Notes under the pieces: generated by a model
Told to the model about the DNA's origin: nothing
Databases searched by the model: none
What the model saw: the letters and a program-made list of their open reading frames with translations, nothing else
In this document: piece by piece, positions 1 to 64,000 of the stretch
Layout: every line of letters begins with the position of its first letter
Numbering within the stretch: position 1 is the first letter of the stretch
Program-made: the position numbers and the translations under genes
Source of the DNA: Pseudofrankia saprophytica
GTDB lineage: Bacteria; Actinomycetota; Actinomycetes; Frankiales; Frankiaceae
Reading direction: 5' to 3'
DNA: 64,000 nucleotides
NCBI RefSeq assembly: GCF_000235425.2
Contig: NZ_KI912266.1
Coordinates: forward strand, 3,985,293-4,049,292

Positions 1-7
1 ACTACCC

Positions 8-364
8 ATGCCACGGTTCCACCACGCCAACCTCGGTGTTCCGCCGGGCCTGGACGACGCCGAGGGCGCGTTTCTCGTCGACGTCCTCGGCTACCGGAAG
101 ATGGATGTACCGCCCGACCTCGCCGACGTCGCCCGGTGGTACGAGGCGGACGACGGCAGCCAGATCCACCTGAGCATCGATCCCGACCACCGGCCCGCGG
201 CGCGGGCCCACACGGCCATCGAGGTCGACGAGGACGTCGAACGCCGGCTCGACGCCGCCGGCGTCGCCTACCGGTCCGGCGGCCGGGGCGATCTGGCGGT
301 GACGTTCTGCGCCGACCCGGCCGGCAACCTCTGGGAGCTGCGCCGGCACACGCGAACACCATGA
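8..364 (+). CDS. VOC (glyoxalase/bleomycin-resistance fold) family protein
   Basis: A 118-residue single-domain protein of the vicinal oxygen chelate superfamily. It opens with the typical FHHANLGVPPG strand, carries the paired beta-alpha-beta-beta-beta modules, and ends with the family signature DPAGNLWEL. VOC proteins are cytoplasmic metal-dependent lyases, isomerases, dioxygenases or drug-binding proteins. The exact substrate cannot be read from the sequence. The ATG at 8 is the only start visible, and any longer form would lie outside the window. Tandem palindromes begin at its stop codon. The neighbouring genes give no functional hint. Family assignment is firm; function is unknown. Confidence 0.85.
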   Translation: MPRFHHANLGVPPGLDDAEGAFLVDVLGYRKMDVPPDLADVARWYEADDGSQIHLSIDPDHRPAARAHTAIEVDEDVERRLDAAGVAYRSGGRGDLAVTFCADPAGNLWELRRHTRTP

Positions 365-366
365 CC

Positions 367-405
367 ATGACGTGGTCCACGTCATACACGTGGTCCACGT
401 CATAC
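367..405. repeat. two tandem 18-bp repeats, each containing a palindrome
   Basis: The 18-mer acgtggtccacgtcatac occurs twice head to tail (370-387 and 388-405). The first copy sits in a perfect 19-bp odd-centre palindrome (367-385, ATGACGTGG-T-CCACGTCAT). The second copy keeps a 13-bp palindrome core (388-400). This starts three bases after the VOC stop codon. Two in-phase palindromes suit an operator for a dimeric regulator, but a recent slippage duplication is equally possible. Confidence 0.6.
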
Positions 406-684
406 TCCGACCGGTGATCCGCCCGCGACGGGCGCGCGAATGTGCGGTGACCCCGCGCGCACGTCGCGAGGCGGGGACCGTGAGCGGAGGCCGCGCATGA
501 GCAACGGCGAGATCAGCAGGGGTGGCTACGGGGCATCTGCCCGGTGACGGTCTCCTTCTCGACGCCGGTGTTGGGCGGTGTGGATTCCATTCCGACGTGG
601 CCTTCTTTCACCGCGTGGAGCGGGCCGGACAACCTTGGACCATGCGCTACGATGACCTCCCGCCGGCTGGGGGGTGGACATGCT
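406..684. other. intergenic leader of the sigma-factor gene
   Basis: About 280 bp between the tandem palindromes and the chosen GTG start of the ECF sigma gene. The sigma reading frame stays open upstream to an ATG at 544, but that extension shows no family similarity and low-complexity codon use. It probably holds the sigma-operon promoter; I see no convincing -35/-10 pair. Confidence 0.35.
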
Positions 685-1269
685 GTGACGGGCGACAACG
701 CGCACCCGGTGGTGGGGCTCACGCAGCGGGACACGGAGCTGCACGGCCGGCTGGTCGCCGGCGACGAGCGCGCGCTGGACGAGATCTACGCATTGTTCGG
801 AATCCTGGTGCACGCGCTCGCGTATCGGGTGACCCGGGACCGGGACGCCGCGAATGACATAGCCCAGGACGTCTTCGGCTATTTCTGGGAACATCCGCTG
901 GCGTATGACCCCCATCGTGCCGGACTGCGAACGTGGCTGGCGATGCTGGCGCACCGGCGGTCCGTCGACTGGGTGCGCGGTGAGGAGCGGCGCCGCCGCC
1001 TGGCCGCACCGGAGCTTCACGGCCCGTTCGAACTGCCAGGCGTGGACGAGACCATCGAGGCGGCCGACACGTCCTGCCGGGTTCGCCTAATCGTGCGCGA
1101 TCTGCCCGACACCCTACGGACCGCGGTTGAACTGGCGTTCTATCGGGAAATGACCTACCGCGAGGTGGCGGCCGAGCTCGGAATACCGGAAGGCACCGCG
1201 AAATCGCGAATGCGAAACGCCCTCGCGCGTATCGCCCGAACTCTCGCCGCGGAAGGCATCGGCGAATGA
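685..1269 (+). CDS. ECF-type RNA polymerase sigma factor
   Basis: A group 4 (ECF) sigma factor of about 194 residues. Region 2 spans ALDEIYALFG to WVRGEERRRR, with the -10-recognition stretch AANDIAQDVF. Region 4 is the helix-turn-helix YREVAAELGIPEGTAKSR. It recruits RNA polymerase to a stress regulon. I chose GTG 685 because the purine-rich ggggtgg lies seven bases upstream and conserved sequence begins right after it; ATG 652 and ATG 544 are in-frame alternatives. The stop overlaps the next start (ATGA at 1266), the usual sigma/anti-sigma translational coupling. The inducing signal is unknown. Confidence 0.85.
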   Translation: MTGDNAHPVVGLTQRDTELHGRLVAGDERALDEIYALFGILVHALAYRVTRDRDAANDIAQDVFGYFWEHPLAYDPHRAGLRTWLAMLAHRRSVDWVRGEERRRRLAAPELHGPFELPGVDETIEAADTSCRVRLIVRDLPDTLRTAVELAFYREMTYREVAAELGIPEGTAKSRMRNALARIARTLAAEGIGE

Positions 1270-2336
1270 CCATGGGTGACGCGCACCTGCCCGAGGGGCG
1301 CCTGAGCGCGTTTCTCGCCGAACAGGCGATGGACCTGTGCGGCGCCGACGAGGCCCGGTTGATCGCCGGGCACACCTCCGCCTGCCCGACGTGCGCGGAC
1401 GCCTTGGCCTCGATCACGGCTGAGGCCGAGTGGCGGGAGGTCGACGACCTGTTGCTCGCCCTGGGCGACGTCGGCGAGCTTCCCGATGCCCCCGTGCCGG
1501 CCCGGCTGCGGGCGCCGGCCCGCGCGCGTCGGCGCCCGGCACCGCGGGTGCCCGCGTTCGCCGCTCCCTTCGCCGCCGCGGCCGGCATCCTCGAGTCGGT
1601 GCTGGCCGAGGTGGGCGATGACGCGCTGCGCGGGCCCAGCCCCGTGCTGACCTGGCGGGTGGGCGACCTGGTCGCGCACCTCGCCGCCGGCAACGCCCTG
1701 CTCGCGACGGCCCTCGGCGTCGCGGTCGAACCCCCGCCTGGCTCGGCCGTGGGCCTGGTCGGCCACACCGAGCGGCTGCTCGCCTGGGTCACCGGCTGGC
1801 CGCGCGAGCGCGTCCAGGCGCTGTGGCGCCACGACGTCGAGGCGATCGCGGCGAGGCTGAACGCCGAGCCGGAACTCGCCTCGCGCCACGTCGAGGTCGA
1901 CGGTGTCCGGCTGCCGGTCGCGGACCAGCTGACCGCCCGAGCTTTCGAGACCTGGGTACACGCCCGCGACATCGCCGCCGCGGTGGGCATGCGGGTACCC
2001 GCACCGCCCGTCGACAGCCTCGGCGCGATGGCGGACCTCGCGGCCAGGCTTCTGAGCACCCTGCCTCCGCGCGCGGCCACCGCCCCCGCCGGCACCGTGC
2101 GCCTGACGCTCACGGGCCCGGGTGGCGGCTCCTGGCTGGTCCAGGTCGGCGGCGAGGGCGCCGCCGACCTGCCCACGGCTGACCGGCCCGAGGCCGAGCT
2201 GACCCTCGACACCGTCGAGTTCTGCCTGTTGGTCGCGGACCGCGTGCATCCGGCCCGCCTGGACGCCGAGATCTTCGGCGACGACGCCCTCGCCGCCGAG
2301 CTCCTCGTGATCGCCCCCCAGCTGTCTGGCCCCTGA
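1266..2336 (+). CDS. zinc-finger anti-sigma factor fused to an MDMPI-like domain
   Basis: A 356-residue partner of the preceding sigma factor. Residues 1-60 form a ZAS/zf-HC2 anti-sigma domain with the HxxxCxxC motif HTSACPTC (His36, Cys40, Cys43). There is no transmembrane segment, so it is probably a soluble redox- or zinc-responsive anti-sigma. From about residue 100 it becomes a mycothiol-dependent maleylpyruvate isomerase N-terminal (DinB-like four-helix) domain, with WRVGDLVAHLAAGN and AFETWVHARDIAAA, the latter resembling the family's metal-site region. A C-terminal alpha/beta MDMPI/SCP2-like part follows. I infer that the second domain senses a thiol or metal state for the sigma switch. 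It overlaps the sigma gene by four bases. Confidence 0.8.
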   Translation: MTMGDAHLPEGRLSAFLAEQAMDLCGADEARLIAGHTSACPTCADALASITAEAEWREVDDLLLALGDVGELPDAPVPARLRAPARARRRPAPRVPAFAAPFAAAAGILESVLAEVGDDALRGPSPVLTWRVGDLVAHLAAGNALLATALGVAVEPPPGSAVGLVGHTERLLAWVTGWPRERVQALWRHDVEAIAARLNAEPELASRHVEVDGVRLPVADQLTARAFETWVHARDIAAAVGMRVPAPPVDSLGAMADLAARLLSTLPPRAATAPAGTVRLTLTGPGGGSWLVQVGGEGAADLPTADRPEAELTLDTVEFCLLVADRVHPARLDAEIFGDDALAAELLVIAPQLSGP

Positions 2337-2537
2337 CCGGAGGCCTGTGCAGCGTGCGCCCGGCGGGGGGGCGCCCGGCCCGCGGCCTGTCGGGCGGGCG
2401 CGCGGCCGCGATCCCCGTAACGTGGACAGGATGTGGCCACGCGGGAAAGCTCCGGAGATTCGTGCCGCCTGGCCGCGCCGCGCCGCCGGTCCGGCGGCGG
2501 CCGCGGCCATGTCGCCGCCGACGACAGTCTTCCGGTC

Positions 2538-3221
2538 ATGAGCGCGCGGCCGGCTCCCGGCGTGGACGACCTGGCCGCTGACCCGGCGCCGATGTCCACA
2601 CCAGGCATGGCTCCGGCGCGGACGTCGCGGCAGGCGGACCTGTTCGACGCCCTGCTGGGGATCTTCCTGACGGAGGGGTTCGCCCAGTTCACCCTGGCGG
2701 ACCTGGCCGCCCGGCTGCGCTGTTCGAAGAGCACGCTCTACGCGCTCGCGCACAGCAAGGAGCAGCTCGCGGTGGCGGTCGCCCGGCATTTCTTCCGCGC
2801 CGCTGCCGAGCGGATCGAGAACGACGTCGCCGCCGTGGCCGCGGCGAGCCCCGCCGAGACCGTGGGCGCCTACCTGGGCGGCGTCGCCCGCGAGCTCCGG
2901 CCCGCCTCGTCGGCGTTTCGCCGTGACCTGGCGGCGAACCCGGCGACCCGCGCCGAGTACGAGCGCAACACCCGCATCGCCGCCCGCCGGATCCGCGAGC
3001 TGGTGGCCGCGGGTGTCGAGGCCGGGGTGTTCCGCGGGGTCGACGCGGCCTTCGTCGGCCAGGCGGCGACGACGGTGATGTCGGCGATCCAGCGCGGCGA
3101 CATCACCGCCGCCACCGGCCTGTCGGACGCGGACGCCTACGCCGAGTTGGCGAGTCTCCTGCGCCACGGCCTCGCCGGCCCGGTTCCCGGCGCCACCGCC
3201 ACCAAAGTGCCCGGCTCTTAG
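2538..3221 (+). CDS. TetR/AcrR family transcriptional regulator
   Basis: The N-terminal helix-turn-helix reads FTLADLAARLRCSKSTLYALAHSKEQL, the canonical TetR recognition unit. It is followed by an alpha-helical ligand/dimer domain with the RDLAANPATRAEYERN and AARRIRELVAAGVEAGVFRGVD segments typical of TetR C-terminal domains. ATG 2538 gives about 227 residues; ATG 2592 is a plausible shorter start, and the frame is open to ATG 2433 without similarity. The ligand is unknown. No clearly regulated gene lies alongside, since the preceding genes are the sigma pair and the next gene is a small unknown. Confidence 0.8.
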   Translation: MSARPAPGVDDLAADPAPMSTPGMAPARTSRQADLFDALLGIFLTEGFAQFTLADLAARLRCSKSTLYALAHSKEQLAVAVARHFFRAAAERIENDVAAVAAASPAETVGAYLGGVARELRPASSAFRRDLAANPATRAEYERNTRIAARRIRELVAAGVEAGVFRGVDAAFVGQAATTVMSAIQRGDITAATGLSDADAYAELASLLRHGLAGPVPGATATKVPGS

Positions 3222-3289
3222 CCAGGTAGTGGCCCGAATCTAGCCATCTCCCTGTTGTCGTCCGGGCTTGTTCCGTCCACCATGGGCCT

Positions 3290-3544
3290 GTGCCGACCTG
3301 CGAAGAAATTGCTTCTATCGAGGATTCCGTGGACCGGGCAGCCCACGCGAACGAGCTGATCTGGCGCAACCATCCACGGCCCACGCAGCTGCGCCAGCTG
3401 CGGGCGGACGCCCTGCGCGCGGCGCTGCGCGAGGGCACGGACGTGACCGAGATCGCCAGCCGGCTCGGTGTCCGGTCCGACGACATCGCCTGGATGACCA
3501 GCCACGAGACGTCCACCTGGCCAGCGCGGCCCGTCACCCGCTGA
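3290..3544 (+). CDS. small hypothetical protein with a possible helix-turn-helix
   Basis: A GTG-started 84-residue protein. The central stretch TDVTEIASRLGVRSDDIAWM has the spacing of a helix-turn-helix, preceded by a charged helix (QLRQLRADALRAALREG). The N-terminal half (DSVDRAAHANELIWRN) is predicted helical. No named family is recognised. Codon use looks genuinely coding and the frame ends cleanly before a regulatory stretch. It could be a small DNA-binding or antitoxin-like regulator, but no toxin partner is visible. Confidence 0.5.
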   Translation: MPTCEEIASIEDSVDRAAHANELIWRNHPRPTQLRQLRADALRAALREGTDVTEIASRLGVRSDDIAWMTSHETSTWPARPVTR

Positions 3545-3672
3545 CGCCTCCGCGCGTCAGCGACCCGAACAGCCACGCATCCGCCGTCCGACCGCCCGAC
3601 TGGCCCGGCCGCCCGGCCGAGTGTTGGGCGGTCGGCGGGAGGGTGGGTCCTACCGTCAGCCATCAGCCGCCG

Positions 3673-3692
3673 GTCGGGACTAAGGTCCCGGC
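3673..3692. promoter_or_regulatory. DosR/DevR-box-like palindrome
   Basis: The 20-mer GTCGGGACTAAGGTCCCGGC matches the mycobacterial DosR box (TTSGGGACTWWAGTCCCSAA) at every core position except one central base, and forms an inverted GGGAC/GTCCC pair. It lies 78 bases upstream of the DosR-like regulator's ATG, as expected for positive autoregulation of that gene. Confidence 0.7.
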
Positions 3693-3770
3693 CGCGCGGT
3701 CCGTACCGACCGACGCCGACCGACCAAGCGCGTCACCTGCGCGGCGTCGTCCGCGCGTATGGTTTTGATC

Positions 3771-4418
3771 ATGAGCGATGTGCGGGTGTTCCTCCTGGAT
3801 GATCACGAGATCGTTCGGCGTGGTATCCGGGAGATGCTCGAGGACGCGGGTGATCTGCGGGTGGTGGGTGAGGCGTCCACGGCGGAGGAGGCGTTGCGGC
3901 GGATTCCGGCGGTGTCGCCGGATGTGGCCGTGCTGGATGCCCGGTTGGGGGACGGCAGCGGTATCGATGTGTGCCGTGAGATCCGTTCGGCGCATCCGGA
4001 GATCGGTTGTCTGATCCTGACGTCGTATGACGACGACGACGCCCTGTTCTCCGCGATCATGGCTGGTGCGGCGGGTTACCTGCTCAAGCAGATCAGGGGG
4101 ACAGATCTCGTCGGTGGGATCCGTGAGATCGCCGCGGGCCGGTCGTTGCTCGACCCGGCGGTCACGCAGAGGGTCCTTACCCGTCTGCGGGAGGGGTCGA
4201 CGGGGGACCCGAAGCTGGCCACGTTGGGGGTCCGGGAGCGTGAGATCCTGCGGCTGGTCGCCGAGGGCCTGACGAACCGGCAGATCGCCGGCCGGATCCA
4301 CCTGTCCGAGAAGACCGTCAAGAACTACGTCTCCTCGATCCTGGTCAAGCTCGGCCTGACCAGCCGCACCCAGGCCGCCGTCTTCGCGACCCGGCTCGGC
4401 GCCGGCTCCCGCGGCTGA
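3771..4418 (+). CDS. devR: DosR/DevR-like NarL-family response regulator
   Basis: A 215-residue two-domain regulator. The receiver has the acidic pair Asp10/Asp11, phospho-acceptor Asp56 (VAVLDARLGDG), Thr84 and Lys106. The C-terminal LuxR helix-turn-helix reads GLTNRQIAGRIHLSEKTVKN, followed by a tail like that of M. tuberculosis DosR (RTQAAVFAT). In mycobacteria DosR switches on the hypoxia/nitric-oxide dormancy regulon. I chose ATG 3771 because the receiver starts immediately; ATG 3759 would add four residues. A DosR-like box lies upstream, and the Rv2004c-like and DosS-like genes follow on the same strand, forming a compact module. Confidence 0.88.
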   Translation: MSDVRVFLLDDHEIVRRGIREMLEDAGDLRVVGEASTAEEALRRIPAVSPDVAVLDARLGDGSGIDVCREIRSAHPEIGCLILTSYDDDDALFSAIMAGAAGYLLKQIRGTDLVGGIREIAAGRSLLDPAVTQRVLTRLREGSTGDPKLATLGVREREILRLVAEGLTNRQIAGRIHLSEKTVKNYVSSILVKLGLTSRTQAAVFATRLGAGSRG

Positions 4419-4680
4419 CGGCGCGCCCTCCCGCGCACCCACCACCTCCCTCCGTCCGCCGGGCGAAACCGGCCAGGACGATGCCGGGTTGCCCGTTTCG
4501 CGGCGGTGCGCGCGTGGGCAGGAGTCTCCGATGGGTCCAACCGTCCCGAGCCGGACACGCCAAACGCCGCCGGACGGCGGTCCGAACGGCCCCGCCGCCG
4601 GCTACGTCCGGCGCCCCGACAGCACCCCTGGCGACGGCGATGCTGGACGGGCCGCAACCAGACCGCGCCGAGGAGGCCCG

Positions 4681-6282
4681 ATGCCCGGGCACGACACCGT
4701 CACCGCCCCCGCGGCCGCGCGCGGCCCGGGTCCCGCAGGAGCCGGCCGGCCCGGGCGGTCAGGGCGGCCCGAACGGGAACGGGCCGCGGGCCCCAGCCGC
4801 GGCCGATGGGACGTGGACGCCGTACCGCGCGGCGAGACGACCGAGACGCACAGCGCGACGCTCACCTTCGCCGTTGACCTGGTCTACAAGGTCAAGAAGC
4901 CTCTCGACCTAGGGTTCCTCGACTTCCGTACCCGCGAGGCCCGGCTGGCCGCCTGCGAGGACGAGGTCGCGCTCAACCGGCGCCTCGCCCCCGACGTCTA
5001 CCTCGGCGTCGCCGATCTGCGCGACGGCGAGGGCCGGCTCGTCGACCACGCCGTGGTGATGCGCCGGCTACCCGAGCGACGCCGGCTGTCCACGCTGGTC
5101 CGGCGCGGTCAGCCCCTCGACGAGGCGCTGCGGGCGGTCGCGCGCCGGCTCGCCGCCTTCCACGCCGCCTGCGCGACGTCGCCGCAGATCGAGGCGGCGG
5201 GGAGCCTCGACACGCTCGCGGGCCTGTGGCGCGAGGGCGTCGAGGGAGTAGCGCCCTTCCGGGACGGCATCCTGGACGGCCAGGTCATCGACGAGATCGA
5301 CCAGCTCTCGGGCCGCTACCTGGCCGGGCGGGCGCCGCTGCTGGCGGAGCGGATCCGCACCGGCCGGGTCCGCGACGGGCACGGCGACCTGCAGGCCGAC
5401 GACATCTTCTGCCTGCCGGATGGCCCGCGCATCCTCGACTGCATCGAGTTCGACCAGCGGCTTCGGGTCGGCGACGTGCTCGGCGACGTGGCGTTCCTCG
5501 CGATGGACCTGGAACGGCTCGGCGCGCGCGAGGAGGCCGAGCGGTTCGTCGGCTGGTACCGGGAGTTCTCCGGCGAGACGCACCCGCCGTCGCTGGAGCA
5601 CCTCTACATCGCCTACCGGGCGTTCGTCCGCGCCAAGGTGACCTGCGTGCGGTCCGGGCAGGGGGACGGGGACGCCGCCGACCTCGCCCGTCGGCTGGCC
5701 GCGCTCACGCTCGACCACCTGCGCCGCGGCCGGGTACGCCTGGTGCTGGTGGGTGGCCTGCCGGGCACCGGGAAGTCGACGCTCGCCGGCCAGCTGGCCG
5801 AGGCCGAGGACGGCTGGGCGCTGCTGCGCTCGGACGTGGTGCGCAAGGAGCTCGCCGGCCTGCCGGTGGACGCGCCGGCGCCGGCGGAGCTCAACCCGGG
5901 CATGAACGCCGGGATCTACGCGCCGGCGGCGACCGAGGCCGTCTACGCCGAGCTGCTGCGTCGCGCCGGGCACGCGCTCGCGCACGGCGAGAACGTGCTG
6001 CTGGACGCCTCGTGGTCGTCGGCCGCCGCCAGGGCCGCCGCGGCGCGGCTCGCCACCGCCGCGGCGGTCGACCTCGTCGAGCTGCGCTGCGTGACCGCGC
6101 CCGAGGTGGCGGCCGCCAGGATCGCCCGGCGGGCGGCCGGCGGGCGGGACGCCTCCGACGCGACGGCGGCGGTGCACGCCGCGATGGCGGCCCGCGCGGA
6201 CCCGTGGCCGACGGCGACGGTGATCCACACGACCGCCCCGCCCACCGAGTCGGCCGCGATGGCCCGCCGCCGCCTGCGCTAG
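4681..6282 (+). CDS. phosphotransferase-like/AAA kinase fusion (Rv2004c-like)
   Basis: A 533-residue two-part protein. The N-terminal part is aminoglycoside-phosphotransferase-like, with DGHGDLQADDIFC as the catalytic HGDLxxxN-type loop (the metal Asn is replaced) and ILDCIEFD as the metal-binding Asp motif. The C-terminal part is a P-loop kinase with Walker A GLPGTGKST and an RSDVVRKEL switch, as in AAA_33 proteins. M. tuberculosis Rv2004c, a DosR-regulon gene, has this architecture. The start is fixed by gaggagg ending four bases before ATG 4681; upstream in-frame sequence is low-complexity. It lies between the DosR-like and DosS-like genes. The substrate is unknown. Confidence 0.82.
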   Translation: MPGHDTVTAPAAARGPGPAGAGRPGRSGRPERERAAGPSRGRWDVDAVPRGETTETHSATLTFAVDLVYKVKKPLDLGFLDFRTREARLAACEDEVALNRRLAPDVYLGVADLRDGEGRLVDHAVVMRRLPERRRLSTLVRRGQPLDEALRAVARRLAAFHAACATSPQIEAAGSLDTLAGLWREGVEGVAPFRDGILDGQVIDEIDQLSGRYLAGRAPLLAERIRTGRVRDGHGDLQADDIFCLPDGPRILDCIEFDQRLRVGDVLGDVAFLAMDLERLGAREEAERFVGWYREFSGETHPPSLEHLYIAYRAFVRAKVTCVRSGQGDGDAADLARRLAALTLDHLRRGRVRLVLVGGLPGTGKSTLAGQLAEAEDGWALLRSDVVRKELAGLPVDAPAPAELNPGMNAGIYAPAATEAVYAELLRRAGHALAHGENVLLDASWSSAAARAAAARLATAAAVDLVELRCVTAPEVAAARIARRAAGGRDASDATAAVHAAMAARADPWPTATVIHTTAPPTESAAMARRRLR

Positions 6283-6367
6283 CCAGCCCCACCCTGTGGC
6301 TGCCCCGTCCCCGCCCGTCCCGCGTCTGCCCCGCCCGCGCCGGTCCCGGTCCCGCGGCGCGGCCTGA

Positions 6368-8275
<1,908 letters not shown>

Positions 8276-8447
8276 GGGGGGAGTGCCGGCCGTGTCCCAC
8301 GTGTAGGCCGGGTCTCCCGTGCTACCCGTGCCCCGGCGTGTCGGAGCCGGCGATCCCGGGTGATACCGACAGCTTTCGAATATCGTGTTCTTCCTGGAAG
8401 GGTGCCACTAGGGGCAGGATAGTCGTCATGCCGACGGAATATTCGCT

Positions 8448-10520
8448 ATGACCGGCCAGGTCGCGGCGTTCGCGAACACCGTCATCTTGTCGACCTACTT
8501 GGCGATCTCGCTGACGATCGCGCGCGGCCTCTGGAAATCGCGCCAGTGGCGCAACAACAAGCTGGGTACTGCAACTGCCGCGATCTTCTTCACCTGCGCG
8601 GTCGGGCACGGCCTGCATGCCGTGTTGTACTTCAGCGTCGCCGCGAACCCGTCGGCAGGGGCCTTCCACATACACGGCGGCGAGCTGGGCGGCCTCGGGC
8701 TTGCCAGCGCCGTCTGGGACGTGGTCACGGCGTTCGTCGGTATCTGGTACTGGTCACTGCGTGGACGTTTCCCGGCGCTTGTCCGCGGCGCGGCCGTGTT
8801 CGAGGACCTGCGGCTGCGCCAGACCGCGGAACGCAAGCTGCGGCTGTCCGAACAGCGATACCGCGGAATTGTGGAGACCACCAGTGAGGGCGTCGTCCTC
8901 ATCGACGCCACCGGCGCCATCGACTACTCCAACGCCCAGTTCGCCGCTCTCGTCGGTCATACGCCGCGCGAGGTGTACGGCATGACGTTCGCCGACCTGG
9001 TGCTGCCCAGCCACCGGGGGCCGCTGCTGGCCGCGCTGGCGGCGGTTCGTGAACGCGGCACCCAGCGCATCGAGGTCGAGCTCGCCCCCGCCGGCGGCTC
9101 GCCGGGTGACGGCCGTGGCCACAGGGTGCACGCGCAGATCGCGCTCACCGCCCGCGCCGACAGCGAGACCGGACCGGCCGGGACGCAACGCGCCGCCCTC
9201 CCGCCGGCGGACGGCCACGGCCCGGGGGGCGCGACGCCCTCGGACAGCTTCGGCGGGGCGCTCGCGATGGTCGCCGACGTGACCGAGCGGCGCAACGTGG
9301 AGGCACAGCTGCGGCAGTCGCAGCGGCTGGACGCGGTCGGCCAGCTCGCCGGCGGCGTGGCGCACGACTTCAACAACCTGCTCACCGTGATCGACGGTTA
9401 CGCCGCCCTTCTGCTCGGCGAGGTCGAGGGGCCGGTCCGCCGCGACGTCGTCGCGATCCGGGACGCGGCCGCGCGCGCCTCGGCGCTCACCCGCCAGCTG
9501 CTCGCGTTCTCCCGCACCCAGGCGATCCAGCCGCAGGCCGTCGACGTCAACGAGCTCGTGGGCGGCGTCGAGGACATGCTTCGCAGGCTGATCCGGGAGA
9601 ACATCCAGATCGTCGTGCGGGCCGAGGCCCAGAACGCGATCGTCTGGGCCGACCGCGGCCAGCTCGAGCAGGTGCTCATCAACCTGGCGGTGAACAGCCG
9701 GGACGCGATGCCCGACGGCGGCCAGCTCACGATCAGCACGGCGCGCGCCCTGCTCACGCCGGCCACGCACGCGCCGGCCGGCATCGGCGTCGACGGCGCG
9801 AGTGGCGGCCTGGCGGAGCATGTGCTGCTCACCGTCGCGGACACCGGCGTCGGCATCCCGGAGGAGATCCGCGGCCTCATCTTCGAGCCGTTCGTCTCGA
9901 CGAAGGAGGCCGGCCAGGGCACCGGGCTGGGCCTGTCGACCGTCTACGGCATCGTCCGCCAGGCGGGCGGCCAGGTGCTCGTCGACTCGGTGCGCGGCGT
10001 CGGCACCGTCGTGCGGGTCTACCTGCCGGCCACGTCGTCGGCGCCGAACGCGGCCAGCCCCCGGCGGGACACCGACGAGATCTCCGGCGGGCGCGGGACG
10101 GTACTGCTGGTCGAGGACGACGGGCAGGTGCGCCGGCTGACCGAGCGGATCCTGCTCATGGCGGGCTATGACGTGCTGACCGCCGCCGACGGCCCGGAGG
10201 CGCTCGAGCTCGCCGAGAACGCGCCCGCCCTCGACATCCTGGTCACCGACGTGATGATGCCGAGGATGAACGGCCGCCAGCTCGCCGACCTGCTGCGCGC
10301 GTCCCGCCCCGGCCTGCCGGTGCTGTATGTGTCCGCCTACCACCGGGGCATGATCAACCCGACGCCCGTCGCGTCGCACGGCGTCGCCCACGTGGAGAAG
10401 CCGTGCTCGCCGGCGGTGCTCACCGAGAAGGTCAGCGAGCTGCTCGCCGCCGCGAAGACAACCCGCCGCGTCCCTGGCCTGCGTCCTCAACCCACCGGTC
10501 TCACGACGGGAGGATCATGA
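8448..10520 (+). CDS. membrane PAS hybrid histidine kinase with receiver domain
   Basis: A 690-residue hybrid kinase. Three hydrophobic segments lie in the first 110 residues, the second containing a His pair (CAVGHGLHAVLYF) that could hold a cofactor. A PAS domain follows (YRGIVETTSEGVVLIDATG), then HisKA with GGVAHDFNNLL, a HATPase (NLAVNSRDAMPDGG, DTGVGIPEE, GTGLGLSTVYG), and a C-terminal receiver with VLLVEDD and VTDVMMPRMNG. It probably autophosphorylates and passes phosphate to its own receiver; no output domain is present, so another regulator must act downstream. The start lies in a comparatively AT-rich leader. Its stop overlaps the next ATG (ATGA). Confidence 0.88.
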   Translation: MTGQVAAFANTVILSTYLAISLTIARGLWKSRQWRNNKLGTATAAIFFTCAVGHGLHAVLYFSVAANPSAGAFHIHGGELGGLGLASAVWDVVTAFVGIWYWSLRGRFPALVRGAAVFEDLRLRQTAERKLRLSEQRYRGIVETTSEGVVLIDATGAIDYSNAQFAALVGHTPREVYGMTFADLVLPSHRGPLLAALAAVRERGTQRIEVELAPAGGSPGDGRGHRVHAQIALTARADSETGPAGTQRAALPPADGHGPGGATPSDSFGGALAMVADVTERRNVEAQLRQSQRLDAVGQLAGGVAHDFNNLLTVIDGYAALLLGEVEGPVRRDVVAIRDAAARASALTRQLLAFSRTQAIQPQAVDVNELVGGVEDMLRRLIRENIQIVVRAEAQNAIVWADRGQLEQVLINLAVNSRDAMPDGGQLTISTARALLTPATHAPAGIGVDGASGGLAEHVLLTVADTGVGIPEEIRGLIFEPFVSTKEAGQGTGLGLSTVYGIVRQAGGQVLVDSVRGVGTVVRVYLPATSSAPNAASPRRDTDEISGGRGTVLLVEDDGQVRRLTERILLMAGYDVLTAADGPEALELAENAPALDILVTDVMMPRMNGRQLADLLRASRPGLPVLYVSAYHRGMINPTPVASHGVAHVEKPCSPAVLTEKVSELLAAAKTTRRVPGLRPQPTGLTTGGS

Positions 10521-10876
10521 TCGGGAAGCTGCAGACGATGGTCCTGGACTGCCCCGACCCGCTCGCGCTCGCCGAGTTCTACGGTGCGCTGCTGGGCCTG
10601 TCGGTCACCAAGATCGAGGCGGACTGGGTGGTGCTCGGCGGCCCGGCCGGCGCCCGCCTGGACTTCCAGCTCGCGCCCGACCACGTCCCGCCGAGCTGGC
10701 CGGACCCGGCCCGCCCGCAGCAGATGCACCTGGACATCGAGGTCGACGACCTCGACGAGGGCGAGCGGCGGGTGCTGGAGCTCGGCGCGACGCTGCTGTC
10801 CAGGGACCAGTCCCCGGACAGTTTCCGCGTATTCGCCGACCCCGCCGGCCACCCGTTCTGCCTGGTCACCGAGTAG
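10517..10876 (+). CDS. VOC (glyoxalase-like) family protein
   Basis: A 119-residue VOC-fold protein: KLQTMVLDCPDPLALAEFYGALLGL at the N-terminus, MHLDIEVDDLDEG in the middle, and FADPAGHPFCLV as the closing signature. ATG 10517 has gggagg four bases upstream and overlaps the hybrid-kinase stop, so the two are translationally coupled. VOC proteins of this size usually dimerise and bind a metal with two His/Glu pairs; the ligand is unknown. The coupling suggests co-expression with the kinase rather than a proven shared pathway. Confidence 0.85.
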   Translation: MIGKLQTMVLDCPDPLALAEFYGALLGLSVTKIEADWVVLGGPAGARLDFQLAPDHVPPSWPDPARPQQMHLDIEVDDLDEGERRVLELGATLLSRDQSPDSFRVFADPAGHPFCLVTE

Positions 10877-10915
10877 TCCCTGCCCTGCGCTGCCGGCCGG
10901 AGGGGCGGACGCGGG

Positions 10916-12185
10916 TCAGCGGGCCGCGCCTGTAAGCGGGGCCGGGCAGGGAGCGGCGAGCTCCTCGACGGCGTCGGCGAGGCGGTCGGGGCCGCCGTTC
11001 GCGCGCATCCGCTCGGCCGCGGCCCGGGCCGCGGGCGCGGCCTCGATCGCCGCGTGGACGGCCGCGCGCACGCCGGTCGGCGGTGAGCCGCTTGGCGGGC
11101 AGCACCAGGCCGGCGCCGGCCTCGGCGACCCGGCGCGCGACCTCCGGCTGGTCGCGGCCGAACGGCACCGCGACGACGGGCACGCCGGCGGCGATCGCCT
11201 TCTGTGTGATCCCCATGCCGCCGTGGCAGACGACCGCGGCCGCGTGCGCGAGCACCGGCCCGTGCGGCACGAACCGCTCCACCCGCACGTTGCCGGCGGA
11301 CTCCAGCCGCGCCGTGTCGTACGCCCCGCCGAGGGTGACCAGCACCCCTACCAGCTCGCCGCGCAGCGCCTCGACGGCGACCTCGGCGAGCCGCTCGTCG
11401 CCCTGGTAGTCGGTCGACGTCGTCACCAGCACCCAGGGGGCGCCCGGCTCGGCCAGCCAGTCCGGCGTCTCGGCCGGCGGGTCCCACTGCTGGGCGCCAA
11501 CGAAGCGCACGGACTCCGGCAGGTCGGCCCTCGGGTACTCGAGCGGGTCGCCGGTGAGTACCAGCAGCCGGTCGGACGTGAGCACATGGTCGAACGGGCT
11601 GGCCAGCGGCGCGAGCCCGGCTTCGGCTCGCATCAGGTTGAGCGGCGGAAGCATCGCCTTCCCGAACTGGCGGATCACCACCGGCCACAGCGCCCGGTCG
11701 CGCAGCCGGCCGAGCGGGCCGCGGGCCGGGGCGAGGCCGAGCCCGTAGGGCGGAATGCCCGCCCCGCGCAGCGGCAGCAGTGACGGCAGCGTGGTCGCCC
11801 AGCGCGGCCCACCCGCGCGGGCCGCCGCCTCGGCGGCGACGGCGGCGCCGTAGGCGTTGATGTCGACGAGGACGACGTCCGGGTTGAAGGTCTCGATGGC
11901 CGCGGTGAGGTCTGCGCGCTCGGCGGGGCCCCGCGCCATCAGCCCGCCCAGTGCCCGTCGCAGACCGTTCGGACCCGTCTCCTCGGCGGGCGTCGCGACC
12001 GGGATCGCGTCGATCCGCGGATCGGTGGGGACGGCGTCGAGGCCGGCGTCCCGGGCGACGCCGACGAGCTCCGCGCCGACGCGTACCTGGACGTCGTGGC
12101 CCCGGCGGCCCAGCTCCAGCAGGCCGGGGACGAGCGGGAAGAGGTGCCCGGGGGCGGTGGTGACATGGACGAGGACGCGCGCCAT
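10916..12185 (-). CDS. GT1-family glycosyltransferase, frameshifted near the C-terminus
   Basis: A MGT/UGT-like glycosyltransferase: N-terminal Rossmann start RVLVHVTTAPGHLFPLVPG and donor-site motif HGGMGITQKAIAAGVPVVAVPFGRDQ. It would transfer a sugar from an activated nucleotide to a small hydrophobic acceptor such as a macrolide or lipid. Family similarity stops at VLPAKRLT near 11080. Beyond a one-base shift, another frame continues with the expected C-terminus (VRAAVHAAIEAAPAARAAAE) and ends at a TGA at 10916. As written, the original frame reads arginine-rich nonsense to 10866. A sequencing error or a real recent frameshift are both possible. It lies downstream of a TetR gene on the same strand. 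Confidence 0.75.
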
Positions 12186-12342
12186 CGCTGGCTCCGTTCA
12201 GGGGGAAGGGCAGGGTGGGACGCGGCCACGCGGGCCGCGGGTCAGCTGGTGTGGGTGGGCGCCGGCCGAGGCCGGCGAGGTGGGACGTGACGGATGGTCC
12301 GCGCGTCGCGACGAGGACGCTCGGGCGTGGTTCGGCGTTGGT

Positions 12343-13041
12343 TCAGGGGCGGCGGCCGGTCGCCGCTGTCGACGTGGCGAGGCAGGCGGCGATGAGGTCC
12401 GCGACCGCGGCCTGGGATGCCTCCACCGTCAGGCCGGCGTCCTGGCGCAGGACGTGCCAGAACTCGACGCCGGTGATGGCGAGCAGCCGGCCCAGCAGGT
12501 CGTCGCGCGCCGGTGGCCCCGCGGCGGCGAGGCGGGTGGCGAGCTGGTCGTGGAACGCCGCCTCGACCCAGGCCCGGTGGGCGAGCCGGCCGTCGGTGGC
12601 GGTCCCGGCGACCGCGGGTGAGATGTCCTCCTGGCTCAGGGACCTGCGGATGACGGCGCCCCACCGCTCGTACTGGCTGGCGACGCGGGCGGCCACCTCG
12701 GCCGGTTCCGCGGTGTCCGGCGCGCCGCGGGCCGCGCCGATCATCGGCCCGACCCATGCGTTCACGGCGGCCACCAGCCCGTCCTTGGTGCCGACCCGGC
12801 GGATCACCGTCTGCAGTCCGACACCGGCCCGTTCGGCGACCGCGGCGAGGGTGATCTGGTCGATCGGCCGGTCGGTGAACAGCTCGAGCCCTACGGTCAG
12901 GATCCGCTGGGTGGTGGCCTCCGCCGCCACCGCGCGCTCCCGCTGCCGATACGGCCGGGCCGCTCCCGCTTCTTTCACGGGAATTACGATACCGCGAAAT
13001 ATCCCGGCGCGGATCGCCGCCCCCTGTCGTCCGCGCGTCAT
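12343..13041 (-). CDS. TetR family transcriptional regulator
   Basis: About 232 residues, with an N-terminal helix-turn-helix (ITLAAVAERAGVGLQTVIRRVGTKDGL) and a long helical ligand-binding domain ending VADLIAACLATS. ATG 13041 is the longest start; a GTG at 12978 would remove a non-conserved 21-residue leader. The glycosyltransferase gene follows 157 bp downstream on the same strand, so the regulator may control it, as in many self-resistance or detoxification pairs. The ligand is unknown. Confidence 0.8.
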   Translation of the reverse strand: MTRGRQGAAIRAGIFRGIVIPVKEAGAARPYRQRERAVAAEATTQRILTVGLELFTDRPIDQITLAAVAERAGVGLQTVIRRVGTKDGLVAAVNAWVGPMIGAARGAPDTAEPAEVAARVASQYERWGAVIRRSLSQEDISPAVAGTATDGRLAHRAWVEAAFHDQLATRLAAAGPPARDDLLGRLLAITGVEFWHVLRQDAGLTVEASQAAVADLIAACLATSTAATGRRP

Positions 13042-13162
13042 CGGCCGGTTCTGGACGTCGGGAGGGACAGCTCCCGGACAGATACCGGCACGCCCTCGAC
13101 GAGGGGGCCCGAGCTGGAATCATGGTCAGCACGGGGGATTACGGGGGACCGCGGGGGCAGGA

Positions 13163-13195
13163 GGTATGGGGATGCCGGTGACGGCTCCCCATACC
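13163..13195. terminator. strong hairpin downstream of the LysR gene
   Basis: A perfect 10-bp inverted repeat (GGTATGGGGA / TCCCCATACC) with an inner GCCG/CGGC stem and a GTGA loop. It lies about 100 bp beyond the LysR stop codon, towards which that gene is transcribed. There is no T-tract, so factor-independent termination is only suggested. Confidence 0.5.
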
Positions 13196-13292
13196 CCTGG
13201 GTAGCGCGGAACGGCCCGGGTAGCGGAGAAGGACTCCAGCCCGGCTGGCCCGCGCCCGCCGGGTCCCACCTGCCGGGCCGTGCCCGCGTGGG

Positions 13293-14192
13293 TTATGCCG
13301 CGCGGCCGAGGCGCAGGCAGCGGTCGAGGAACTGCGCGGCGGTGGCGGACGGGGGACCGCCGGGTCGAGTGGCGATCACCACCTGGTAGCGAGGCGGGTG
13401 TGGCTCGATGGCGAGGAAGCGGATGTCGCGGGTGCGTTCGGCCAGCGACGCGGGGACGAAGGCGCAGCCGATCCGGTAGCGGACGAGGTCGACGACGGTC
13501 GCCAGGTCGCTCAACTCCACCTGGGTGCCCCGCTCGGCCAGGCCGGCGGCGGCGAACGCCTTGTCCACGGCGGCGCGCACGCCCCAGCCGGTGGGGAACT
13601 CGATGAGGTCGAGCCCGGCGGCCTCCTCGAGGGTGAGCGCGGCGCGGCCGGAGGCGGCGAGCGGGTGGTCGACGGCGCAGGCGAGCGCGACCGTCCCCGT
13701 GTGCAGCGCGTGCAGGCGCAGGTCCCGCACCGGCCCGGTGGTGATCAGCACCGCCAGGTCCAGCTCGCCGGCCCGGACCATCGCGGCGTGGGACGTGGCG
13801 GCCGCGGGGTCGGGCGTGGCCAGCTGGACCTGGACGTACGGGTGCTCGGCGCGGAAGGCCGCCAGGGCCGCGAGCACCGAGCCCGGGGTGAGGCTGTGCA
13901 GGATCCCCAGCGAGAACGTGCCGCGCGCGCCCTCGCGTACCTCGGTGACCACCTGCCTCGCCTGGCGGACCGCGCCCAGCACCCGGCGCGCCTCGGGGAC
14001 CAGCGCCCGGCCGGCCTCGGTGAGCTCGACGTGCTGTGTCGTGCGCTCGAACAGGTCGACGCCCAGCTCGCGCTCCAGCGACCGGATCGACGCCGACACG
14101 CCGGACTGCACCATGTGCAGTCGCGCGGCGGCCCTGGTGAAGCCGCCCTCCTCGGCGACCGCCAGGAAGTGCTCCAGCCTGCGAGGTTCCAC
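13293..14192 (-). CDS. LysR-type transcriptional regulator
   Basis: A 299-residue LTTR. The N-terminal winged helix-turn-helix is RLEHFLAVAEEGGFTRAAAR...QSGVSASIRSLERELGVDLFERT. The periplasmic-binding-protein-like effector domain follows, with ILHSLTPGSVLAALAAF and DLAVLITTG. I chose GTG 14192 because it precedes the conserved N-terminus by three residues; upstream in-frame sequence is unrelated. A 15-bp palindrome 37 bases upstream is a likely LTTR binding site. The next gene upstream (FkbM methyltransferase) is divergent and is a candidate target. The coinducer is unknown. Confidence 0.87.
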   Translation of the reverse strand: MEPRRLEHFLAVAEEGGFTRAAARLHMVQSGVSASIRSLERELGVDLFERTTQHVELTEAGRALVPEARRVLGAVRQARQVVTEVREGARGTFSLGILHSLTPGSVLAALAAFRAEHPYVQVQLATPDPAAATSHAAMVRAGELDLAVLITTGPVRDLRLHALHTGTVALACAVDHPLAASGRAALTLEEAAGLDLIEFPTGWGVRAAVDKAFAAAGLAERGTQVELSDLATVVDLVRYRIGCAFVPASLAERTRDIRFLAIEPHPPRYQVVIATRPGGPPSATAAQFLDRCLRLGRAA

Positions 14193-14228
14193 GTTCCGTC
14201 CCGGTTCTGCTCCAGGTCCCCGCCAGTA

Positions 14229-14243
14229 ATCACTATCAGTGAT
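14229..14243. promoter_or_regulatory. palindromic LysR-type operator candidate
   Basis: ATCACT-ATC-AGTGAT, a perfect 6-bp inverted repeat with a 3-bp centre, lies 37 bp before the LysR GTG. It is one of the most AT-rich spots in the 14193-14556 intergenic region, which otherwise shows no gene. It resembles the T-N11-A class of LysR sites used for autoregulation and for divergent promoters. Confidence 0.6.
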
Positions 14244-14556
14244 GAAGCCGGCGAAGATCAATGTCGGACCATGATGGGTCGCGCGCGGGCCGGAAGCGTG
14301 ACAGCACCCGCGACGGACGCCACCACGCCGTGGCCTGCCTGGTGAGACGTCGCTCCACCGGTCCGCGTTGCGCCGGAGCGCCACCTCGACGCCGGGTCGC
14401 CGGGTCGTGGCCGGACAACGGAGTCACTGCGCGCCGCGGAATCCTGGAAAGCCCGCCGAATGTGAACGTGCTGCGGGGAGTGACCGATCAGCGGTGAATC
14501 GCGAGCCGGGAGCGCCCCGTTCATCGACGTCCGAGCGGTTCCCCTATCGTGCGGGC

Positions 14557-15309
14557 ATGGTGAAGGCCAGTCCTCGCTGGGTTGCCCGTAACGTGGTCCG
14601 CCGGATCCCGCCGGCCAATGCTCGCATGCCGCTGACCATGTGGGCCGGCCTCTGGGGAGGCCCCGCCGGCCCCGGAATCGACGCGGTGTCCATCGTCAAG
14701 CGGATCGCCGACCAGGCGGACCATCCGCTGACCGTCGTCCAGATCGGCGCCAACGACGGCGAGATGGGCGACCCCCTGCACGACGTCATCGTCAGCTACG
14801 GCTGGCGTGGCGTGCTCGTCGAACCGCTGCCGCACCTGTTCACCGCGCTGCGGAACACCTACCGCGACACCCCCGGCATCGCCTGCGAGCAGACCGCGGT
14901 CGGCACCGAGAACGGCTCGATGACCATGTACACCGTCCCCTGGAAGCCCGGCGACCCGGTGTGGGCGATTGGTCTCAGCTCGTTCCGCCGCGACGTGATC
15001 CTGGAGTCGGCCAACCTGATGCCGGACATCGCCGAGCGGATCGAGGAGGTCACGGTCCCGGTCATGCGGCTGGACACCCTCCTGGCGAAGCACCAGATCA
15101 ACCACATCGATCTGCTGCAAATCGACACCGAGGGTTACGACTATGAGATCCTCAAACAGATCGACTTCTCCAGGACCTGGGCGCCCCGTCACCTGATCTA
15201 CGAGGCATGCCACCTCGGCGACTCGCTGGAGAAGGCGCGGGCGATCCTGCGGGACGCCGGCTACCAGGTCTTTCCGGCGGGCTACGACGACTACGCCTAC
15301 CGCGACTGA
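14557..15309 (+). CDS. FkbM-family SAM-dependent methyltransferase
   Basis: A 250-residue methyltransferase of the FkbM family. The SAM-binding start is LTVVQIGANDGEMGDPLHD, then VLVEPLPHLFTAL; the FkbM-typical core is DTLLAKHQINHIDLLQIDTEGYD with LIYEACHL. Family members O-methylate sugars or macrolide rings, often in specialised metabolism or glycan pathways. ATG 14557 precedes the conserved helices; a longer in-frame extension to 14368 is not family-like. The gene is divergent from the LysR regulator and is followed by a structured intergenic leader before the kinase-like gene. Confidence 0.82.
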   Translation: MVKASPRWVARNVVRRIPPANARMPLTMWAGLWGGPAGPGIDAVSIVKRIADQADHPLTVVQIGANDGEMGDPLHDVIVSYGWRGVLVEPLPHLFTALRNTYRDTPGIACEQTAVGTENGSMTMYTVPWKPGDPVWAIGLSSFRRDVILESANLMPDIAERIEEVTVPVMRLDTLLAKHQINHIDLLQIDTEGYDYEILKQIDFSRTWAPRHLIYEACHLGDSLEKARAILRDAGYQVFPAGYDDYAYRD

Positions 15310-15377
15310 GCCGGTTCCTCTCATGCGCGCCCGCCTCGAACCGGTTTGTGGGATCCTGGCAGAGCGCGCTTGAGAGG
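15309..15377 (+). promoter_or_regulatory. RBS-sequestering alternative hairpins (attenuator-like leader)
   Basis: Two inverted repeats interleave between the FkbM stop and the next ATG (15383). Pair A: 15309-15317 with 15338-15346 (nine pairs counting one G.U). Pair B: CCTCTCATGCGCGC (15317-15330) with GCGCGCTTGAGAGG (15364-15377), 13 of 14 pairs. The right arm of B contains the ribosome binding site GAGAGG, five bases before ATG. A and B abut at 15317 and their spans cross, so they form either a pseudoknot or competing states. B would block translation of the downstream gene. Confidence 0.55.
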
Positions 15378-15382
15378 AATCC

Positions 15383-17506
15383 ATGGGCGACGAGCAGGAC
15401 TCGGTGGATCTGGCCGATCTGTTCGGCCTCGATGGAGCGCGCATCCACATCGGCCGCCCACTGGGAGTGGCCAGCCAGGGTCAGCTGCACCTGCGTGACG
15501 GCGTCCCCGACACGGCCGTCAAGGTGTTCGCCCCGGCCCACCTGTTCCGCTCGGCGACCGAGCTGCGGGCCAAGCTGACCTGGATGATCGAGCATCCACC
15601 GCTCGCCGGGCCCCCCGCCGAGGGTCTGCCGGCCGGTGAGCCGCCGTCGAGCGCGCCGCGCGCCGATGAGCCCACCGCCGATGAGCCGCTGACCGCCGAG
15701 CCACTCGTCGGCGGCCCGCCCGCCGCCGAGCAGCCTGTCTCAGGGCAGCCTGTCCCAGGGTCGCCGACGGGCGGGTACGAGGCCTTAGCCTGGCCCCGCG
15801 ACCTGGTCGTCGACGGCAGCGGCGCGCTGGCGGGCTACACGATGGCCGCCCCTCCCGTCGGGGTCACGATGCGTACGCTCGTCGACCCGGCTGGACTCTT
15901 CCGTCCCAGCTGGTTCGAGGACTGGGGTGTGCGCCTCGAGGCGGCCACCCGGCTGGCCGCGGCGACCGCCGTGCTGCACGCGCGCGGCTACGTCATCGGC
16001 GACTTCCACGACGACGCCGTGTGGGTGACCTCCACCGGCCGGGTCACGCTCGTCGACTGCGACGCGATGCAGGTGACCACGGACGCGGGCGTGCACCTGT
16101 CCCCGGTCGGGCGGCCCGAGGTCACGCCGGCGGAGCTGCTCGCGCAGCGCGGCCGACCGCTGACGGCCGCCGCCGACGAGTACGCGCTCGCCGTCCACCT
16201 GTTCGCGCTGCTGATGGGTGGCCACCGGCCCTACACGGGCCGCTGGCGCGGCGACGGCGCGCCGCCGGGCCAGCTGGAGCTCGCCCGCCGGGGCCTGTAC
16301 GCCCTGGGCGGGCACCGCGACCTCGGACCGCCGCTGGACCTGCCGCCGGCGGACATCCTCCCGCCGGGCCCCCGGGCGATGTTCGGCCAGGCCTTCGGCC
16401 CCGGCGCGGGCAGCCAGCACCCCAGGCCGACGGCGACGCAGTGGCAGGACGCGCTCCTGGCGCTCGCCACCGGCCTGCGTGGCTGCCCGCGGGTACCGAC
16501 GCATCACTTCCGGTCGGGCCTGCCGTACTGCCCATGGTGTGTCCTGGACGAGCAGACCGGCATTCGCGCACCCCGCGCGACACCCGTCACACCCCCGTCC
16601 ACGCTGCCCACCGCGCCGTGGCTGGCGCTGGCTCCTGGCACGTCCGTCGTGTCGGCGCCGCCCGCGCGGCCGGGTGTCCCGGCCACGGCCGGGACCACTG
16701 TCTCGGGCGGCGGCGCCATCCCAGGCGGCGGCGCCGCGGCCGCCGGCGCCACGACGCCGGTGGGCCCGCTGAGGACCTCGCGGCCGCCGTCCGCGCCGGA
16801 GCCGCTCGGGATCATCCCCGCCCAGCCGCCGGCGGGGGAGGCTCCGAAGGCTCGCCGGCGGGGGCGCCCGGGCTCACGGTCGGCACCGCGGCGTCTCGCC
16901 TCCCGGGTAGCCATGGCGCTGCTGTGCCTGCTCGGCGCCGCGCTGGTCGTGTTCATCGCGCTCGGCACCGTGAACGAGCTGCCCGAGGGTGACCTCGGCG
17001 CCGCGGAGGACAGCGGGTCCGGCGCGTCGGCGCACGGCGTCCCCCTCCTGTCCACGAGCAGCCCGCCGGCGTCGGCGCGGGCGGCGCGGTGGCCCTGGGT
17101 TGGGAAATGGCGGGGCGTCGGCGCCGCCCCCCGCGCCGAATTCGGCCTGCAGATCGTCGACGACGGGATGGTCGGCGGCCAGGAGCGGTTCACCGCCATG
17201 GAGACCTCGGGAAGCTGTCCTGTCCACTACCGGGGGTCGGCCGCGACCTGGCTGGACGATTCGGGCCCTGCTTATCCCCACGACGTCTACGGTCTGGTGC
17301 TCGACGCCGAGCTGCCGGTGGGCGCCGATCCCTCCGGCTGCGCGCTGCTGGCCGACCCGGCGTTCTACCGAAGCGGCGGCGCGGAGCCGACCAGCCCCGG
17401 GGCGATCCGGATCGAGATGGTCGGCTCGGTCAGCGACGACCTCGCGCGCGCCCGGATGACGGTTCGTCCGGGAGATGCGCTGACCGTGACGATGCGGCGG
17501 GAGTGA
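15383..17506 (+). CDS. membrane-anchored pseudokinase with zinc-ribbon motif (YegI-like)
   Basis: A 707-residue protein. Residues 1-385 have a divergent protein-kinase-like fold: a lysine in TAVKVFAPAHLF, a catalytic-loop equivalent GYVIGDFHDDAVWV and a DFG equivalent LVDCDAMQ. The metal-ligating Asn of true kinases is replaced by Ala. A cysteine motif follows (LPYCPWCVLDE), as in the kinase of TerY-P-type systems. A Pro/Ala-rich linker, one transmembrane helix (VAMALLCLLGAALVVFIAL, about 512-531) and an outside beta-rich domain (WVGKWRGVG...) complete it. Activity is doubtful; a sensor or scaffold role is inferred. No vWA or PP2C partner is adjacent. Translation may be controlled by the upstream hairpin. 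Confidence 0.6.
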   Translation: MGDEQDSVDLADLFGLDGARIHIGRPLGVASQGQLHLRDGVPDTAVKVFAPAHLFRSATELRAKLTWMIEHPPLAGPPAEGLPAGEPPSSAPRADEPTADEPLTAEPLVGGPPAAEQPVSGQPVPGSPTGGYEALAWPRDLVVDGSGALAGYTMAAPPVGVTMRTLVDPAGLFRPSWFEDWGVRLEAATRLAAATAVLHARGYVIGDFHDDAVWVTSTGRVTLVDCDAMQVTTDAGVHLSPVGRPEVTPAELLAQRGRPLTAAADEYALAVHLFALLMGGHRPYTGRWRGDGAPPGQLELARRGLYALGGHRDLGPPLDLPPADILPPGPRAMFGQAFGPGAGSQHPRPTATQWQDALLALATGLRGCPRVPTHHFRSGLPYCPWCVLDEQTGIRAPRATPVTPPSTLPTAPWLALAPGTSVVSAPPARPGVPATAGTTVSGGGAIPGGGAAAAGATTPVGPLRTSRPPSAPEPLGIIPAQPPAGEAPKARRRGRPGSRSAPRRLASRVAMALLCLLGAALVVFIALGTVNELPEGDLGAAEDSGSGASAHGVPLLSTSSPPASARAARWPWVGKWRGVGAAPRAEFGLQIVDDGMVGGQERFTAMETSGSCPVHYRGSAATWLDDSGPAYPHDVYGLVLDAELPVGADPSGCALLADPAFYRSGGAEPTSPGAIRIEMVGSVSDDLARARMTVRPGDALTVTMRRE

Positions 17507-17546
17507 CCCGGACGGGCTCGCCATCGGCTCGGCTCGCGTCGGAGTC

Positions 17547-18977
17547 CTAGCTCGCGCCGGAGTTGTGGCTCGCGTCCGATTCTTGGTTCGCGTCCGATTC
17601 TTGGCTCGCGTCGAAGTCCTGGCTCGTGCCGTCGCCCAGGCTCGCGGCCTTGTCCAGGAGGTAGCGGCGTTCCGGCTCGCTGGCGGTGCGGCGGGCTGCG
17701 GCGCGGAAGGCGGCCTCGGCGCCGGCGTGGTCGCCGGCCATCTCTCGCAGGTGCGCGCGGACGGCGAGCAGACGGTGATGGGTCGACATCCGCCGGTCGG
17801 CATCGGCGAGCATGTCGACGACCGCGAGCGCCGCCGACGGCCCGGCCACCTGGGCGAGCACGACCGCCCGGCTCAGCGCCGCCATCGGGTTGGGCGCGAT
17901 CTGCTCCAGCACGTCGTAGAGCCCGAGGATCTGCGGCCAGTCGGTGCTCTCGGTGTCCGACGCCTCGGCGTGCACCGCGGCGATCGCCGCCTGCACCTGG
18001 TATGCCCCGACGGGTCCCACCGGCAGCGCCTTCTCGAGCAGCTCGAGACCCTCGGCGACCAGCGCCCGATCCCAGCGGGAACGGTCCTGCCGGTCGAGTG
18101 GCACCAGCCGGCCGTCCGCGTCGGCGCGGGCCGGCCGGCGGGCGTCGGTGAGCAGCATCAGCGCGAGCAGCCCCTGTACCTCCGCGTGCTCCGCGGCCCC
18201 CTCGGGCAGGAGCCGGGCAAGCCAGCGGGTCAGCCGGACCGCCTCGTCGGACAGGCCGGGCCTGGTCAGGTCGGTCCCCTCGGAGGCCGTGTAGCCCTCG
18301 TTGAAGATCAGGTAAAGCACGTGCAGCACGGCGCGCAGCCGGTCACCGAACTCGGCGCCGGCCGCCGGCATCCGGAACTCAGGCCCGGCGGCGCGCACGC
18401 TCTGCTTGGCGCGGCTGATCCGCTGCGCCATCGTCGCCTCGGGGACGAGGAAAGCCGTGGCGATCTGCGCGGTCGTCAGGCCGCCGACGGCGCGCAGCGT
18501 CAGCGCGACCTGGCTGGGCGGGGACAGCGCCGGGTGGCAGCACAGGAAAAGCAGCCGCAGCGAGTCGTCGTGGTCGGCCGGGCGCTCGGCGTCGGCGGCC
18601 CCGGCGACCAGCTCGCTCGCCGGGGTCGCGACGACGAGCCCCTCCTCGCGGCGCCGCCGGGCCGCCTCGGCCCTGATCGTGTCGATCATCCGGCGGCCGG
18701 CCACGGCGGCGAGCCAGCCGCGCGGGTTGTCCGGAACCCCGTCGCGCGGCCAGCCGGTCGCCGCCGCCAGCAGCGCCTCCTGGACGGCGTCCTCGCACAG
18801 GTCGAACTGTCCCGGGTAGCGGCGCAGCAGCCCACCGAGCACCCCCGGCGCGAGCGTGCGCAGCAGGTCACCGACGGCCGGGTCGCCCACGGCCGGGTCG
18901 CCCGCGGCGCCGGCACCCACCGCCCGGCCACCCGAGCCGCCGGCCTGGCTGGTCGCCGGTCCCGTCTCGTCCGCCAC
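17547..18977 (-). CDS. ECF42-type sigma factor with C-terminal TPR-like extension
   Basis: A 476-residue RNA polymerase sigma factor. Region 2 reads FDLCEDAVQEALLAAA...NPRGWLAAVAGRRMIDTIR. Region 4 is GLTTAQIATAFLVPEATMAQRISRAK. A long C-terminal DUF6596/TPR-like part follows (NEGYTASEGTDLTRPGLSDEAVRL), typical of the ECF42 group, which use this extension instead of an anti-sigma. The last 20 residues are a degenerate repeat (DASQESDANQESDASHNSGAS is its general shape), encoded by near-duplicated DNA at 17568-17626. The DGPF/YCII gene lies immediately upstream on the same strand, the canonical ECF42 partner and target. Confidence 0.88.
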   Translation of the reverse strand: MADETGPATSQAGGSGGRAVGAGAAGDPAVGDPAVGDLLRTLAPGVLGGLLRRYPGQFDLCEDAVQEALLAAATGWPRDGVPDNPRGWLAAVAGRRMIDTIRAEAARRRREEGLVVATPASELVAGAADAERPADHDDSLRLLFLCCHPALSPPSQVALTLRAVGGLTTAQIATAFLVPEATMAQRISRAKQSVRAAGPEFRMPAAGAEFGDRLRAVLHVLYLIFNEGYTASEGTDLTRPGLSDEAVRLTRWLARLLPEGAAEHAEVQGLLALMLLTDARRPARADADGRLVPLDRQDRSRWDRALVAEGLELLEKALPVGPVGAYQVQAAIAAVHAEASDTESTDWPQILGLYDVLEQIAPNPMAALSRAVVLAQVAGPSAALAVVDMLADADRRMSTHHRLLAVRAHLREMAGDHAGAEAAFRAAARRTASEPERRYLLDKAASLGDGTSQDFDASQESDANQESDASHNSGAS

Positions 18978-18998
18978 CGCGCCGCCTCCCCGGTGCCG

Positions 18999-19364
18999 TC
19001 AGCGCTGGGGCGCCGGCGACTCGTGGGGGAGCGGGACCAGCTCCACCGCCTCGTGCGACGCCCACGGCAGGTCCGCGGCGATCTCGACCGCGCGGGCCTC
19101 GTCGGCGACGTCGAGGATGTAGAAGCTGCCCATGAACTCCTTCGTCTCCAGGTACGGGCCGTCGGTCACGGCGGGCACGCCGTCGCGCACCCGGATGACC
19201 TTCGCCTCGGCCTCCGTGCCCGAGCCGTAGGCGCCGATCAGCTCCCCGGAGTCGAAGTACTTCCGGTTGAACGCCTCCTGTGCCGCGATCGCCGCCGGCC
19301 ACTCCTCGGCCGGGATCGACTCCCACGTCTCCTTGGACCCGTAGATCGTCACCAGGTACTTCAT
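18999..19364 (-). CDS. YCII/DGPF-domain protein, partner of the ECF42 sigma factor
   Basis: A 121-residue dimeric ferredoxin-like-fold protein: MKYLVTIYGSKETWESIPAE, then GVPAVTDGPYLETKEFMGSFYILD, which contains the DGPF-type motif in the form TDGPY. ATG 19364 has a ggggag Shine-Dalgarno sequence and starts the conserved first strand. It precedes the ECF42 sigma gene by 21 bp, so the two form an operon. In this sigma group DGPF genes are the regulon target; the biochemical role is unknown. Confidence 0.87.
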   Translation of the reverse strand: MKYLVTIYGSKETWESIPAEEWPAAIAAQEAFNRKYFDSGELIGAYGSGTEAEAKVIRVRDGVPAVTDGPYLETKEFMGSFYILDVADEARAVEIAADLPWASHEAVELVPLPHESPAPQR

Positions 19365-19904
19365 CGTCGCATCTCCCCTTCGGGTTCCGGCGCGGTCTAC
19401 CGGCGCCGACGTCCTCCGGTCGGAGCCGCCGCAGCATTCTCTACATCGGGGCCGAGATGTGTTGCGCGTCACATTGCGTGTGATCGGTCCTCCGCATCGA
19501 ACCGCCCGTCGTGCCTGCCTGCCTGCCGCCTGTCCGGCGTCGGCCGCCGCGCGGACCCCTCTCCGACCCGCCTCTGGCGAACCGTGTCAGATGGTCGTGC
19601 CTATGGGCTCCCGGACCCGACACACATCGCCGGTGCCTTGCTGGGCTGTGTCGGATGAGGGTGTCGCTGGGCACTTTCATCCGACACGATCCGCCATCGG
19701 GCTGTGGGTGGGGCTGAGGGATCGACCCCGGGCGGTGCCGCTTCGGGCCGCAGTGCTCCGGACAACCTCTGCGCTCTATGCGCCATGGAGAGCTGTCGAT
19801 GGCCGGCGTCCACCTGCCGGCGGGCGGCGGGCGGCGGGCGGTGGGCTCACTGTGCCGATGTCGCGGGTGCGCGACCCGAAGCGAGGAGGCGGGATGATGA
19901 GGAA
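19365..19904. other. 540-bp divergent intergenic region
   Basis: This separates the DGPF gene (minus) from the cupin gene (plus). Reading frames here are short and show no family similarity. The only strong structure is the 16-bp hairpin at 19648-19687; a related motif (gtgtcagatggtcgtg) occurs at about 19582. It may hold promoters for both neighbours and the remains of a repeat element. Confidence 0.4.
19648..19687 (+). repeat. 16-bp stem hairpin with G.U pairs
   Basis: The left arm GTGTCGGATGAGGGTG (19648-19663) pairs with CACTTTCATCCGACAC (19672-19687) over all 16 positions if two G.U wobbles are allowed; the loop is 8 nt. The wobble pairs form only in a plus-strand transcript, which hints at selection at RNA level. 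Confidence 0.5.
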
Positions 19905-20330
19905 ATGGGGACCGAACCGAACCGTCCGGTGGAGCTCGCGGCGGCGCTGGCGAGTTTCGAGCAGCTCTGGAGCCCGCGCATCGTCACCCAGGTCAACGAC
20001 TACGACGTGCGGGTGGCCAAGGTCGCCGGCGAGCACATCTGGCATGTCCACGACGACACCGACGAGTTCTTCCTGGTGATCGACGGAGAGCTGCGGATCG
20101 CCCTGCGCGGCCCCGGCGCCGCCGCGCCCGACGGCGAGGCGGGGGAGCGCGAGGTCGTCCTGGGGAAGGGCGCCGTTTTCGTCGTCCCGCGCGGCGTCGA
20201 ACACAAGCCCTCCTCGCCCGGCGGCGCATCGATCCTCATGTTCGAACCAACGGGAACCTCCACCGTCGGTGACCGTCACGAGGAAGTCCCCGACCACGTC
20301 GACGCCACCACGGGCCACCCGCTGGGCTGA
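19905..20330 (+). CDS. cupin domain protein
   Basis: A 141-residue single-cupin protein. Cupin motif 1 is HIWHVHDDTDEFFLVIDGEL, with metal-ligand His/His/Glu candidates. Motif 2 is GAVFVVPRGVEHKPSSPG. Such proteins are small metal-binding beta-barrels acting as dioxygenases, isomerases or sensors. ATG 19905 follows a purine-rich stretch (gaggaggcgggatgatgag) and begins just before the conserved region. It ends 109 bp before the EAD1-cyclase-TIR gene; co-transcription is possible but unproven. The substrate is unknown. Confidence 0.82.
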   Translation: MGTEPNRPVELAAALASFEQLWSPRIVTQVNDYDVRVAKVAGEHIWHVHDDTDEFFLVIDGELRIALRGPGAAAPDGEAGEREVVLGKGAVFVVPRGVEHKPSSPGGASILMFEPTGTSTVGDRHEEVPDHVDATTGHPLG

Positions 20331-20439
20331 TCGCGCCGCATCGGCCCGGCGCGACCTGTCCGCTCGGCGATGGAAACGAGACAGGCGCGGGCGACCCGGT
20401 AGCATCGCGCCATCGGGCACGTCGTGGCGGGGGTCGTGG

Positions 20440-21966
20440 ATGTCGGAGAAGCTCGAAAAGGACGAGGTCCGGGAGCTCGCGAAGGTGTTTCGCGATCGGA
20501 CGGCGGCCGACCAGCTACTCCTGTACGTGGGAATGGACGAGCTGGACCTGCCTATTGACGTCAGGAGTTCCCTGATGTACTGGCAGGCGGTCGACGAGAT
20601 CCTCGACCGCGGGGCGCTGGCCGGCGGGCGTCTCAGGATTCTTACCCGGGCAGCGGAGCTGTACCCGGCGAACATTCTGTTTCCCGGACGGGTGGCCGAA
20701 CTCCGGAGAGCCGGCCAGGATGGCATGTTCCCGCCACCCGGGGCGTACTACGAGGCGCGCGGGGCGTCGGTCGGCAACACCGGACCAAAGCAGGCCGGAG
20801 ACTTCGGCGGGGCGTCGCGGGAATCGGTTCACGGCACCGTCGTGGCAATGGACGTCGTCGGGTACAGCGGCCGCGGTGAGGCCGTCCAGCGCGCGGTGCG
20901 AAAGGCGCTGCCTCAGCTTCTCTGGAGCGCTGTCAGAGGAGCTGGGATCCCTCCCGAGCAGGTCCAGGACCAGGACCGAGGAGACGGCTACATCGTCTTG
21001 ATCCCCTCGGTCGTGCCGGTGGAGCGCATTGCGGCGGACTTCGTCCACGAGCTCAGGATCGCGCTCCGGGAGTACAACCAGGAGGGCCGGGATGCCCATG
21101 GACGGATCCGGCTGCGCGTGGCCCTGCACGAAGGACACGTCGCTCCCGACGTCCGCGGCGGCTGGGCCGGCGCGCCGATCGTCGTCGCGGCCCGGCTTGT
21201 CGACGCCGCCCCCCTGAAGAAGGCGATGGAGGCGTACCCGAACGCAGATCTCGGGCTCATCGTGTCCGACGAGATGTACAGATCCGCGGTCGTGGAGGGC
21301 CGGCGCGGGCTCGACATACGGGCTTTCCGCGCGGTGAAGGCGACGGTGAAGGAATTTCAGGAGCGTGCCTGGCTGACGATCCCCGAGTTGGGAGTCAGCT
21401 TCGGCCTGGAGACTGAAGAACCGTCTCCTACGCCCGACGCCTCCGCGGGCCGGCGCGTCGATGCCTCCGGTGCCGAGGCGGGGAGGGACCCCGGCACGCC
21501 CAGCAGGCCGAACAGCGCCATGCGGGACTTCTTCGTGTCGGCCGCGGAGGACGACCAGGGCTGGGGCTCCTGGATCGCCTGGTACCTCACCAAAGAGGGG
21601 TACACCGTGCGCCTTGAGTCCTGGGCTCTGCTCGCGGGCAGCAGGTCGGTCGAGGTGCTGAACGAGGCGCTCGAGTCCTCGAAGCGGACGATCGCGGTGC
21701 TGTCACCCGCCTACCTCGCGTCGAAGCAGGTCCAGACCGCCTGGGGGAACGCGTGGCTGGACGATCCCGCCGGTCTGGAACGCACACTGATCCCGGTGCG
21801 GGTGGCGCCGTGCGAACCGGGTGGCCTGTTGCGCGGTATCCGCTATATCGACCTGGTCGGTCTTCGCGAGGACGCGGCGAGACAGTATCTCGTCGAGCAA
21901 ATCCGCCGTGCGGTCGACGGCCGCTACCGTCCGACGACCGCGCCACCCTTCCCCGGCCCGAGTTAG
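20440..21966 (+). CDS. EAD1-like / nucleotide-cyclase-like / TIR three-domain protein
   Basis: A 508-residue protein. Residues 5-82 resemble the effector-associated domain EAD1 (LLLYVGMDELDLP, YWQAVDEILDRG, LTRAAELYPAN). Residues 130-315 resemble a class III nucleotide cyclase, with Asp138 (AMDVVGYS) and Asp182 (DRGDGYIV) at the two metal positions and Arg252. The transition-state Asn is Val248. Residues 361-492 are a TIR domain (MRDFFVSAAEDDQGW, IAVLSPAYLAS, LLRGIRYIDLVG), but the usual catalytic Glu is not at its expected place. ATG 20440 opens EAD1. This is a candidate conflict/immunity effector, paired with the gene at 22274. Confidence 0.72.
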   Translation: MSEKLEKDEVRELAKVFRDRTAADQLLLYVGMDELDLPIDVRSSLMYWQAVDEILDRGALAGGRLRILTRAAELYPANILFPGRVAELRRAGQDGMFPPPGAYYEARGASVGNTGPKQAGDFGGASRESVHGTVVAMDVVGYSGRGEAVQRAVRKALPQLLWSAVRGAGIPPEQVQDQDRGDGYIVLIPSVVPVERIAADFVHELRIALREYNQEGRDAHGRIRLRVALHEGHVAPDVRGGWAGAPIVVAARLVDAAPLKKAMEAYPNADLGLIVSDEMYRSAVVEGRRGLDIRAFRAVKATVKEFQERAWLTIPELGVSFGLETEEPSPTPDASAGRRVDASGAEAGRDPGTPSRPNSAMRDFFVSAAEDDQGWGSWIAWYLTKEGYTVRLESWALLAGSRSVEVLNEALESSKRTIAVLSPAYLASKQVQTAWGNAWLDDPAGLERTLIPVRVAPCEPGGLLRGIRYIDLVGLREDAARQYLVEQIRRAVDGRYRPTTAPPFPGPS

Positions 21967-22273
21967 AAGACCTGACGGGTGTGGAGCCAGGAAGACCAGG
22001 TCAGGTTCGCGGCCAGTTGGTTGAGCAAGGCTCGGTGGCCGATCTGGCCATACGTGCCCAGATCGGTTCGACAGTGATGGCGAGCGGCAGCGGGGGTGAC
22101 GTCGGCGATCGTGGCCAGCTCATACATCAGCCAGCAACCTGCCTTCTTCTCAGTACGGTCGCGGACATACCGGGCGACCGGATGGCCGGGGCCGCCTTAC
22201 CAGTTCGGTGATGTGGTTGTCTAGGCAGGGCGGTGCTCCGGACTCCTGGTTCAGCCCGGGCGGTGATCGGCGT
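21967..22273. other. spacer between the two TIR genes, with a small minus-strand frame
   Basis: About 307 bp. On the minus strand a frame without recognised family runs to a TAA at 21963; from ATG 22127 it encodes 54 residues (ending NLTWSSWLHTRQVF) and stays open further upstream (RTEKKAGCWLMYELATIADV). It could be a small gene or a decayed fragment of a larger one. The promoter of the second TIR gene should also lie here. Confidence 0.3.
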
Positions 22274-23533
22274 ATGCCGGTAGTCGTCCTGGGCCTGGAC
22301 GTGGCCGGGTTCACCGACCGCGATCCGTACGTGCAGAAGGAAATCCAGAAGGCATGGCCCGAGATCGTCGAGGAGGCATGCCGGAAGGCGCGTATCGCGG
22401 AGGACGACCACACGAACCCGCGGAGCCAGGAGCGCGGAGACGGAGGTTTCGTCGCGTTTCGTACCTCCGGTGTTCACAAGGATTTCATCGTGGCCGATCT
22501 CGTCCGTAAAATGGGCATCCAGCTCGAATATTACAACCGCTACCGCTTCGGTGACGGCCGGATAAGGCTGCGCGTCGCGCTGCACTGCGGCGATGTCTAT
22601 TTCGCGGACAGCTGGACCGGGCTGGCGGTGAACGAATGTTCGCGGCTGCTGGAATCCAGTCCGGTCAGGAATGCGCTCGAGGATAACCCGTCGATCGGCC
22701 TCGCCGTGATCATCTCGCCGGAGATGTTCAAGGGCGCGGTTGTCGATGGCGAGCAGGGTGTCAGGGTGGACGACTACCAGGAAGTGGAGGTGAAGGTAAA
22801 GGAGTTCAGGAGCTCCGCCTGGCTCGGAATCCCGGGCGGCGCGGCCGCCGCCGAGCTGGTGGACTCCCTCGCCGACACCGAGGTGGCGACGCTTGCGGAC
22901 ATCTACGATGGGCGTGGGAGCGCGACCCAGCTCCTCCGGGACGCCGGGATCGATGTCTCGTTGCTCGCACCGGCTCAGGTGAATCCCTGGGAGCGGCCCT
23001 TGTCGTCGATGGAGTTCTGGCGCGGGGTCAACGACAGCCTCAGGAGTGGAGCCCTGCCACAGGGGCGCCGCAAGATTCTTGAGCTGGCGCGCTACGACTT
23101 CTTCATCTCAGCCGTGCGGGAGGACGAGAGCTGGGCTCAATGGATCGCCTGGATTCTTTCGGAGGAGGGGTATCGGGTCCATCTGGACGATTCGAGCTAC
23201 GCCCACACCGACGATCTGACAGGTGTGATGAAGCTGTCGAGGCGGTGGCTCGCCGTACTCTCGCCCGCCTATCTGAAGTCTGACCCGTTCGGTTCGGTGT
23301 GGAAGCGTGGATGGCAGCGGGATCCAGACCACCTGTGGAGCACCCTCGTCCCTGTCCGTGTTCGGGGGTGCGAGCCGACGGGGGTGCTGGCGAAGATTCC
23401 CGGCGTGGATCTCTTCGGACTCGACAAGAATGCTGTAAGGACAAGTCTGATCGAAAGCGCCCGAGGATGGGTGCGAAAAATCGATCGGCCAAACGGCCAG
23501 CCGAGGACGCCGGAGATGCCCGACGCGGGATGA
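22274..23533 (+). CDS. nucleotide-cyclase-like / EAD1-like / TIR three-domain protein
   Basis: A 419-residue protein with the same three modules as the preceding gene in another order. Residues 1-188 are cyclase-like with the key positions filled: Asp9 (GLDVAGFT), Asp56 (ERGDGGFV), and the Asn120/Arg124 pair in VNECSRLL. Residues 197-272 are EAD1-like (LADIYDGRGSATQLLRDAGI, MEFWRGVNDSLRSGAL). Residues 274-400 are TIR (YDFFISAVREDESWAQW, LAVLSPAYL), with a shortened segment where the catalytic Glu would be. ATG 22274 opens the first cyclase strand. This one could be the active cyclase of the pair; product and trigger are unknown. Confidence 0.72.
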   Translation: MPVVVLGLDVAGFTDRDPYVQKEIQKAWPEIVEEACRKARIAEDDHTNPRSQERGDGGFVAFRTSGVHKDFIVADLVRKMGIQLEYYNRYRFGDGRIRLRVALHCGDVYFADSWTGLAVNECSRLLESSPVRNALEDNPSIGLAVIISPEMFKGAVVDGEQGVRVDDYQEVEVKVKEFRSSAWLGIPGGAAAAELVDSLADTEVATLADIYDGRGSATQLLRDAGIDVSLLAPAQVNPWERPLSSMEFWRGVNDSLRSGALPQGRRKILELARYDFFISAVREDESWAQWIAWILSEEGYRVHLDDSSYAHTDDLTGVMKLSRRWLAVLSPAYLKSDPFGSVWKRGWQRDPDHLWSTLVPVRVRGCEPTGVLAKIPGVDLFGLDKNAVRTSLIESARGWVRKIDRPNGQPRTPEMPDAG

Positions 23534-23573
23534 GCTGGGCCTTGCGGGCGCCTTACGCGGAATGGCGCAGAGC

Positions 23574-25316
23574 TCACCCGCCGGTGGCGGCGGCCGCGGC
23601 TCGGCCGGCCGCGCGGCCCGAGAAGAGGCAGCCGCCGAGGAAGGTGCCCTCGAGGGCGCGGTAACCGTGGACGCCACCGCCGCCGAAACCGGCGACCTCG
23701 CCGGCGGCGTACAGGCCGGGTAGCGGCTCGAGGCCGTCGGGGCGCATCACCCGGCCGTCGAGGTCCGTTTCCAGGCCGCCGAGGGTCTTGCGGGTCAGCA
23801 GGTGCAGCTTGACGCCGATCAGCGGGCCGGCCTTCGGGTCGAGGATCCGGTGGGGCGTGGCGACGCGGATGAGCTTGTCGCCCCGGTAGCGGCGGGCCCC
23901 GCGCAGGGCGGCGATCTGCAGGTCCTTGGTGTAGGGGTTCGCCATCTCGCGGTCGCGGGCGAGGACCTGGCGCTCGATGTCCTCGTAACTCAGCAGCGGG
24001 GTCGGAGTAAGCGCGTTCATGCCGTCGACGAGTGAACGCAGGTCGTCACGGACGACGAAGTCGACGCCGTGCTTCTTGAACGCCTCGACCGGGCCGGGGG
24101 CGCCCTCGCCGAAACGGCGCCGCAGCAGAAGGCGGATGTCCTTGCCGGTGATGTCGGGGTTCTGCTCGGAGCCGGAGAGCGCGAACTCCTTCTCGATGAT
24201 CTTCTGGGTGAGGATGAACCAGGTGTGGTCGTGGCCGGTGCGCTGGATGTGCGCGAGCGTGCCGAGCGTGTCGAAGCCCGGGAACAGCGGCGGGGGCAGC
24301 AGGGCGCCAGTCGCGTCGAACCAGAGCGACGACGGGCCGGGAAGAATCCGGATGCCGTGGTTCGGCCAGATCGGGTCCCAGTTCGTGATGCCCTCGGTGT
24401 AGTGCCACATCCGGTCGCGGTTGACGATGCTGCCGCCGGCGGCCTCGCTGATGGCGAGCATCCGGCCGTCGACGTGCGCCGGCACCCCGGTGACCATGTG
24501 CTTCGGCGGCTCGCCGAGGCGCGCCGGCCAGTTGGCGCGCACCAGTTCCTGGTTGCCGCCGATGCCACCGGACGTGACGATCACGGCCTGGGCGTGCAGC
24601 TCGAACTCACCGACACCCGTGCGGGACGACGCGACGCCCCGGGGGGTGTCACTCGGTTCCAGGACGGTGCCGCGCACGCCGTCGACCTGCCCGGCAGTGA
24701 GCGTCAGCTCGTCGACCTGGTGGCGGAAGCGGAACGTCACGAGCCCCGCGTCCGCCGCGGCCCGCACCCGGCGGGCGAACGGCTCGACCACACCCGGGCC
24801 GGTGCCCCAGGTGAGGTGGAAGCGCGGCACCGAGTTTCCCGGCCCGTCGCCGCCGTAGCCGCCGCGTTCCGCCCAGCCGACGATCGGGAACCAGCGGACA
24901 CCCATCGCGTGCAGCCAGGCGCGCTTCTCGCCGGCGGCCCACTCGACGTAGGCCCGCGCCCACTGCCGGGGCCAGTGGTCCTCACGCTCCCGGTCGAAGC
25001 CGGCGGTGCCAAGCCAGTCCTGCCAGGCGAGCTCGAACGAGTCGCGCACGCCGAGCCTGCGCTGTTCGGGAGAGTTGACGAAGAACAGGCCACCCAGCGA
25101 CCAGAACGCCTGGCCGCCGAGGTTCGCCTCGTTCTCCTGCTCGACGAGGATCACCCGCCGCCCGGCGTCCGCGAGCTCCGCCGTCGCCACCAGCCCGGCA
25201 AGTCCCGCCCCGACGACGATGACGTCCGCGTCGCCACCGCCTCGGCCATCCACCACGTGTACTCCCGTCCACAACGCGTCGCCGACGGGCCGCGCCTTCG
25301 GCCCGATGACTGGCAT
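23574..25316 (-). CDS. FAD-binding dehydrogenase (KstD/fumarate-reductase-like)
   Basis: A 580-residue flavoenzyme. It has the N-terminal dinucleotide fold VIVVGAGLAGLVATAELADAGRRVILVEQ, then NLGGQAFWSLGGLFFVNSPEQRR as the flavin-contact loop, and ends with the second FAD motif GLYAAGEVAGFGGGGVHGYRALEGTFLGGC. The layout matches the conserved 'putative FAD-binding dehydrogenase' family related to ketosteroid dehydrogenases and flavocytochrome fumarate reductases. It probably oxidises or reduces a C-C bond in a steroid-like or lipid substrate. It stands alone between the TIR genes and a phosphotransferase gene and may not belong to the defence island. Confidence 0.87.
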   Translation of the reverse strand: MPVIGPKARPVGDALWTGVHVVDGRGGGDADVIVVGAGLAGLVATAELADAGRRVILVEQENEANLGGQAFWSLGGLFFVNSPEQRRLGVRDSFELAWQDWLGTAGFDREREDHWPRQWARAYVEWAAGEKRAWLHAMGVRWFPIVGWAERGGYGGDGPGNSVPRFHLTWGTGPGVVEPFARRVRAAADAGLVTFRFRHQVDELTLTAGQVDGVRGTVLEPSDTPRGVASSRTGVGEFELHAQAVIVTSGGIGGNQELVRANWPARLGEPPKHMVTGVPAHVDGRMLAISEAAGGSIVNRDRMWHYTEGITNWDPIWPNHGIRILPGPSSLWFDATGALLPPPLFPGFDTLGTLAHIQRTGHDHTWFILTQKIIEKEFALSGSEQNPDITGKDIRLLLRRRFGEGAPGPVEAFKKHGVDFVVRDDLRSLVDGMNALTPTPLLSYEDIERQVLARDREMANPYTKDLQIAALRGARRYRGDKLIRVATPHRILDPKAGPLIGVKLHLLTRKTLGGLETDLDGRVMRPDGLEPLPGLYAAGEVAGFGGGGVHGYRALEGTFLGGCLFSGRAAGRAAAAATGG

Positions 25317-25456
25317 CGTTCGCCCCGGCTACCTTCCGTCCGGGCCAATCGGTCCGTCAACCGGCGCGCCCCGGCGCCTGGCCGACCCTCCAGACCGGCC
25401 ACAAGCCCCTTCGCCGCGGATCCTCCGAGCCCGTGATCCCGGCGGCCCGACCAAGG

Positions 25457-26557
25457 TCACCGTTCGAGGGCGGCCAGCGCCGATTCGGACTCCAGTTCGA
25501 CGTAGGCGGCGGCATAGCGCTCGGCGAGGTTCAGGGAGATCTCCTGGCTCTGGTAGCCGTCGGTGCCGAGGGTCGACAGCCAGATCGTCAGCCCGTAGGC
25601 GGCGGACGCCCGGTACTGGAGCCAGGCGTCGTCGAAGGCGGGGCGGGTCGCGTCCGGCACGTCGAGCGCCGTCAGGTACTCCTTGATCAGATCCGTCTCG
25701 GCGGCGCGGCGGTCCTCGACGGTGAGTGAGCCGACGAGGAAGTAGCCGACGTCCTGCGGCCAGGCGCCGCGGCGCACGACCTGCCAGTCGAGGAAGCCGA
25801 CCTCGTCGCCCGGCAGCACGTATGTGTTGCCGATGTGGGCGTCGGCGTGCAGGAGGGTGACTGGCTCGCGGTCCAGCGTGGCGACGTAGCGGGCCCAGAT
25901 GTCGACGTGGGCGTCGCCGTCGTGCGCGGTCACGGCGCCCGGGAGGCGGTCGCCGCCGCGTTCGAGGCCTCTCGGCGTGTAGGTCCGCAGCCCGGCCTGG
26001 AAACCCTCGGTCGGTGCCCAGGTCTGGACCCAGGCGAGGTCCGGCTCGGTGGCCGCGGAGAACTCCCAGTACCGGCTGTGAAGCCTGGCCAGGCCGCGCA
26101 GGCCGTTCGCGACCTGATCCACCGTCATCGGGCGGGTCGAGTCCCGTGGGTCGCCACCCCGCCTGGTCACGTCCTCCATGACGATGAGGTAGTCCAGCCC
26201 GGGGCGGTCGATGATCACCTTGTAGGAGCGTGGGTGGTCCACGGGAAGCGGGACGCCCGAGGCGAACAGGTCCGGCTCGTTGAAGAGGTTGCCGTTGCGG
26301 GCGTGCACCGCCCGATGGACGCCCTCGGCCTTCAGGAAGACCCGGTCCGGGCCGGAGCCCGCGGCGTAGGTGAGGTCGAACCGCGCCCGGCGGTTGGTGC
26401 CGTCATCCCGCGCCACCAGGACGACGTCCTCGACCACGGCGCCCGGACAGCTCTCGGCCAGGACCGCCGTGAACCAGGCGGGTGTGACCTCGGCCCAGTC
26501 GGCAGGCACCAGTAACGGCGCGAGCCCTTCCGAGGCGCTGATCTCTGCAGACGACAT
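25457..26557 (-). CDS. phosphotransferase (APH/EcKinase-like) family protein
   Basis: A 366-residue kinase-fold protein: VFLKAEGVHRAV holds the ATP-binding Lys, LLHADAHIGNTYVLP is the catalytic HxDxxxxN loop, and GFLDWQVVRRG is the metal-binding Asp motif. Proteins of this type phosphorylate hydroxylated small molecules (aminoglycosides, choline-like, ecdysteroid-like); in actinobacteria many sit with lipid or steroid degradation genes, consistent with the neighbouring FAD dehydrogenase. ATG 26557 follows a strong promoter whose -10 is overlapped by a palindrome, so the transcript is probably leaderless or nearly so. Confidence 0.82.
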   Translation of the reverse strand: MSSAEISASEGLAPLLVPADWAEVTPAWFTAVLAESCPGAVVEDVVLVARDDGTNRRARFDLTYAAGSGPDRVFLKAEGVHRAVHARNGNLFNEPDLFASGVPLPVDHPRSYKVIIDRPGLDYLIVMEDVTRRGGDPRDSTRPMTVDQVANGLRGLARLHSRYWEFSAATEPDLAWVQTWAPTEGFQAGLRTYTPRGLERGGDRLPGAVTAHDGDAHVDIWARYVATLDREPVTLLHADAHIGNTYVLPGDEVGFLDWQVVRRGAWPQDVGYFLVGSLTVEDRRAAETDLIKEYLTALDVPDATRPAFDDAWLQYRASAAYGLTIWLSTLGTDGYQSQEISLNLAERYAAAYVELESESALAALER

Positions 26558-26564
26558 GAGTTCG

Positions 26565-26595
26565 GAGTATGTGTTTACTCACCTCTTTGGGTCAA
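26565..26595 (-). promoter_or_regulatory. promoter with overlapping palindromic operator
   Basis: On the minus strand, TTGACC (26590-26595) and CATACT (26566-26571) are 18 bp apart, a good -35/-10 pair for the phosphotransferase gene. The -10 lies inside the palindrome GAGTA-AACACA-TACTC (26565-26580), so a bound repressor would block the promoter. The -10 ends eight bases before the ATG, suggesting a leaderless transcript. Confidence 0.6.
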
Positions 26596-26927
26596 CCGTA
26601 GCCGGCGCCGCGGCGGCGAAGGTCCCAGATCGATAGAATCTCGGTCAGTGACGGTACTGTCGAACCGCGATGCCCTCTTGTAACCGCGTCCTGTTCATGG
26701 CGCGGCGCTGGTGCCAGGCACGGGGCAGGTAACATCTCATCTGCGGCGCCAGTTTGACGAATCAGAGCCGACCCTTGAGTGTTACCCTCGATGGTCTCCC
26801 GGATGTTGCTCGGCGTGACCGGACTGATGGCACTGGCGAACTTGCATCGACCCGATCAACCTTAGTATCCCATCCGTGCGGCTAGGCGATAGCCGCGAGC
26901 GAGCTCGATGCTAGGGGACAGCGAACG
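26596..26927. other. intergenic spacer, no gene recognised
   Basis: About 330 bp between the phosphotransferase promoter and the 3' end of the caspase-NACHT-WD40 gene. It is visibly richer in A/T than the flanks. No convincing reading frame, tRNA or terminator was found. Confidence 0.4.
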
Positions 26928-29900
26928 TCATTGGCGAACGTGGAAGGCAGCCAGCCCGGAGTTGGTTGCAACAAGAAGGCGGCGATCCGAGGTAATGGCG
27001 AGATCCCGGACTACGGTCGCCATCGTGATCTCGGCGAGCAGCCTCTTATCCGAGACATCCCATACTCGGACAAGACCATCGTTGCTGCCAGTGGCGCACA
27101 GCAGGTTGGGGCCGTCGGCGACGCAGCGGACGGCGCTGATCCAGCTTGCATGCGTGGTCATGCAATGGCCGACCTGCTCCCGCGTCGCCAGGTTCCAGAT
27201 GCGGACCGCGCCGTCGTCATCGCCCGTTACGACGACGTCCGCCTCGGCGAGTCGGCCGAACGCGACCGTGTTGACTTCCCCGCCGTGGCCCGCGAACGTC
27301 GCGATCGCCTCGCCAGACTCAACGTCCCAGATCCGCGCGGTCGCGTCGCCGGCGGCGCTCGCCAGCAGGCACCGCTCTTGGACCACCGCTGCGGCCAGCT
27401 CCATGATCCTTCCAGAATGACCTGTCAAAGACCGAAGTCTAGCTCCAGAGATCTGATCGAGTACAACGATGTTGTCGTCGTCTCCGGTGGCGAGCGCAGG
27501 CTTGCCGTCTGCTGTCAGTAGGACTATCCCTTGAAATCTTCCTAAGATCTTTCGGGGATCAGATACGTGCCTCATGTTGTGAATCCAGCATCCATTGATG
27601 TCGGCCACGAAAATCGACTCCGGATCGTCGTCGGGAAAGAAGTGCACACCTGTCGCGTAGTAGGCCAGAATTGGCGATAGGTATGTATTTCCGCTTTCCA
27701 GATCCCAGATTCGAACGACATCTGTGCCGAAGGCGCCAACCAACCTCCGGGAGTTTCCGTACGATGACACCTGCAGACCGGATACGCTCATATCTCCGCT
27801 GCCGATCCTATAAGTCGTGGGTCTGCCGCTCTCGACGTCCCACGGCTGCACCTGGTCGCCCTGTGATCGGGTCACCACGCCTATTAGTTGGCCCTGGGAG
27901 GAAATCGCTGTAACCCAGGTGCGGCGGTCATAGAGAGTGTCGATCAGCGGACGTCCGACCTGTCGGCCATCGGCGATGTCCCAGACGACGGCCCGGTCGA
28001 AGCATCGGAGGATCGCAAGTTCACGTCCTTCGTGGTGAACGAGGCGGGCACTAAGAACACTACCCGGTCCGGGCGCGGTCTGACTGGCAGGTGTGCCGGT
28101 AACCACGTCCCACAGCGTCAGGTTGTTGGCTCGGTCAGTCAGTAGCAGGATCGGTGTACCACCATGGCACGCGTCCGCTAGAACTCGACTGTGCTCGGGG
28201 ATTTTCGGAAGAGCATGGCCTGAGATCTCCGCAGCGAGCTTCCACAGGTAGCTCGATCCGGTAACGCTAGACGCAATGACGACCGTGCCACCATCGGCCT
28301 CCGCGACCATGAGGAAATCCAGGTCCGCGTTCAGCCCGGTCAACGGCTCTACGACAGCCCTGCCGGTGCCCACTTCCCACACCCTCACCGTGCCGTCGAC
28401 GCTGCCTGTCAGGAGCACCTGTTCGCCGGCCACCTGCGCGAACGTCAGGGCGGAGATGCTGTTGCTGTGCCCGACCAGCGTCGGACCAAGTTGGCGCTGG
28501 GTCACCAGGTCCCAGACGCGCACCTCACAGTCGGGGCTGCCAGTGGCGAGAACGTCAGTTCCCCGGGCGTAACCGAGCGCCAAGGCGGTCACGTCCTGGC
28601 GATGGCCGCGCAGCGGTGCCGTCACGGGCTCTCCGGTTAGGAGGTCCCAGACCAGTGCGGTCGTGTCCCGACTTCCCGTTACGACGACCGGCCTGCCTGC
28701 GACGCTCCCGGTCTGCAGGGCGCTGACGGTCTGGGTGTGTTCGTCCGGAGGTTGTTCGGCCGCGATGTCCCAGATCCGTACGACACGGTCGTCGCCGCCG
28801 GTGACCACCACTGGCCGGCTGCCGGCATCGCGCACCGCTACGGCAAAAACCGGTCCCGAATGGCCGACGAGCGGCTGCCCAATTGGCTGGCCGGATTCCA
28901 GGTCCCAGATGCGCGCCGTGTCACCGCAAGTCACGACGATCGCGCGACCGCGAAGGTAGCCGAGCGCGAGGCCTTTAATCCCTCGCCGGTGGGCGCCGAC
29001 CGGCTCGCCGATCTGTTGCCCGCTGGCGATGTCCCACCGTCCCCAGGTGCCGTCGGAGCTGCCTGTCACGACGATCGGCCTGCCCTGCAATAGACCGACG
29101 CCAACCTGGTTGACACTGTTCGAATGGCCGATGAAGGGCCGGCCGATCGCCTCACCCGAACCGACCCGCCATACCCTGACCTGGTTGTCGGCGCCGCCGG
29201 TCAACAGCACGTCGGCGCCGTCGAGCCGACCCAGCGCGACCGCGTGGACTACGCTACGGTGCCCCACGATCGGCGGCCCTAGCCGGGCGCCGTCGCGCAG
29301 CCGCCAAACCAACGCTGCGCCATCCCGGCTGCCGGTGGCGACAATCGCCTCGCCGTCGGATGACCCGACGGCGATCGCCGTGACGCCATTCGTGTGTCCA
29401 CGTAGCGGCGGGCGGATCTCCTCCCGCGTCGAGAGATCGAGAATGCGGACACAGCCCTCTGCCCCGCCCACGAGAAGTACCGAATATTCATCCAGCTCAC
29501 CCAGAGCGAGCGCAGTGATGCGCCGGTCGTCGGCCTTGAAGGAACCTCCCAGCGGCTCCAGGCTGAGAAGATCCCAGACACGCACGTTGCCGCCAGCATC
29601 CCCAGAGACCACGATCGGCTGACCGTCTAGGTCTCCCAGGACGACGGCGGTGATGGGCTCGGTGTGGCCGCTAATCTGCCGATGAACACCGGTTGGCGAC
29701 CACCAGGTCCACAGCGTCGACCATGGGAGGTCGACGTCTAGCCGCTCGAGGAGCCCGGCGAGTTCGTCGGCACCGCAGCGGCGAGCGGACAGCTGCAGGT
29801 ATGCGGCTCGCTCGGGCAGCGGTGCGGTCTCCCGTAGCCGGTTCGCAGTTTGCTCATAGGCCTTGCGGGCAGCCCGTCCCGCCGCCGACTGGACCGAGGA

Positions 29901-32096
29901 GAAGGCCCGCAGCAGCGTGCCCTGGTCGACCGCGAGCAGAAATCCAGGGTCCTCGACGAGCTGGTCAAGTACGCCACCCGCGGCCGCGTGGGTCGGCAGG
30001 TGCTCGCGGACATAGGCGCTGGCCCGCCACCAGTCGCGGCGAGCCGCGTGGTCGTCGGATGCCGTCACACCATCCGAGTTGCCAGCTCGGGGCGGCACCC
30101 CGCTCACCAGCGACCGTGAGATGCGCCGTTGCGCGTCCCGCTGCGGGAACCGCGGATCCGACCGCAGGTGTTCGGCGAGCGCTTGGTGGTACAGCCGGTA
30201 CACCGAGCGGCCGGCGGGGTCGACGACCTCGGCGATGTAGGCGGCGGCCTCCCGCAGCAACGCGCCGATGTCCTCGTCCGTGCAGACCGATCCGGCGAAC
30301 ACGGTCGCCAGCTGCGCCCACAGGATTCCTCGCGGCAGGCCGTGCCCCTCGGCGAAGGCCAGCGGGGCGAGCATGCGGCGCACCCGCTCCTCGTCCGGCC
30401 CGAACCGGGCCAGGTAGTCGTCGAAGGCCTCGCCGATCTCCGTCGGCAGCCGGTCCGCCCAGTCCGGGTCCGTGACGTCGATGGGCACCGGCGCGGAGCG
30501 CAGACTGCGGGACGTCATCCGGGCCACGAGGAACACACCGTCCGCGCGCTGGGCCACGGCCTGCCCGACGACGTCCGCGAGGTCGCGCTGACCGCGATAG
30601 GGCGTCGAGACCTCCGGTTGGTCCTCGGAGAGCAGCACCGCCCGGACGTAACCGGCGATGTCGTCCGCCCCCAGGTATCCGGACCTGTCGATGTCGAGCG
30701 TTCGCAATGTGGGCCCGAGCGCGCCTAGCAGGTCACGTCGGGTGCCGACGAGTAGCCGCACGCCGGGAATCTCCGACAGAGGTCGCAGCAGCTCGCGTGC
30801 GATGCGCCTGGGCTCTCTGCGCGCGGCGGTGTCGGAGTACGTGCCGGAGCCTGCCTCGTCGAGCGCGTCGACGACGACCACGACACACCCTTCGCGTGCC
30901 CGCCGGCTCACCTCCTGCAGCAGCCGGCTGGTGCCGTCGGCGGGCGCGCCCAGTTGGGTGCCGATCTGCTGCACCACCTCCTCGAGCCGCTTGTGCCGGG
31001 CATGGACGGCGACGTCGACCACGCCGGCCGGCAACGTCAGCTCGGGATCGACGTCGTCGAGATCGAGCGAACGCCGGTACACCGGGTCCGACATTGCGAC
31101 GACGCGTCCGAGCACTGCGGACTTGCCCGATCCGGGATTGCCCGTAACGATGCGTCCCTTGCCATCCGATTGCTCGTCGGTCAGCCAGGAGACCAGTTCG
31201 CGCAGCAATTTCTCGCGGCCTCGGAAGTACAGTCCTCGTTCGGATTCGTACTCGACGCCGCGGGAGCGTGGGCCGAAGTGGTCGACGAGGTCGCGCTTCG
31301 CGGCGAGCAGTTGGGTCTCGAGATCCGTGCCAACTGGCGGAAGTGTCTCCTGGTAGCCGGTGTTCGGTAGAAACGGAGCAAGGCCGGTTACCAGCCCGGC
31401 CGCCAGTTCCGTCCGTTGGTCCAGGCCGTGCTCGCGGAACAGCGTGTTGATCGTGTCGACCAGCTCGGCCAGGTCGATGAAACGCTGCCGCTGGCCGGCG
31501 CGCACAGCCGCCGCGTCGACGGCGCGAGGCAGCAATGCACCGAACGCGCCGTCTACCGCCTGGTCCGCGGCTCGGGCCGACGACAGGAACCACATTCCGG
31601 TGCTCGCGTTCGACGTGGAAAGCCGGCGGCTCAGGGACTGGAGCGCGAGGGTAGCGCCGTCCGCGGCACCAGCGCCTGCGTAACAGGCGTCGAGCAGAAG
31701 GAGGACGTTGCCGAGCTGGCCGCCGGTGAGGATCCGCACCAGGTCCTCGGTGGCGAGCGCGCTCGCCGCGAGGTCATCCGACCGGCTGTCCCAGCACAGC
31801 AGGTAGTGCCGGTCGCCGTCGACCGTCACGCCGTGGCCGCCGTAGTAAAGGGTGACCAGGTCTTCCGGGCCCAGCGCGGCGTCCCGGCACCAGTGGCTCA
31901 GCACCTCCTTCACGTGGGACGCGGACGAATACTGCCCGAGGCCAGGCAGAGGCACCTCATAGCCGAGGTCAGTGAACAGCCGGGTCACTCTCGCGACGTC
32001 CTGCCCGACGGCGGGGAGTTCACCGTGTGGAAGGTGGGCGTAGCGTTCGACGCCGACGCATAGAAGAAACCGCCGACCGGTCGGCGCTTTGGTCAT
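26928..32096 (-). CDS. caspase-like / NACHT-type NTPase / WD40 repeat protein
   Basis: A 1722-residue signalling protein. Residues 8-240 are a C14 caspase-like peptidase with the His88 (LYYGGHG) and Cys138 (LLLLDACYAG) dyad. Residues about 290-700 are a STAND NTPase with Walker A GNPGSGKS (319-326) and Walker B VVVVVDALDE (405-414). From about 805 to the end there are WD40 repeats; I count about 14 clear ones (GHxxxV...VRVWD) plus several degenerate ones, enough for two or more propellers. ATG 32096 has gggggcag before it. The propellers probably sense a ligand, the NTPase oligomerises and the protease fires, as in bacterial caspase/NACHT immunity. It is less GC-rich than its neighbours, suggesting transfer. 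Confidence 0.88.
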   Translation of the reverse strand: MTKAPTGRRFLLCVGVERYAHLPHGELPAVGQDVARVTRLFTDLGYEVPLPGLGQYSSASHVKEVLSHWCRDAALGPEDLVTLYYGGHGVTVDGDRHYLLCWDSRSDDLAASALATEDLVRILTGGQLGNVLLLLDACYAGAGAADGATLALQSLSRRLSTSNASTGMWFLSSARAADQAVDGAFGALLPRAVDAAAVRAGQRQRFIDLAELVDTINTLFREHGLDQRTELAAGLVTGLAPFLPNTGYQETLPPVGTDLETQLLAAKRDLVDHFGPRSRGVEYESERGLYFRGREKLLRELVSWLTDEQSDGKGRIVTGNPGSGKSAVLGRVVAMSDPVYRRSLDLDDVDPELTLPAGVVDVAVHARHKRLEEVVQQIGTQLGAPADGTSRLLQEVSRRAREGCVVVVVDALDEAGSGTYSDTAARREPRRIARELLRPLSEIPGVRLLVGTRRDLLGALGPTLRTLDIDRSGYLGADDIAGYVRAVLLSEDQPEVSTPYRGQRDLADVVGQAVAQRADGVFLVARMTSRSLRSAPVPIDVTDPDWADRLPTEIGEAFDDYLARFGPDEERVRRMLAPLAFAEGHGLPRGILWAQLATVFAGSVCTDEDIGALLREAAAYIAEVVDPAGRSVYRLYHQALAEHLRSDPRFPQRDAQRRISRSLVSGVPPRAGNSDGVTASDDHAARRDWWRASAYVREHLPTHAAAGGVLDQLVEDPGFLLAVDQGTLLRAFSSVQSAAGRAARKAYEQTANRLRETAPLPERAAYLQLSARRCGADELAGLLERLDVDLPWSTLWTWWSPTGVHRQISGHTEPITAVVLGDLDGQPIVVSGDAGGNVRVWDLLSLEPLGGSFKADDRRITALALGELDEYSVLLVGGAEGCVRILDLSTREEIRPPLRGHTNGVTAIAVGSSDGEAIVATGSRDGAALVWRLRDGARLGPPIVGHRSVVHAVALGRLDGADVLLTGGADNQVRVWRVGSGEAIGRPFIGHSNSVNQVGVGLLQGRPIVVTGSSDGTWGRWDIASGQQIGEPVGAHRRGIKGLALGYLRGRAIVVTCGDTARIWDLESGQPIGQPLVGHSGPVFAVAVRDAGSRPVVVTGGDDRVVRIWDIAAEQPPDEHTQTVSALQTGSVAGRPVVVTGSRDTTALVWDLLTGEPVTAPLRGHRQDVTALALGYARGTDVLATGSPDCEVRVWDLVTQRQLGPTLVGHSNSISALTFAQVAGEQVLLTGSVDGTVRVWEVGTGRAVVEPLTGLNADLDFLMVAEADGGTVVIASSVTGSSYLWKLAAEISGHALPKIPEHSRVLADACHGGTPILLLTDRANNLTLWDVVTGTPASQTAPGPGSVLSARLVHHEGRELAILRCFDRAVVWDIADGRQVGRPLIDTLYDRRTWVTAISSQGQLIGVVTRSQGDQVQPWDVESGRPTTYRIGSGDMSVSGLQVSSYGNSRRLVGAFGTDVVRIWDLESGNTYLSPILAYYATGVHFFPDDDPESIFVADINGCWIHNMRHVSDPRKILGRFQGIVLLTADGKPALATGDDDNIVVLDQISGARLRSLTGHSGRIMELAAAVVQERCLLASAAGDATARIWDVESGEAIATFAGHGGEVNTVAFGRLAEADVVVTGDDDGAVRIWNLATREQVGHCMTTHASWISAVRCVADGPNLLCATGSNDGLVRVWDVSDKRLLAEITMATVVRDLAITSDRRLLVATNSGLAAFHVRQ

Positions 32097-32346
32097 GGCT
32101 GCCCCCGTTGACGGGCCCTTGACTCCCGCCGAGACGTCGAATTCGCCATTCCCGCCGACCGGGCGGCGAACGATCACGAGGGATCCTAGCGTGCGCCGAT
32201 CGCGCGGCAGCCCCGTTCATATGCGCGGATGGGCAGGATTTGTCGTTGACCCTGCCGCGACTGACCCCATCAGGTCGCGACCACGGCGGCACACAGCGGT
32301 GATCAATCAGTCGCGTACTCCCGGGCGAGCGTGGCCGGGGGCGAGG

Positions 32347-33090
32347 CTACGGCGCGGTCGGCTTCTGCCAGATCGAGATGTGCTGGCGGCTTTCGCTGGT
32401 GAAGGGGGCTCCAGACCAGGTGGACCAGCGATCGCGCAGACGGAGCCCCGCAAGCCTGGCCATCAGGTCGAGCTCCGCCGGCCAGACGTAGCGGAACGGG
32501 ATCGAGCGGACCGTGCCGCGGCCGTCGACGATCTCGACGTAGTTGGAGCTCATCCGCTGGGTGGCGACGTCGAACACGTCGTAGGACCAGCTCTGCGAGC
32601 CGACGTCACACGGCAGGACGTTCTGCCCGGGCGGCAGGCTGCGCAGCGCTGGCACGTTGACCTCGACGACGAAGCAGCCGCCCGGCTCGAGGTGCGCGGC
32701 GGCGTTGCGGAAGACCTCGACCTGGCCATCCTGCGTCGTCACGTTCTTGATCGTGTTGAAGACCAGGTAGGCGACGGTGAACGAGCCCTCGACGGTCGTC
32801 GTCGCGAAGTCGCCGATCGTCACGTCGACCGTGTCTCCGGCCGGTTTCGCCCGCAACTGGGCCACCATCGCCCGGGAGAGGTCGATGCCGTGCACCGGTA
32901 CGCCCCGGCGGGCGAGGGGGAGGGCGAGGCGTCCGGTACCGACGCCGAACTCCAACGCGCGGCCATCGCCGGCAAGCTCGGCCAGGACGTCTACGGCAGG
33001 ATCGACGTCCTCCGGCGCGAACCGAGATGCCTCCGTGGCGTCGTACCGGGCCGCGACCGCCTCCGGAAAGTAGCCATCCTCATCAAGCAC
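32347..33090 (-). CDS. class I SAM-dependent methyltransferase
   Basis: A 247-residue methyltransferase with motif I ALEFGVGTGRLALPLARRG, the acidic loop VHGIDLSRAMVAQL, and a post-core half containing PGGCFVVEVNVP. GTG 33090 opens the conserved YFPEAVAARYDATEASRF segment; longer in-frame sequence is unrelated. The overall pattern fits small-molecule methyltransferases (methyltransf_25 type). It lies 250 bp downstream of the caspase gene's start and is divergent from the small gene at 33289. The substrate is unknown. Confidence 0.83.
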   Translation of the reverse strand: MLDEDGYFPEAVAARYDATEASRFAPEDVDPAVDVLAELAGDGRALEFGVGTGRLALPLARRGVPVHGIDLSRAMVAQLRAKPAGDTVDVTIGDFATTTVEGSFTVAYLVFNTIKNVTTQDGQVEVFRNAAAHLEPGGCFVVEVNVPALRSLPPGQNVLPCDVGSQSWSYDVFDVATQRMSSNYVEIVDGRGTVRSIPFRYVWPAELDLMARLAGLRLRDRWSTWSGAPFTSESRQHISIWQKPTAP

Positions 33091-33288
33091 CCAGGAACCG
33101 TATCGGCGGGATTTTGGCCGCGCGAACGAATTTCGGCCACCTCGTGGTTCGGTTCCCGCCTGCTCACCGGTGTCCGTCAGGTCACGGGCGGGCGCCGCGC
33201 CGGCGAGGTTTACCGCCCCCGTCCGCGGGCGATCTGCGTCAGACAGGCACGCGAGCTGGGTGCCGGGCGACCAGGTGAGGAGAGGGAC

Positions 33289-33549
33289 GTGGCGACGAGC
33301 GACACCGACGAGACGCGCGACACCGACGAAAAGGGCTACCGGCACGTCAACTTCTTCCGCGCCATGCTGATCAAGGCCATGGGCCCGGCCGAGCTCGGCG
33401 AGAACGGCCCGCTGACCGGCACGAAGTACGACCCCGCGCTGAAGAAGGAGAAGGCGCAGCGGAAGTGGCGGCAGCGGCGGGCCAAGGTGGCAAGCCAGGG
33501 GGGCGAACGCCAGCGGGCCGCGCACCAGGAACCAGAACACCACCACTAA
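33289..33549 (+). CDS. small basic hypothetical protein
   Basis: An 86-residue protein from GTG 33289, with gaggagaggg just upstream. It starts acidic (SDTDETRDTDEKGYRHV), then NFFRAMLIKAMGPAELGENG, and ends very basic (KKEKAQRKWRQRR...) with a terminal His run. The good ribosome binding site and coding-like codon use support a real gene. No family is recognised; the basic tail could bind nucleic acid. It is divergent from the methyltransferase gene and converges on the SARP gene. Confidence 0.5.
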   Translation: MATSDTDETRDTDEKGYRHVNFFRAMLIKAMGPAELGENGPLTGTKYDPALKKEKAQRKWRQRRAKVASQGGERQRAAHQEPEHHH

Positions 33550-33611
33550 TAGCCGCGGCCAGCGCGCGGCGCGGCTAGCCGCGGCGCGGCCAGCGCGCGG
33601 CGGCGCCCGGT

Positions 33612-33675
33612 GCGCGGTGCGGTCAGGGCGCGGTGTGGTGAGGGCGTGGTGTGGTGAGGGCGTGGTGTGGTCAGG
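33612..33675. repeat. four tandem 16-bp repeats
   Basis: The unit gcgyggtgyggtsagg occurs four times at 33612, 33628, 33644 and 33660, with one to three differences between copies. The last copy overlaps the stop codon (33671-33673) of the SARP regulator on the minus strand. The preceding 33553-33611 is also repetitive GC-rich sequence. Confidence 0.65.
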
Positions 33676-36600
33676 GCGCGGTGGCGAGCTCGGTGAGCAG
33701 CGCCCGTGCGTCCCGGGCGACACCGGCCATGCCGCGCCGGTCCGCGCGTTCTGCCACGTCGCGCAGCTCCGCGTCGTCGACCGGCCCGCCGGCCCGCGCC
33801 GCGAGCTGGGCGGCGAACAGCCGGCAGCGCAGCAGCGAGCCGATGCCGTGGGTACGGGCGGCGAGCTCCGCGGCGGTGCGCAGGTGGGCCCGCGCCGCCG
33901 GCAGGTCGTCGGCCAGGGCGGCGAGCCGCGCGAGGCCGAGGGCGACGGGGCCCACCATGCCGCACTGCCCGATGTTGGCGGCGCAGTGCGCGACGGGGGC
34001 CAGCCGGGCCGACAGGATCTCCACCTGCTCCCGCAGGCCGCGGTCGGCCACCGCATGCGCGAGCATGGTCAGCCGGCCGTGGGTGGTCCAGGTGACCGGC
34101 TCGAACCGGGCGATCTCGGCCGCTACCAGCTCGTCTGTGCCGGGACCGCCCTGGGTGATCGCGGCCAGCGCCGCGGTCCACGGGGCGGACATGTCGACCG
34201 GCAACGTCTCGTCCGGCTCGTGCGGCCGGCCCTGTTCCCAGCGCAGGGTCAGCAGGGCAGCCTGGTAGGCGCCGCTCTGGTACAGCTCCGTCTCGCGGTG
34301 CAGCTCGGAGGCGTGCCGGTAGGTCGCCTCCGCGGCGGTCAGGTCGTCGTCGCGCCACAGCGCGAGAGAGCCCTGTGCCCAGCGGAACTGCACTCGGCTC
34401 GCCGGCAGCCGCAGCAGGTCACTGCCGACGGCGCCGAGCCGCACGTGGTCGGCCGCCGTCGGGTCCCCGAGTGCCGTCTTCGCCAGGTATCGCAGGCCGT
34501 GCGCGATCACCTCATCGAGCTGGGCGCTGGCGTGCGGCACCGCGGCGAGCCGGTCGAGCAGGTCGAGGGATTCGGCGGCCCGCTCGGCGATTCCGGAGAA
34601 CGCCAGCGCCCGGCCGAGCAGGGCGTCGGCCAGGGCCTCGTCGTCACCGGTCTGCTCGGCGAGGTCGATCGCCCGCTGGCTGAGCAGGTCGGGCACCGAG
34701 CCGTCCGGGTCGTAGCAGCTTCCGACCGCGAGCGCGGCCAGCACCCGGACGCGGGCGACCGGGTCGGCGGTGACCAGCGTCTCCAGGCCGGCGAGGCGGG
34801 CCAGCAGCGGCGCCGGGTCGTCGCCGTAGGCGGGCCACGGCCATGAGCCGCTGGTGCGCAGCAGGGCGGCGGCGAGCCTGCCCGCCGAGTCCAGCCGCCC
34901 GCGGCGCACCGCGTCGAGCAGGCCCGCGTCGACCACGTCGAGCAGGGTCTGCCCGCGGCCGGCCCTGGCGAGTGCCGCCACCCGCGCGACGACGACCTCG
35001 TCCCGGTCGACGCCGGGACCATCGCCGGAACCACTGCCGCGACCGCCGGTGGTCTGGTCGAGCGCGTCGAGCGCCTGTCCCCACCAGTGCGCCGCCGCCT
35101 CGGAGTACCACCGGCGCTCCGCGTCGAGCGCCGCCGCCCGGCAGGCGTCGAACACGTCGGCGGCGTCGGCGAGCGGCCAGGCCGCGACGAGATGCGCCGC
35201 CCGCCGGGAGAGCGCCTCGCCGCCCCCGGCCGGGCCGAGCGCCTCGGCGACCCGCAGGTGCAGCCGCTGGCGGCGCAGGCCGGAGATGCCGGCCACGACC
35301 TCGTCCCGCAGCAGGGCGTGCGCGAACATGTACCGCCCGGTGCCGGCGGCCTGAACGATGACATGCTCGTCCGCGGCCTCGTCCAGCAGGTCTGCGAGCT
35401 CGTCGCGGTCGAGCCGGGTGACCCGTCCGAGCAGGTCGATGTCGAGGGTGTCGCCGATGACCGCGGCGGCCCGCAGCACCTGCATGACGGCCAGGTCGAG
35501 CCCGGCGAGCCGCTGGCCGAGCACCGAGCGCACGGCCACCGGCACCTGGCCGCTGGCCCGTTCCTCGGCGGGCAGCCGGGCGTACTCGCAGACGAAGAAC
35601 GGGTTGCCGCCGGTCCGGTCGGTGAGCTGGGCCGCCTCGGCGGCGTCGAGGGCCTGCCCGCTGACCCGGCCGGCGAGCTCGGTCACCTCGGCTTCGGTGA
35701 GCGGCGGGACGGCGAGGCGCCGGGAGCCGTGCCGGCGGGACACGGCGGCGAGCAGCCGGGCGAGCTCGGGGTTCCCGGAGACGTCCCGGGCGGTGGCGAC
35801 GACGGCGAGGCCGGGGAACGCCGCCGCGCCCGCGAGATGGGTGAGCAGCCGCAGCGACGCCGGATCCGCCCAGTGCACGTCCTCGGCCACGACCAGCAAC
35901 GGCCGGGCCGCGGCGGCGTCGGCCAGCGCGTCGGCCACCCGGTCGTAGACGACGAACCGGGCCGCGTCGGCGTCGACGCCGGCCGGCGGGGTCAGCAGGT
36001 CGTCCGGATCGGCGCCAAGGTCACGCAGCAGCTGGCGCAGGGGCCACCATGGCGGCACCACGTCGTCGGGGCATCCGGTGCGCGAGACGACCCCGCCGGC
36101 CCGCTGCCAGCTGCCCGCGGCCTCCTCGGCGAGCCGGCTCTTGCCGATTCCGGCCGGGCCGGTCAGGACCATCCAGCGGCCGGGGCCGGCGATCGCCTCG
36201 GCGAGCGCGGACTCCAGCGCCGCCACCTCCCGGGCCCGGCCGACCAGGTCGTCGTCGACCGATGGCGGCCGCGCCCGGTCCGTCATGGTGCCGCCGGTCG
36301 CGTCGGCGTGGGCACTGGTGGCGCCGGCGTTGGTGGCGCCGGCCGCGCCAGGAGCGATGCCGCTGGTGGCGACGGCCAGCCCGACACCGGCGACACCGGC
36401 GGTGCCGGCGCGGCTGGTCGGATCCGACGAGACCGGGGTCGCGGGCCACGCGTCGAGCTCGCCATCCTGGCGCAGGATCGCGCCCTGCAGGTCGCGCAGC
36501 GCCGGGCCGACGTCCAGGCCCAGCTCCTCGTCCATCCGCCGGGCCTGCTCGCGGAACACGTCGAGCGCCTCCGCGGCCCGTCCCGCTCGATAGAGGGCGA

Positions 36601-37216
36601 CCATGCGCAGCCAGCAGGCCTGCTCGGCGAGCGGCGTGGCGAGCAGCAGCTCACGGGACCGCGAGACGGCGGCGGTGACCCGCCCGACGCCGAGGAGGCC
36701 CGTGATCGCGTGCTGCTCGCACTGCGCCCACCGCTCCTCCACGGACGCCGCCGCCGCCAGCACCCACGGCTCGTCGGCGAACTCGGCGAGCAACGGTCCC
36801 CGCCGCAGCGCCGCGGCGCGCTCGGTGGCCTCGACGGTCGCCGGCCAGTCACCGGTCTCGGCCGCGGCGCGCGCCCGGTCGCATTCCCGCTCGAACAGCC
36901 GCAGGTCGATCTCGTCGGCGGCGACGTCCGCGACATAGCCGGGGTTGCGGCGCACGATCGGCGACGTCGCCCGCTCGTCGTCCCGCAGCAGCCGGCGCAG
37001 GTTGGAGATATGGGCGTGCAGGCTGGACAGCATGCTCGGCGGGTGTTCGTCGCCCCAGACGGCGTCGGCCAGGCGGTCGACGGAGACGACCCGGCCCGCG
37101 TCGAGCAGCAGCGCCGCAAGCACGGCGCGCTGCTTGGGCCCGCCCAGCGCGACCGGCCGCCCGTCGCGGACCACCTCGACCGGGCCGAACAGGCGGTAGG
37201 ACGGCACGCGTCTCAT
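33671..37216 (-). CDS. SARP/AfsR-like regulator with BTAD and AAA NTPase domains
   Basis: An 1181-residue regulator. Residues 1-95 are an OmpR-type winged helix-turn-helix (FGPVEVVRDGRPVALGGPKQRAVLAALLL), 100-255 the bacterial transcriptional activation domain (EECDRARAAA-type helices, VALYRAGRAAEALDVFREQARRMDEELGLD), then a Gly/Ala-rich linker, an AAA/STAND NTPase with Walker A GPAGIGKSR (about 350) and Walker B LLVVAEDVHWAD, and a C-terminal TPR-like helical array. Such proteins activate specialised-metabolite or stress genes. It starts 32 bp after the helicase-PLD gene on the same strand, so the two may be co-transcribed. The target is unknown. Confidence 0.85.
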   Translation of the reverse strand: MRRVPSYRLFGPVEVVRDGRPVALGGPKQRAVLAALLLDAGRVVSVDRLADAVWGDEHPPSMLSSLHAHISNLRRLLRDDERATSPIVRRNPGYVADVAADEIDLRLFERECDRARAAAETGDWPATVEATERAAALRRGPLLAEFADEPWVLAAAASVEERWAQCEQHAITGLLGVGRVTAAVSRSRELLLATPLAEQACWLRMVALYRAGRAAEALDVFREQARRMDEELGLDVGPALRDLQGAILRQDGELDAWPATPVSSDPTSRAGTAGVAGVGLAVATSGIAPGAAGATNAGATSAHADATGGTMTDRARPPSVDDDLVGRAREVAALESALAEAIAGPGRWMVLTGPAGIGKSRLAEEAAGSWQRAGGVVSRTGCPDDVVPPWWPLRQLLRDLGADPDDLLTPPAGVDADAARFVVYDRVADALADAAAARPLLVVAEDVHWADPASLRLLTHLAGAAAFPGLAVVATARDVSGNPELARLLAAVSRRHGSRRLAVPPLTEAEVTELAGRVSGQALDAAEAAQLTDRTGGNPFFVCEYARLPAEERASGQVPVAVRSVLGQRLAGLDLAVMQVLRAAAVIGDTLDIDLLGRVTRLDRDELADLLDEAADEHVIVQAAGTGRYMFAHALLRDEVVAGISGLRRQRLHLRVAEALGPAGGGEALSRRAAHLVAAWPLADAADVFDACRAAALDAERRWYSEAAAHWWGQALDALDQTTGGRGSGSGDGPGVDRDEVVVARVAALARAGRGQTLLDVVDAGLLDAVRRGRLDSAGRLAAALLRTSGSWPWPAYGDDPAPLLARLAGLETLVTADPVARVRVLAALAVGSCYDPDGSVPDLLSQRAIDLAEQTGDDEALADALLGRALAFSGIAERAAESLDLLDRLAAVPHASAQLDEVIAHGLRYLAKTALGDPTAADHVRLGAVGSDLLRLPASRVQFRWAQGSLALWRDDDLTAAEATYRHASELHRETELYQSGAYQAALLTLRWEQGRPHEPDETLPVDMSAPWTAALAAITQGGPGTDELVAAEIARFEPVTWTTHGRLTMLAHAVADRGLREQVEILSARLAPVAHCAANIGQCGMVGPVALGLARLAALADDLPAARAHLRTAAELAARTHGIGSLLRCRLFAAQLAARAGGPVDDAELRDVAERADRRGMAGVARDARALLTELATAP

Positions 37217-37248
37217 GATGCCCGCCGCCGGAGCGTTCTCGCCCGCCG

Positions 37249-40200
37249 TCAGGCGCTGGAGCCTGCGCCACCGCGCGGCGTCCTCCTCGTGGCGTTGTCA
37301 TCCCGGGGGAGCTGTTGCTGCGTGCCGCACGCGGGGCACACCCAGTGCCAGCCGTCGCCCTGCGCCCTCGCGGATCGGGCCCCGTCCATGACGGCGCCCT
37401 CTTTAGGGCAGGAGGGTGGCTCGGCGAGCTGGGCCGCGCGTTCGTGGCGGAGGACCTGCGCGGCGAACCGCCGTCCCCGGTGGCGAATCATGATCTCGCG
37501 GCGGCCGGTGCTGGAGAGCGTGTTGTAGCTGCCGACGAAGACGGTCTCGTCGTCGACGATGACGATCTTCTGGTGCATCTGGCGGAGGCGGACGAGACGG
37601 CTCACGGCGCCGGCAAGCTCGCCGAGCCGGCGGTCCTGGTGTCGGCTGCTGGCGCGCTGGCGCCGGTGCACCCAGTCCTTCTCGTCGACGACGAAGGCCG
37701 TGACCGTCACGCCACGGTCCCGGGCCCGGGCGAGCAGGGGCACCAGCGCGTCCTGGCGGGCTCCGAACCACGGCGACCAGATCCACACCGAGTGGTTGGC
37801 GTCCTGGATCGCGTCCCGCACCGCCGTGACGTAGCCGGCTTCGTCGTAGATCCTCTCCACGACGACGTGCCCCTGGAACGCCTCCCACAGTTCACCGACC
37901 AGCGGGTCCGTGGGCGGGGCGTCCTTCCCGTCCGGGTCGGGGAGCCCGAGGAGGTCGACGGCACGGACAACGTGGATCGTGCCGTCGCGGACCAGCTGCC
38001 CGACCGCGCCGAGCGTGGAACGGGCGTACGCGGCGGCGACCGCGCGCCGGCTCACCAGCAGGTAGGCCCGATGCCGAGCACGGGTGATGGCGACGTTGAG
38101 AAGCTTCGCCCCCTCACGGTCCATCGGCCGCGCGGAGCGCAGCGACGCCCGGGCCGCCCAGCCCGGAACGCCGCCGTCCTCGACCAGATCGACGATGGCG
38201 ACGTCGAACTCTCGGCCCTGGAACGTGTGGGCTGTTCCCGCTTCGACGGGCGGGTCGCCGCCCAGCGAGCCAACATCGTCGAGGTAGTCGACGGTGGCGA
38301 GGGCCTGCGCACGGTAAGGGGTGATGATTCCGGAGCTCTCGCCGCGCTCGCGATGATGCTCGGCGAGTGCACGGGCGAGAAGGCTGCCCGCCAGCCACCA
38401 TCGCCCGGCCTGGCCGGCCGGCAGGCGCACCCGCCCGAGCTCGTCGAGTCCGAGGCCGTCAAGGCCGTCGGTATCGACGAGGACGATCTGGGCGTCGTCG
38501 GCCGAGGCCGGCGCGGGCCGACCGGCGACGAGCACCCCGTCGTAGGCGATCCTGTTGGCCAGCTCGACCAGCTGCGGGCCGAAGCGGCGCGTGGTCCGCA
38601 GGGCCACGCAACCCGGCATGGCCAGCGCGGTCGCGGGTTCGGTCACGCCCACCAGCGCGAAGCAGTCCTGCAAGAGCCAGGGGGCATGCGGCGCGGATTC
38701 GTCCACGGTCGGCCGGACGGGGCCAAGTTGGCGGAAGTCACCGAGCAGGACGACGGTCTCCTGGGCCTTCGCCGCGGCGAGCAGAAGGTCGGGGAGCAGC
38801 GCGGCCGCCGCCTCGTCCACGAACACGGCGTCATACGGGCCGTCGTAGACGGCCGAGTGGATCCGGAACCGGGTAAGGGTCGCCGCGACGAGGCGTGCCT
38901 TTCTGATGATCGCGGGCTCTGTCTCGGTTCGGGACTTCTCCAGCGCTTCCAGGACCTGCTCGTAGCGTCGTTCGAGCGCACTGCGCTCGTCCCGCACAGA
39001 CGCGGCTGTCTTCGACAGCACCGCGCGTTCGTCCGCCAGGGCGGGAAGCCCCGCGCGCTCGGCGGCCTCGATGACGGCTCGATCCCGGTCGGACGCCCCG
39101 GCGCGCGCCAGAATCTGGGCACGAACCGCCCGAAGCCGTTCGACCTCCTGGTAGGCCGCATCAAGGGAGGCCTGTGCCCGCCTGAGGGCCTTCCGGGCAT
39201 CGGCCACGGCGCCCTGCCGCCGGGTGACCTCGCCGGCCGTGACCGGCGCGGCGGCCGACTCATGCTCGGCGGCCAGGGGCGTTGCCAGCGCACGGTGCTC
39301 GTCGGCCAGCCGCCGGGCCTCGTCGTGCTCCCACGTCGCGGCGGCGAGCGAACGTTCGGCTTCGGCCACGGCCGCGCCGAGGCGGGCCTGTTCGGCTCGG
39401 TTACGCAGCCAGGCTCGTGGCGTGCCGCCCGGAAGTGCCGCGCGTCGTTCGCGTAGGGACGTCAGCCGTCTTCCCACGGCCCGGAGGGAGCCGGCCGCCG
39501 CGACGGCGTGGGCATCCAACCGGGCCGTCTCCGCGCGAAGGCGGCTGGCCTCGGCCAGCCGTTCACTCACCGCGCTGATCGCTCCCAGCTCGTCGCAGGC
39601 GCGCACCCAGGCGGCGTGCAGCTCGTCGCGCGCGCCCTCGGCAGCACGCAGCCGCGACTCGGCGGCGCTCAGCTGGTCTGTGCGCGCCGCGAGGGCACGG
39701 TCCCGCTCGACGCGGGCCTGGGCGGCGCGGTGAGCCACGAGCTCGAAGCCGTCGAGGCGTTCGTCCAGCTCCTGAAGTCGCGCCAGCGCGGGATCACCCT
39801 CGAGCTGGCGGATCTTCTGCTCCAGTTCCGCCAGCTGGCCCGTCAGTGTCCGCAGGCGTGCCTGCACGAGGCGGGGGAGTGAGACCCGGTCGTCCTGAGC
39901 GATCCTGGCGAGGGCGGGCGGGCCCACTCTGACCAGTTCTCCGGCCGGCGGGTCGCGGGCGAGGACGACGCCGAGTAGTGCGTTGTCGACGGCGATGTTC
40001 GTCGCGGAGACCAGCAGCACCCGCTTTCCTCGGGTGAGCAGGTCGTCGATGGCTCTCGCGAGCACGGTTGTCTTACCCGTGCCCGGAGGACCCCAGACCA
40101 TCCGTACACCGTTGGTCGTACAGGCGTGGTAGGCGCGCGCCTGGTCGCTGGACAGTCCGGGGGCCTGGTTCACCGTTGCCAGTACGGGAGTGAGAATGCC

Positions 40201-40764
40201 GTCGACTATCTGGCTGGCGAGTCCAGGGTCGCCCAGATTCTTCCAGCACTCGACGAGGTTGCGCTCGAGGTAGCCCGCGGCCCTCGCGGTTCCCCACAGC
40301 CACAGGCCGGTGTGCGGCGCGTGCGGAGCGACGCGCACACGCAGTTCACTTCGCCCTTCCTCTACAGCGGTCACCCGGTACGTCATCCGGTCCGATGCGT
40401 CCGTTCCCCGGGGTGCGAGGTGCAGGTCGATCATGGCATCGACGCCGATCGGGCCCCGGGCCGTCGATACGGCGTACACGCCCTCGTCTACGCGGCGTGC
40501 CTGCGCAAGCGGTCGCGGTCGCGGCCGATCTCGGCGGTCGGGCGGTACCAGGGTCTGCGCGGCGGTGGTGACCTGCTCGACCCAGCTCGGCCGCACGAGC
40601 GCCTCCAGCATCGAACGGAGCACTGCTGACTCTGGCGGCAGAACGCCGAGGTACCAGTTGGTGACTATAGGGATCAATCGTAGGTCGATGTGTCGCCGTG
40701 GAAGGCTGTTTGTGACAGGGGTGCCCTCGTACGTGGCCAGGGTGGAGTACCGACTCGGGATCAA
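37249..40764 (-). CDS. SF1 RNA/DNA helicase fused to a PLD nuclease (Mokosh type II-like)
   Basis: A 1171-residue protein. Walker A is GPPGTGKTT (about 223-231), followed by a long Ala/Glu/Arg-rich coiled-coil insert (about 290-610). Next come the DExx-type box VFVDEAAAALLPD (about 645), SF1 motifs GDFRQLGPVRPT and TAHTFQGREFDVAIVDLV, and NVAITRARHRAYLLVSR as motif VI. The C-terminal part is a phospholipase D-like nuclease with one HKD motif (MHQKIVIVDD, about 1060) and SYN, then a Cys pair CPACG. The COG1112-like helicase plus PLD plan resembles type II Mokosh anti-phage proteins. The start is a TTG and uncertain; in-frame sequence continues upstream. Confidence 0.8.
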   Translation of the reverse strand: MIPSRYSTLATYEGTPVTNSLPRRHIDLRLIPIVTNWYLGVLPPESAVLRSMLEALVRPSWVEQVTTAAQTLVPPDRRDRPRPRPLAQARRVDEGVYAVSTARGPIGVDAMIDLHLAPRGTDASDRMTYRVTAVEEGRSELRVRVAPHAPHTGLWLWGTARAAGYLERNLVECWKNLGDPGLASQIVDGILTPVLATVNQAPGLSSDQARAYHACTTNGVRMVWGPPGTGKTTVLARAIDDLLTRGKRVLLVSATNIAVDNALLGVVLARDPPAGELVRVGPPALARIAQDDRVSLPRLVQARLRTLTGQLAELEQKIRQLEGDPALARLQELDERLDGFELVAHRAAQARVERDRALAARTDQLSAAESRLRAAEGARDELHAAWVRACDELGAISAVSERLAEASRLRAETARLDAHAVAAAGSLRAVGRRLTSLRERRAALPGGTPRAWLRNRAEQARLGAAVAEAERSLAAATWEHDEARRLADEHRALATPLAAEHESAAAPVTAGEVTRRQGAVADARKALRRAQASLDAAYQEVERLRAVRAQILARAGASDRDRAVIEAAERAGLPALADERAVLSKTAASVRDERSALERRYEQVLEALEKSRTETEPAIIRKARLVAATLTRFRIHSAVYDGPYDAVFVDEAAAALLPDLLLAAAKAQETVVLLGDFRQLGPVRPTVDESAPHAPWLLQDCFALVGVTEPATALAMPGCVALRTTRRFGPQLVELANRIAYDGVLVAGRPAPASADDAQIVLVDTDGLDGLGLDELGRVRLPAGQAGRWWLAGSLLARALAEHHRERGESSGIITPYRAQALATVDYLDDVGSLGGDPPVEAGTAHTFQGREFDVAIVDLVEDGGVPGWAARASLRSARPMDREGAKLLNVAITRARHRAYLLVSRRAVAAAYARSTLGAVGQLVRDGTIHVVRAVDLLGLPDPDGKDAPPTDPLVGELWEAFQGHVVVERIYDEAGYVTAVRDAIQDANHSVWIWSPWFGARQDALVPLLARARDRGVTVTAFVVDEKDWVHRRQRASSRHQDRRLGELAGAVSRLVRLRQMHQKIVIVDDETVFVGSYNTLSSTGRREIMIRHRGRRFAAQVLRHERAAQLAEPPSCPKEGAVMDGARSARAQGDGWHWVCPACGTQQQLPRDDNATRRTPRGGAGSSA

Positions 40765-40901
40765 GATCGATCGAAGCGTGCCTCGGTCGTCGACGGTCGT
40801 GACCCGACCTGGGCCGTTCGCCGAACGACCGGCTTGCCGAGCTGGGTGATCATTTTCTTCGGCGACGGGCGGCCGATCGGTGCCCGGCGGGCCGACGTCC
40901 T

Positions 40902-41084
40902 GGCTACTGCCCCGGCAGGTCGGCGCTCGAGGCGGTGGCGGTGTGCCAGAGGCGGTGCTGGGAACGGTCCTGGGTCATCGACCTGGACATCGAGAAGTTC
41001 TTCGACACCGTTCCGGATGAAGAGATCATCCTGGCGGTGCAAAGGCACAGCGAGCACCGGTGGGTGCAGCTCTATGTACGTTGG
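40902..41084 (+). pseudogene. group II intron reverse transcriptase fragment
   Basis: One frame reads GYCPGRSALEAVAVCQRRCW then WVIDLDIEKFFDTVPDEEII and ends WVQLYVRW. These match the RT2-RT3 region of bacterial group II intron maturases, including the RT motif A Asp in DLDIEKFFD. There is no upstream RT0/RT1 part and no downstream YADD, maturase or endonuclease region, so this is a remnant. It marks a former mobile-element insertion next to the helicase-PLD gene. Confidence 0.75.
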
Positions 41085-41158
41085 CAGCCGCGTGGTCAAA
41101 GATCACCGGCACGCTCGCTCGGCCGGGCGGCCATGGGAGGCAGACCCGCAGGTCGTAG

Positions 41159-41182
41159 TCGTCGTCGCCAAGTCACAGGTGG
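41159..41182 (+). repeat. weak third copy of the dispersed repeat
   Basis: The stretch tcgtcgtcgccaagtcacag shares the gCgAAGTCACA core with the stronger copies at 42603 and 63754, with several differences. It lies between the RT fragment and the 23-bp hairpin, so it may be a decayed copy. Low confidence. Confidence 0.3.
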
Positions 41183-41217
41183 AGCCTGCCGGCAGCGGTG
41201 GCCGTCGATGGCAGTCA

Positions 41218-41269
41218 ATGATCCGGTGGGATTTTCGGAGCTGGGACTCCGAGAATCTCACCAGATCAT
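41218..41269 (+). repeat. 23-bp stem hairpin
   Basis: Arms 41218-41240 and 41247-41269 pair at 22 of 23 positions in a plus-strand RNA, counting two G.U wobbles, around the 6-nt loop ctggga. A third arm, gatctggtgggatct (about 41281-41295), repeats the left-arm core and could pair with the right arm instead. It lies 130 bp after the RT fragment. It may be the remnant of an intron or mobile-element RNA, or an attC-like fold. Confidence 0.55.
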
Positions 41270-41379
41270 GAACAGGCCGAGGATCTGGTGGGATCTTGGG
41301 TGCGGCTCGGCGCGCTGCTCGTGGGTTTCCCGCCAGACAATCAGAAGGAGAAGTCCATCGGCGGCACTCGGCCTCGTGG

Positions 41380-41640
41380 CTACCTGAATGTGTCGGTCGA
41401 CAGGTCGAACGTCACCGTTGTCTTACCGTCAGGGGCTCCGCCTGGCGATGTCGCGTCCGCCGTCAGCGTGAGAACGCCGTTGTTGGCGCTGACGAAGGAC
41501 AGAGGTCCGGCGGCGGCGCTGTCCGTGAAGAGGCCGATTCGCTTGAAGCGCTGGTCCGGGGCATTGGACTCGCCGGCATAGACGACCAGCCACTGGCCGA
41601 TCCAGCGAGGCTGACCAGGGGTTTTGGCATTGCGAGCCCT
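41380..41640 (-). pseudogene. headless 3' fragment of an unknown gene
   Basis: An open minus-strand frame ends in TAG at 41380 and encodes about 86 residues with protein-like composition: QPRWIGQWLVVYAGESNAPD, then FKRIGLFTDSAAAGPLSFVS, and GKTTVTFDLSTDTFR at the end. No ATG, GTG or TTG opens it, and it stays open into low-quality sequence towards 41720. The alternating hydrophobic pattern suggests beta strands. It looks like the C-terminal end of a gene cut by a rearrangement. No family is recognised. Confidence 0.45.
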
Positions 41641-41722
41641 GTCGGCGCGGGGGCACGGAGTCCCGGGTGCCGCGATGCGGGGCCTGGGCGATGCCCGGCG
41701 GTGCGGGGAGCGGCGTGGGCGC

Positions 41723-42517
41723 TCAGCTTGGCTCGTGGTCCTCTCCGTCCGGGCTGGCGATCACGACGGTGTAGCCGTCGGGATCCTTCAGCCAGATCTC
41801 GCGGTGTGCCGGGCCGTTGCCCTCGCCGCTGGGCGGGTTGCGCATGGGCGGGTGCACCACCGCCGCGCCGAGCCGTCCGGCGCGCTCGACGGCGCCCTCG
41901 AAGTCGGCGACCTCCCCGAACCACAGCACCGCGCCGTTGCCGATCGGCTGGTCGGGGTCGGCGAGCTGGCCGTGGCCGTGCTCGACGTCCCAGCGGTGCA
42001 GCTGCAGGACGAGGGTGCCGTCGGCGGTGACGAGCCGCTCGTAGTCCTTGCCGCCGTGGTCGGAGCGCAGCCCGAGCAGCTCCTGGTACCAGCGGCTGGA
42101 CGCCTCGACGTCGCGCGCGACGACCAGCGGCTGCGGCCGCGGCGGGCCGGCCGGCACCGCGATGCCCAGCCTGTTGCCGGCCGGATCGCTGACCTGGACG
42201 AGGTAGCGGATGCCGCCCTGCCGTCGCGGCCGCCCGAGTACCTGGCCGCCACGCAGCTCGACCAGGCGCAGCGCCTTGTAGAGGTCGTCGGCCATGAGCC
42301 ATAGCAACGGCCCGCCGGGCCCGACCGGTAGGTCGGTGGTGAGCTGGCCGATGAGGCCCGGCGCGCGGAAGCCGACCGCGCCCGTGCCCTGGCCAGGCTC
42401 GTCGACCTCCCAGCCGAACACATCCCGATAGAACGCGGCGGCGGCGGAAAGGTCGACCGCCGGAATCCACAGATAACCAACCGGGCTTCCCGTCCCGGAT
42501 GTCGTCACGCCGCTCAT
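41723..42517 (-). CDS. two-domain VOC family protein
   Basis: A 264-residue protein with two fused VOC modules. The first opens GYLWIPAVDLSAAAAFYRDVFGW and ends VSDPAGNRLGIAVP. The second opens PLVVARDVEASSRWYQELLGL and ends WLKDPDGYTVVIASPDG. Tandem VOC proteins form the active-site pair within one chain and include dioxygenases and drug-binding proteins. ATG 42517 has gggagg nearby; ATG 42541 is an alternative. It lies beside the mobile-element scar and upstream of the dispersed repeat. The substrate is unknown. Confidence 0.85.
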   Translation of the reverse strand: MSGVTTSGTGSPVGYLWIPAVDLSAAAAFYRDVFGWEVDEPGQGTGAVGFRAPGLIGQLTTDLPVGPGGPLLWLMADDLYKALRLVELRGGQVLGRPRRQGGIRYLVQVSDPAGNRLGIAVPAGPPRPQPLVVARDVEASSRWYQELLGLRSDHGGKDYERLVTADGTLVLQLHRWDVEHGHGQLADPDQPIGNGAVLWFGEVADFEGAVERAGRLGAAVVHPPMRNPPSGEGNGPAHREIWLKDPDGYTVVIASPDGEDHEPS

Positions 42518-42602
42518 GTCACGCCTCCCGCCCAAGCACACGAACGAGTGTCCAGCACGCCGATCGTCGGCCGCGATGCGGGCGGGCTCCGATGGGCAGT
42601 GA

Positions 42603-42650
42603 TCGTCTGTGCGAAGTCACAGATGTGGGCCTTGATCACGAGGGCGGTGG
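42603..42650. repeat. dispersed repeat, copy 1
   Basis: tcgtctgtgcgaagtcacag followed by atgtgggccttgatcacgag matches the stretch at 63754-63796 almost base for base over about 24 bp and loosely beyond. The core contains a small hairpin (TGTG-cgaagt-CACA). It lies in the 186-bp gap between the VOC and flavin-oxidase genes. Confidence 0.55.
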
Positions 42651-42703
42651 CTGGCAGCCCAGGTCGGTGCCTGGGCTGCTCGCGCGGACCGGCGAGTGTG
42701 TGG

Positions 42704-44119
42704 TCAGGAGCGGGCGCGGGCGGCGGCGGCCGCGCGCACCGGGTGTGCCGACGCGATCCGGCCGTTCGGGTCGTAGCTGGCGGTCAGCGTGGCGAGCCGG
42801 GACAGGGCGGGCGCGTCGTACTTGCGCGCGACCAGCGCCGGGTCGGTGGTCGCGCCGAAGTTCGGCGCGCCGAGGCCGCCGGACCACGGTTCCATCGCGG
42901 CCATCACCTCGGTGGCGTGGCCGGTCGTCGCCGCGGCCAGCGGCGGCGCCGCGATGCCGATCGTCAGCAGCGAGTAGGCGGCGTCGCGGTGGCAGACGGC
43001 GCTCGGCTGACGGGGCTCGCGGGCGAGCGCCCCGCCGAGCAGCCGCAGCTCGACGATGACCTGGGGGCAGTCGGCCGCGGGGCCGGTCAGCGCGAGCAGG
43101 GTGCGCACCGCCGTGTCGGGCAGCTCGCGCAGCAGCACCGCCTGCTCGTGGACCGGCATCGGGTCGACCGGATCGGCGTGGATCATGCCGAGCGCGGGGA
43201 ACGGCAGGACGTCGACACCGCCGAAGATCACCGGTGCCAGGCCGCGGATCGGGTCGATCACCCGCTCACCGTCGGCCGGGTCGCCGACCCAGGCGAACCG
43301 GACCGCGACGGTGCAACGGCCGGCGAGCGGGGCCGGCACCGCCGGCATCGGCGGCAGCCGCAGCACGGCGATCGACGTCGACGCCTGCTCCGGCAGCGCC
43401 GCCGACCAGGTCTTCCACGCCGACATGACCCGGTCGGCGTCCGCGCCGTCGAAGTAGAGGCAGCCGCCGTAGATCTCCTGGACGTCCAGCAGTTCGAACT
43501 CCACGGCGGTGACGACGCCCAGCGCGCCCTTGCCGCCGCGCAGTCCCCAGAACAGCGCCGGGTTCTCGGTCGCGGTGGCCCGGCGGGCCACGCCGTCGCC
43601 GGTGACGACGTCGAACGCCGTCACCAGGTCGCTGCCGTAGCCGAAGCTACGGGCGACCGGCGACAGGCCACCGCCGGTGAGGTAGCCGACGACGCCCACG
43701 TGCGGGGCGGAGCCGGCGAGCGCGCCGAGGCCGTGCACGGCGGCGGCGTCGAGCACCTGCTGCCAGCGCACCCCGGCGCCGACCCGGGCCAGCCGCCGCA
43801 CCGGGTCGATGGCGACCTCGTCCAGGGCGCCGGTGTGCACCAGCAGGCTCGGGCGGGTCTGGGCCAGAGCCCCGTGCCCGGTCGCCTGCACCACGACGTC
43901 GAGGTCGTGGGCGTCCGCGAAGCGCACCGCCGTGGCGACGTCGGCGGGGTCGGCGACCGCGACGACGGCTACCGGCGCTGTCGGCACCGCCACGTTCCAC
44001 GGGGTCGCGGCCGCCAGGTAGGCGTCGCTGCCGGGCAGCAGGACCTGGCCGTTGATCTTCTCGGCGAGGGCGGCGAGCGCGACGACGAGGGACGGGGTGT
44101 CGGAGGCGAGCGTCGACAT
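42704..44119 (-). CDS. FAD-linked oxidase with BBE C-terminal domain
   Basis: A 471-residue flavoprotein of the berberine-bridge/6-hydroxynicotine-oxidase group. The FAD_binding_4 domain has VVVQATGHGALAQ, whose His is the usual 8-alpha-FAD attachment residue, and GSAPHVGVVGYLTGGGLSPV, where the Cys of bicovalent enzymes is absent. The C-terminal BBE segment (KYDAPALSRLATLTASYDPNGRI) closes the FAD pocket. Family members oxidise alcohols, amines or polyketide intermediates with O2. It is divergent from an MFS exporter, so the pair may make or detoxify and export one compound. Confidence 0.87.
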   Translation of the reverse strand: MSTLASDTPSLVVALAALAEKINGQVLLPGSDAYLAAATPWNVAVPTAPVAVVAVADPADVATAVRFADAHDLDVVVQATGHGALAQTRPSLLVHTGALDEVAIDPVRRLARVGAGVRWQQVLDAAAVHGLGALAGSAPHVGVVGYLTGGGLSPVARSFGYGSDLVTAFDVVTGDGVARRATATENPALFWGLRGGKGALGVVTAVEFELLDVQEIYGGCLYFDGADADRVMSAWKTWSAALPEQASTSIAVLRLPPMPAVPAPLAGRCTVAVRFAWVGDPADGERVIDPIRGLAPVIFGGVDVLPFPALGMIHADPVDPMPVHEQAVLLRELPDTAVRTLLALTGPAADCPQVIVELRLLGGALAREPRQPSAVCHRDAAYSLLTIGIAAPPLAAATTGHATEVMAAMEPWSGGLGAPNFGATTDPALVARKYDAPALSRLATLTASYDPNGRIASAHPVRAAAAARARS

Positions 44120-44270
44120 GGTGGCTCCCTGATGGGGCGGTGACCTGCGGGGTCACGAAGTGGAATGCGCCACCATGTCGCCCGGCGCTTGCGCGCCACT
44201 TGGGACCGCAACCGCCGTCCTTGCGGCCCGCTTGGCGCGGCCTTTCGACCCGGCGACGGCTCGCTTGGCG

Positions 44271-44306
44271 TCCTCCCAAAAATGGGTGTTACCTTCTTTT
44301 GGAGGA
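44271..44306. promoter_or_regulatory. imperfect palindrome upstream of the MFS exporter
   Basis: TCCTCC(C)AAAA pairs with TTTTGGAGGA across 15 bp (10 pairs, one bulged base), ending 26 bp before the exporter's ATG in an AT-rich patch of the divergent oxidase/exporter region. It is a possible operator for the TetR encoded at 45870, or a leader hairpin. Confidence 0.4.
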
Positions 44307-44332
44307 AGCATTTATTAGGAGGAGGCTGTCGC

Positions 44333-45886
44333 ATGCGTGGACCGGGGACGCGGCGGTGGTGGGCGTTGGGAGCGGTCAACCTGAGCGTGCTCGCCGTCGG
44401 GCTGGACGGGACGGTCCTGTCGGTGGCTCAGCCGACGCTGTCGACGGCACTGGGCGCGTCGCAGTCGGACCTCGTCTGGTTCTCCGCCGGCTACCTGCTC
44501 GTACTGGCGGCGGCCGTGCTGCCCGTCGGCCTGGCGGGTGACCGGTTCGGCCGCCGCCGCGTCCTGCTCGCGTCCCTGGCCGTGTTCGCGTTCGGGTCCG
44601 TCCTCTGCGCCACCGCGGAATCGATCGGGGCGTTCCTGGCGGGACGGCTGTTCCAGGGGCTGGCCGGCGCCGGCATCACGGTGATGGCGCTGTCGGCCCT
44701 GGTCGTCCTGTTCGACGAGGAGGAACGTCCGAAGGCGGTGGGGATCTACCAGGCCGTGACCTTCCTTGCCCTGCCGCTCGGCCCGATCCTCGGCGGCTGG
44801 ATGCTGTCGCGGTTCTGGTGGGGCTGGGTGTTCCTGCTCAATGTGCCGGTCGTCGTGCTCGCCGCCGTGATCGGCTTCATCCTGATCCCGGAGTCTCGGT
44901 CGACGGAACGGCCGGGGCTGGACCCGGTCGGCACGGCGGCGTCGGCGTCCGGGCTGGCACTGGTGATCTATGGCCTGGTGCGGGCCGGGGAGCGCGGCTG
45001 GGGCAGCCCGGACGCGGTGCTGTCGACGGCCGTCGGAGCCGCAGTGGTGACCGGGTTCGTCTGGTGGGAGCACCGGCTCGGCCGGCTGCCCACCGGCCGG
45101 CCACTGGTCGACCCACGGCTCCTGCGGCCGGGCCCGTTCCTGTGGGGATCGGCGCTGGCCGCGGTCGCGGGCCTGGCGATGATCGGCGTGCTGTTCACGA
45201 TGCCCCAGTACTTCCAGGGCGTGCAGGGAACCGGCACCCTCGGCAGCGGCCTGCGCCTGCTCCCGCTCATCGCCGGCATGGTCGTCGGCGCCGGGCTCGC
45301 CGGCCGGCTCGCGTCGGCGGTCCCCGCGCGGTCGGTGACAGCGCTGGGATTCCTGCTCCTGGCCGGTGGCCTCGCCGTGGGGGCCGCCTCCGCGCCCACC
45401 TCCGGCCTCGCGTTCACGGCCGGCTGGACGGCACTGGTCGGCGCGGGCACAGGACTGGCCCTGTCCGCGTCGACCGCGGCGGCGCTGGCCGGGCTGTCGG
45501 CTGAACGCAGCGGCACCGAGTCCGCCGTCGTGCAGGCGTTCAACAAGACGAGCGGCCCGCTCGGCACGGCGATCACCGGCAGCGTCCTCGTCGCGGCCTA
45601 CCACGCCCGGCTCGGCGACGCCGCGTTGCCGACGGCGGTGGCCGCGCCCGCGCACCGGAGCCTCTACGACGGCACGGCCGCCGCGCGGGCAGCCGGTGCG
45701 CCCGGACTGGAACAGGCGGTCCGGACGGCGTTCGTCGACGGCATGAGCGCCGCGTTCCTGGCGGCGGCCGCGATCGCCACGCTCGGAGCGTTCGCGGCCC
45801 TGGCCCTCCTTCCCGGCCGGCGATCCCGTAGAACGGAGTCCGGCCAGTCGATCGAGGAAGGGACGGCCGATGCCGCCGCGCACTGA
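44333..45886 (+). CDS. MFS drug exporter (DHA2, 14-TM, EmrB/QacA-like)
   Basis: A 517-residue integral membrane transporter with about 14 hydrophobic helices. It shows the DHA2 signatures LDGTVLSVAQPTL (motif D1), GDRFGRRRVLL (motif A) and GPILGGWMLS (motif C, antiporter type). It would export hydrophobic compounds by proton antiport. aggaggagg ends seven bases before ATG 44333, fixing the start. Its 3' end overlaps the TetR gene by 17 bp, so the repressor is co-transcribed, a typical feedback arrangement. The flavin oxidase is divergent. Confidence 0.9.
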   Translation: MRGPGTRRWWALGAVNLSVLAVGLDGTVLSVAQPTLSTALGASQSDLVWFSAGYLLVLAAAVLPVGLAGDRFGRRRVLLASLAVFAFGSVLCATAESIGAFLAGRLFQGLAGAGITVMALSALVVLFDEEERPKAVGIYQAVTFLALPLGPILGGWMLSRFWWGWVFLLNVPVVVLAAVIGFILIPESRSTERPGLDPVGTAASASGLALVIYGLVRAGERGWGSPDAVLSTAVGAAVVTGFVWWEHRLGRLPTGRPLVDPRLLRPGPFLWGSALAAVAGLAMIGVLFTMPQYFQGVQGTGTLGSGLRLLPLIAGMVVGAGLAGRLASAVPARSVTALGFLLLAGGLAVGAASAPTSGLAFTAGWTALVGAGTGLALSASTAAALAGLSAERSGTESAVVQAFNKTSGPLGTAITGSVLVAAYHARLGDAALPTAVAAPAHRSLYDGTAAARAAGAPGLEQAVRTAFVDGMSAAFLAAAAIATLGAFAALALLPGRRSRRTESGQSIEEGTADAAAH

Positions 45887-46472
45887 CCCGGCCACACCCG
45901 GCCTGCGAGAACGCAAGAAAGCCAGGACACGAGCCACCATCCAGGCCCACGCCCTGCGGCTGTTCCACGAGCAGGGCTACCAGGCCACCACCGTCGAACA
46001 GATCATCGACGCCGCCGAGGTGTCGGAGACGACGTTCTTCCGCTACTTCCGCACGAAGGAGGACGTCGTCCTGCACGACGACCTCGACCCCCTGATCATC
46101 GAGGCCTTCCAGAACCAGCCCGCGGAGCTCACGCCCATCCAGGCGATCCGGGCGGCGATCCGCCTGCAGTTCGACCTGCTCACCCCGGACCAGCGGCGGG
46201 CGGTACAGGAGCGCACCTCGCTCATCGTCGCCGAGCCCGCCCTACGCGCCGCCATGCTCGACCAGATCTCCCAGGCGATGCTCCTGCTCGCCGACGCGAT
46301 AGCCGACCGGGTGGGCCGCCCGAGGGATGACCTCGCCGTGCGCACCGTCGCCGGCAGCGCGATCGGTGCCATGCTCGCGACCCTGCCGGCCCTGGCCGAG
46401 AACTCCGACGCGGACCTGCCCGACCTCGTCGACCAGGCACTCGGCCACCTGGAGGCCGGCCTACCGGTGTGA
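45870..46472 (+). CDS. TetR family regulator of the MFS exporter
   Basis: 200 residues. The helix-turn-helix TTVEQIIDAAEVSETTFFRYFRTKEDVVLHDD is nearly identical in plan to other actinobacterial efflux TetRs. A helical ligand domain follows (AIRLQFDLLTPDQRRAVQER). ATG 45870 overlaps the exporter's end by 17 bp, so expression is coupled. It probably represses the exporter operon, possibly through the palindrome at 44271. Confidence 0.85.
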   Translation: MPPRTDPATPGLRERKKARTRATIQAHALRLFHEQGYQATTVEQIIDAAEVSETTFFRYFRTKEDVVLHDDLDPLIIEAFQNQPAELTPIQAIRAAIRLQFDLLTPDQRRAVQERTSLIVAEPALRAAMLDQISQAMLLLADAIADRVGRPRDDLAVRTVAGSAIGAMLATLPALAENSDADLPDLVDQALGHLEAGLPV

Positions 46473-46616
46473 CCCGGCGCCGGATCCGGCCAGGCGGGCG
46501 TCCGGAGATGGGGTCACCTGCCGGTTCTCCGCCGACAGCTCGGCCGCGGGCGCCCAGGGATTCCTGAACGCCGCCGGCCCCGCGACGAGGTGGGCGACGT
46601 GATCGCCGGCCTCGTC

Positions 46617-47480
46617 TCAGGTCGTGGCGAGGATGGCGGCGGCTACTCGGTCGGGGTGGTCGAGGGGGAGGAACGTCCGGCCGCCCGCGACGGTCTCGAA
46701 GGTCGCGTCGGCGAAGGCACCGGCCAGGCGCCGACCGAGGTCGACGGGGAAGTAACCGTCGTCGTCGCCCCAGAGGACGCGCACCGGGCCGGCTGTCTGC
46801 TTGAGCCGGGTCGAGACGTCGAGCAGGTCGTTCGGATCGATGCCGCGGGCCACCTTGGCCAGGTCGCGGCGGATCCTCCCGTCGGCAAGCGGCCTGACCC
46901 AGCTTCCGGTCAGCTCGGGGTCGAAGGGCTGGCTCGCCAGGGGGCCGAAACCGAACCGCCCGTGCCGCAGCCGAGCCGACCGGAGCCCGGGGGCCATCGC
47001 CGCGACGAGCGCCGGGTGGCGAAGGGCGCGGATCAGCGGCACGAGGGGCGGCGGGGGAAAGGCGTCGAAGGCGTCGCAGTTGGTGAGCACGACGCGGCCG
47101 ATGGGGGCCGGGTCGGTGTCGAGGACGAACTGGGCTATCGCGCCGCCGGTGTCGTTGCCGACGAGGGTGACGTCCCGCAGGTCGAGGGCCGCGATCAGGT
47201 CGAGCGCGAGGCGGGCGACGCCGCGTGGGGTGAGGTCGGCGTCGGGACGCATCGGCGCCGGATGGGCGCCGAGGGGCAGGGCCGGCGCGTAGCTGCGCAC
47301 GCCGTGCTGGGCGAGCAGGTCGGCCACGGCGGCCCATAGCCGGCCGTCGACGAGGAGGCCGTGCAGGAAGACCACCGGCGGCCGGTCCGATGCCTGTGGC
47401 CCGGCCGCGCGGTAGGAGACCTGGCCCTGGGGGAGATCGATGACTTCGAGGGGAGGTGAGGCTTCCACACGAAGGAACAT
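46617..47480 (-). CDS. alpha/beta hydrolase
   Basis: A 287-residue alpha/beta hydrolase. The oxyanion region is PPVVFLHGLLVDGRLW. The nucleophile elbow is LVGNDTGGAIAQ, with Asp rather than Ser, as in haloalkane dehalogenases and epoxide hydrolases. An acid candidate lies in RVLWGDDDGYFP, and the base His is in FLPLDHPDRVAAAI. ATG 47480 starts within the palindrome shared with the divergent TetR gene. The Asp nucleophile argues for dehalogenase- or epoxide-hydrolase-type chemistry. Confidence 0.82.
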   Translation of the reverse strand: MFLRVEASPPLEVIDLPQGQVSYRAAGPQASDRPPVVFLHGLLVDGRLWAAVADLLAQHGVRSYAPALPLGAHPAPMRPDADLTPRGVARLALDLIAALDLRDVTLVGNDTGGAIAQFVLDTDPAPIGRVVLTNCDAFDAFPPPPLVPLIRALRHPALVAAMAPGLRSARLRHGRFGFGPLASQPFDPELTGSWVRPLADGRIRRDLAKVARGIDPNDLLDVSTRLKQTAGPVRVLWGDDDGYFPVDLGRRLAGAFADATFETVAGGRTFLPLDHPDRVAAAILATT

Positions 47481-47497
47481 ACCGACAGCCTGTATGT
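47477..47497. promoter_or_regulatory. palindromic TetR operator between divergent genes
   Basis: ACATAC and GTATGT form a perfect 6-bp inverted repeat separated by 9 bp. It overlaps the start codon of the hydrolase and lies about 35 bp before the TetR gene, the classic position for a repressor controlling itself and its target. Confidence 0.6.
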
Positions 47498-47531
47498 AAA
47501 ACAACGGTCCAGAAGGGGGGAGAATCTGGCT

Positions 47532-48173
47532 GTGCCCGCGATGCCAAGCCCGGAGATGCCAGGCCCAGAGCCGAAGCCCGCCCGGCGCCGTCAGGTGGAC
47601 CGGTCCGCGGCGACGCGGGCGGCGCTGGTGGCCGCCGGCCGGCGGCTGTTCGCCGCGGAGGGCTTCGCCGCGGTCGCGACGGAGGCGATCGTGGCCGCGG
47701 CCGGGGTTAGCCGTGGGGCGCTCTATCACCAGTTCGTCGACAAGACCGCCCTGTTCGCGGCGGTCGTCGAGGCCGTCGAGGCGGACGTCGCGGCCCGCCT
47801 CGCGAGCGAGGTCGCCGACGCGGGCTCGAACGACCCCATCGAGGCGATGCGGCTGGCGGCGAGTGCCTGGCTGCGGATCTGCGTCGAGCCGGAGGTCCAC
47901 CGGATCGTGCTGCTCGACGGCCCGTCGGTGCTGGGCTGGGCCGAGTGGCGGGAACTGTGCCAGCGCCACGTCTTCGGCCTCATCAGGGACGTGCTCTCGT
48001 GGGGGATGGAGATCGGCCGCATCCGGCAACAACCGGTGGGCCCGCTTGCCCACGTCCTCATGGGCGCCAGCGACGAGGCGGCCCTCTACATCGCCCGCGC
48101 CGCCGACACCGAGACGGCCCGCGCGGAGATGATGGACGCTCTCGACCTCGTCATCGACGGTCTGATGCGCTGA
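47532..48173 (+). CDS. TetR family transcriptional regulator
   Basis: 213 residues. The helix-turn-helix is VATEAIVAAAGVSRGALYHQFVDKTALFAAV, followed by a TetR_C-like helical domain with LDGPSVLGWAEWREL. Starts at GTG 47532, ATG 47541 or ATG 47553 are all possible. It is divergent from the alpha/beta hydrolase around the palindrome at 47477 and probably represses it. Its end overlaps the end of the convergent oxygenase gene by 23 bp. Confidence 0.84.
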   Translation: MPAMPSPEMPGPEPKPARRRQVDRSAATRAALVAAGRRLFAAEGFAAVATEAIVAAAGVSRGALYHQFVDKTALFAAVVEAVEADVAARLASEVADAGSNDPIEAMRLAASAWLRICVEPEVHRIVLLDGPSVLGWAEWRELCQRHVFGLIRDVLSWGMEIGRIRQQPVGPLAHVLMGASDEAALYIARAADTETARAEMMDALDLVIDGLMR

Positions 48174-49299
48174 CGGTGTCGGTGTCCCCGGTGCCGAACA
48201 GCAGTCCGATCTTCGCCGCGAGGTAGTCGCCCGCGGTCCATCCCGCGGTTCCCGCGGCGGTGGTGCCCGCTGCGGTGGCGGTGGTCTGGCACTGAGCGGC
48301 GACCGGGGCCCGGTGGTCGGGGTACTGGAAGTAGCTGAGGCTCGTCCGGGCCGGCTGGGGGCCGGGCCCCGTCGGTGCGACCACCCGGTGCCAGGTGCTG
48401 TTCCAGCGGCCGGCGCTGGTTGCCGCGAGCAGATCGCCGACGTTGACGACGAATGCACCGGCCGGGACGTCGACAGGTAGCCAGGTTCCGTTCCGGAGAA
48501 TTTCCAGACCAGGCTGGCCGTCCACCGCGACGAGCGTGAAGAACCCATAGTCTGTATGCGGACCAGCCCGCCAGACACCCGGTTTCGGCGGGCCGTCGAA
48601 TGCCGGGTAGTGATTCACGCGCAGCCCGCCGAGCGGCTGTCGGAAGAGTTCGTCGAACGCGTTCGGATCGTCGCGAAGGGCGGCTCCGCACACCCGCAGC
48701 AACTGCCGGCCCAACCCGTCGACCGCGGCCCGGAACGGCTCGAGCGCCGCCCGGAACCACGCCACGCGATGGTCCGGCCACACATCGGCGGCCGACCACG
48801 GGCCCGGGTGGGTGGATCCGCCGTGCGGGGCCAGGCAGTAGGTCTCGGAAAGATCCGGCACGCGGGCGGTGCCGGCGGCGCCGGCCTCCTCGCCCTCGTC
48901 GTGGCCCGTATCCAGCCGGGATGGTGGCGTCCCGGCTGCCATCATCGGTGTCACCGCGGCCGTGGCCGCCTGGCTCTCGCCGCCGAGCCGGACATAGCCG
49001 CGCCGAAGGGTCGGATGGCTGCGCGCCCGACTGCGTTCCTTGATCTCCTGGGGCAGGTCGAAGAACCGCGCCGAGGCGCTGATCGCGTCGGCCATCAGCG
49101 ACGGCGCGACGGTGTGGTCGACGACGCAGAAGAAGCCGGCGCCCTGGCAGGCGGCGTCCACCGCGGCGACGATGGAGGCGAACGCCGAACCCGACTCGGT
49201 TAGTCCGCGCAGTGACAATGTCGGCGCGGTGAGCTCGTCCCGGACGGTGGCCGCGGAACTCCTCTGATCGGTTCGCCGTGGCCGGTCGATGTCTCCCAC
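48151..49299 (-). CDS. 2-oxoglutarate/Fe(II)-dependent dioxygenase (IPNS-like)
   Basis: A 382-residue enzyme of the isopenicillin-N-synthase/gibberellin-oxidase superfamily. N-terminal DIOX_N region: VDAACQGAGFFCVVDH and SARFFDLPQEIKE. Catalytic core: iron ligands in AGPHTDYGFFT (HxD) and NSTWHRVV (distal His), and the 2-oxoglutarate Arg in ARTSLSYFQ. It would hydroxylate, desaturate or demethylate a small molecule. It is homologous in plan to the oxygenase at 59132. A 23-bp convergent overlap with the TetR gene links their ends. Confidence 0.87.
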   Translation of the reverse strand: MGDIDRPRRTDQRSSAATVRDELTAPTLSLRGLTESGSAFASIVAAVDAACQGAGFFCVVDHTVAPSLMADAISASARFFDLPQEIKERSRARSHPTLRRGYVRLGGESQAATAAVTPMMAAGTPPSRLDTGHDEGEEAGAAGTARVPDLSETYCLAPHGGSTHPGPWSAADVWPDHRVAWFRAALEPFRAAVDGLGRQLLRVCGAALRDDPNAFDELFRQPLGGLRVNHYPAFDGPPKPGVWRAGPHTDYGFFTLVAVDGQPGLEILRNGTWLPVDVPAGAFVVNVGDLLAATSAGRWNSTWHRVVAPTGPGPQPARTSLSYFQYPDHRAPVAAQCQTTATAAGTTAAGTAGWTAGDYLAAKIGLLFGTGDTDTVSASDRR

Positions 49300-49540
49300 A
49301 TCCTCGATGGTCGCACGATCATTGTTTCGGATCTAATACCGCCCGGAGGTCGTTCGGCGAACGAACATGGCCGGACAGGAAACCTCCGTGAAACGGGCAC
49401 GCGTTCTGATGGAGATGGGCGCCGCCGGCGGCGGGAGGATGGGTTTTCGCCCACCAGCCGGCTGCCGGCGCCGGTCGCCGTACGCCGTGTCCAGAGGCCG
49501 GTGGGGTGAGTTCCGGCCCGCTGGGCACGGCGGGCGTGGT

Positions 49541-50980
49541 TCAGTCCAAGGGAGGAAGGCCGACGGACTTGGTCTCCAGGTAGAGGCTGAAGCCCGCCGT
49601 ACCGCACTCGCGGCCGATGCCCGAGTTCTTGAAGCCGCCGAACGGCGCGTCGGGTGACTGGAACGCGCCGTTGACGCTGACCATGCCGGTCCGCACCCGG
49701 CGGGCGATGTCGACGCCCGCGGCCACGTCGGCCGTCCACACCGAGCCGGACAGGCCGTACTCCGAGTCGTTGGCGATCGCGACGGCCTCGTCGGGGTGGT
49801 CGTAGTCGAGCACGCAGACCACCGGACCGAAGATCTCCTCCCGGGCGATCCGCATGCTGTTGTCGACGCCCACGAACAGCGTGGGCTCGACGAACCATCC
49901 GCGCGGCTGCGACGCCGGCCGGCCACCCCCGGTCACGATCTTCGCGCCGGCGTCCCGGCCGATGTCGAGGTAGCCCTCGACCCGGTCGCGCTGGCGCCTG
50001 GCGAGCAGCGGGCCGATCTGGGTGCCGAGGTCGGCCGGGTCCCCGACCGTCATCGCCGCGACGGCCTCCGCGAACGCGTCGACGAACTCGTCATGGCGCC
50101 GCCGCGAGACGAGGATCCTGGTCTGCGCGACGCACGCCTGGCCGGAGTTCAGGAACGCCATCGGCAGCAGGTCGGCGACGGTGCGCTCCAGCGGCGCGTC
50201 GTCGAGGATGATCGCGGCCGACTTCCCGCCCAGCTCCAGGCTCACCCGCGCCAGGCGCTCGCCGCACCAGGCGGCGACCTGCCGGCCGACGGCGGCGCTG
50301 CCCGTGTACGCGACCTTGTCGACCTGCGGGTGGCGTACCAGGTGGGTGCCGGCGACGCTGCCACCCGGGACGATGTTGACGACACCGGGCGGCAGCCCCA
50401 CCTCCCGGAGGATCTCGGCGAGCACGTACGTGTCCAGCGGGCTTTCCGGGGCCGGCTTGAGCACGACGCAGCAGCCGGCGGCGATCGCCGGCGCGACCTG
50501 CGCCACGGCGAGCAGCAGCGGGAAGTTCGACGGGACGACGCACGCGACGACGCCGACCGGCTCATGCAGGACCAGGGTGCGTCCGCCCTCGCCCAGGTGC
50601 TCCTCGAACGGGAACTCCCGGGCCAGCGCCGCCGCCGCGCGCAGGAACGCGATCGGAGCGGGTACCTGGCCGGCGGCGACGAACGAGGCAGGGGAGCCCA
50701 TCTCGGCGATGATGAGCGCACCGACCTCGGCGCCGCGCCGTTCCAGCAGGTCGGCGGCGCGGTCGAGCAGGTCCGCGCGGTCGGCGACCGGGAGGCGCGG
50801 CCACGGGCCGGTGTCGAACGCGGCCCGCGCGGCGGCGACCGCCCGTTCGATGTCGGCCGGCGTCCCGTCCGGAACCCTTCCGACGATCTCCTCGGTGTAC
50901 GGCGAGATGACGTCGATCGTGGCGTCGCCCAGTGGGTCGAGCCAGTCGCCGTCCGTGTAGAGGTGGGTGTGAACGTGCAC
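49541..50980 (-). CDS. NAD(P)+-dependent aldehyde dehydrogenase
   Basis: A 479-residue ALDH. Cofactor-site motif: PSNFPLLLAVAQVAPAIAAGC. Catalytic Glu: SLELGGKSAAII. Catalytic Cys: FLNSGQACVAQTRI. C-terminal: EEIFGPVVCVLDYDH and PFGGFKNSGIGRE. It oxidises an aldehyde to the acid. It lies between an oxygenase gene and an XRE-cupin regulator, all on the minus strand, so it may process an aldehyde released by an oxidative step in the same pathway. Confidence 0.92.
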   Translation of the reverse strand: MHVHTHLYTDGDWLDPLGDATIDVISPYTEEIVGRVPDGTPADIERAVAAARAAFDTGPWPRLPVADRADLLDRAADLLERRGAEVGALIIAEMGSPASFVAAGQVPAPIAFLRAAAALAREFPFEEHLGEGGRTLVLHEPVGVVACVVPSNFPLLLAVAQVAPAIAAGCCVVLKPAPESPLDTYVLAEILREVGLPPGVVNIVPGGSVAGTHLVRHPQVDKVAYTGSAAVGRQVAAWCGERLARVSLELGGKSAAIILDDAPLERTVADLLPMAFLNSGQACVAQTRILVSRRRHDEFVDAFAEAVAAMTVGDPADLGTQIGPLLARRQRDRVEGYLDIGRDAGAKIVTGGGRPASQPRGWFVEPTLFVGVDNSMRIAREEIFGPVVCVLDYDHPDEAVAIANDSEYGLSGSVWTADVAAGVDIARRVRTGMVSVNGAFQSPDAPFGGFKNSGIGRECGTAGFSLYLETKSVGLPPLD

Positions 50981-51089
50981 AGGTGCTACCTCGGTTCACG
51001 ATTGTCGGCCGTGCCCGGACGTCGCGGCGCGCGCGACGTCCGGGCACGGTGGGACTCCTGGGATCAGCCGCCCAGAATCGGCGCCGCCC

Positions 51090-51155
51090 GACGCGAGAGG
51101 TCGCCTGGCGCGAAAGGTTGCCTAGCGCGAAGGATGCCTAGTGCGAAAGGTCGCC
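51090..51155. repeat. four degenerate 16-17-bp tandem repeats
   Basis: Units of the form agYGCGAaAGGTYGCCT lie at 51090, 51107, 51124 and 51140. The last unit runs into the final codons of the XRE-cupin gene, whose stop is at 51138-51140. The duplication seems to have grown from that gene end. Confidence 0.5.
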
Positions 51156-51794
51156 GCAGGACCTGTTGATCGCGCGGGAGGCGGGCGTGCTCAGGCTTGC
51201 CAGCTGGTCGCCGCGCGCGACGACGTCGAACTCGTCGCCGACGATGGCGGCGAGGAACCGGTGCGGGCCGGCGCCGACGATCCGGTACCGGTGCGGTGTC
51301 CCGCCGGCATAGGACACGGCGTCGCCGGGGCCTAGCTCGTACTGCTTCCCGTCGACGTCGGCCACGTACTCACCGGCGAGGATGAGAACGAACTCGTCGT
51401 TGTGATGGACCGAGTACGGCTGGAACTCCCGCCAGCCGCCGGTGAACTCGATCGCCCTCAGCTGCCGGTTCGCCGGGGTGAGGGCCGAGGCGTTCGAGCC
51501 GGGGTCGAGCTCGTCCTGCACCAGGCCGACCCGCTCGGCGACCCGGACGACGTCGGCCTGGCCGCCGGTCTGGCCACTGGACAGCAGCGACAGCGCGCTG
51601 GTGCCGAGCGCGTGGGCGATCCGGTCGAGCGACCGCATGCTGGGCAGGGCAAGACCCCGTTCGATCTGCGAGAGGAACGGCTGCGAGAGCCCCGCCTCCT
51701 GCGCCACGTCCTGCATCGTCCGCTCCAGCGCCTTGCGTCGACGCCGGATCGCCACGCCGACCTGAGCGCTCAGCTCGGTCCTGGTGTCGCCCAC
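51138..51794 (-). CDS. XRE-cupin transcriptional regulator
   Basis: A 218-residue regulator. The N-terminal XRE/HTH_3 domain is MQDVAQEAGLSQPFLSQIERGLALPSMRSL. The C-terminal cupin-2 domain (FQPYSVHHNDEFVLILAGEY, GPGDAVSYAGGTPHRYRI) senses a ligand or metal. This class controls amino-acid, polyamine and aldehyde catabolism genes, and it lies directly between the aldehyde dehydrogenase and the transport operon. The start (51794) is not ATG. The likely operators are the palindromes at 53057 and 60226, but that is inference. Confidence 0.85.
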   Translation of the reverse strand: MGDTRTELSAQVGVAIRRRRKALERTMQDVAQEAGLSQPFLSQIERGLALPSMRSLDRIAHALGTSALSLLSSGQTGGQADVVRVAERVGLVQDELDPGSNASALTPANRQLRAIEFTGGWREFQPYSVHHNDEFVLILAGEYVADVDGKQYELGPGDAVSYAGGTPHRYRIVGAGPHRFLAAIVGDEFDVVARGDQLASLSTPASRAINRSCGDLSH

Positions 51795-51932
51795 ACCTCA
51801 CCCCTTCCGACGGTGCCCCCGGCGCGGATGGACTCCGGCGAACATACCCGCCATGATCCGGCCGCCGGGCGGCCCGGGCGCGAACACCCGCGGCCCACCG
51901 TGGCTCCTCTGACTCCTGTAACCCCGATGTCG

Positions 51933-53027
51933 TCACGCGGAAAGCAGCGACGTCTTCCCGTCGTATGCCTCCGTGAGGAACGAGAGATCGACGAGCTTGT
52001 TCACGTCGGGAAGCTCGGTACGGCCGGCCGCGCGGATCCCGGCGTACACCGGACCGGAGATGTAGTCCTTGTCCATCCAGAGGATGCCCTTCTTGCGGGT
52101 CACGTCACTGACCCACAGCTTGATCTGCTTCTTGTTCTCGGTGAGCTGGCCCTCGTAGTCCAGCGCGAGATCGACGCCGTACTTCTCGGCGGACAGATGG
52201 GCGCCCAGCTCCGGGTCCTGCATGTTCTTCTCGTGCCCCTTGATCGTCGCCCGCAGGAACCTGACGACGGCGTCGTGGTTGGCGTCGAGGAAACTGCGCT
52301 TGGCGATGAGCGCGTCGGCGTAGAGCGGCACGCCGAATTCGGTGAGGGTCGCGGAGAACACCTTGAGACCCTGCGCCTCCAGCACACTGACCTGGTTCGT
52401 CGTGTAGCACAGGATGGCGTCGACCTGGCCGTTCGCCAGGGGCGCCGGGTCGGCCCCGATCTGGATGAACTTGTAGTCCTTCGGGATACCGTTCACCTTG
52501 AAACAGGCGTCGATCATGGACGGCGAGGAGCTGTCCCCGCCGAGCGTTTTCCCGACCAGGTCCTTGATGCTCTTGATGTTCGGGTCCAACCAGGCGAAGC
52601 CGACCGGCGACTCCTGTAGGGTGGCCGCGAACATCACGAAATCCGCGCCCTGCGCCGCCGCGTCGATGATCTTCAGGGTGTCGGAGGCGAGCCCGATCCC
52701 GGCCTTGCCGGCCTCCAGGACCTGCACGTTCTCCGGCGCGTTCGGACCGCCGCCGATCCAGTCCGGCGCGATGTTCTCGTCGGCGTAGTAGCCCTGGTCG
52801 TCGCCGACCCAGAAACCCGCCCACTCGACGTTCTTGACCCAGGAGAACACGGTGCTGACCTTGGTGCCGGCCGACGCGGCGGCCGCGGTCGACCCCGACG
52901 AGGAGTCGTCGCCGCAGGCGGCGAGGACCGTCGGTCCGAGCAGCGCGGCCCCGCCGAACAGGGCGGATCGACGCAGCAGGGACCGGCGGGAAAGCTGGGC
53001 GGACGAGACCGCCCCGGACTTGGCCAT
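51933..53027 (-). CDS. ABC substrate-binding lipoprotein (NMT1/THI5-like, SsuA-like)
   Basis: 364 residues. The N-terminus has a twin-arginine motif (SRRSLLRRSALF), a hydrophobic run and lipobox LAAC, so it is a Tat-exported lipoprotein with a Cys at about 38. The mature part is NMT1-like (VKNVEWAGFWVGDDQGYYADENI, GIGLASDTLKII), the fold of binding proteins for sulfonates, nitrilotriacetate and thiamine-pyrimidine precursors. It is the last gene of the transport operon, with its own palindrome 30 bp upstream. The ligand is unknown. Confidence 0.87.
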   Translation of the reverse strand: MAKSGAVSSAQLSRRSLLRRSALFGGAALLGPTVLAACGDDSSSGSTAAAASAGTKVSTVFSWVKNVEWAGFWVGDDQGYYADENIAPDWIGGGPNAPENVQVLEAGKAGIGLASDTLKIIDAAAQGADFVMFAATLQESPVGFAWLDPNIKSIKDLVGKTLGGDSSSPSMIDACFKVNGIPKDYKFIQIGADPAPLANGQVDAILCYTTNQVSVLEAQGLKVFSATLTEFGVPLYADALIAKRSFLDANHDAVVRFLRATIKGHEKNMQDPELGAHLSAEKYGVDLALDYEGQLTENKKQIKLWVSDVTRKKGILWMDKDYISGPVYAGIRAAGRTELPDVNKLVDLSFLTEAYDGKTSLLSA

Positions 53028-53056
53028 TGTCTGGTTCCTTCGCTGACGAGAGTGAA

Positions 53057-53071
53057 ATTGATCAGATCAAT
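53057..53071. promoter_or_regulatory. palindrome A of the transport operon
   Basis: ATTGATC-A-GATCAAT, a perfect 7-bp inverted repeat, lies 30 bp before the ATG of the substrate-binding protein in an AT-rich pocket. Its minus-strand sequence closely matches the site at 60226 (shared AATATTGAT--GATC-AT-TTCA), so one regulator probably binds both. Confidence 0.65.
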
Positions 53072-53120
53072 ATTCGGGCGTGTGGGTAGGCGGGAGAGTG
53101 GGGCGCCCGGCGGCGCCCGG

Positions 53121-53177
53121 TCAGGACATTCGGGTCAGGACATCCGGGCTGAGATCGCCCGGCTCAGGACATCCGGG
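53121..53177. repeat. three copies of a 14-bp repeat at the permease 3' end
   Basis: tcaggacatYcggg occurs at 53121, 53135 and 53164. The third copy contains the permease's stop codon and last codons, so the gene end has been duplicated twice beyond the stop. Confidence 0.6.
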
Positions 53178-54759
53178 CCGAGACCGCTCGGCCGATCCGG
53201 TCGGCGACACCGAACGCGACCATCGACAGCACGACGATCGACAGCGCGACCGCCCAGGCCCGGCCGATGTTCTGACGCCCCATCGCGTCCGCGAACAGGC
53301 GGCCGAGCCCACGCTGGCCGATCAGGTACTCGCCGACGACGGCCGCGATCACGCAGACGCCGGCGGTGAGCCGCATGGCGACGACCATGTCGCGCAGCGA
53401 GGCCGGTAGGACGACGAACAGGAACCGACGGGGGCGCGGCGCGCCGACGACGGCGAGCAGGTCCAGGGCGCCGTCCGCCGACATCCGCAGGCCCTTGAGG
53501 GTGTAGGCGAAGGCGGGGAAGAAGGAGATCAGCACGCAGATGGCGATGATGCTCCAGTCGTTGTAGCCGATCACCGCCGCGACGGCCGGCAGCAGCGCCA
53601 GCGTCGGCGCGGTCCTCGCGACGATCACCATCGGGGTCAGCAGGCCACGCAGCAGACCCGACCACCAGGTGGCGATCGCGAGCAGGGCGCCGACGGCGAG
53701 CCCGATCGCCCAGCCGGACAGCCCGAGGCGCACTGTGAACAGCGCGCTGCGCAGGAACAGGCCCGGCGTGTCGGCCAGCTCGCCGCCGACCGTGCCCGGC
53801 GCCGGGACCAGCAGCGGGCTGACCCCGCTCGCGTCGACGTAGACCGCCCAGCCGGTGACCGCGAGGACGACGAACGCGAGCCAGCCGACCAGCCCGCGCC
53901 AGCCGGCGCGGGAGCGGGCCGGCAGCGCGGCGGTGTCGGTGGCGCGCAGCGCGAACCGGTGCTCCACGCCCCGCTCGACCAGGCTGAGCAGGCCGTACGT
54001 GACCATCGTGACCGCGGCGATGAGCAGGCAGACGGCCCACAGCAGGGCCGGCCGGTAGTTCTGCATCGAAGTGAGCAGCAGCAGCCCGAGCCCCCGGCTC
54101 GCTCCGAACCACTCCCCGAACACCGCGCCGATGATCGCCGACGGGAGCGCGAGTTTCACCCCGAGGACGAGCGAGGGCACCGCGTTCGGCAGCCGGACGA
54201 GCAGCCAGTGTCGAAAACGGGGCGCACCCAGCGCGCCGAGCAGGTCCTCCTGCTGCCGCGACCCGCCGGCGAGCCCCGCGCTGACCGTCACGAACGCCGG
54301 GAAGAACACGGCGAGCCCGGCGATGACGACCGGGGTCTGGTCCCGCGGGACGACGATCATCAGCAGTGGCGCGAGCGCGATCCACGGGATCGAGTTCAGC
54401 GCGATCGCGGCTCCGCCGATCGCGCTGCGCGCCCGCGGGACCATCGAGCTCAGGGATGCCGCCGCGACCGCCAGCGCGAAGCCGAAGCCGAAGCCGCTCG
54501 CGGCCCGGCGGAACGTCGCGCTCGCCGCCCGGCTGATCAGCTCGGAGCGGCCGGGCCGGTCGAACTCGTCCAGGATGGTCGTGAGGGGAAGCCAGGTCTT
54601 CCCGAAGGTGCCCGCCCGCCCGGTCCACTCCCAGAGCACGACGAAGACGACTGTGCCGAGCACCGGAAACAGGAACGGGCGGGCGGCGCGCGACAGCCGG
54701 CTCAGCTTCTCAGACAAGGGCCACCGTCCTGGTGTCCCTGCCGCCGCGCAGGAGGGCAC
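53164..54759 (-). CDS. double-length ABC permease (two fused BPD transport domains)
   Basis: A 531-residue membrane protein containing two complete SsuC/TauC-type permease halves. The first EAA loop is LGALGAPRFRHWLLVRLPNAVPSLVLG; the second is LAVVGAPRPRRFLFVVLPASLRDM. Each is followed by a GEWFG/GEYLIG segment, with about 12 membrane helices in all. Normally this subunit is a homodimer of single-domain proteins; here the dimer is one chain. The start is either ATG 54759, overlapping the amidohydrolase by 50 bp, or TTG 54717. It pairs with the ATPase at 58164 and the binding protein at 51933. Confidence 0.87.
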   Translation of the reverse strand: MPSCAAAGTPGRWPLSEKLSRLSRAARPFLFPVLGTVVFVVLWEWTGRAGTFGKTWLPLTTILDEFDRPGRSELISRAASATFRRAASGFGFGFALAVAAASLSSMVPRARSAIGGAAIALNSIPWIALAPLLMIVVPRDQTPVVIAGLAVFFPAFVTVSAGLAGGSRQQEDLLGALGAPRFRHWLLVRLPNAVPSLVLGVKLALPSAIIGAVFGEWFGASRGLGLLLLTSMQNYRPALLWAVCLLIAAVTMVTYGLLSLVERGVEHRFALRATDTAALPARSRAGWRGLVGWLAFVVLAVTGWAVYVDASGVSPLLVPAPGTVGGELADTPGLFLRSALFTVRLGLSGWAIGLAVGALLAIATWWSGLLRGLLTPMVIVARTAPTLALLPAVAAVIGYNDWSIIAICVLISFFPAFAYTLKGLRMSADGALDLLAVVGAPRPRRFLFVVLPASLRDMVVAMRLTAGVCVIAAVVGEYLIGQRGLGRLFADAMGRQNIGRAWAVALSIVVLSMVAFGVADRIGRAVSARMS

Positions 54760-56431
54760 CGGCGCGGGCGGCGGTGAACTCCCCGTCGACGACGGCGTCG
54801 GCGCCGCCCACCAGCACCCGGTCGATGCCGGTCGCCTCGGCGTACAGCCGTCCCGCCCCGCCGGGCAGGTCGAACCGGGTGTGGACCGGGCCGGAGCCCA
54901 CCGTCGCCGGGTCGAGGATGACGACGTCGGCCCAGGAGCCGACCGTGAGGCGGCCGCGCCCGACCAGGCCGTACAGGTCGGCCGGCACCGAGGTCAGCAT
55001 CGCCACGCCCTCCTCGAGTGAGATGACGCCGTGCTCGCGGACGCCCTCGGCCAGCAGCACCGTCGTGTACTGGAAGGACGCGAACAGGTCGAGGTGCGCG
55101 CCGGCGTCGGAGGCGCCGACGACGGCCCGCGGATCACGCCAGACCCGCGCCCGCGCCGCCCAGTCGGCCGCGCTCTCCTCGACGACGGAGCCGAACGCGG
55201 TCCGCAGGTCGTCGGCGACGACGACGTCCAGCAGCGCGTCGAACGCCGTCGTGCCCGCCTGGCTGGCGAGCTCGGCCGCGGTCCGCCCGAGGGCCGGTCG
55301 CAGCGCCGGATCGAAGACCTCCAGGATCTGTTTGCGGTCCCAGTCGGTGATGTGCGGCAGGGGGTTGTCGGCGCTGGCCGCGCCGGCGAGCAGCCTCGCC
55401 CGCACCGATGGGTCGGCGAGCGCGCGCAGCTTCTCGTCGTGCGGGAGCCACAGCACGTCCGCCCAGCCGGGGATCGCGTCGAGCATGAAGCCGCTGTGGA
55501 AGCTGAGGCGCAGCGCGGTCGTCATCGGCGCGGTCAGCGCGACGACCCGGCCGCCGCGCTCGGCGGCGTGGCTGCCGGCGGCGAGCTTCGCGGTGGCGTC
55601 ACCGGCCGTGCCGGCGGTGACCGGCAGCACGTTCCAGTTGAGCGGGCGCTGCGCGGCCACCGACATGGCGGCCATCAGGTCGAGGATCTCCTCGTCGAAC
55701 GACGCGGTGACGTGCGGGATGAACTCCAGCGACGTGCCGGGGAAGTCCCGGCACACCTCGCACAGCGCGAGCACCTCCTCCCTGGTCGCCACCCGGGACG
55801 GCACCCTGCCCCCCTCGGCGTCGTTGTGGGTGCGCGACCACGACGACGAGAAGCCCAGGGCACCGGCACGCAGGCCGTCGGCGAGCAGCTCGCGCATCGC
55901 GGTGATCTCCGCGTCGGTCGCGGCGCGTTCCAGCGCCTGGCCGCCCATGACGACCCGGCGCAGCGCCGAGTGCCCGACCATGAACCCGGCGTTGACGGAG
56001 AGCGTCCCGTCCAGCCGGTCGAGGTACTCGGCGGTCGAGCGCCAGTCGAACGGCACCCCCTGCTGGAGGGTCTCCAGCGGGATTCCCTCTACCCGGGCGA
56101 GCATCCGCATCAGGTAGGCGCCGTCGGCCGGGTCGTCCGACAGCGGGGCGATCGTGAACCCGCAGTTGCCGCCGACGACGGTGGTCACCCCGTGCAGCGG
56201 CGACGGGCTGAGCGTCGGGTCCCAGAACGCCTGGGCGTCGTAGTGGGTGTGCAGGTCGATGAAGCCGGGCGCGACGACCCGGCCGGACGCGTCGACGGTC
56301 CGGCGGGCCGGCTGGCCGCGCAGGTCGCCGACGGCGACCACCCGCCCGTCGGTGACGGCGACGTCGGCGGGCCGGCGTGGCGCTCCGGTGCCGTCGACGA
56401 GGGTGCCGCCGACGATCAGAAGATCGAACAA
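54710..56431 (-). CDS. D-aminoacylase-like amidohydrolase
   Basis: A 573-residue metal-dependent amidohydrolase: N-terminal beta-sandwich LLIVGGTLVDGTGAPRRPADVAV, then the metal-binding DLHTHYDAQAFWDP (HxH), GGNCGFTIAPL, GHSALRR, and GASDAGAHLDLF with the catalytic Asp, closing GRGRLTVGSWADVVILDP. This is the N-acyl-D-amino-acid deacylase/dihydroorotase branch, which hydrolyses amide bonds. It sits inside the ABC-transport operon, overlapping the permease gene, so it probably acts on the imported compound or its product. Confidence 0.86.
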   Translation of the reverse strand: MFDLLIVGGTLVDGTGAPRRPADVAVTDGRVVAVGDLRGQPARRTVDASGRVVAPGFIDLHTHYDAQAFWDPTLSPSPLHGVTTVVGGNCGFTIAPLSDDPADGAYLMRMLARVEGIPLETLQQGVPFDWRSTAEYLDRLDGTLSVNAGFMVGHSALRRVVMGGQALERAATDAEITAMRELLADGLRAGALGFSSSWSRTHNDAEGGRVPSRVATREEVLALCEVCRDFPGTSLEFIPHVTASFDEEILDLMAAMSVAAQRPLNWNVLPVTAGTAGDATAKLAAGSHAAERGGRVVALTAPMTTALRLSFHSGFMLDAIPGWADVLWLPHDEKLRALADPSVRARLLAGAASADNPLPHITDWDRKQILEVFDPALRPALGRTAAELASQAGTTAFDALLDVVVADDLRTAFGSVVEESAADWAARARVWRDPRAVVGASDAGAHLDLFASFQYTTVLLAEGVREHGVISLEEGVAMLTSVPADLYGLVGRGRLTVGSWADVVILDPATVGSGPVHTRFDLPGGAGRLYAEATGIDRVLVGGADAVVDGEFTAARAGALLRGGRDTRTVALV

Positions 56432-56447
56432 GGGTGGCTCCTTGGCC

Positions 56448-57311
56448 TCATCGCGGCTCGTCCGGATCGGGGCGGGCGTCGGTCAGGAACGTGTCGACCA
56501 GGCAGGTGGTGTCCTCGAAGCGCTCCCAGGCGACCATGTGGCCGCAGTCGAGGGTCGTGACGAGAAGCTGGTCCCCGAGCTGTCGGCGCAGCTGGGCGAG
56601 CAGGGTGGGGGTGACCACGCCGGCCTGCCCGGCGACGACGACCAGCGTCGGGCGGGCCGTCGGGATCTCGGGCACCGGGCGGCACAGCTCACCCAGCCCC
56701 GCGATGACCGCGGGCCGGCTGAACCGGAACCGGTACCGGCCGTCGGCACCCTCGAACAGGTGATGCTCGATCTCGGTGCGGACGGCGGGATGCACGCCGC
56801 CGAGCTGCGCGGCCGCGCCGACCCGCAGCGACCCGGCGAGCGCCGTGCTGTCCGGCGAGGACCTCAGCCAGCCCGCGCTGCGGGCGACGATCGCGGCGTC
56901 GAGGTCCGGCCAGCCGTCGGCGGCGAGCATGCCCTCGGCCTCGGCCGCCATCAGCGCCGACGGCCGGGCGATGCCCGGGTCGAGCAGGACGAGCCGGCGC
57001 AGCCGCCCGGGCGCCCGGGCCAGCAGGCGCAGCCCGACCGCGCCGCCGTAGGAGTGGCCGACCAGGTCGACGGTCCCGGCACCGAGGTCGTCCAGGGTGT
57101 CGAGGACGTCGTCGACGAGCTGGTCGAGCGACCACGGCGGCTCCCACGGCGAGAAGCCATGCCCGCGCAGGTCGACCGCGAGGGTCCGCCGGGCCGGCCA
57201 CCCCTCGGTGGCGAGCCGTTCCCAGCGACGCGCGTGGCCGGTGATCCCGTGGATCGCCAGCAACGGCGGCCCGGCCGGGTCGCCGTACCGCTCGACGTTG
57301 AGGACCGCCAT
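56448..57311 (-). CDS. alpha/beta hydrolase
   Basis: A 287-residue serine hydrolase: LLAIHGITGHARRWERLA (oxyanion HG), nucleophile elbow VDLVGHSYGGAVGL with Ser, a catalytic acid region before VVVAGQAGVV, and base His in LDCGHMVAWERF. ATG 57311 sits one base from the stop of the PhyH gene, so translation is coupled. Probable esterase, lactonase or C-C hydrolase in the operon's catabolic route. Confidence 0.84.
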   Translation of the reverse strand: MAVLNVERYGDPAGPPLLAIHGITGHARRWERLATEGWPARRTLAVDLRGHGFSPWEPPWSLDQLVDDVLDTLDDLGAGTVDLVGHSYGGAVGLRLLARAPGRLRRLVLLDPGIARPSALMAAEAEGMLAADGWPDLDAAIVARSAGWLRSSPDSTALAGSLRVGAAAQLGGVHPAVRTEIEHHLFEGADGRYRFRFSRPAVIAGLGELCRPVPEIPTARPTLVVVAGQAGVVTPTLLAQLRRQLGDQLLVTTLDCGHMVAWERFEDTTCLVDTFLTDARPDPDEPR

Positions 57312-57312
57312 G

Positions 57313-58167
57313 TCAGCGCCCGCTGGCCCGCGTCGCCGAGTTGTCGAACCGGCCGTCCCAGGCGCCGGCCTCGATGGGGGCACCGGAGCACCACTTGCCG
57401 CGCACGTGCCGGCGGATCGCCTCGTCGTTGCTCGGCCGGCTCGCCGCGTGCCACAGGTGGCTGTGGTGGAACAGCAGGTCGCCGCGCTGGCAGTAGACCG
57501 CGACCTCGCCCGGCACCTTGCGGTACCGCTCCGGGCGGTTCGCGGGCGGGGTCCGGTGGCTGCCCGGCAGCATCCGCAGGAAGCCGTTCTCCGGCGAGGT
57601 GTCGTCCAGGTTGACGGTGAACGCGACCGCCGGCCAGATCGGCATGTTCGGCGTCGACTCGAAGTCCGGGTGCCAGACGAGGCCCTTGTAGAGCGAGGCG
57701 CCGCGGGCGTCGAGGTACATGACGCCGTGCCGGTCGTAGTCGTAGAAGAAGGAGTCGCCGCCGAGCAGGCGCGGGGCGAGCGAGCCGATCAGCGAGCCGC
57801 GGATCATACGGTCGACCAGCGCCGAGGCCTGGGTCACGTAGACGACGTAGTTGCGGAACGGCAGCCCGTCGACGAGCACCTCGCCGGGTGGTTCCAGCTC
57901 GGCGGCGCCGTGCCGCGGGTCGAGCTCTCCCCGCATGAGGGCGGTGTGCAGCCGGACCAGCTCGGCGTCGAGCTCGTCGACCTCCGCCTCGCGCAGCGCG
58001 CCGCGGACCAGGACGAACCCGAGCTCGTCGAAGATGCGGGCGAGCTCGTCGCCGGCGGCCTCCTCGGCGGCGGCCGCGCCGGCGGGCACCTCGACCAGCC
58101 ACGGTTCGAGGGTGGCGGCGAGCCGCTCCCACGGTGGCTGCTCGGTCTGCGGCCGGGTGTCGGTCAC
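57313..58167 (-). CDS. phytanoyl-CoA dioxygenase (PhyH) family protein
   Basis: A 284-residue Fe(II)/2-oxoglutarate dioxygenase of the PhyH family: FDELGFVLVRGALREAEVDEL at the N-terminus, iron ligands in GLVWHPDFESTPNM (HxD) and HHSHLWHAASRPS (distal His), and FLRMLPGSHR. GTG 58167 has ggagg seven bases upstream and overlaps the ATPase stop (GTGA). The enzyme is probably a hydroxylase of the imported substrate. It is one of two 2OG-type oxygenases inside this operon. Confidence 0.86.
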   Translation of the reverse strand: MTDTRPQTEQPPWERLAATLEPWLVEVPAGAAAAEEAAGDELARIFDELGFVLVRGALREAEVDELDAELVRLHTALMRGELDPRHGAAELEPPGEVLVDGLPFRNYVVYVTQASALVDRMIRGSLIGSLAPRLLGGDSFFYDYDRHGVMYLDARGASLYKGLVWHPDFESTPNMPIWPAVAFTVNLDDTSPENGFLRMLPGSHRTPPANRPERYRKVPGEVAVYCQRGDLLFHHSHLWHAASRPSNDEAIRRHVRGKWCSGAPIEAGAWDGRFDNSATRASGR

Positions 58168-59135
58168 GATGAATCCTCCGTGTCTGGACCGGCGGCGCCA
58201 GTCCGAGCGTCGTCGGCCTCGGTAGTGAGCAGGGCGCGGGTCAGCCGGTCCTCCAGCTCGTGGAAGGTGGGATCGGTCAGCAGCTCCAGGCCGCGCGGGC
58301 GGTCGAAGGGCACGGTGACGACGTCGACGACCCGCGCCGGCCGGGCGCTCATCACCACGACCCGGTCGGACAGCAGCACCGCCTCGTCGACCGCGTGCGT
58401 GACCATCAGGGTCGTGATCCGCCGTTGCGCCCAGATCCGCTGCAGCTCGAGGTTGAGCCGGCGGCGGGTGACGGCGTCCAGGGCGCCGAAGGGCTCGTCC
58501 AGCAGCAGCACGTCGGGCCGCAGGACCAGCGAGCGCGCGATCGACACCCGCTGGCGCATCCCGCCCGACAGCTCGCGCGGGCGCAACCCGGCCGACGCCG
58601 TCAGGCCGACCAGCTCGATCAGCTCGTCGACGAGCTGCCGGTCGACGCGGCGGCCGACCGCCCGGAACGGCAGCGCGATGTTGCCGCGCACGTCCAGCCA
58701 GGGCAGCAGGGCGTGATCCTGGAAGGCGATCCCGAGCCGGTGCTCGGACACGACCTCGGCGGGCGGGCGTCCGAGCACGCGGACCTCGCCGCCGGACGGC
58801 GCCTCCAGGCCGGCGACCATCCGAAGGGCCGTCGACTTCCCGCACCCGGACGGGCCGAGCAGGGAGACGAACTCGCCGCTGGCGACCTCGAAGCCGACCT
58901 CGTCGAGGGCTCGCAGTGCTCCTCGGCGACCGGTGCTGAAGGTCTTGGAGACGGCGGTGAAGCTGATCCCGGGGCTGGCGGCGGCTCGGGGAGAGGGTAC
59001 GGCGGCGGGTTTCCCGGCGACGGCCGGGACGCCCGTCGGGGTGCTGGGGGAGGCGGTGTCGGCGGAGGCGGTGCTGGCCGTGGTGGCTGTCGTGTCGTCC
59101 ACGGTGGTGCTGGCCGTGCTCGCGGCGGCGGTCAT
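58164..59135 (-). CDS. ABC transporter ATP-binding protein (SsuB/TauB-like)
   Basis: 323 residues. After a 45-residue Thr/Ala/Ser-rich leader comes a full ATPase: Walker A LLGPSGCGKST, signature LSGGMRQRVSIARS, Walker B VLLLDEPFGALD and the H-loop VTHAVDEAV. The Q-loop lies in AFQDHALLPWLDV. It drives import with the fused permease. ATG 59135 overlaps the preceding oxygenase's stop (ATGA), and its own stop overlaps the PhyH start, so expression of the three is tightly coupled. Confidence 0.9.
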   Translation of the reverse strand: MTAAASTASTTVDDTTATTASTASADTASPSTPTGVPAVAGKPAAVPSPRAAASPGISFTAVSKTFSTGRRGALRALDEVGFEVASGEFVSLLGPSGCGKSTALRMVAGLEAPSGGEVRVLGRPPAEVVSEHRLGIAFQDHALLPWLDVRGNIALPFRAVGRRVDRQLVDELIELVGLTASAGLRPRELSGGMRQRVSIARSLVLRPDVLLLDEPFGALDAVTRRRLNLELQRIWAQRRITTLMVTHAVDEAVLLSDRVVVMSARPARVVDVVTVPFDRPRGLELLTDPTFHELEDRLTRALLTTEADDARTGAAGPDTEDSS

Positions 59136-60217
59136 GCAGTCACCTCGTTGCGGTGGTGCCCGGTCGTGGCGCGTGGCGCGACCCGGCCGAGCTGGGCGAG
59201 TTTTGTCGTCAGATAGGCGCCGGCGGTGATGGAGACGGGTTGACCGGCCGGATCGACACCATCGATCACGGCGTCGTGGTTCGGGAACTGGAAATGGGCG
59301 ATGCTTGTGCGGGCCGGGTACGGCGGCTCGCCGGCCGGCACCGCGACCCGGTGCCAGGCCGAACGCCACCGTGCCCCGCTCAGCACGGCGAGCAGGTCGC
59401 CCACGTTGACGACGAGTCCGTTCGGTGGGCAGGTGACCGGAACCCAGGTCGTGCCGACCTTGACCTCCAGGCCGGGGTGGCCGTCGACGGCCAGGATGGT
59501 GAGCGTCCCGTAGTCGGTGTGCGCGCCGCCGCGCCGCCGACCGGTCTCGGGGCGGGTGGCGAGCGCCGGGTAGTGGTTCGCCCGGGTGGTGCCGATCGGG
59601 CGGGTCACCAGGGCGTCGAAGGCGTACGGGTCGTCGCGCAGGACGAGCCCGCCCACGCGCAGCAGACGGTGCGCGAAGAGCTCCATGGCCCGCCGGTAGG
59701 CGATCCAGGTCCGCTGGAAGTGGGGGAGGTGGCGCGGCCAGATGTTGCCGGCCGTGAACGGCCCCGCGTCGACGGGCGGCTCCGGGCCGATCGCGAAGGT
59801 CTCGGAGAGGTCCGGCGGTTCCGGCGCCGGGTCGCCCGGATCCGATGGCACGGCCAGATGGGCCGGACCGGCCGGACCGGCGGTCCGGGCGGGGCCGGGC
59901 GTGGGCGCGGCGGCGAGCGCCTGGGCTTCGGCGCCCAGGCCGTAGTAGCCGCGTTGCACGCCGGGCGGGCAGTCGAGGCGCAGACCGTCCTTGACGGCGG
60001 CGCCGGACCCGAACAGGTCGCCCGCGGCGGTGAGCGCGGCCGTGGTGAGGGTCCGATCGACTCCGTGACCGACAGCGACGAAGAAGCCGGTCGTGGCGCA
60101 GGCGGCGTCGACCCGGGCGGCCACGTCGGCCAGCGCGGTGGCATTACCTGACTCAATACCGCCGACATCGATCACCGCCAACCCCTGGCCCTGCGGCTCG
60201 GCGCCTCCCGATCTCAT
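59132..60217 (-). CDS. 2-oxoglutarate/Fe(II)-dependent dioxygenase (IPNS-like), first operon gene
   Basis: About 361 residues. DIOX_N half: RVDAACATTGFFVAVGHGVD and GVQRGYYGLGAEAQ. Core: GGAHTDYGTLTILA (HxD iron ligands), RSAWHRVAVP (distal His), ARTSIAHFQFPNHD (2-oxoglutarate Arg). ATG 60217 is the best start; a TTG at 60223 is just upstream. A palindrome at 60226 lies immediately before it. It is the promoter-proximal gene of the transport operon and resembles the oxygenase at 48151 in order of motifs. Substrate unknown. Confidence 0.86.
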   Translation of the reverse strand: MRSGGAEPQGQGLAVIDVGGIESGNATALADVAARVDAACATTGFFVAVGHGVDRTLTTAALTAAGDLFGSGAAVKDGLRLDCPPGVQRGYYGLGAEAQALAAAPTPGPARTAGPAGPAHLAVPSDPGDPAPEPPDLSETFAIGPEPPVDAGPFTAGNIWPRHLPHFQRTWIAYRRAMELFAHRLLRVGGLVLRDDPYAFDALVTRPIGTTRANHYPALATRPETGRRRGGAHTDYGTLTILAVDGHPGLEVKVGTTWVPVTCPPNGLVVNVGDLLAVLSGARWRSAWHRVAVPAGEPPYPARTSIAHFQFPNHDAVIDGVDPAGQPVSITAGAYLTTKLAQLGRVAPRATTGHHRNEVTA

Positions 60218-60225
60218 GGCCAAAT

Positions 60226-60240
60226 ATTGATGGGATCTAT
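60226..60240. promoter_or_regulatory. palindrome B of the transport operon
   Basis: ATTGATGGGATCTAT, an imperfect 15-bp palindrome, lies 9 bp before the first operon gene. It matches 12 of 15 positions of the perfect site at 53057, and the flanks (AATATTGAT...TTTCA) match too. It is the probable main operator of the operon. Confidence 0.6.
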
Positions 60241-60322
60241 TTTCATCGAGATGACTGGACCGTTACGGTCCCGCGTCGACGCGGCCGGCAGCCGACCAGC
60301 CGACCGGGGCCAGACAGAATGA

Positions 60323-60787
60323 TCACTCTTGGTGATGGTTCAGGGCGCTTTCGATGCGGCTCAGCCGGGCGTCGATCGTGCGGAGCAGCGCTTCGACGTC
60401 GGGGTCGCGCGGATCCCCGGCGACCGCGGGACGGGCGGTGCTCTCCGCCGGTATCCGTTCGATCTGGGCGCGGCGGACGAAGCTGGACGTGACCCAGGCG
60501 GTCACGATGGAGAGGAAGGCGATCGACTCGAGCATGATGAACGAACCGATGAGCCGGCCGGCCGCCGTCCCCGGCACGACGTCCCCGTATCCCACCGTGG
60601 TGACGGTCTGCAGCGCCCACCACATACCGATCCCGACGTTCGGGACGCTTCGTGCGTCGACGACCCGGATGACGACACCACCGACGAGCACGGTCAGCGT
60701 CGTCGCGGCGATGATGACCCGCATCGCGCGCCGGGCCGAGAGTGGCTGGGTGGCATAGGTGCGCAGGATCCGGTTCAGAACTCTCAT
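60323..60787 (-). CDS. two-TM potassium channel protein
   Basis: A 154-residue ion channel subunit: TM1 AMRVIIAATTLTVLVGGVVI, a pore helix with the selectivity filter TVTTVGYGDVVPG, TM2 GSFIMLESIAFLSIVTAWVT, and a cytoplasmic tail ending in a short coiled coil (LLRTIDARLSRIESAL). It would tetramerise into a K+ channel without ligand-binding domain. ATG 60787 follows ggagggg. It stands alone between the transport operon and the P450 gene. Confidence 0.87.
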   Translation of the reverse strand: MRVLNRILRTYATQPLSARRAMRVIIAATTLTVLVGGVVIRVVDARSVPNVGIGMWWALQTVTTVGYGDVVPGTAAGRLIGSFIMLESIAFLSIVTAWVTSSFVRRAQIERIPAESTARPAVAGDPRDPDVEALLRTIDARLSRIESALNHHQE

Positions 60788-61020
60788 GTTCGTCCCCTCC
60801 CACCGTCCCGCACGTGGAGGTCGGCGCCGTCGGATGTGGGGCATCGTCCGCGGACGGACCTGGCCCGCGGCCATGCTCACACGCCGTCGCGGGCCATGCC
60901 CGGCACGGACACCCCTGGCGCGACGAGGCTGAGTGGAGTCGACGGCGCGGCGCCCACGCTCACGGGGCCGGCAGCCGGTGATCAGCCGCGCTCTGGTCCG
61001 GTCCCGGGCGTTCCGGGTTG

Positions 61021-62358
61021 TCAGGACGGGGTGAAGGTCACCGGCAGGACGGTCAGGCCGCGTACCCAGATCGCCTGGTTCCAGAGGAGGTCGTCGGCGG
61101 GGACGGCGAGGGTGAGGTCGGGCAGCCGGTCGAGGAGCACCTCGATGGAGGTCTGGGCGATCACTTCGGCGAGCTCCTGTGCGGGGAACGGGCAGCGGTG
61201 CTCGCCGTGGCCGAAGGTCAGGTGGGCCTGGTTCCCACCAGAGCCGGCGGACGGGTCGGGGCGCACGTCCGGGTCGGCGTTCGCCGCGGCGGCGCCGATC
61301 ACCAGCATGTCGCCGGCCTGGATGCGCTGACCGCCGAGCTGGCCGGTGTGTACCGCCCAGCGCCCGGTGAAGTTGGCGATCGGCGGGTCCTCCCAGAGGA
61401 CCTCGGCCATCGCCTGCCCGACGCTGCGCCGCCCGCCGGCCAGCGTCGTCGCGAATCGGGCGTCCGCCAGCAGCAGCCGCAGGGTGTTCCCGATCCAGTA
61501 GGCGGTCGGCTGCTGGCCGGCGGCCAGCAGCACGAAGATGTCCTGGAGAGCCTCCTCGTCGGTGAACGCCGCCGGATGCGTGATCAGCCGCGAGATCGCA
61601 TCGAAGCCTGGACTGTCACGCCGCAGCGTGATGAGGCGGGTCACCAGCGCCATGAGACGGCCATGCGCCGCCAGCGCGTCCGCGCCGTGGTCGAAGAGCG
61701 TCACGAGGTCCTGGACCATCTCGGAGGTGTCCTCGTCCGGGATGCCGAGCATTCCCGCGACCGCCCGGGCCGGCATCACGTGGGCGTATGAGTACATGAG
61801 TTCGGCCTGGCCGCGGTCGGCGAACGCGTCGACGAGTTCGTCGGCGATCCGCTCGCACCGGTGGCGCAGCTCGAAGGGGTCCACGGCGGCGAGCACCTCG
61901 TGGATGGCGTCCGAGTGCCGGGCGTGCTCGGTGCCGGTCACCCAGCTGACCGAGTCCGCCTTCCCGAGGGCTGGCCGCAGCGGCCAGTCCGGCGGGACGA
62001 GGTCCCAGGCGTTCCACCGAGCCGAGTCGCGGTCGTAGAGGTCGCCGCGGCTCGCGACGAAGTGCGCCTCCCGGTAGCCGAGGACCAGCCAGGCCGGGAT
62101 GTCGCCTTCCAGCAGCACCGGCGCGACCGTGCCGTGCTCGGCCCGCAGCCGGCGGTACAAGCCAGCCACGTCATGGCTGATCGAATCCCCGTAGAGGCGA
62201 GCGGCGCCGGCATGCGCCGGGTAGCGCGCCGGGAGGTCGCCGGCCGGCCCGGCGGTCGATCCGCCGGCCGGTCCACGAGCCGATCCGCCGGTCGGGACGG
62301 GCTGCTCGCTGGCGTGCCGCGTGGCCTCGGCCATCAGGTCGGTCCTCGGGTCGGCCAT
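61021..62358 (-). CDS. cytochrome P450 lacking the ExxR arginine (CYP157-like)
   Basis: A 445-residue soluble P450. The heme-ligand loop is LTFGHGEHRCPFPAQELAE with Cys389. The I-helix region is LLAAGQQPTAYWIGN. The K-helix position reads E319-V-L-W322 (AMAEVLWEDPP), so the otherwise invariant ExxR Arg is Trp, as reported for the Streptomyces CYP157 family. It probably hydroxylates a small substrate with separate ferredoxin and reductase, none of which is encoded nearby. ATG 62358 has a gggga Shine-Dalgarno stretch. It is divergent from the nitronate-monooxygenase-like gene. Confidence 0.87.
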   Translation of the reverse strand: MADPRTDLMAEATRHASEQPVPTGGSARGPAGGSTAGPAGDLPARYPAHAGAARLYGDSISHDVAGLYRRLRAEHGTVAPVLLEGDIPAWLVLGYREAHFVASRGDLYDRDSARWNAWDLVPPDWPLRPALGKADSVSWVTGTEHARHSDAIHEVLAAVDPFELRHRCERIADELVDAFADRGQAELMYSYAHVMPARAVAGMLGIPDEDTSEMVQDLVTLFDHGADALAAHGRLMALVTRLITLRRDSPGFDAISRLITHPAAFTDEEALQDIFVLLAAGQQPTAYWIGNTLRLLLADARFATTLAGGRRSVGQAMAEVLWEDPPIANFTGRWAVHTGQLGGQRIQAGDMLVIGAAAANADPDVRPDPSAGSGGNQAHLTFGHGEHRCPFPAQELAEVIAQTSIEVLLDRLPDLTLAVPADDLLWNQAIWVRGLTVLPVTFTPS

Positions 62359-62540
62359 CGTCGTCGTCTCCCCGTTGCGCTGTGATCATGTGCGTCTGGT
62401 GTTCCGGTGTGACCGGCGATCATGCCAGGGATGGGCTGGCCCGGGATCGCCAGGGCCGAGCTGGGCTGTTCGTCCGTCGTGGCCATGCCGGCGCTGTGCC
62501 TGGCCCGATGGAACGGGGGCCCGGCTGTCATTGTCGACGG

Positions 62541-63512
62541 ATGCGCACGCCCTTCTGTGACCTGATCGGCATCGAAGTGCCGATCATGCTTGCCCCCTTC
62601 GGGCCATGGGCACAGGTGGGCCTCGCCGCCGCCGTGTGCAATGCCGGAGCGCTCGGCAGCGTCGGCACCGCCGTCCGTGAGCCGGCCGAGCTGCGCCGGC
62701 AGTGGGAGCAACTGCGCGAGCTGACCGATCGGCCCTTCGCGATCAACCACACCGGCCGCCCGTTCGACCCGGCCGTGTTCGACGAGATACTGGCGGCGAG
62801 ACCGGCGGTGGTGTCCTTCCATCTTGGTGTTCCAGCCGCCCGGATCGCCGAGGCGCACAGCGTGGGCGCCCGCTGGATCCAGCAGGTCGGTGACCGGCGC
62901 GGCGCCGAGCTGGCGCTGGAGGCCGGTGCCGACGTGCTCGTCGCCCAGGGCTGGGAGGCCGGCGGTCACGCGGGCTGGGTCGGAACCATGGTGCTCGTCC
63001 CGCAGCTGGTGGACCTCGCGGGTGAGGTGCCCGTGCTGGCGGCCGGCGGGATCGCCGACGGCCGCGGTGTCGCGGCCGCGCTGGCCCTCGGCGCGCAGGG
63101 GGTGCTGCTCGGGACGCGGTTCCTCGCCAGCACAGAGATGGACATCGATCCGGCCTGGAAGGGGCGGATCCTCGCGGCCGACGCCACCGAGGCGGTCAAG
63201 GTGACCCACAGCGAACAGGTGTTGCCGCCGTTCACGCTCGACCTCCCGCCGGGCCCGCCACCAGCGCCCCGTGCGTTGCGGACGCCGCTGGTCGACCAGC
63301 TGGCGGCCGATCCGGGCGCCGTCGACGCCGACGAGTTCCGCGCGACGTTCCTGGCTGACGTACGCGCCAACCGCGGACACGAAAGCCTGCCGTTCACCGG
63401 CCAGTCCGCCGCCCTGGTGCGCGACATCGCCCCAGCCGCCGAAATCATCTCGCGTCTCCTCACCCAGGCGGAGACGGCACTGGCAGACGCGCGCCGCGCC
63501 GTTTCCGGATGA
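62541..63512 (+). CDS. nitronate monooxygenase-like FMN enzyme
   Basis: A 323-residue TIM-barrel FMN protein: FCDLIGIEVPIMLAPFG at the N-terminus, GALGSVG, ARWIQQVGD, and the FMN-phosphate region GVLLGTRFLASTEM after VLAAGGIADGRGVAAALALGAQ. QGWEAGGHAG is the substrate loop with the catalytic His. Family members oxidise nitroalkanes or act as 2-nitropropane-dioxygenase/enoyl reductases. ATG 62541 starts the conserved barrel; longer in-frame sequence is not family-like. It shares a 182-bp divergent region with the P450 gene. Confidence 0.86.
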   Translation: MRTPFCDLIGIEVPIMLAPFGPWAQVGLAAAVCNAGALGSVGTAVREPAELRRQWEQLRELTDRPFAINHTGRPFDPAVFDEILAARPAVVSFHLGVPAARIAEAHSVGARWIQQVGDRRGAELALEAGADVLVAQGWEAGGHAGWVGTMVLVPQLVDLAGEVPVLAAGGIADGRGVAAALALGAQGVLLGTRFLASTEMDIDPAWKGRILAADATEAVKVTHSEQVLPPFTLDLPPGPPPAPRALRTPLVDQLAADPGAVDADEFRATFLADVRANRGHESLPFTGQSAALVRDIAPAAEIISRLLTQAETALADARRAVSG

Positions 63513-64000
63513 GGCGGACGTAGCGGGCCCGCTCTGCCGTCGACATCACGTCGTGAGGCAGGGTTGGGGGTGGCATTGCGAGCAGGTCCGCGGGCGGGCG
63601 CTGCCGCCCTACCGGCCAGTTCCTCGGTGATCGCTGTTTGTGCCCTGCCGTGGTTGCCGGCGGGACACAATCGCGACCACCGGAGTGCCGAAACGGCGAT
63701 CAAGCCGCGGGCCCGACCGCTGGGGGCGGCAGTGGTGAACTTGCGGGTCACGGTCGTCTGCGCGAAGTCACAAATGTAGTGCTTTGACCAGGGCTGAGGA
63801 TGAGGTTTCCCCGGAGTTCGGCAGGCGAGCACTCCAGCCTCACTGGCCAGATGGACCGCCGGCGGCAGACATGAGTCCGCCGGCCTCCTGACCCAACACG
63901 CGGAACCCGGCACCGATCGCGGCGAAGGCGTCATCTAGGCGCGGCGCGCCGAGACAGCTGGTGCCGGCACGCCGTTGCCCGCCGGACTCCGCACCCCGCC
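63513..64000. other. terminal 488 bp without a recognised gene
   Basis: No frame here shows a recognised domain or good start. The only notable element is the second copy of the dispersed repeat at 63754. A gene could begin beyond the window end. A short frame (ATG 63564) ends at the repeat and reads VTVVCAKSQM, the translation of the repeat core. Confidence 0.4.
63754..63796. repeat. dispersed repeat, copy 2
   Basis: tcgtctgcgcgaagtcacaa then atgtagtgctttgaccagggct aligns with the copy at 42603 over its whole length, 22 of the first 24 bases being identical. Both copies lie outside recognised genes, on the same strand. Confidence 0.55.

What the first reader, a model, noticed from the sequence alone, without database searches (positions are those of the whole stretch)
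37249..40764. Helicase-PLD fusion resembling a type II Mokosh system
Single-chain SF1 helicase (COG1112-like motifs) with a C-terminal PLD HKD nuclease is the layout described for type II Mokosh. This one also has a roughly 300-residue coiled-coil insert between the Walker motifs and a terminal Cys pair, and it may be co-transcribed with a SARP regulator, which would be unusual for defence.
Basis: partly seen in the sequence, partly recalled or inferred. Interest (0 to 1): 0.65.

Follow-up and report, generated by a model that had tools for sequence, protein, structure and literature searches.

The report
Mokosh-like helicase–nuclease, distinct lineage
A rare single-gene protein of actinobacteria joins an RNA/DNA helicase to a nuclease in the layout of the anti-phage protein Mokosh type II; it is too divergent to count as Mokosh, but its relatives sit among known phage-defence genes, so it is probably a separate Mokosh-like defence gene.

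Summary
The ORF is real, but on the MINUS strand (37249-40764, 1171 aa; probable true start M52, 40611). It belongs to a rare, patchy actinobacterial family: five intact members plus a degenerate one. Three of the four other intact members lie beside recognised defence genes: a complete Wadjet operon; Menshen NsnB/NsnC plus a DruE-like helicase; a type I methyltransferase plus a DndB-like gene. It has Mokosh type II architecture, and the ~400-residue spacing between motifs I and II is the same in MkoC, so the insert is not unusual. It is not an MkoC by sequence: about 105 bits, partial, against 1026-1414 bits full length for real MkoCs, and its helicase core falls in a separate supported clade. 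The SARP link is positional: in five relatives the SARP gene directly follows an FAD-oxidase gene, and the helicase lies inside a ~5.5-kb insertion between them. Verdict: probable single-gene anti-phage/anti-mobile-element nuclease-helicase, working like Mokosh II but a different lineage. Phage protection is untested.

The parts
37249..40764 (-). Helicase-PLD-zinc-ribbon gene (1171 codons from TTG; likely start ATG at 40611, giving 1120 aa)
   Evidence: start by comparison with homologues
40069..40092 (-). Walker A / motif I, GPPGTGKT, residues 225-232
38890..39894 (-). Long helical, coiled-coil-like insert between motifs I and II, about residues 291-625
   Evidence: composition; same spacing in MkoC
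38806..38817 (-). Motif II (Walker B) DEAA, residues 650-653
38056..38376 (-). Helicase C-terminal domain (AAA_12), residues 797-903
37450..37818 (-). PLD nuclease domain (PLDc_2), residues 983-1105
37522..37575 (-). Single HKD motif HQKIVIVDDETVFVGSYN, residues 1064-1081
37327..37410 (-). C-terminal zinc-ribbon-like motif C...WHWVCPAC, residues 1119-1146; conserved in the family, absent from the four MkoCs
37223..42696 (.). About 5.5-kb insertion holding the helicase-PLD gene, a reverse-transcriptase scrap and a glyoxalase gene; absent from five relatives. Borders are approximate
40899..41102 (+). Fragment of a reverse transcriptase (RVT_1, below the Pfam cut-off; group II intron type by its wording), a scar in the insertion
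41723..42541 (-). Glyoxalase/bleomycin-resistance-like gene, second intact gene of the insertion
33671..37216 (-). SARP-type regulator (Trans_reg_C + BTAD + AAA_16), conserved; present without the helicase in five relatives
42704..44119 (-). FAD-binding oxidase, the ancestral upstream neighbour of the SARP gene

Best explanation
A single-gene defence protein that works like Mokosh type II without being MkoC. Shown: an Upf1-type SF1 helicase core with intact motifs, fused to a PLD nuclease domain with one intact HKD motif and to a zinc ribbon. Inferred: the helicase, aided by the N-terminal domain and the ribbon, loads on and moves along foreign RNA or single-stranded DNA (phage transcripts or replication intermediates); ATP-driven movement brings the substrate to the PLD domain or releases it from inhibition; two chains pair through their PLD domains, because a single-HKD enzyme needs two copies to build one active site (general knowledge of Nuc/Zucchini-type PLD enzymes); the nuclease then degrades the foreign nucleic acid, or the cell's own in abortive infection. 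It arrives by horizontal transfer and is easily lost.
For: Domains and motifs. Catalytic motifs conserved in five intact members at 35-55% identity. Rare and patchy: 3 full-length copies in 35 genomes of the order, 5 in 394 of the class. Defence neighbours of three of the four other intact homologues: complete Wadjet JetA-D operon, 464-1480 bits, about 4 kb from the G002 copy; NsnB 384 bits and NsnC 355 bits 0.1-2 kb away on one side and a DruE-like helicase, 295 bits, on the other in G917; type I methyltransferase 879 bits and a DndB-like gene in G855. A RAMA-domain gene next to the fourth. Lies in an insertion absent from relatives and already decayed in BMG5.36. Profile-profile match to MkoC runs from motif II through the HKD motif, 410 columns, E 2.4e-30.
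Against: No phage challenge. In this window the insertion carries no recognised defence gene. Only four other intact loci, and no background rate of defence neighbours was measured. The one more distant homologue (P0006) has lost both the Walker A lysine context and the HKD motif and does not sit among defence genes. RNA or DNA as substrate cannot be told.
Confidence: 0.68

Rival explanations
1. It is a true but divergent type II Mokosh (MkoC): one ancestral helicase-PLD fusion whose actinobacterial branch diverged and gained a zinc ribbon.
For: Same domain order, same motif I-II spacing, collinear profile match. A Bacillota relative, P0009, seems to keep a PLD remnant without HKD (my reading, not a Pfam hit); with it included, one helicase-PLD clade is not rejected (p-AU 0.08).
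Against: 105 bits against 1026-1414; the two groups are separate clades, each starred, with PLD-less helicases on either side; one clade without P0009 is rejected, p-AU 0.015.
Confidence: 0.3
2. A housekeeping or general RNA/DNA repair helicase-nuclease.
For: Upf1, Smubp2 and Dna2 are the nearest solved structures; a Ku gene lies near the G855 copy.
Against: Absent from most relatives, including most of its own genus, and truncated in a close relative.
Confidence: 0.08
3. Part of a SARP-controlled secondary-metabolism locus (co-transcribed with, or regulated by, the SARP gene).
For: Same strand, 32-bp gap, no terminator-like site found between them.
Against: In five relatives the SARP gene stands directly behind the FAD-oxidase gene with no helicase; the other helicase homologues have no SARP neighbour in the stretches examined. 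BMG5.36 lost most of the helicase and kept the SARP gene at 88% protein identity.
Confidence: 0.05

Closest known systems
Mokosh type II (MkoC, PADLOC PDLC03924)
   Same: One chain: COG1112 SF1 helicase, about 400 residues between motifs I and II, one C-terminal PLD HKD motif; collinear profile match over 410 columns.
   Different: 15-18% identity to the real MkoCs, 105 bits partial against 1026-1414 full length; separate helicase clade; shorter N-terminal part; C-terminal zinc ribbon that the four MkoCs lack.
Mokosh type I (MkoA + MkoB)
   Same: Best single PADLOC score is to MkoA, 123 bits here and up to 153 bits in relatives.
   Different: Separate genes with a kinase domain by the published description (PMC11672841); here one gene and no kinase domain. 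Real MkoCs score the same 103-121 bits to MkoA, so this is generic helicase similarity.
Upf1/NAM7, Smubp2, Dna2 (SF1B helicases)
   Same: Nearest solved structures by sequence.
   Different: Eukaryotic or archaeal-type housekeeping enzymes, no PLD domain.
P0009, Metabacillus COG1112 protein (L003:7509-9743)
   Same: Helicase core is sister to this family, support 99/95.
   Different: Only 157 residues between motifs I and II and no HKD motif.

Membership tests
Mokosh type II (MkoC) | Single chain, COG1112-type SF1 helicase at the N side | tested here: met
   Pfam AAA_11 + AAA_12; Upf1/NAM7 nearest solved structures
Mokosh type II (MkoC) | C-terminal PLD-family nuclease domain with HKD motif | tested here: met
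   PLDc_2 9e-13, HKD at 1064-1081
Mokosh type II (MkoC) | Full-length match to the MkoC profile at the level of real MkoCs | tested here: not met
   105 bits, best stretch covers model 855-1115 of 1136; real MkoCs 1026-1414 bits over 1-1135
Mokosh type II (MkoC) | Helicase core inside the MkoC clade | tested here: not met
   Separate supported clades, MkoC 100/100 and this family 97/99; one joint clade rejected at p-AU 0.015, but 0.08 if P0009 is added
Mokosh type II (MkoC) | Protects against phage | not testable with these tools
   Needs a phage challenge assay
Mokosh type I (MkoA/MkoB) | Two genes: helicase with serine/threonine kinase domain, and separate PLD protein | tested here: not met
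   One gene, no kinase domain in Pfam or NCBIfam
Defence-island gene | Homologues lie among known defence genes | tested here: met
   Three of four other intact homologues; no background rate measured
Housekeeping helicase | Conserved across the genus and family | tested here: not met
   Full-length in 2 of 8 genomes of the genus searched (own and G002) and in 3 of 35 of the order
SARP-regulated operon | Conserved linkage of helicase and SARP genes | tested here: not met
   SARP gene without helicase in five relatives; no SARP gene in the examined flanks of the other homologues

The most novel reading that the evidence does not exclude
An unrecognised single-gene defence family in which an Upf1-type helicase joined a PLD nuclease independently of Mokosh and added a nucleic-acid-binding zinc ribbon; the same helicase-PLD design would then have been reached at least twice.
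Probability: 0.4. Interest if true: 0.62.

Novelty: new variant of a known kind. Interest (0 to 1): 0.5.

Why it matters
Defence-finding tools that use the MkoC profile would see this family only as a weak, partial hit, so a Mokosh-like defence branch in actinobacteria may be going uncounted. If it protects, comparing it with MkoC would show which parts (helicase, long insert, PLD, ribbon) are needed for the design and whether it arose twice. It also shows how two genes 32 bp apart on one strand can look like an operon when one of them has simply inserted there.

Tried and rejected
Membership in MkoC by profile score: rejected after calibration on real MkoCs. Functional SARP operon: rejected by empty sites. 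Insert as a special feature: rejected, MkoC has it too. Flanking direct repeats of the insertion: only 7-9-bp matches, nothing convincing. Phage and viral homologues: none; plasmids: only weak generic helicase matches. Rfam: no RNA family above its cut-off; one chance hit. Terminator between helicase and SARP: none found, and the scan is uninformative in high-G+C DNA. PLD+ribbon structure from single sequence: pLDDT 53, no PDB match below E 0.001, though some PLD enzymes head the list; not used as evidence. I did not submit alignments holding rows from unnamed whole genomes to the structure tool, because its stated rule does not list them. Two large genome searches failed on the server.

Full report
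OBSERVATION. The ORF lies on the minus strand at 37249-40764, 1171 codons from a TTG, and is a single copy in its genome. Pfam finds AAA_11, AAA_12 and PLDc_2 above their cut-offs. Motif I is at residue 225, motif II at 649, and one HKD motif at 1064-1081. A zinc-ribbon-like motif follows at 1119-1146. The homologues start at the residue that matches W61, so the gene probably begins at M52 (ATG, 40609-40611).

RELATIVES. Full-length homologues exist in G002 (55% identity), G011 (38-40%), G917 and G855 (35-36%), with the helicase motifs, HKD motif and ribbon conserved. A more distant protein in G060 (P0006) has APPGTDKT for motif I and no HKD motif, so it is probably catalytically dead, yet it keeps the ribbon. 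The family is rare: 3 full-length copies in 35 genomes of the order, 5 in 394 of the class, 2 matches in 119 of the phylum including the window. The genomes reached by search are unnamed. No homologue was found in phage records or viral contigs.

WHY THE SARP LINK IS NOT FUNCTIONAL. In five relatives (L032-L036) the window's SARP gene and the FAD-binding oxidase at 42704-44119 are direct neighbours, with roughly 30-200 bp between them. Window 37223 to about 42696, with the helicase gene, a reverse-transcriptase scrap and a glyoxalase gene, is missing there. BMG5.36 shares the insertion, with the helicase reduced to a remnant. The other helicase homologues have no SARP gene in the flanks I annotated. 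Read-through into the SARP gene is possible but would be a by-product of the insertion.

DEFENCE CONTEXT. G002: a Wadjet operon, JetA (664 bits), JetB (477), JetC (1480) and JetD (466), begins about 4 kb from the homologue. G917: NsnB (384 bits) and NsnC (355 bits), the Menshen genes, lie on one side and a DruE-like helicase (295 bits) on the other. G855: a type I methyltransferase (879 bits), a DndB-like gene, Ku and a NERD-like protein. G011: a RAMA-domain gene, weak evidence. The G060 degenerate copy has no such neighbours. Four loci are few and I measured no background rate, but the hits are strong and independent.

IS IT MOKOSH TYPE II? The published description is a COG1112 helicase at the N side and a PLD nuclease at the C side of one chain (PMC11672841, PMC10013915). 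That architecture is met. To calibrate the profile I fetched four plasmid-borne MkoCs. They score 1026-1414 bits over the whole PADLOC model. The window protein scores 105 bits over part of it, its relatives 91-116, while PLD-less COG1112 helicases in related genomes score about 50-200. Sequence membership is therefore not met. The real MkoCs have 393-425 residues between motifs I and II against 407-416 here, so the insert is common to both. Only this family has the ribbon. Profile-profile comparison aligns the two from motif II through the HKD motif, 410 columns, E 2.4e-30, which shows homology of both domains but not one fusion event.

ONE FUSION OR TWO? In a tree of 33 helicase cores the family (97/99) and the MkoC group (100/100) are separate, with PLD-less helicases on both sides. 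Forcing one clade is rejected at p-AU 0.015. The family's sister, P0009 of Metabacillus, has a C-terminal stretch that I read as a PLD remnant; adding it raises p-AU to 0.08. The question is open. Some MkoC-group proteins of Bacillota themselves lack the PLD part, so loss is also possible.

MECHANISM. Shown: intact helicase and nuclease motifs, ribbon, mobility, defence neighbours. Inferred: the helicase tracks along foreign RNA or ssDNA and the paired PLD domains cut it; the ribbon adds nucleic-acid binding. For Mokosh itself the held papers speak of degradation of viral transcripts (PMC11291487) without detail, so RNA is a reasonable first guess, not a result.

CONFIDENCE. Helicase-PLD-ribbon anatomy: very high. 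Distinct from MkoC by sequence: high. SARP link accidental: high. Defence function: about 0.7. Independent fusion: about 0.4.

Noticed in passing
window 26928-32177 (-): 1749-aa protein with many WD40 repeats and a weak caspase-like N-terminal match (PADLOC caspase, 23.5 bits). It lies in a second insertion, about 26603-32345, absent from G005 and from BMG5.36, so the conserved SARP block is flanked by two strain-specific insertions.
   Followed up: partly
L018:6031-12043 (-), genome G006: Three genes in a row: a TIR-domain protein (107.8 bits), a COG1112 helicase without PLD (P0005) and a protein with a weak MkoB match (23.9 bits, 5.6e-6). Could be a separate TIR-helicase defence system.
   Followed up: partly
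L019:6655-11445 (-), genome G012: 1596-aa fusion of a caspase domain (Peptidase_C14, 88 bits) with a COG1112 helicase; L066:3153-6857 (P0007) looks like a similar caspase-like-helicase protein and groups with it in the tree.
   Followed up: no
L060:7302-10955 (-), genome G060: Family member with both the Walker A and the HKD motif broken but otherwise full length and with the zinc ribbon kept, plus a long PGGG-rich linker; perhaps a repurposed inactive copy.
   Followed up: partly
L074-L078 (Bacillota genomes): Proteins that score 928-1031 bits to the MkoC model but end before the PLD part, so the PADLOC MkoC model also collects PLD-less helicases over most of its length.
   Followed up: partly
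window 40899-41102 (+): Reverse-transcriptase fragment, 24.8 bits (below the Pfam cut-off), between the helicase and glyoxalase genes.
   Followed up: no
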